Origin: an uncultured Anaerolineaceae bacterium
Lineage (GTDB): Bacteria > Chloroflexota > Anaerolineae > Anaerolineales > Anaerolineaceae
Direction of reading: 5' to 3'
NCBI GenBank assembly: GCA_937894825.1
Contig: CALCQT010000522.1
Span: forward strand, 1-17,487
DNA: 17,487 bases
Below the pieces are notes generated by a model. That model worked only from the letters and a program-made list of their open reading frames with translations. It ran no database searches and was not told where the DNA came from. The position numbers and the translations under genes were made by a program. The first letter of the stretch is position 1, and every line of letters starts with the position of its first letter. Positions 1-17,487 of the stretch are shown here, piece by piece.

Positions 1-93
1 TTCAATTTCCTCATCACATCGTTCCCGATAGCCGCAAACCATGCAGCGGCGGGGGAGGGTATTTGTTCGATCATTCGGCTTCAATTTTCTCAT
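1..93 (-). CDS. partial overlapping ORF repeating the Cas4 Fe-S motif
   Basis: A frame opening with ATG at 93-91, inside the end of the upstream Cas4-like ORF, stays open for 31 codons to the window edge. Its last 18 residues repeat the C-terminal cysteine motif of that ORF (PRRCMVCGYRERCDE). The nucleotide copy (1-55) differs from the original (80-134) at about five positions in the core. All of these are transitions and four are silent in this reading frame, so the copy looks as if it was kept as protein code. It may be the start of another small protein, an alternative C-terminus reached by frameshifting, or a decaying duplication. Without sequence left of position 1 this cannot be decided. 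No clear ribosome binding site is seen. Confidence 0.3.
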   Translation of the reverse strand, partial: MRKLKPNDRTNTLPRRCMVCGYRERCDEEIE

Positions 94-135
94 CGCATCG
101 TTCTCGATAGCCACAGACCATGCAGCGGCGGGGAA
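1..135. repeat. 79-bp-offset tandem duplication of the Cas4-like 3' end
   Basis: Positions 1-55 and 80-134 are near-identical direct copies (for example ATGCAGCGGCGGGG at 41 and again at 120). Five transition differences are seen in the matching core. The offset is 79 bp, not a multiple of three, so the second copy lies in another frame from the first. The unit covers the coding sequence of the C-x2-C-x5-C iron-sulfur motif. The left end is cut by the window. Confidence 0.85.
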
Positions 136-613
136 TATTATGCGAACGGTGGAGTTCCTCTTTATTTTTGTGAATCGCATCCGCGTCGTTCAGGGCCGCC
201 TCAATCAGGCGTTTGATCCGGTTCTCTCTCTCAATTGTATACGAAATTTTAAAATCCTTGTCGCGATAGCGGAGCAAACCGTAAGAGGGCCGCCGCTCAT
301 AGACCGCTTCGATCAGCAAACAGTACGCCATCAGTTGGGTGACATGCGCAGGATAAGGCTGGCGGGGCGCTTTGCCGCTTTTGATCTCGACCGGAACAAG
401 CCGATTTGCGTCTTCAAAGATCGCGTCCGGTTTCCCGGACAGATGATAGCGTTCCGAAAACAAGACTTGCGGTTCTTTGGCAAAGGGCGTGAGGTCGTCA
501 TAGACCTGTTTTCCGCCCGGCATGCCCATGCGGCGGCGCTGCTGCTCCAGCAGGATCCACAGGAACAGGGCGACTGCGCCCAGCAATCCCCCAATCCAGA
601 GCCACTGGTTCAT
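71..613 (-). CDS. Cas4/Dna2-like PD-(D/E)XK nuclease, C-terminal half, membrane-anchored
   Basis: 180 aa. Residues 4-22 form a transmembrane helix followed by a basic stretch (QRRRMG), so the rest should face the cytoplasm. The nuclease core follows: D63 in SGKPDAIF, the E-x-K pair E76/K78 in PVEIKSGK, and Q93/Y97 in the QLMAY motif, matching RecB-family motifs II, III and the Q motif of Cas4. The C-terminus has C164, C167 and C173 (CMVCGYRERC), the three C-terminal ligands of the Cas4/AddB/Dna2 Fe-S cluster. The fourth ligand and N-terminal helix are absent here but present in the ORF just upstream, so the two proteins look like halves of one enzyme. Family knowledge: Cas4-type enzymes are ssDNA exonucleases/endonucleases. 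No cas1, cas2 or CRISPR array is seen, so a CRISPR role is not supported. The start ATG overlaps the stop of a 26-aa ORF (ATGA), with AGGA four bases before it, suggesting translational coupling. Confidence 0.75.
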   Translation of the reverse strand: MNQWLWIGGLLGAVALFLWILLEQQRRRMGMPGGKQVYDDLTPFAKEPQVLFSERYHLSGKPDAIFEDANRLVPVEIKSGKAPRQPYPAHVTQLMAYCLLIEAVYERRPSYGLLRYRDKDFKISYTIERENRIKRLIEAALNDADAIHKNKEELHRSHNIPRRCMVCGYRERCDEKIEAE

Positions 614-690
614 TGCGTCCTGCCTGGCGTTAGAAGCGCACGCAAGATCATTCCTGCCGCCATAGCAAGACCAGCATCAACTTGATTCAT
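610..690 (-). CDS. 26-aa mini-ORF between the two Cas4-like halves
   Basis: A short ORF (begins MNQVDAGLAMAAG, ends LLTPGRTQ) joined by ATGA stop-start overlaps to the ORF before and the ORF after it. It is moderately hydrophobic. Its end aligns without gaps to the end of the upstream ORF: LLAQDGTQ-stop versus LLTPGRTQ-stop, 8 of 19 residues identical plus conservative changes, and the same ACGCAATGAA at the junction. It therefore looks like a diverged tandem copy of that terminus. It may be translated only to carry ribosomes across the gap, or be a remnant. No independent function can be assigned. Confidence 0.35.
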   Translation of the reverse strand: MNQVDAGLAMAAGMILRALLTPGRTQ

Positions 691-763
691 TGCGTTCCAT
701 CTTGCGCCAGCAGCGCATACAGGATGATCGCAGCCGAAAGCACGAATAACAGCATCAACAACA
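610..763. repeat. diverged 77-bp tandem duplication at the end of the N-terminal Cas4-like ORF
   Basis: Read on the minus strand, the last roughly 73 nt of the upstream ORF and the following segment both start GTTGATGCTG and both end ACGCAATGAA; the stop-start junctions lie 77 nt apart. The last 45 nt align without gaps at roughly 70 percent identity by eye, with several third-position changes. The similarity is weaker than that of the 79-bp duplication at the window edge. Confidence 0.45.
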
Positions 764-968
764 GCCGGGCCGTCCGCAGCAAAAGCAGTTTCAGCCCGAT
801 CCGGTGATGATAAGCCTGGCCGGATTCCAGTTCCCGTGCGTTCGAACGGAGCAGGCCCCGGCGCTGATACCACCAGGCCCGCCGGCAGGTTTCATAGACC
901 CCCAGTTCCGATGCGGAGACTCTCCCCGGAGACGTCTTTTTTTGCATTGTGTTTTGCTTTTGAATCAT
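687..968 (-). CDS. Cas4-like nuclease, N-terminal half with first Fe-S cysteine and membrane helix
   Basis: 93 aa from the ATG at 968. VSASELGVYETCRRAWWYQRRG (residues 17-38) has the layout of the Cas4 N-terminus, with C28 as the likely first Fe-S ligand and H54/H55 in SGQAYHHRIG as the Cas4 histidine motif. Residues 59-86 are a strongly hydrophobic helix, and the protein ends seven residues later. The nuclease motifs and three remaining cysteines lie in the next ORF (71-613), which begins with another hydrophobic helix. Together they resemble a Cas4-like enzyme with a two-helix membrane hairpin inserted after the N-terminal helix, cut between the two helices. The frame stays open to an ATG at 1121 and has another ATG at 1019, but both lie in repeat sequence and that N-terminal stretch looks non-protein-like. 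The ribosome site is weak (AAGGG about 15 nt upstream). Confidence 0.65.
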   Translation of the reverse strand: MIQKQNTMQKKTSPGRVSASELGVYETCRRAWWYQRRGLLRSNARELESGQAYHHRIGLKLLLLRTARLLLMLLFVLSAAIILYALLAQDGTQ

Positions 969-1084
969 GGTTTTTGACCGGAGCCCTTCATGGGAAAATT
1001 CTACCAAAACCTGTGTCATGTCGAGCGCAGCGGAGCGAAGTCGAGCTACGCATTCACTTCGTTCGACATCCTCAAAACCTATCT

Positions 1085-1148
1085 GGGTCTGATAATCTCC
1101 AGAGCAAGATAATTTGCACATTGATGTCCTTTGGAGAATATCAGACCC
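1085..1148. repeat. imperfect inverted repeat, 16-bp arms
   Basis: GGGTCTGATAATCTCC (1085-1100) pairs with GGAGAATATCAGACCC (1133-1148) with one mismatch, leaving a 32-nt loop. There is no T-run, so it is not a standard terminator. Confidence 0.7.
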
Positions 1149-1170
1149 GAAATAATCATTGAAGGTCTCT

Positions 1171-1244
1171 CACTCGAAGATATCTCTGGTTACTGAAAAG
1201 AACACAAACGTGTTCTTTTCAGTAACCAGAGATATCTTCGAGTG
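1171..1244. repeat. perfect 35-bp inverted repeat with 4-nt loop
   Basis: The arms 1171-1205 and 1210-1244 are exact reverse complements, separated only by AAAC. The stem begins CACTCGAAGATATCTC and includes GGTTACTGAAAAGAACAC next to the loop. It is longer and more exact than a normal terminator stem and has no T-run on either side, so it fits a mobile-repeat hairpin better. Confidence 0.9.
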
Positions 1245-1321
1245 TCGAGATGACACAGATTTGGTGAGCTATATCTGTTGTAGTGTCGTCCTTACAGGAT
1301 CTAAACGAAGATGACAGATTT

Positions 1322-1366
1322 GGTGAACTGTACCTGTTGTGCTCCGCACAACAGGTACAGTTCACC
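1322..1366. repeat. perfect 21-bp inverted repeat with 3-nt loop
   Basis: The arms 1322-1342 and 1346-1366 are exact reverse complements around TCC (left arm begins GGTGAACTGTACCTG). The flanks carry GATTTGGT at 1316 and its complement ACCAAATC at 1374, which extend the stem with a bulge. The left part also repeats sequence from 1258-1282 (CAGATTTGGTGA, CTGTTGT), so the repeat family has several partial copies here. It lies just after the translin gene and could protect or end that transcript, though no T-run follows. Confidence 0.85.
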
Positions 1367-1391
1367 TTGATCAACCAAATCCCCTGATATT

Positions 1392-2048
1392 TCAACCGCG
1401 GTCCCGATCGTGCGAATACACATCCACCGCCTGTCTCAGCAGCTTTTTCAGTTTTTCTTCCCGCAGACTCAAGGGCAGGTCCGCCCGGGTCCGCTCAACG
1501 ATTCCGCGCAGCAAATCCGTCTGGCGGCGCAGGCCGTTGGTAACCGCATCCGGATAATCCATCGTGATCAGGATCGAATAAATATCATCCATCTGTTCGA
1601 GCAACTTTTCAGCGTCATCCGAATAGCCCATGCGCAGAATATCCATGCAGCGCCGGCGCAATTCTCCCGGTGTTTCTGCCATACCACGCAAGTAGGTCGA
1701 ATAGGGAACATCCAGTTCCTCAGGTCCGGGGATCAATTTCCCTTCGATGAAGGCACAGGTCAGCACCGCTTCACAATATTCTTTAATCGCATCCTGGCTA
1801 TAGCCGGCATAATAAAGATCGGGAAAACTCTGCAGATCGTCACGCAACTTTTTCACCAGCGTCTCCGCTTCGTTTAAATGCGAATGCGCCAGCTCATTTT
1901 CATTCCGGTGAATAGCCCGGATGGCATTTGCGGCATGCCGGGTCAAGGAGCGGGCCTGCGTCAAGGCACTGTCGCGGGCGATCGTTCTGGCTTCGAAATC
2001 TTTGTATGCGGACTCGGCGATTTGTGAAATTTTATCGGTGTTGTTCAT
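1392..2048 (-). CDS. translin/TRAX-family protein
   Basis: 218 aa, all-helical in character, the normal size for translin and TRAX (about 220-290 aa). Two blocks match TRAX closely: KEYCEAVLTCAFI (residues 89-101) against the TRAX pattern QEYVEAVSFQHFI, and YLRGMAETPGELRRRC (119-134) against YLLGVADLTGELMRMC. E90 and E93 correspond to the TRAX pair needed for RNase activity in C3PO; D144/D145 lie where the third acidic residue is expected. Known for the family: eukaryotic translin/TRAX binds and cuts single-stranded RNA and binds ssDNA; archaeal members exist. The ATG overlaps the ssb stop by one base (TAATG), so it is co-translated with ssb. This suggests a single-strand nucleic-acid task; the actual substrate is unknown. 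Confidence 0.8.
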   Translation of the reverse strand: MNNTDKISQIAESAYKDFEARTIARDSALTQARSLTRHAANAIRAIHRNENELAHSHLNEAETLVKKLRDDLQSFPDLYYAGYSQDAIKEYCEAVLTCAFIEGKLIPGPEELDVPYSTYLRGMAETPGELRRRCMDILRMGYSDDAEKLLEQMDDIYSILITMDYPDAVTNGLRRQTDLLRGIVERTRADLPLSLREEKLKKLLRQAVDVYSHDRDRG

Positions 2049-2479
2049 TAGAATGGAATATCATCTTCATCTACGGAGGATTCACTGTATTCGGGAAACC
2101 CGCCACCGCTGCTCCCGCTGCTGTCGCTATCTGAACGTGAAGTCAGGGAACGGAGCGTTACCGCATTGATTTCAAAGGAGGCTGAGGTGGTCCCATCTGC
2201 CCGGGTCCAGAGACGCGGTCCGCCGGTGGCCGGATCCGGAACAAGTCTGCCTTCGATCAACACTTTATTGCCTTTTTTCAGATAATTGTTTGCATATTCA
2301 GCTAATTTCGACCAGCAACTGATGCGAAACCAAATGGTCTCTTTCACCTGTTGTCCCTGTGCGTTGTTGTATTGCCGGCTGGTTGCCACACTGAAAGATG
2401 TTACGGCAACGCCGGAGGGCGTATAGCGCATTTCCGGATCGCGTCCGATATTGCCAGCTACGATAATAGTATGAAACAT
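2048..2479 (-). CDS. ssb: single-stranded DNA-binding protein
   Basis: 143 aa. An OB fold fills residues 1-104 (VAGNIGRDPEMRYTPSG, the NYLKKGNKVLIEGRL strand pair, SFEINAV). A Ser/Gly-rich linker follows, and the acidic tip DEDDIPF is the docking tail for SSB partner proteins such as helicases, exonucleases and RecO. It coats ssDNA during replication, repair and recombination. The start is clear: AGGAGG stands eight bases before the ATG. It is the first gene of a unit with the translin-like gene. It is not next to rpsF/rpsR as in the common bacterial arrangement, so it may be a second or specialised SSB, although the intact tail fits a fully functional one. Confidence 0.95.
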   Translation of the reverse strand: MFHTIIVAGNIGRDPEMRYTPSGVAVTSFSVATSRQYNNAQGQQVKETIWFRISCWSKLAEYANNYLKKGNKVLIEGRLVPDPATGGPRLWTRADGTTSASFEINAVTLRSLTSRSDSDSSGSSGGGFPEYSESSVDEDDIPF

Positions 2480-2547
2480 GTCTTATTCCTCCTAAATGTC
2501 TGAGCGCATAAATAAAGTCTGGATTCTTAACGCTTAACCAATGATCT

Positions 2548-2592
2548 TATTTTATCAATAAAATATACACGAATTTTTTATACGATTCTCAA
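2548..2592 (-). promoter_or_regulatory. candidate ssb promoter with overlapping palindrome
   Basis: On the minus strand TTGAGA (2592-2587), a 17-bp spacer and TGTATA (2569-2564) form a sigma70-like promoter about 85 nt before ssb. An AT-only palindrome, TATTTTATCAATAAAATA (2548-2565), overlaps the -10 box and could be an operator. The AT richness makes chance similarity fairly likely. Confidence 0.35.
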
Positions 2593-2748
2593 AATGCAAA
2601 ATGTTGGAGTTTTATTTCGTTAAAGGGACCCTGTTTGAATTGCTGTTCGCCTGTGCAAGGATCACGCAAATAAAACCGCGAGCGATTGGGTACTTCAGAA
2701 AATCATGAGGGGGGTGATAGTTTATACGGGAAGTTTTTCGGAATGATT

Positions 2749-2858
2749 AAAAAGGAGTGCCGCCTTTTATAAAAAGGCGGCATGGAAAAAGATAAAAAGA
2801 AGAATTTTGCTTTTGCTGTCCCTGCCAATTATTATATTACATTTGTCACTTTGCGCAA
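2749..2858 (-). ncRNA. candidate small RNA: promoter followed by hairpin and T-run
   Basis: In the 586-bp gap between mmdB and ssb, the minus strand has TTGCGC (2858-2853), a 16-bp spacer and a perfect TATAAT (2836-2831). Transcription would start near 2824. About 43 nt later comes a perfect hairpin, GCCGCCTTTT (2759-2768) with AAAAGGCGGC (2772-2781), then ACTCC and five T. The product would be about 75 nt and has no convincing ORF. TGACATGTGTCA (2870-2881), a short palindrome, lies just upstream of the -35. Alternatively this is a distant promoter for ssb, or the hairpin is a second terminator for the mmd operon. The rest of the gap shows nothing recognisable. Confidence 0.25.
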
Positions 2859-3000
2859 GGGTTAAAACATGACATGTGTCACATTGGTTTTTTCCCTCGT
2901 AAAAAAGCCATTCTCCTCGGGAAAACAGGGGGAAAACGAAGCTTTTTTCCGAACAGAAACAAAACTTTACATAAATCTCGCTCAAACTTTAAATAAACAT

Positions 3001-3043
3001 TAAATAAAAACGATGCAGCACCAATTGCATGCGGCATCGTTTT
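3001..3043 (-). terminator. rho-independent terminator of the mmd operon
   Basis: Read on the minus strand just after mmdB: AAAACGATGC (3043-3034) pairs with GCATCGTTTT (3016-3007), followed by TTTTTATTTAATG. The stem extends by three more pairs past one mismatch. It starts 23 nt after the mmdB stop. Confidence 0.8.
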
Positions 3044-3065
3044 CAAAACGCACCAAAAAGATGGA

Positions 3066-4250
3066 TCAGATGAATCCCTGAACCAGCGCCAGCAGAACAC
3101 CACCGGCAATCACGGAGCCCAATTGGCCTGCCGTATTCGCACCCATGGCGTGCATCAGAATAAAGTTATCAGAATCCTCTTCCAATGCGATTTGAGCCGC
3201 AATCCGGCCCGCCATCGGGAAAGCGCTGATCCCGCAGGCGCCAATCAGCGGATTGATCTTGCCGCGGGTAATGATCTTCATCAACTGGCCGAAAAGAACA
3301 CCCGCCACCGTATCCAGAATAAAGGCGAGCAGACCAAGAATCAAAATGAAGAGGACACCGACATTCAAGAAGCGGTCTCCCGTCATGGTACCACCGACAG
3401 CAAGTCCCAGGAACAGCGTGGAAACGTTAATGATTTCATTCTGAGCAGCTTTGTCAAGCCGGTCAACAACACGACTTTCCTTCAGCAGGTTCCCCAACAT
3501 CAGCGCAGCGATCAGCGGCGCGGCTTCCGGGGAAATGATACTGATCAGAATGGTGACCAGCATCGGGAAAACGATCACAGCACGGTCAGATACCGGGCGC
3601 GGCGCGTATTCCATCCGGATCTTGCGATCCGCTTTGCTGGTGAGTGCTTTCATGATCGGCGGCTGAATAATCGGGATCAGGCTCATATAGGAATAAGCAG
3701 CCACAGCGATCGGCCCCAGCAACCTTGGCGCAATTTTCGATGTGACATAAATGGCGGTCGGGCCGTCAATCGCACCGATGGTACCAATGGAGGCAGTCTC
3801 AGCCAATCCCCAGCCAAGGCTCGGGAAAGATTTCGCCAGAAAAGAAGCAAGAATCAGCGTGCCATAAATACCGAACTGTCCGGCTGCGCCGAGGATGACC
3901 ATCTTCGGCATGGCCAGCAATGGGCGAAAATCGATCATGGCGCCAACGCCGATAAAAATCAGCAGCGGGAAGAGCTCCGTGGTAATACCGGCATCATACA
4001 GAACTTTCATGAATCCGGAACGGACAACTTCAACCACCTCGCCGTTGACAATTTCAGTAACATTCATTGTCTGATACGACGACATTCCCAGGTTGGCAAG
4101 CACGCAGCCGAAACCGATCGGCAGCAGCAATGTCGGTTCATATTCCTTAAAAATCGCCAGCGCAATCAGGCCCAGCCCGAGCACAATCATGACGATTTCC
4201 TGCCAGGAAAGGAAATAAAAAGTGTTTACAATACTTCCGAGGTTAGCCAT
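3066..4250 (-). CDS. mmdB: Na+-pumping decarboxylase beta subunit (MmdB/OadB/GcdB family)
   Basis: 394 aa, usual length, many membrane helices. This subunit removes CO2 from carboxybiotin and couples it to Na+ export. Diagnostic motifs: GVGAMIDFRPLLAMPKM (102-118), GAIDGPTAIYVTSKIAP (159-175) in which D162 is the conserved Na+/catalytic aspartate, YSYMSLIPIIQPPIMK, GNLLKES, NPLIGACGISAFPMAGR near 330, and MHAMGANTAGQLGS at the C-terminus. It is the last gene of mmdADCB, 14 nt after mmdC, with AAGG before the ATG and a terminator after the stop. The beta subunits of methylmalonyl-CoA, glutaconyl-CoA and oxaloacetate decarboxylases are very alike; the choice of methylmalonyl-CoA rests on the alpha subunit. 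Confidence 0.93.
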   Translation of the reverse strand: MANLGSIVNTFYFLSWQEIVMIVLGLGLIALAIFKEYEPTLLLPIGFGCVLANLGMSSYQTMNVTEIVNGEVVEVVRSGFMKVLYDAGITTELFPLLIFIGVGAMIDFRPLLAMPKMVILGAAGQFGIYGTLILASFLAKSFPSLGWGLAETASIGTIGAIDGPTAIYVTSKIAPRLLGPIAVAAYSYMSLIPIIQPPIMKALTSKADRKIRMEYAPRPVSDRAVIVFPMLVTILISIISPEAAPLIAALMLGNLLKESRVVDRLDKAAQNEIINVSTLFLGLAVGGTMTGDRFLNVGVLFILILGLLAFILDTVAGVLFGQLMKIITRGKINPLIGACGISAFPMAGRIAAQIALEEDSDNFILMHAMGANTAGQLGSVIAGGVLLALVQGFI

Positions 4251-4264
4251 AGCTATAAACCTTA

Positions 4265-4669
4265 TTAATCAGCGTAGGACAGCAGAACCTGTCCATGAGT
4301 GACGGTATCACCTTTGCTGACATTCACCGATGCGATCGTGCCGGCCTGAGTCGCCGTGATATTGTTCTTCATTTTCATGGCTTCCAAAACGAACAGAACA
4401 TCGCCTTTTTTGACAGTCTGACCTTCTTTGACGTTGACATCCTGGATAACGCCCGGGATCGGAGCCTTGACGGTGACAGCACCGGCAGCGGGAGCGGCTG
4501 TGGTTTTCGGCGCAGCTTCGGCTACAGGAGCGGCAGTCGCAGCCTGTGTCGAGCCATCGGAATACACTTTAAATTCCGTCCCGTCCACATTAACGGTCAA
4601 CGGATTGGCGCCCGGATTAACAATTTCTACGGCAAATTCTTTATCTTCAACCTTGATGGTAAGCTTCAT
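4265..4669 (-). CDS. mmdC: biotin carrier protein, gamma subunit of methylmalonyl-CoA decarboxylase
   Basis: 134 aa from the ATG at 4669. The frame is open to 4729, but AAGGAG nine bases upstream and the family-typical MKLTIKVEDKEF beginning fix this start. Residues 1-40 form the N-terminal beta part; 42-68 is an Ala/Pro/Thr-rich flexible linker; 69-134 is the biotinyl domain. K99 in VLEAMKMK is the biotinylated lysine, and GDTVTHGQVLL is the typical end. The protein carries CO2 as carboxybiotin from MmdA to membrane-bound MmdB. It lies between mmdD and mmdB in the order known from Veillonella and Propionigenium, except that no mmdE is present. Confidence 0.93.
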   Translation of the reverse strand: MKLTIKVEDKEFAVEIVNPGANPLTVNVDGTEFKVYSDGSTQAATAAPVAEAAPKTTAAPAAGAVTVKAPIPGVIQDVNVKEGQTVKKGDVLFVLEAMKMKNNITATQAGTIASVNVSKGDTVTHGQVLLSYAD

Positions 4670-4741
4670 TTTGAACAACTCCTTGAAAGAAATAGTATGA
4701 AATTTAATATTCTGCGCCGAAACCGGCACAAAATTTAATGA

Positions 4742-5035
4742 TTATTTCTTGATCCGAATATAGCTTGCGGCAGCGGCGGCAGCTTTCATCTTCAGGTCAT
4801 AATTCTGAACGGAGGCGACAGCGGCAGCGGCAGCCCGCATTTTTAATTCGCCTTCATCGACGACGACGGCAGCCAGCGCATCCTCGAGTTCAGGGGCTTC
4901 CGGTTCTTCCTTCGGATCTTTGACAAGACGTACCAAAATTTCCATCACGCCCCACAAAACAAATAAGGAAGCGAACAGGATGAGCATACCGATCAGTGTG
5001 ATCTGAAGTGACTGGCCAATAATTTCTGCATTCAT
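4742..5035 (-). CDS. mmdD: small membrane subunit, OadG/MmdD family (delta)
   Basis: 97 aa. One transmembrane helix at about 10-32, then an acidic Pro/Glu linker and an Ala-rich C-terminus, the plan of OadG/MmdD. In this family the subunit holds the carboxyltransferase and the membrane part together. The tail contains an internal repeat, ELKMRAAAAAVASV and DLKMKAAAAAASYI, about 16 residues apart; these probably form two similar helices that dock to MmdA. It lies 31 nt after mmdA and 72 nt before mmdC. Sequence similarity across this family is low, so the call leans on position and topology. Confidence 0.8.
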   Translation of the reverse strand: MNAEIIGQSLQITLIGMLILFASLFVLWGVMEILVRLVKDPKEEPEAPELEDALAAVVVDEGELKMRAAAAAVASVQNYDLKMKAAAAAASYIRIKK

Positions 5036-5066
5036 ATATCTTTTTTTATCCTTTCTGATCCGGCTT

Positions 5067-6620
5067 TTACACCGGCATATTTCCGTGTTTCTTTACTTCC
5101 CGTTCAACTTTCTTAAAGCGAATTCCCGCCAATGCCGCGATAATTTTCCGCCGGGTTTCCCGGGGTTCAATGATGTCGTCAATGTAGCCTAACTCCGCCG
5201 AAAGATAAGGGTTTAAAAATTTTGTCCGGTAGTCTTCAACCAACCGGTCATGTTCCGCTTTCAGGTCCGCTGATTGTTCAATCTGCTTCCGATATAGAAT
5301 TTTTGTGGCGCCCTCAGGCCCCATCACCGCAACTTCAGCGCTCGGCCAGGCAAAAGTGATATCCGTGCCCATCATCTTGCTGCCCAGGACAATGTAGGAT
5401 CCGCCATAGGCTTTGCGAACGATGACAGTAATTTTTGGAACCGTGGATTCTGCGTATGCATAAAGCACTTTCGCGCCGTGCCGGATCACGCCATGATGCT
5501 CCTGGTCCACCCCCGGAAGAAAACCGGGACAATCCACCAGCGTAACCAAGGGAATATTATAACAGTCACAAGTGCGGACAAAGCGGGAAATTTTATCGGA
5601 TGAATCGATATCCATGACACCGGCCATACAGGAGGGTTCCTGCGCCACGATGCCGACGCCTTTTCCATTGAAACGCGCCAGACCGATGATGCAGTTTGGC
5701 GCGAATTCTGCTTGAAATTCAAGAAAGCTGTTCTGATCGACGATTTTTTCAATCACAGCATGCATGGAATAGGGTTCGGACGGATCGCCCGGAACGATGG
5801 TATTCAGACTTTCATCCATCCGGTTCGGGTCATCCGTGGCAGGCAGCACCGCAGCTTTTTCCAGCGCGTGATTGGGGAAGTAAGAAAAGACCTGACGGCA
5901 AAGCGAGAGCACTTCTTCATCCGTGTCACCCGCCAGATGTGCCAAACCGCTGACTTTCAGGTGTGTCTCGCTCCCGCCCAGCGTTTCCGTGTCCACAACC
6001 TCTCCCGTGACAGATTGAACAACGTCCGGACCGGTCAGAAACATAAAGGATTTTTTGCGGGTCATGATGATGAAATCGGTCGCCGCGGGCGAATAGGCCG
6101 CGCCGCCGGCACAGGGCCCCATGATCAGGCTGATCTGCGGTACCAGTCCGGAAAGACGGGTGGTGCGCAGAAAAATTCCGGCGTAACCGGCCAGGCTGGC
6201 AACGCCTTCCTGTATTCTGGCGCCGCCGGAATCGATCAGATGAATGACCGGCGCTTTATTCTCAAAAGCCAGATCCATAATGCGACAGATTCTCCGGCTT
6301 TGGGCCTCGCTCATGGTCCCGCCATGGACGGTAAAGTCCTGCGCGTAGACGTACACAAGGCGCTGGTCAATCGTGCCGAAGCCGGTGATGACGCCGTCGC
6401 CGTGAATGTCTTCTTTCATCTCAAAGCGGGAAAGCGCGAAAGGTTCCAACTCCTGAAAAGAACCGGCATCCAGCAGATGCTCGATCCGTTCTCTGGCCGT
6501 CAGTTTTCCTTTGGCATGATGTTTTTCAATCCGCTCAGCGCCGCCGGCCTGTAGAATTTCTGCTTTACGTTTTCGGAGCTCGGCGATGCGGGGATCAAGA
6601 GGCATTTTTCCCATTCTCAC
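5067..6620 (-). CDS. mmdA: methylmalonyl-CoA decarboxylase carboxyltransferase, alpha subunit
   Basis: 517 aa; MmdA is about 510, while the glutaconyl-CoA enzyme is nearer 590 and OadA is unrelated, so methylmalonyl-CoA is the most likely substrate. It moves CO2 from (S)-methylmalonyl-CoA to biotin, giving propionyl-CoA. Two crotonase-like domains are visible: HAKGKLTARERIEHLLDAGSF, IDSGGARIQEGVASLAGY and GPCAGGAAYSPAATDF in the N-terminal one; DCPGFLPGVDQEHHGVIRHG, AYGGSYIVLGSKMMGTD and FAWPSAEVAVMGPEGA in the C-terminal one. No biotin carboxylase gene is nearby, so this is a decarboxylase pump rather than an ATP-driven carboxylase. First gene of mmdADCB. The start is uncertain: GTG at 6620 (AGGG seven bases upstream), ATG at 6614 or ATG at 6605. 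Confidence 0.92.
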   Translation of the reverse strand: MRMGKMPLDPRIAELRKRKAEILQAGGAERIEKHHAKGKLTARERIEHLLDAGSFQELEPFALSRFEMKEDIHGDGVITGFGTIDQRLVYVYAQDFTVHGGTMSEAQSRRICRIMDLAFENKAPVIHLIDSGGARIQEGVASLAGYAGIFLRTTRLSGLVPQISLIMGPCAGGAAYSPAATDFIIMTRKKSFMFLTGPDVVQSVTGEVVDTETLGGSETHLKVSGLAHLAGDTDEEVLSLCRQVFSYFPNHALEKAAVLPATDDPNRMDESLNTIVPGDPSEPYSMHAVIEKIVDQNSFLEFQAEFAPNCIIGLARFNGKGVGIVAQEPSCMAGVMDIDSSDKISRFVRTCDCYNIPLVTLVDCPGFLPGVDQEHHGVIRHGAKVLYAYAESTVPKITVIVRKAYGGSYIVLGSKMMGTDITFAWPSAEVAVMGPEGATKILYRKQIEQSADLKAEHDRLVEDYRTKFLNPYLSAELGYIDDIIEPRETRRKIIAALAGIRFKKVEREVKKHGNMPV

Positions 6621-6768
6621 AATTCTACCCTAATTCACTGCATTCGGTGAAAAAAAGAACAAAAATTAGCTTGAGAAAACTCTCAAAAAGGGAATATCGC
6701 CCAGGTTTGTCGTCAGAAAGGGAGAAATGTCATTCTGTGTAGGCGTACCCTCGCATAGCATGAGCACC

Positions 6769-6797
6769 ACTATAGACGCTCGTGTGGAATTTGTCGA
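6769..6797 (-). promoter_or_regulatory. promoter of the mmd operon
   Basis: Minus strand TCGACA (6797-6792), 17-bp spacer, TATAGT (6774-6769): five of six matches in each box. Transcription would start near 6762, giving a leader of about 140 nt before mmdA. The leader contains TTGAGAAAACTCTCAA (6671-6686), a perfect 6-bp inverted repeat with 4-nt gap that could be an operator or small hairpin. Nothing else recognisable was seen between mmdA and the regulator gene. Confidence 0.55.
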
Positions 6798-6847
6798 TTT
6801 TTATTTTCTAAATAAGATTTACTTCGGACGTCAAAAGTACGACCGCT

Positions 6848-7768
6848 TTAATATACAAATGAAAGCAGAATATCCTGGGAATAATCACCGAAGGCGGCGC
6901 CAAAAAGATTAAACCCGCCCACAAATTCAGCATCCTCCCGATTGCCGATCCGGATGGTTATGGGATGCTCCGGGTTCAAGGCCAGATGCTCCAAACACAC
7001 CTCAGAGGTCTTTTTTGAATTGATCAACGTTTCGGTTTCAGTGACTTCCACCGTAACAAGTTTGCCATACTGAGAAACACCATTATCCCACCACTGGGGA
7101 TTTAGCTTTCCCCTGCGGCTCCCGAAGTCTCCCGGACTGCGCCATGTGCCGCACTCCTGATCATTAATCCAAATCGTAATATCCGATATCCAATCCTCTT
7201 TATAATTCGGAGCCTCAGAACAAGCCTCAAAGGAGAGTATGAGCCGCCGGGGGACGATATTATGCTGTAATAAGAACGGGAACTTATATTCTACATATCC
7301 GCCAGAGGACCACAATATTTGCGCCAGGATCCTTTCGGGCATAAAAAAGTCACCCGGTCTATCCTCGAACCCGATCAAAGCCTGACTGCTGGCCAAACCG
7401 CAGGTAGGAATAACCTGACAATCCGTATATGCGCCAACGGGCATAGATACAGTCGCAACTTGATTTACATCCGGATCATTCCCGGATAAACGAATGTTCA
7501 CATAATCGTTTTTCCGACTGCATACCTTCATGGATCCTCTGCTCCCGGGCTGCTGCTTGATTTGGATCAGATCTGCCTCTTCCAGAACCCGAATATGCAG
7601 TGCCGCGCTGGAAGCAGGGATATCCATTTTTTGAGCGATTTCTTTAACGTTATAACTGTTGTAATAAAGCAATCTTAAAATACCGATGCGCGTCGCTGAA
7701 GAAAGTGCTTTCCCAACCAAACACAGTTTTACTTCATCATCCGCCATCAATTCCATTTTTTTTGCCAT
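6848..7768 (-). CDS. ArsR-type HTH regulator with long C-terminal beta-rich domain
   Basis: 306 aa. Residues 12-75 form a winged helix-turn-helix of ArsR type: GKALSSATRIGILRLL, then VKEIAQKMDIPASSAALHIRVLEEADLI with the recognition helix at about 51-63. The remaining 220 residues are rich in aromatic residues, beta-like, and end GAAFGDYSQDILLSFVY. Ordinary ArsR proteins are about 100 aa, so this is a fused ligand-sensing part; by context it probably senses a sugar. I recognise similar-sized ArsR-like proteins next to sugar ABC genes but know no characterised member. The gene is divergent from the sugar operon and probably represses it and possibly itself. The start is clear: AAGGA eight bases before the ATG. 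No metal-binding cysteine pair typical of ArsR sensors is seen in the recognition region. Confidence 0.75.
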   Translation of the reverse strand: MAKKMELMADDEVKLCLVGKALSSATRIGILRLLYYNSYNVKEIAQKMDIPASSAALHIRVLEEADLIQIKQQPGSRGSMKVCSRKNDYVNIRLSGNDPDVNQVATVSMPVGAYTDCQVIPTCGLASSQALIGFEDRPGDFFMPERILAQILWSSGGYVEYKFPFLLQHNIVPRRLILSFEACSEAPNYKEDWISDITIWINDQECGTWRSPGDFGSRRGKLNPQWWDNGVSQYGKLVTVEVTETETLINSKKTSEVCLEHLALNPEHPITIRIGNREDAEFVGGFNLFGAAFGDYSQDILLSFVY

Positions 7769-7795
7769 AACGGGGTTCCTTTTTTACAATGCAAA

Positions 7796-7804
7796 ATTAT
7801 ATCA
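7796..7804 (-). promoter_or_regulatory. extended -10 promoter of the regulator gene
   Basis: On the minus strand TGATATAAT (7804-7796) is a perfect extended -10 element. The -35 region is poor. Transcription would begin near 7789, about 20 nt before the regulator ATG. Confidence 0.5.
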
Positions 7805-7864
7805 TCCAGGCGCGGATAAAGTTCCATATTTTTTTTACATGTTCAATGAAAAACAGCCATTAAG

Positions 7865-7879
7865 AACATGAATTATGTT
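7865..7879. promoter_or_regulatory. upstream operator site O1
   Basis: AACAT-GAATT-ATGTT, a perfect 5-bp inverted repeat with a 5-bp spacer, in a longer block AGAACATGAATTATGTTTTA that is nearly repeated at 7968. It lies 51 bp upstream of the -35 box of the sugar operon and about 83 bp upstream of the regulator start. Proposed binding site for the divergently encoded ArsR-type regulator. Confidence 0.5.
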
Positions 7880-7929
7880 TTATTAAATAATAAAAAGGAT
7901 GAATGTCCCTAAAATAGCGAAGAAATTCA

Positions 7930-7958
7930 TTGACATATGCCTTTCTATCAAGTACCAT
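7930..7958 (+). promoter_or_regulatory. promoter of the sugar ABC/GH operon
   Basis: TTGACA (7930-7935, perfect -35), a 17-bp spacer and TACCAT (7953-7958, four of six). Transcription would start near 7965, just before operator O2, giving an 80-nt leader. The leader also holds TTCGGTGACCGAA (7999-8011), a perfect short palindrome. Confidence 0.6.
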
Positions 7959-7969
7959 ATCTCTATTAG

Positions 7970-7984
7970 AACATAATTTATGTT
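7970..7984. promoter_or_regulatory. operator site O2 at the start of transcription
   Basis: AACAT-AATTT-ATGTT, same arms and spacing as O1, within AGAACATAATTTATGTTTTA. It sits a few bases downstream of the predicted start of transcription, where a bound protein would block RNA polymerase. The centres of O1 and O2 are 105 bp apart, ten helical turns, so both face the same side of the DNA. Confidence 0.55.
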
Positions 7985-8043
7985 TTATTAGATTGTGGTT
8001 CGGTGACCGAAAAGGTCCCCAAAAAATCAAGAAGGAGATAAAA

Positions 8044-9378
8044 ATGAAAAAGAAGGTTTTAGTTTTAGTGTTGTGTTTGGTTCTGACACTTGGTGCTGTG
8101 AATTTCACAAGCTACGGAGCTCAAAACTCCTCGGATGAGAATGTGAAAATTACCTTCATGGGCTGGGGCACGGATGCGGAAATTGCCACCTATCGGGCAA
8201 TGATTGACCAGTTCGAGGTTGCATATCCCAACGTTACCGTAGACTATATTACGGTAGCGGACAATGAGTTCGACACCAAACTGCAGACCATGATCGGGGC
8301 GGGAGAAAGCCCGGACGTGTTCTACTGCTCCATTGATAATATGATGAAGTATGCTGCCACCGGCAACCTTTATGATCTGACAACTTTTGTCGAGAATAAT
8401 GAAATTTTCGATCCCAATAATATTTGGGAAGCATTGATTAACCGTTACCGTTATGACGGAGAAAACCAGGGTGCCGGCAGCATTTACGCACTGCCGAAAG
8501 ACGTCAGTGTATTCCCGATCGTTTATAACGTCGATCTTTTCAAAGCCGCCGGTATCACACCTCCTACCAAAGAGGAACCCTGGGATTGGAATGACTATCT
8601 CGCGACAGCGGAAAAACTGACCAGCGGGTCCGGCAACGATAAAATTTATGGATCAGGGGCTTATTCGTTGGAATCCGCCATCTGGTCCAATGGTGCGGAG
8701 TGGGTGGATCAGGAAACGCTTACTACGGTAAAAATCGATGACCTCGCCTTTATTGAAGCGCTGCAGTGGGCAGCGGATCTCAGCCTCGTCCACGGCGTCG
8801 CACCAACCACTACTGAAACGCAAGCGCTCAATGATTATGACCGCTTTAAACAGGGCAAAGTCGCCATGATCGGTACCGGTACCTGGTCACTTGGTGACCT
8901 CTGGGCGAATACCGATTTCGAATGGGATGTAATGAACTGGCCGGTCAGCCCGAACACCGGTAAGAGCGAAATCTGGTTCGGCAGCGCGGGATTAGCGGTT
9001 TCTTCTGTTACAAAGCATCCGGAAGCCGCCGCCAATCTGGCCGCCTATCTGGCCTTCAACGAAGAAGCACAGCGGACCGCTTATACCAATGGCCAGGCGA
9101 TCCCAACGCTCAAGGATATGGCAAAAGGTGAATATCAGGAATTCGAAAAAGCGCCTGCCAGCAAGGATGTTCTGATTGACATTCTGGAGAATCATGCGCG
9201 GTTAGCGACACAATCACGGACATTCAATCAGGAATGGTTTGCTGAATTCAATTCCAACACGGCAGCGGTTTTCAATGGTGAAATGACAGCAGAGGAATAC
9301 TGCACCTCGATTAAACCTGCTGTGCAGCAATTATTGGACGACAGCATTGAGCAGAAAAAAGAATATTCCGCTCAATAA
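8044..9378 (+). CDS. sugar ABC transporter solute-binding protein
   Basis: 444 aa, family 1 (MalE/UgpB-like) size. It captures an oligosaccharide outside the membrane and delivers it to the two permeases encoded next. MKKKVLVLVLCLVLTLGAV is a signal peptide; there is no lipobox cysteine after it, so it looks like a secreted or signal-anchored protein rather than a lipoprotein, unusual for a Gram-positive-type cell. Mature features: VKITFMGWGTDAEI, the PDVFYCSIDNMMKYAATGNLYDL hinge region, the WDWNDYLATAEKLT block and the KHPEAAANLAAYLAF block, typical of the family. The start at 8044 is set by AAGGAG six bases upstream and the signal peptide; the frame is open to 7930 but that part crosses the promoter. 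Trp- and Asn-rich binding part suggests a carbohydrate; the exact sugar cannot be read. Confidence 0.9.
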   Translation: MKKKVLVLVLCLVLTLGAVNFTSYGAQNSSDENVKITFMGWGTDAEIATYRAMIDQFEVAYPNVTVDYITVADNEFDTKLQTMIGAGESPDVFYCSIDNMMKYAATGNLYDLTTFVENNEIFDPNNIWEALINRYRYDGENQGAGSIYALPKDVSVFPIVYNVDLFKAAGITPPTKEEPWDWNDYLATAEKLTSGSGNDKIYGSGAYSLESAIWSNGAEWVDQETLTTVKIDDLAFIEALQWAADLSLVHGVAPTTTETQALNDYDRFKQGKVAMIGTGTWSLGDLWANTDFEWDVMNWPVSPNTGKSEIWFGSAGLAVSSVTKHPEAAANLAAYLAFNEEAQRTAYTNGQAIPTLKDMAKGEYQEFEKAPASKDVLIDILENHARLATQSRTFNQEWFAEFNSNTAAVFNGEMTAEEYCTSIKPAVQQLLDDSIEQKKEYSAQ

Positions 9379-9412
9379 AATCCAAAACCGGTAGAATTTT
9401 TGCAGGTACCAG

Positions 9413-9442
9413 ATATCGGCAAGTGGCAGCACTTGCCGATAT
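9413..9442 (+). terminator. intercistronic hairpin between binding protein and permease genes
   Basis: ATATCGGCAAGTG (9413-9425) pairs exactly with CACTTGCCGATAT (9430-9442) around GCAG. No proper T-run follows, so it is more likely a partial terminator or mRNA stabiliser than a full stop. Such hairpins after binding-protein genes commonly give more binding protein than permease. Confidence 0.65.
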
Positions 9443-9487
9443 TTGAACAGTCAAAAGAAGCTCAATTTTTGAAGCGAAAGGAAAATC

Positions 9488-10387
9488 ATGAGAGAACGTA
9501 AAAATAATCTGAAGCGGAGCGAAAGTATTGCGGGACTACTTTTCGTAACACCCTCCATTTTATACTTTCTTGTATTTTTCCTGTTGCCAATCGCAATTTG
9601 CATTTACGCCAGCTTTACCAACTGGAACATTCTGTCTCCCAACCGAATGTTTGTTGGCCTGCGAAACTTCACCAAACTGTTTGCGGACCCAAAGTTTTGG
9701 AAGGCGCTTGAAAACACCCTTTTCATGCTCATACCAGTCCCGATTTATATTATTTTTGCGCTGCTCTTCGGATATGCCTGCCATAAAAATATCCTGGGCC
9801 AAAAAGTTTTCCGAGCCGTCTATTATTTACCATTTATCTCTTCGGTTGTGTCACTCACGCTGATTTGGAAGTGGTTGTTTAATGCCGAATACGGGCTGGT
9901 AAACATTTTTCTCAAAGGGGTGGGCGTTGAAAATCCGCCCAATTGGCTGGGAGATCCATTCTGGACAAAATGGATGATTGTCCTGATGATTTCCTGGAAA
10001 ATGATTGGAATTATATCCATTTACTATATTGCAGCGCTGAAAGCTGTCCCCAGGACGATTTATGAAGCCGCCGATATCGACGGAGCGTCGTCACTGCAGC
10101 AGTTTTTCAGCATCACCTTGCCATTGATCACACCGACGACATTTTATTTGCTGATCGTTGGCCTGATCGGGTCCCTTCAAACTTTCGTTGAGATACAAAT
10201 GTTCGCTCCCGATGGAGGAAGGGGATACGGGGTGGCAACCATCGTCTTCTATATCTGGCAAAAAGCATTTTCCAGCAGCCAGATGGGGTATGCATCTGCA
10301 ACCGCAGTCGTCTTCGGACTATTTATATTCGCATTAACTGCGATCCAATTTATTATCTCGCGCAAATGGGTCTATGGAGGGGAGTAA
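9488..10387 (+). CDS. sugar ABC transporter permease, MalF/UgpA type
   Basis: 299 aa with six predicted membrane helices, first at about 14-38 (GLLFVTPSILYFLVFFLLPI). The cytoplasmic EAA loop, which docks to the ATPase, is EAADIDGASSLQQFFSITLPLI (about 193-214). The MalF-type opening RSESIAGLLFVTP and NFTKLFADPKFWKALENT block identify the subfamily of carbohydrate uptake transporters (CUT1). AAGGA stands seven bases before the ATG. It works with the next permease; no ATPase gene is found in the window. Confidence 0.93.
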   Translation: MRERKNNLKRSESIAGLLFVTPSILYFLVFFLLPIAICIYASFTNWNILSPNRMFVGLRNFTKLFADPKFWKALENTLFMLIPVPIYIIFALLFGYACHKNILGQKVFRAVYYLPFISSVVSLTLIWKWLFNAEYGLVNIFLKGVGVENPPNWLGDPFWTKWMIVLMISWKMIGIISIYYIAALKAVPRTIYEAADIDGASSLQQFFSITLPLITPTTFYLLIVGLIGSLQTFVEIQMFAPDGGRGYGVATIVFYIWQKAFSSSQMGYASATAVVFGLFIFALTAIQFIISRKWVYGGE

Positions 10388-10391
10388 TTTC

Positions 10392-11228
10392 ATGAAATGG
10401 AAAACCAGTCCTCGACGGGTCATCATTTTTATTATCATCCTGGTTGGCGCAGGTTCAATGATCCTTCCATTCCTTTGGATGCTCAGCACTTCACTTAAAG
10501 AAGCCAACCTCGTTTATACCATTCCACCGCAATGGATCCCGAAGCCGGTGAACTGGCAGAACTACAAAGATGTGTGGACAGCATCCAATCTGCTCACCGG
10601 GATCAAAAACAGCAGCATTATCACAATTTTTGTTTTGCTGTTCAGCACGTTTACTTCGAGCATGGCGGCATTTGCTTTCTCCAAACTCACGTTTCCGTTC
10701 AAAAACGTTATATTTATCATGCTGCTTTCCACCATGATGGTGCCTCTGGTCGTCTTGCTGGTTCCGCAATTTGTAATTTATTCGAAAATTAAGTGGATCG
10801 ATACCTTGCTCCCGATGATCGTACCGGCGTCACTATGTAACATCAATGTCATTTTTTTCCTGCGCCAATATATCAACGGGCTCCCCAAAGAGTTGCTGGA
10901 TGCGGCCAAGATCGACGGCTGCGGGTACTTTGGAGCCTACTGGCGCATCTTCCTGCCGCTCTGCAAACCGGCCATCGTCGCCAATATAATTATGCTCTTT
11001 ATGACTACCTGGAACGATTATTTTGCTCCGTTGGTGTTCACCCATAGCGAATCCAAACAAACTGTCCAGGTGGCCATCGCTATGCTCAACTCGCATTTTA
11101 TTCAGCAAACCAATATTCCGCTGATGATGGCCGCTGCACTTATCGCGGAATTGCCCGTGCTGATTTTGTTTGTCCTTGCTCAGAAACATTTCACCGAATC
11201 CTTTGCGATGACCGGAATCAAAGGATAA
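10392..11228 (+). CDS. sugar ABC transporter permease, MalG/UgpE type
   Basis: 278 aa from the ATG at 10392; GGGGAG seven bases upstream supports this start over the in-frame ATG at 10374 that overlaps the previous gene. Six membrane helices are predicted. Typical MalG features: LPFLWMLSTSLKEANLVYTIPPQWIPKPVNWQNYK after helix 1 and the EAA loop ELLDAAKIDGCGYFGAYWRIFLPLCKPAI. The end HFTESFAMTGIKG is typical of CUT1 second permeases. It is 4 nt from the first permease and 2 nt from the GH43 gene, so the genes are one transcript. Confidence 0.93.
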   Translation: MKWKTSPRRVIIFIIILVGAGSMILPFLWMLSTSLKEANLVYTIPPQWIPKPVNWQNYKDVWTASNLLTGIKNSSIITIFVLLFSTFTSSMAAFAFSKLTFPFKNVIFIMLLSTMMVPLVVLLVPQFVIYSKIKWIDTLLPMIVPASLCNINVIFFLRQYINGLPKELLDAAKIDGCGYFGAYWRIFLPLCKPAIVANIIMLFMTTWNDYFAPLVFTHSESKQTVQVAIAMLNSHFIQQTNIPLMMAAALIAELPVLILFVLAQKHFTESFAMTGIKG

Positions 11229-11230
11229 TC

Positions 11231-13321
11231 ATGAATTTCTATTGCAATCCTCTCAAAAAAAGTGAAGATATTCCCGACCCGTTTATTCTGCGGCACAACG
11301 GAAGATATTATCTGTATTATACAAACCCGGATATCCTTTGTTGGAGCTCATCGAACCTGGTGGACTGGGTTTGTGAAGGGCCGGCCATTTCAGAGGACAC
11401 CTTTCCCGGTCTGGTTCCTTTCGCACCGGAAGTCGTATATTGGAACGGCGCATTTTATATGTACACTTCTCCGCACGGGCGGGGACATTATGTGTTGAAA
11501 AGCGGAAGCCCGACAGGTCCGTTCCGTCCAGTTACGGATAATATCGGCCACAACATTGATGGTTCGGTTTTTATTGACGATGATGGTAAGTGGTATTTTT
11601 ATTGGGCTGACGGCAGCGGGATTTTGGGCTGCGAAATGAAATCGCCCACAGCGTTTGGTGAACCGGTTCATACCGGCATTTTCATGGACGGCTGGACCGA
11701 AGGCCCGACCGTTGTTAAAGAAAATGGACGGTATTACCTGACTTACACCGGTAATCACTACCTTTCGAAGGGGTATCGCATCAATGCCGCTATCAGCGAC
11801 CATCCGCTGACCGGATACGTGGATTGTCCGGAAAATCCGGTTGTTGTTCACACAAAAGATCTTTTCGTTGGCTTAGGGCACAGTTCCATTGTCTGGGGCC
11901 CGGACATGCTGACACGTTATATGGTTTACCACAACCTGAATCCGGATAAAACGCGCAATCTGAACATCGACGCCATGATTCTGGATGAAAGCCTGCGCGT
12001 CTTGGGGCCTGCCAATTTTCCGCAGCCGCTTCCCCAAATGCCGGATTTCTCGGACGACATGGTTTCGGAGGAAAGTGAAAAGAAGTGGCAGATCCTTCAG
12101 GGCGTCGGCACTATTCACGATGGATTTCTTGTATCCTCAGAGGCTTGGCGCTGTCTTTGTGTGCAACTGTTACAAAGTCCTTCCGGGGTCATTGAATTCA
12201 ACCTGTATACCAAAGAAGGCGAAGGAAATTACGGCATTGAAGCAGGCGCCTGTCGGATTGTCCTGAATACGTCTTCCAACCGCGTTCAGCTTCAGGATTC
12301 AGCAGGGCGTTTGCTCCATGAGCACGAAATTCCATACCCTTATGCACACCGCGCACTGCATGCTTTGCAGATCCGCTATAACAGGAACAAGGCAGGATTT
12401 TATATCGACGGAAGAAAAATCGCGGAATATGACATCCTGATTCGTGCCGGGGGGCAAATCGGTTATTTTTCCGAAGGCCCAAAAATCGCAATGGGTTATA
12501 CAGCGTTCCGTAGCGGGGATCTGAAAACCGCCGCGGCGGCGCTGTTTATCCCGGCGCCCTGCACAATTCCGTTGAGCGGAAAACAGGATGAGCAATTACG
12601 ATTGAATACTCCGGAAGGCGGAGAATACTATTTTGCCGTCAACTACAGCAAAACAGGTATTTCTCAGGCAATCCATTCCATCATATTGGATGGCAATCGG
12701 ATCCAACTGACGCCCGTCGCAGCCAGCAGCGATGTCGCGCTCTATACGGTCGCGCTGCCACAGGGATTACATGAAATCTCACTTGATTTCGATCAAGCGG
12801 TATCACGCCCGACGATGCTGTCCATTCAATTGCGAGAGAAAGAAGCGCCCGTCTCGGAAAAAATAAGCCACTTTGGCCCTTATGACAAGCAATGCTTTGG
12901 AGAAATGGATCCGCCTTATTTTGAAGCAGCCCTGGATCTTGAAGCGGCCCCGATAGATGAAAATGCCTCTGCCGGTATACTGCTGCGAGCCAGCCAGTTG
13001 GCCGATGGCGGAGAAGGAGACTACAAGCAACTCGGGATTAATTTCTTCATCGGGTATTGCGTTTCCATAGAAAGGGATCGCGTGATCCTCACGAAGCACC
13101 GATACAATGAAAAATTGTTATTAAGCAAAGAAATTTTCCCTAAAAATGACGGTATCCGTCAGTTGCGTGTTCAGGTAGCGGTGAACGATATCCGTATCTA
13201 TGCCGGAAATAGCCCGGAACCGCTGTTGGAATATCATGATCCATCCCCCATTCTGTTTGGAAAAAGCGGCGTACGGGTAAAGGGGTATCAAGTGACCGAG
13301 GCAAAATTTGCCAAATTTTAA
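11231..13321 (+). CDS. GH43-family glycosidase with C-terminal beta-sandwich domains
   Basis: 696 aa, no signal peptide, so it acts in the cytoplasm on imported oligosaccharides. Residues 1-280 are the five-bladed propeller: D16 (IPDPFILRH, base), D110 (HNIDGSVFIDDDGKWYFYW, pKa modulator) and E157 (GWTEGPTVVKENGRYYLTYTG, acid) match the GH43 catalytic triad. Known activities are beta-xylosidase, alpha-arabinofuranosidase and related; the exact one cannot be read. Residues of about 290-420 (YGIEAGACRIVLNTSS, FYIDGRKIAEYDI) look like a concanavalin-type sandwich. Two further beta-rich parts follow (about 440-525 and 545-696, AGILLRASQLADGGEGDYKQLG). Three accessory domains on a cytoplasmic enzyme are more than usual. 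AAGGA before the ATG overlaps the permease stop; the gap is 2 nt. Confidence 0.85.
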   Translation: MNFYCNPLKKSEDIPDPFILRHNGRYYLYYTNPDILCWSSSNLVDWVCEGPAISEDTFPGLVPFAPEVVYWNGAFYMYTSPHGRGHYVLKSGSPTGPFRPVTDNIGHNIDGSVFIDDDGKWYFYWADGSGILGCEMKSPTAFGEPVHTGIFMDGWTEGPTVVKENGRYYLTYTGNHYLSKGYRINAAISDHPLTGYVDCPENPVVVHTKDLFVGLGHSSIVWGPDMLTRYMVYHNLNPDKTRNLNIDAMILDESLRVLGPANFPQPLPQMPDFSDDMVSEESEKKWQILQGVGTIHDGFLVSSEAWRCLCVQLLQSPSGVIEFNLYTKEGEGNYGIEAGACRIVLNTSSNRVQLQDSAGRLLHEHEIPYPYAHRALHALQIRYNRNKAGFYIDGRKIAEYDILIRAGGQIGYFSEGPKIAMGYTAFRSGDLKTAAAALFIPAPCTIPLSGKQDEQLRLNTPEGGEYYFAVNYSKTGISQAIHSIILDGNRIQLTPVAASSDVALYTVALPQGLHEISLDFDQAVSRPTMLSIQLREKEAPVSEKISHFGPYDKQCFGEMDPPYFEAALDLEAAPIDENASAGILLRASQLADGGEGDYKQLGINFFIGYCVSIERDRVILTKHRYNEKLLLSKEIFPKNDGIRQLRVQVAVNDIRIYAGNSPEPLLEYHDPSPILFGKSGVRVKGYQVTEAKFAKF

Positions 13322-13373
13322 TCCACAAAGGGAAATCAGGCGTGAAAATAAATCAACAATTTTGGAGAACCGA

Positions 13374-15113
13374 ATGACGAACAGCAGCAGGAATGAATAT
13401 CCCCGTCCGGCGTTTGCACGTGACAATTGGCTTTCATTGAACGGAGAATGGGATTTTTCGTTCGACGATGACAGCTTCGATAAAAAAATAAACGTGCCTT
13501 TTGCTTTTGAAAGCACCCTGTCCGGATTGGGAATCCATTCTTTTCACACCACAGTCTGGTATCGGAGGAAGTTCGATGTCCCGGCTTCAATGCAAGGGAA
13601 CCTGATAATCCTTCATTTTGGCGCGGTGGATTATTCCTGCAAGGTTTGGGTCAACGGCGCACTGGCGGTTGAACACACCGGCGGTCAAACCGGTTTCCGC
13701 GCAGACATTACTGAAATGGTCCATTTTGACAAAACCAATCTTCTGGTCGTGAAGGCTGTAGATGATCCTACGGACCTGGAAATGCCGCGCGGAAAACAAT
13801 TTTGGGAGGAAGAACCGCGCAGTATTTTCTACACCCGCACGACGGGTATCTGGCAAAGCGTCTGGCTGGAAGCAGTTCCTCACACGCACCTGAGCGAAGT
13901 CCGTATGACGCCACTGTTTGATGAAAAAGCAATCAAGTTCGATTATAAACTTTGCGGCGATAAAGGCACTGCACTGGAAATACAAATTTCCTTCGAAGGC
14001 GTCGCGGTGACCACTGTTTCCATTCAGCCACAAAGCTGCAAAGGATCGCTGACGGTTAGCCTGGATCAGCCGGTATTGTCGGCCTGGAATTTTTACGAAG
14101 ATCTTGCCTGGTCGCCGGAAAACCCGCGCTTATTTGACGTTATGTTCAACATTTATGAGAAAGAGCAGCTCACGGATACGGTATCCTCCTATTTTGGCAT
14201 GCGCAAAGTTTCCGTAGAAAACAACCTGTTTATGCTGAACAATCGTCCCTATTATCAGAAGCTGATCCTGGATCAGGGGTATTGGCCGGAATCATTGCTC
14301 ACAGCACCGTCAGACGAAGCTTTCATTAAGGATATTGAATTGGTAAAAGCAATGGGGTTTAACGGCGTTCGTAAACATCAAAAGGTGGAGGATCCCCGTT
14401 TTCTTTACCATGCGGATCACATGGGACTGCTCGTCTGGGGAGAAATCGGTTCGGCCTATCTCTACTCACCCGAATATGCCGTGCGAATGTACCGCGAATG
14501 GACGGAGGCCGTGCTGCGAGACTATAATCACCCCTGTATCGTGGCGTGGGTTCCCTTGAATGAGTCCTGGGCTGTGCAGGAAATAAAAAAGAGCAGTATC
14601 CAGCAGAACCATTGCCAGGCGCTTTATCACATGACAAAATCTTTGGACAGTTCGCGCGTCGTGATCGACAACGACGGCTGGGAACATATCCGGACGGATC
14701 TGCTCACTATTCATGACTATGAACCTTCCGCGGCAGCGATGAAAGAGCGATATTTTTGTCTTGAAAAAATGCTTGAATTTTTGCCTTTCGGGAAAAAAAT
14801 ATACGTCGGAAGCGGACAATATGACGGCAACCAGTCCCTTATTATCAGCGAATTTGGCGGGATCCGTTATTCAAAAAACAAAACAGAAGGTGGCTTCTGG
14901 GGGTATTCGGAAGGAAAGACGCAGGAGGAGTTCGCCAATCAGTTTGAAGGGCTTGTAAACGCTCTCCGCTGTTCGAAATATGTCCAGGGATTTTGTTATA
15001 CGCAGTTGACAGATATCGGGAAAGAAGAAAACGGTCTATTGACCGCCGATCGCGAACTCAAACTGCCGCTTGCCACCATTCGAGAAATAATTGGAAACGA
15101 TCACAAGGCTTAA
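13374..15113 (+). CDS. GH2-family glycosidase (beta-galactosidase/beta-glucuronidase type)
   Basis: 579 aa from the ATG at 13374, chosen because GGAG lies six bases before it and because the earlier ATG (13308) overlaps the GH43 gene. Sugar-binding jelly-roll at about 5-170 (NWLSLNGEWDFSFDDD, VWYRRKFDVP, DYSCKVWVNG, YTRTTGIWQSVWLE), an Ig-like part to about 280, then the TIM barrel. E397 in AWVPLNESW is the acid/base and E493 in LIISEFGG the nucleophile, both intact. There is no signal peptide, so it is cytoplasmic. The form is short compared with LacZ (about 1000 aa) and near UidA size. With GH43 it probably takes side chains and backbone sugars off an imported plant-derived oligosaccharide; substrate unknown. 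Last gene of the operon, 52 nt after GH43. Confidence 0.88.
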   Translation: MTNSSRNEYPRPAFARDNWLSLNGEWDFSFDDDSFDKKINVPFAFESTLSGLGIHSFHTTVWYRRKFDVPASMQGNLIILHFGAVDYSCKVWVNGALAVEHTGGQTGFRADITEMVHFDKTNLLVVKAVDDPTDLEMPRGKQFWEEEPRSIFYTRTTGIWQSVWLEAVPHTHLSEVRMTPLFDEKAIKFDYKLCGDKGTALEIQISFEGVAVTTVSIQPQSCKGSLTVSLDQPVLSAWNFYEDLAWSPENPRLFDVMFNIYEKEQLTDTVSSYFGMRKVSVENNLFMLNNRPYYQKLILDQGYWPESLLTAPSDEAFIKDIELVKAMGFNGVRKHQKVEDPRFLYHADHMGLLVWGEIGSAYLYSPEYAVRMYREWTEAVLRDYNHPCIVAWVPLNESWAVQEIKKSSIQQNHCQALYHMTKSLDSSRVVIDNDGWEHIRTDLLTIHDYEPSAAAMKERYFCLEKMLEFLPFGKKIYVGSGQYDGNQSLIISEFGGIRYSKNKTEGGFWGYSEGKTQEEFANQFEGLVNALRCSKYVQGFCYTQLTDIGKEENGLLTADRELKLPLATIREIIGNDHKA

Positions 15114-15143
15114 AAGATCAAGGATTCAACAGCCAGTAATTCG

Positions 15144-15184
15144 AAAGCGAGTGCCTCGAAGGTTTTGAGGCACTCGCTTTATTA
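15144..15184 (+). terminator. terminator of the sugar operon
   Basis: AAAGCGAGTGCCTC (15144-15157) pairs exactly with GAGGCACTCGCTTT (15167-15180) around a 9-nt loop, then ATTA. It lies 30 nt after the GH2 stop and 25 nt from the end of the convergent helicase gene, so it may also serve that gene from the other side, though the T-run there is weak. Confidence 0.8.
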
Positions 15185-15208
15185 AACTCGATTCTTTTTA
15201 GGTTCGTC

Positions 15209-17464
15209 TCAGCGCTGTTTTTTCAGTTTCGACAAACTGACCACCAGCTTTTTGACACCCACCGACCCGAACTGCACCGAAACCACCTCTTCGCCGTCTT
15301 CAATCAGGCTTTCCAGGACCATCCCTTCACCCCACAGCGGATGGACCACCGCGTCCTGCGGGCGATAGGCCTGCGTGACTTCCTTCGCCGCGGAACCCGG
15401 GCGCGTATAAGTACTGCCGCGCATCACCCGTGAAGCGCCCCCACCGCTCCCCATGGGCAGCGATTGTGCCCAGGCCGGTTTGCTCTCCCAGCGCGTATCG
15501 GTATCCCTTCCGGATCGCGGCCGGGTAAATCCGCTCGCTCCGTTCGCGGAATAGAGCAGCGATTCCGGAATGTTGGCAAGAAAACGGGAAGGCACCGTCG
15601 ATTCCGGAATGCCGTAAGCGGCCCGTTGATTGGCCCGCACCAGCGTGATCTGATTGCGCGCACGGGTCAGCCCGACATAAAAGAGTCGTCTTTCCTCCGC
15701 CATCTCCTCCGGGTCATCCAGGCTGCGGCTATGCGGCAGGACGCCATCGTCCAAACCGACGATGAAAACCCGATTGAACTCCAACCCTTTCACGGAATGC
15801 AGCGTCAGCAGCGTCGGTGAATTCGTGTTTTCCGCGAGGGTATCCTGATCCGAGACCAGCGCCAGATTCTGCAGGAACTCTCCCAATCCGCGCTCTTCAT
15901 ACTCAAACGCCATTTTGCGCAATTCTTCAACGTTGTCCCAGCGGTCCCTTCCGTCGTCATCCGCTTCCACATACGCCTGAAAAGCCGTCTCCCGGATGAT
16001 CCGATCCATTAATGCGCTGATGCTGGTATTGGCGGCAATGTCCGCCTGCCATTGGATCATCCTGGCGCCGAAATCGGCCAGCGGCAGCGCACCGCGTCCC
16101 ATGTCCGGCCAATAGTTTGATTCAGGGCCGGCCTGACCGAGCGCCAAAAGAACCGTGCCGGGGGTTTTGCCGGATTCCGCTGCCGCCACCCGCAGGTTCT
16201 GCAGCGTTTTGCCGCCGATCCCGCGCGGCGGGGTGTTGATGACCCGGTTGAGACTGATTTCATCCTGCGGGTTATACGCCAGCCGCAGATAAGCAATCAT
16301 GTCCTTGACTTCCCGCCGGCCATAGAAACGCTGGGCGCCCACCAGCCGGTAAGGCATGCCGCGATAGAGAAAAGCGTCTTCCAGCAAACGGGATTGGGCA
16401 TTGGTCCGATAGAGCACCGCGAAATCACTGCCCTTGGCGTTGCCATTATCGATCAACTCCGATATGGTATCGACCACATAGCGGGCTTCCATGCGATCGT
16501 CTTCGGCCTCATAATAGCCGATTTTATCGCCGGTGCCGCGATCGGAAAAAAGATTCTTCTTCGTCCGGTTGATGTTGCAGTCGATTACCGCGCGGGCTGC
16601 GTCCAGCACATTCTGCGTCGAGCGATAATTTTGCTCCAACAGGATCTTTTTACAATTCGGGAAATCCTTCTCAAAAAGCAGGATATTGCGATAATCCGCA
16701 CCGCGCCAGCGGTAAATAGACTGATCCTCATCGCCCACCACGAAAATATTCTTGTGATACCCCGAAAGAAGCGAGAGCAGACGGTATTGGGCCGTGTTCG
16801 TATCCTGAAATTCATCCACCAGAATATGACGGAACCGGCGGCTGTAACGCTCGCGAACCTCCGGAAAATCCAACAGCAATTTATAAGCCCACAGCAGCAG
16901 ATCGTCAAAATCCAGCGCATTGCTGGCCTCCAGCGCCTGCTGATATTTCTCGTAAATCCGGAACAGCGTCTCTTCACGATAATTGGAACGTGGGACATCG
17001 CGCGGGAATTGCAGATTGTTCTTCGCATTGGAGATCTCATTGTGCATCGAACTCGCACGGTACAGCTTATCATCCAGATTCAATTCCTTGATGATCTGCT
17101 TCACCACCGACACCTGATCGTCCGCGTCCATAATGACGAAATTATGCCCGACCGGCAGCACCGCGGCCTCCCGACGCAGAATGCGGGCGCAAATCGCATG
17201 AAAGGTGCCGAGCCACATACTGCCCTGCAGACTTTCGCCGTATAAATCCTCCACCCGGTCCTGCATCTCTCTCGCGGCTTTATTTGTGAACGTCACGGCC
17301 AGAATTTCATAAGGCCGGACGCCCATTTCTTTCATAAGGTAGAGGATGCGCTGCGTCAGCACGCGCGTTTTCCCGGAACCCGGCCCGGCCAAAACCAGCA
17401 CCTGGCCGTTGCCTGCCGTGATCGCTTCATATTGTTGAGGATTTAATTCTTTTAAGATTTCCAT
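15209..17464 (-). CDS. pcrA: ATP-dependent 3'-5' DNA helicase, PcrA/UvrD
   Basis: 751 aa, normal PcrA length, all SF1A motifs intact. Q motif LNPQQYEAI; Walker A AGPGSGKT (26-33, K32); Ia AVTFTNKAAREM; Walker B LVDEFQDT (D217/E218); III VVGDEDQSIYRWRGAD; IV EQNYRSTQ; V TLLTLHSVKGLEFNRVFIVGL; VI RRLFYVGLTRARNQ. The C-terminal Ser/Gly-rich linker leads to a Tudor-like end (AVVHPLWGEGMVLESLI, VSVQFGSVGVKKLV), the part that binds RNA polymerase. It unwinds DNA in nucleotide excision repair, mismatch repair and rolling-circle replication and removes recombinases. The promoter is outside the window and only 23 bases of upstream sequence are visible, without a clear ribosome site. It is convergent with the sugar operon and not functionally linked to it. 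Confidence 0.95.
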   Translation of the reverse strand: MEILKELNPQQYEAITAGNGQVLVLAGPGSGKTRVLTQRILYLMKEMGVRPYEILAVTFTNKAAREMQDRVEDLYGESLQGSMWLGTFHAICARILRREAAVLPVGHNFVIMDADDQVSVVKQIIKELNLDDKLYRASSMHNEISNAKNNLQFPRDVPRSNYREETLFRIYEKYQQALEASNALDFDDLLLWAYKLLLDFPEVRERYSRRFRHILVDEFQDTNTAQYRLLSLLSGYHKNIFVVGDEDQSIYRWRGADYRNILLFEKDFPNCKKILLEQNYRSTQNVLDAARAVIDCNINRTKKNLFSDRGTGDKIGYYEAEDDRMEARYVVDTISELIDNGNAKGSDFAVLYRTNAQSRLLEDAFLYRGMPYRLVGAQRFYGRREVKDMIAYLRLAYNPQDEISLNRVINTPPRGIGGKTLQNLRVAAAESGKTPGTVLLALGQAGPESNYWPDMGRGALPLADFGARMIQWQADIAANTSISALMDRIIRETAFQAYVEADDDGRDRWDNVEELRKMAFEYEERGLGEFLQNLALVSDQDTLAENTNSPTLLTLHSVKGLEFNRVFIVGLDDGVLPHSRSLDDPEEMAEERRLFYVGLTRARNQITLVRANQRAAYGIPESTVPSRFLANIPESLLYSANGASGFTRPRSGRDTDTRWESKPAWAQSLPMGSGGGASRVMRGSTYTRPGSAAKEVTQAYRPQDAVVHPLWGEGMVLESLIEDGEEVVSVQFGSVGVKKLVVSLSKLKKQR

Positions 17465-17487
17465 TTGTTTCGCACCGCCAATTATTT

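Follow-up and report, generated by a model that had tools for sequence, protein, structure and literature searches.

A solo-Cas4 nuclease of Chloroflexota probably made of two membrane proteins

The window, by which we mean the whole stretch of 17,487 bases analysed here, is a complete contig (C522) of an Anaerolineaceae genome bin of 613 contigs. Close to one of its ends lie two small reverse-strand genes, whose products we call the N-half and the C-half (Table 1). Upstream of them are a gene of the translin family (PF01997, E 3.2e-7) and one for a single-stranded DNA-binding protein (SSB). The preliminary description had given the two genes as frames of 93 amino acids (968-687) and 180 amino acids (613-71), and their coordinates, lengths and residues agree with the sequence. 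It had also reported that the halves are coupled by ATGA overlaps. These are present, but the coupling is indirect: the N-half stop overlaps the start of a 26-codon reading frame (ATGA at 690-687), whose own stop overlaps the C-half start (ATGA at 613-610), so that any coupling passes through this third frame (690-610). The 77-nt stretch between the halves resembles a tandem copy, at 70%, of the 3' end of the N-half gene (606-659 against 683-736); the 26-codon frame is probably a by-product of that copy, with coupling retained.

Table 1. Genes and repeats at the split-Cas4 locus of the window.
Feature	Position	Strand	Description
N-half subunit, 93 aa	687..968	-	C28, R30, W32, G50, H54, then one transmembrane (TM) helix
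C-half subunit, 180 aa	71..613	-	N-terminal TM helix, D63, E76-x-K78, H90, Q93-x3-Y97, C164-x2-C167-x5-C173
26-codon ORF between N-half and C-half	610..690	-	ATGA overlap at either side
Tandem pair 606-659 / 683-736	606..736	.	70% identical, spacing 77
Translin-family protein, 218 aa	1392..2048	-	upstream neighbour of N-half, 0.4-kb gap here
SSB	2048..2479	-	gene end overlaps translin-family start

Other repeats occur at the locus. At the contig end the final 54 nt of the C-half gene occur a second time (1-54 and 80-133, 91%, 79 nt apart), which reflects either a true tandem duplication or an edge of the assembly. Perfect inverted repeats at 1171-1244 and 1322-1366, with 35-nt and 21-nt arms, lie in the 0.4-kb gap that separates the N-half gene from the translin-family gene; they may be hairpins or a small mobile element.

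The C-half carries the Cas4 nuclease core. Against the Cas4 profile TIGR00372 the window protein scores 65.9 bits (cut-off 65) over profile positions 36-178 of 180, and it matches Cas_Cas4 (3.2e-9) and PDDEXK_1 (2.9e-10); with E up to 1e-3, TIGR00372 recognizes all 29 C-halves that we aligned. Compared directly with solved structures, the single sequence found no match at E up to 10, and the C-half profile found Cas4 (4r5q) at E 9.8e-6, in agreement with a Cas4 fold. The residues D63, P74, E76, K78, H90, Q93 and Y97 are, among others, invariant in the alignment of 29 C-halves (A2), and so are R156, H158 and the cysteines C164, C167 and C173. The full motif string recurs in 71 of 76 further C-halves; the five misses differ outside the Asp and Glu, four of them by a change of RSH to CSH. 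No cysteine precedes motif II in 74/76 C-halves. The position of H90 is occupied by Asp in five Chloroflexota pairs (G341, G175, G334, G223 and G207).

The N-half resembles Cas4 only weakly at the level of single sequences (11.5-17.1 bits for the window protein). The window protein matches TIGR00372 at positions 4-42 with 11.5 bits, far below the cut-off of 65, as well as three PADLOC Cas4 models, these within positions 4 to 45; Pfam Cas_Cas4 detects 11 of 27 N-halves at E up to 0.1. As a profile, the N-half aligned with 18 single-chain Cas4 rows of Chloroflexota at 45% probability and E 3.4e-5 in that one hhalign comparison, whose rows include a doubtful Cas4 (L172), and it reached the solved structure 8d3l at E 0.07. 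With the same profile, 4499 short proteins are retrieved from the database at E up to 1e-3. C28, R30, W32, G50 and H54 are invariant in the alignment of 27 N-halves (A1). The string C-x(21 or 22)-G-x3-H is present in 27/27 aligned and 76/76 further N-halves, and 10 of the 18 single-chain rows have it with identical spacing, L172 being counted here too.

Judged from these alignments, H54 occupies the place of the motif-I histidine of Cas4 and RecB nucleases. This corrects the preliminary description, which had placed the nuclease motifs all in the second protein. In the archaeal Cas4 SSO1391 the mutant H80A is inactive, and H80 lies 28 residues after the N-terminal Cys52, according to PMC4176176; we infer that H80 is the motif-I His. 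With H54 and C28 at Cas4-like spacing, the N-half therefore very likely provides both a ligand of the cluster and a residue of the catalytic site, and the active site, not the Fe-S site alone, would be shared. The earlier observation that the four-cysteine set is divided, with C28 in the 93-aa protein and C164, C167 and C173 in the 180-aa protein, stands and extends to 27 N-halves and 29 C-halves, in which these cysteines are invariant. Thus both the Cas4 cysteine pattern (one N-terminal, three C-terminal) and the RecB motifs I (His), II (Asp), III (Glu-x-Lys) and Q-x3-Y are complete solely when both proteins are taken together. Since the halves match successive parts of one Cas4 profile, the two proteins tile a single Cas4, cut right after motif I.

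We looked for the same arrangement in relatives, in three sets of genomes that overlap: 80 named loci, the best 80 of 171 relatives and all Chloroflexota by title; 61 relatives, window genome included; and a 301-genome sample of the phylum. Separate N and C reading frames were found at 78 of the 80 named loci (best 80 of 171), and at the other two the C-half lies about 0.5-0.6 kb from a contig edge. The question raised at the outset, whether split forms are conserved in related bacteria, can thus be answered positively. Among 29 loci of relatives, the N-half gene stands just upstream of the C-half gene in 28, including one cut by a contig edge (L010); in the remaining one (L023, genome G051) it is on another contig. 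More distant families show split pairs too, with one hydrophobic helix per half by eye.

The two genes are also co-inherited, even where they lie apart. Of the 61 relatives, 42 have both halves, 18 have neither and one has a 40-aa piece of the C-half alone, so that the halves agree in presence or absence in 60/61; five genomes of the same genus are without both. In the phylum sample, a C-half of at least 157 bits, a limit chosen after the table was seen, occurs in 61 genomes, and an N-half accompanies it in 61/61. A further 28 genomes have weaker C-halves (76-137 bits): the N-half was found by profile in 20 and on inspection in four more, and the rest comprise two fusions, one locus cut by a contig edge and one genome (G286) without an N-half in the 5 kb read. 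These counts leave out the 29 lowest-scoring of the 118 genomes with a C-half match; at least one of the 29 (G134) looks like a further split pair. From the low-scoring places we chose 18 and read them as the single-chain rows mentioned above.

Adjacency is common, not strict. In 49 of the 61 phylum-sample pairs the genes are direct neighbours, their profile matches being separated by -6 to 238 nt; four pairs have a gap of gene length and eight are apart. Six of these eight lie on different contigs (in G154 the N-half is close to the end of a contig), and in the other two the halves are 0.89 and 2.8 Mb from each other on a single chromosome contig. At 23 of the 80 named loci (best 80 of 171) the gap exceeds 250 nt, and in 21 of these 23 it holds a whole forward gene, 20 times for a HEAT-like protein of about 210 aa and once for a MaoC-like hydratase. 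The HEAT-like gene (L087:7278-7907 and 19 further loci) belongs to a group of Anaerolineales and is present in two copies at L071; the one protein tested has weak PDS5/Cnd1 similarity.

No fused reading frame was seen at any of the 80 named loci (best 80 of 171). Elsewhere in the phylum, two genomes (G325 and G080), both draft bins of 760 and 260 contigs, encode in a single frame the N-half, a TM helix, a short loop, a second TM helix and the C-half. These fusions show that the two chains can be one. We placed them in an IQ-TREE phylogeny of 74 rows, 17 of them single-chain Cas4 (L172 dropped), in which the bootstrap had not fully settled. Split and fused forms stand apart from the 17 single-chain Cas4 (100/100). 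The fusions fall at two places among the split forms, G080 beside the split G181 (100/99) and G325 next to the G080/G181 group (91/71); being nested in this way, fusion is most likely the derived state.

The bias of positive charges marks the cytoplasmic side of transmembrane helices (positive-inside rule). As the preliminary description had noticed, a single hydrophobic helix lies in each half where the chain is split. Lysine and arginine are more numerous before this helix than after it in the N-half (means 3.12 and 0.22) and after it than before it in the C-half (3.25 and 0.04), each in 76/76 pairs, that is 76 of 78 after dropping two N-halves cut by contig edges; the C-half flank before the helix is only a few residues, which in part explains its low charge. 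By the positive-inside rule both soluble parts would then face the cytoplasm, the arrangement of a TM hairpin whose outer turn has been cut; the shortness of the outer flanks accounts for part of the bias.

The best overall explanation, which we hold to be likely, is a single solo-Cas4 enzyme made of two membrane proteins. An iron-staple PD-(D/E)XK nuclease would be cut after the motif-I helix; the TM helices of the two halves would pair as a hairpin without an outer loop, and the soluble parts would come together as one Cas4 fold. Only the heterodimer would then form the metal site and the Fe-S cluster, and neither half would be a complete nuclease alone. Assembly of the halves, proposed from the start, gains support from their co-inheritance, from the two natural fusions and from read-through structure models; these models join both chains by force, with the stop read as Gly, and indicate compatibility, not binding. 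Taking the comparisons and models together, we consider a two-subunit assembly highly probable. In two archaeal Cas4 proteins cysteine mutants stayed active, as PMC4176176 reports, so that activity may not be under the control of a shared Fe-S site. We regard the enzyme of the window species as probably an active nuclease; the catalytic motifs of its C-half are intact.

The simplest objection is that a single-chain Cas4 was broken only here, by frameshift or misassembly. The genome bin is in 613 contigs, the end of the window falls within a repeat of the C-half 3' end and the 26-codon frame sits between the halves, all of which would suit such an accident. However, the same split recurs at 78/80 named loci (best 80 of 171) and again over the phylum sample, some genomes have whole genes or megabases separating the halves, and the situation feared initially, fused genes in relatives and a broken one in this genome, was not seen: the only two fused genomes found are nested in the split clade. 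Comparison with relatives refutes the pseudogene or assembly error, to which we give practically no credence; as the split is old and common to many relatives, the pair has the look of a genuine enzyme in two parts rather than a damaged gene. Another reading makes the C-half a complete nuclease by itself; the N-half would be a membrane partner for docking or regulation that provides no residue of active site or cluster. The C-half does pass the Cas4 cut-off unaided and contains the residues D, E, K, H90 and Q; moreover, the metal ligands named for Pcal_0546 (Asp123, Glu136 and His146) in PMC4176176 all fall, as we read the alignment, on the C-half side. Against it stand the invariant H54 and C28 of the N-half at Cas4-like spacing, the inactivity of SSO1391 H80A (same source), the fold, which misses its first helix without the N-half, and the near-strict co-presence of the halves. 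We find it unlikely.

A DNA-binding or structural membrane complex, derived from Cas4 and no longer catalytic, is slightly less likely still. It draws on family f40, in which six of nine C-halves read, those of the two fusions among them, are without the Asp of motif II or the Glu of motif III, and the cysteines stay, so that the fold seems kept without catalysis. The Asp is absent from G325, G080, G181 and G332, and the Glu is replaced by Ala or Val in G345 and G274 and by Asp in G080 and G181; in another family (f32), G068 has lost both Asp and Glu and kept its cysteines. Such losses suggest that the complex of the f40 branch may be non-catalytic. Yet the catalytic motifs are invariant in 29/29 C-halves of A2, the window's own included, and in the further set the five exceptions to the full motif string (71/76) spare Asp and Glu. 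The f40 loci concerned are L143:1322-2311, L144:1353-2411, L145, L146, L148 and L149. We hold a role in CRISPR adaptation in trans, as the Cas4 of a Cas1-Cas2 encoded elsewhere, to be equally improbable. Neither cas1 nor cas2 has a match on the window contig, and at the settings used the window has no repeat family of more than two copies. The earlier remark that no cas1, cas2 or array is nearby therefore holds for the contig; elsewhere in the genome a piece of cas1 lies at the edge of another contig (C289), and cas2 has no match anywhere in the genome. That cas1 piece favours a role in trans, as does the frequency of cas1 in the phylum sample (48 of 61 split-Cas4 genomes, 68 of 240 others), a count confounded by lineage, and a solo-Cas4 of Pyrococcus furiosus is tied to spacer processing in PMC12538437. 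On the other side, the pair occurs without a cas1 match in 13/61 genomes, the window contig is free of cas1, and the nearest cas1 on a contig with a C-half is about 34 kb off among the matches listed (G004, by eye). Several such genomes also have a single-chain Cas4 of their own, in some cases beside cas1 (G032, G223, G276 and G334).

AdnA, AddB, EXO5 and Dna2 are RecB-like nucleases with an Fe-S staple. Unlike the split pair they are parts of helicase-nucleases or exonucleases, and we know of none that is split with TM anchors. The Cas4 proteins of CRISPR systems, of type I-C and as Cas4/Cas1 fusions (PDB 8d3l and 7mi4), act as a Cas4 or Cas4-Cas1 chain complexed with Cas1-Cas2 and DNA; here there are two membrane chains, with neither cas1 nor cas2 beside the gene. 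Hudaiberdiev et al. 2017 (PMC5704561) describe monophyletic solo-Cas4 in many Chloroflexi and a mostly vertical inheritance of solo-Cas4, and state four conserved cysteines for all Cas4 members; their Chloroflexi proteins are very probably the same genes as our C-half. The C-half has three of these cysteines and the fourth is in the N-half, and the words split, transmembrane and translin are absent from the main text of that paper. In the open-access literature searched, no description of a split or membrane Cas4 was found; as far as these searches show, the pair would be the first Cas4 described as split and membrane-embedded. Because the Cas4 features come together only across two proteins, and a single chain is seen at 0/80 named loci (best 80 of 171) and in two derived fusions elsewhere in the phylum, we file the pair as a variant of solo-Cas4.

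Cas4 is treated as a single-chain enzyme with its four cysteines in one protein, and the Chloroflexota pair departs from that. The split explains why the Chloroflexi solo-Cas4 looks one cysteine short, and it supplies a partner for thousands of short, mostly unnamed proteins. If the model is true, two genes have drifted megabases apart and are still gained and lost together, and assembly of the subunits would switch activity, both sites being built between two proteins. The pair would be a natural, testable case of an enzyme activity that should depend on membrane assembly, and it draws attention to a DNA process linked to the membrane in bacteria that are common but little studied.

The genes around the pair vary. 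SSB and translin-family genes precede the pair at 20 of the 80 named loci (best 80 of 171, some cut upstream by contig ends), and at 15 of these 20 the longest frame between SSB and translin looks by eye like DUF3467, an identity confirmed on the one frame tested (PF11950, 6e-22). A translin gene stands directly before the N-half also in families f1, f21, f22, f34 and f37 of the phylum sample. The Pfam translin model proved too insensitive in genomes (37/301, the window's own gene being missed) and was replaced by our own profile, which finds a translin-family gene in 60/61 split-Cas4 genomes and 107/240 others, so that this gene is the more widespread one. Outside Anaerolineales no constant neighbour was apparent by eye.

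Our guess is that the enzyme would act on the inner side of the membrane, where it would trim or degrade single-stranded DNA or DNA ends, in housekeeping repair or clearance and not in CRISPR adaptation, and that in some lineages it would do so from an operon with SSB, DUF3467 and the translin-family protein. Such a repair or clearance role at the membrane is put forward tentatively. We infer more generally that the pair processes DNA at the membrane, as a housekeeping enzyme passed on vertically. The fullest version is a nuclease as old as the phylum, obligately heterodimeric and confined to the membrane, in which two single-pass proteins jointly form the catalytic metal site and the Fe-S cluster, and whose partners are SSB, DUF3467 and translin-family proteins; we find it plausible, if a little short of evenly balanced.

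A virus origin was considered and rejected, no relative being found in viral contigs in one scan with a subset of C-halves. A literature search on DUF3467 found no study that, judged by its title, bears on the matter. The DUF3467 gene between SSB and translin (L045:6624-7025 and similar) apparently belongs to an older operon and is absent from that place in the window. The translin-family protein of the window is a member of the Translin/TRAX family (PF01997) in which we saw no homology to Cas4. It is well conserved (alignment A5, mean column identity 68%), and its own profile finds it in 167 of the 301 Chloroflexota genomes.
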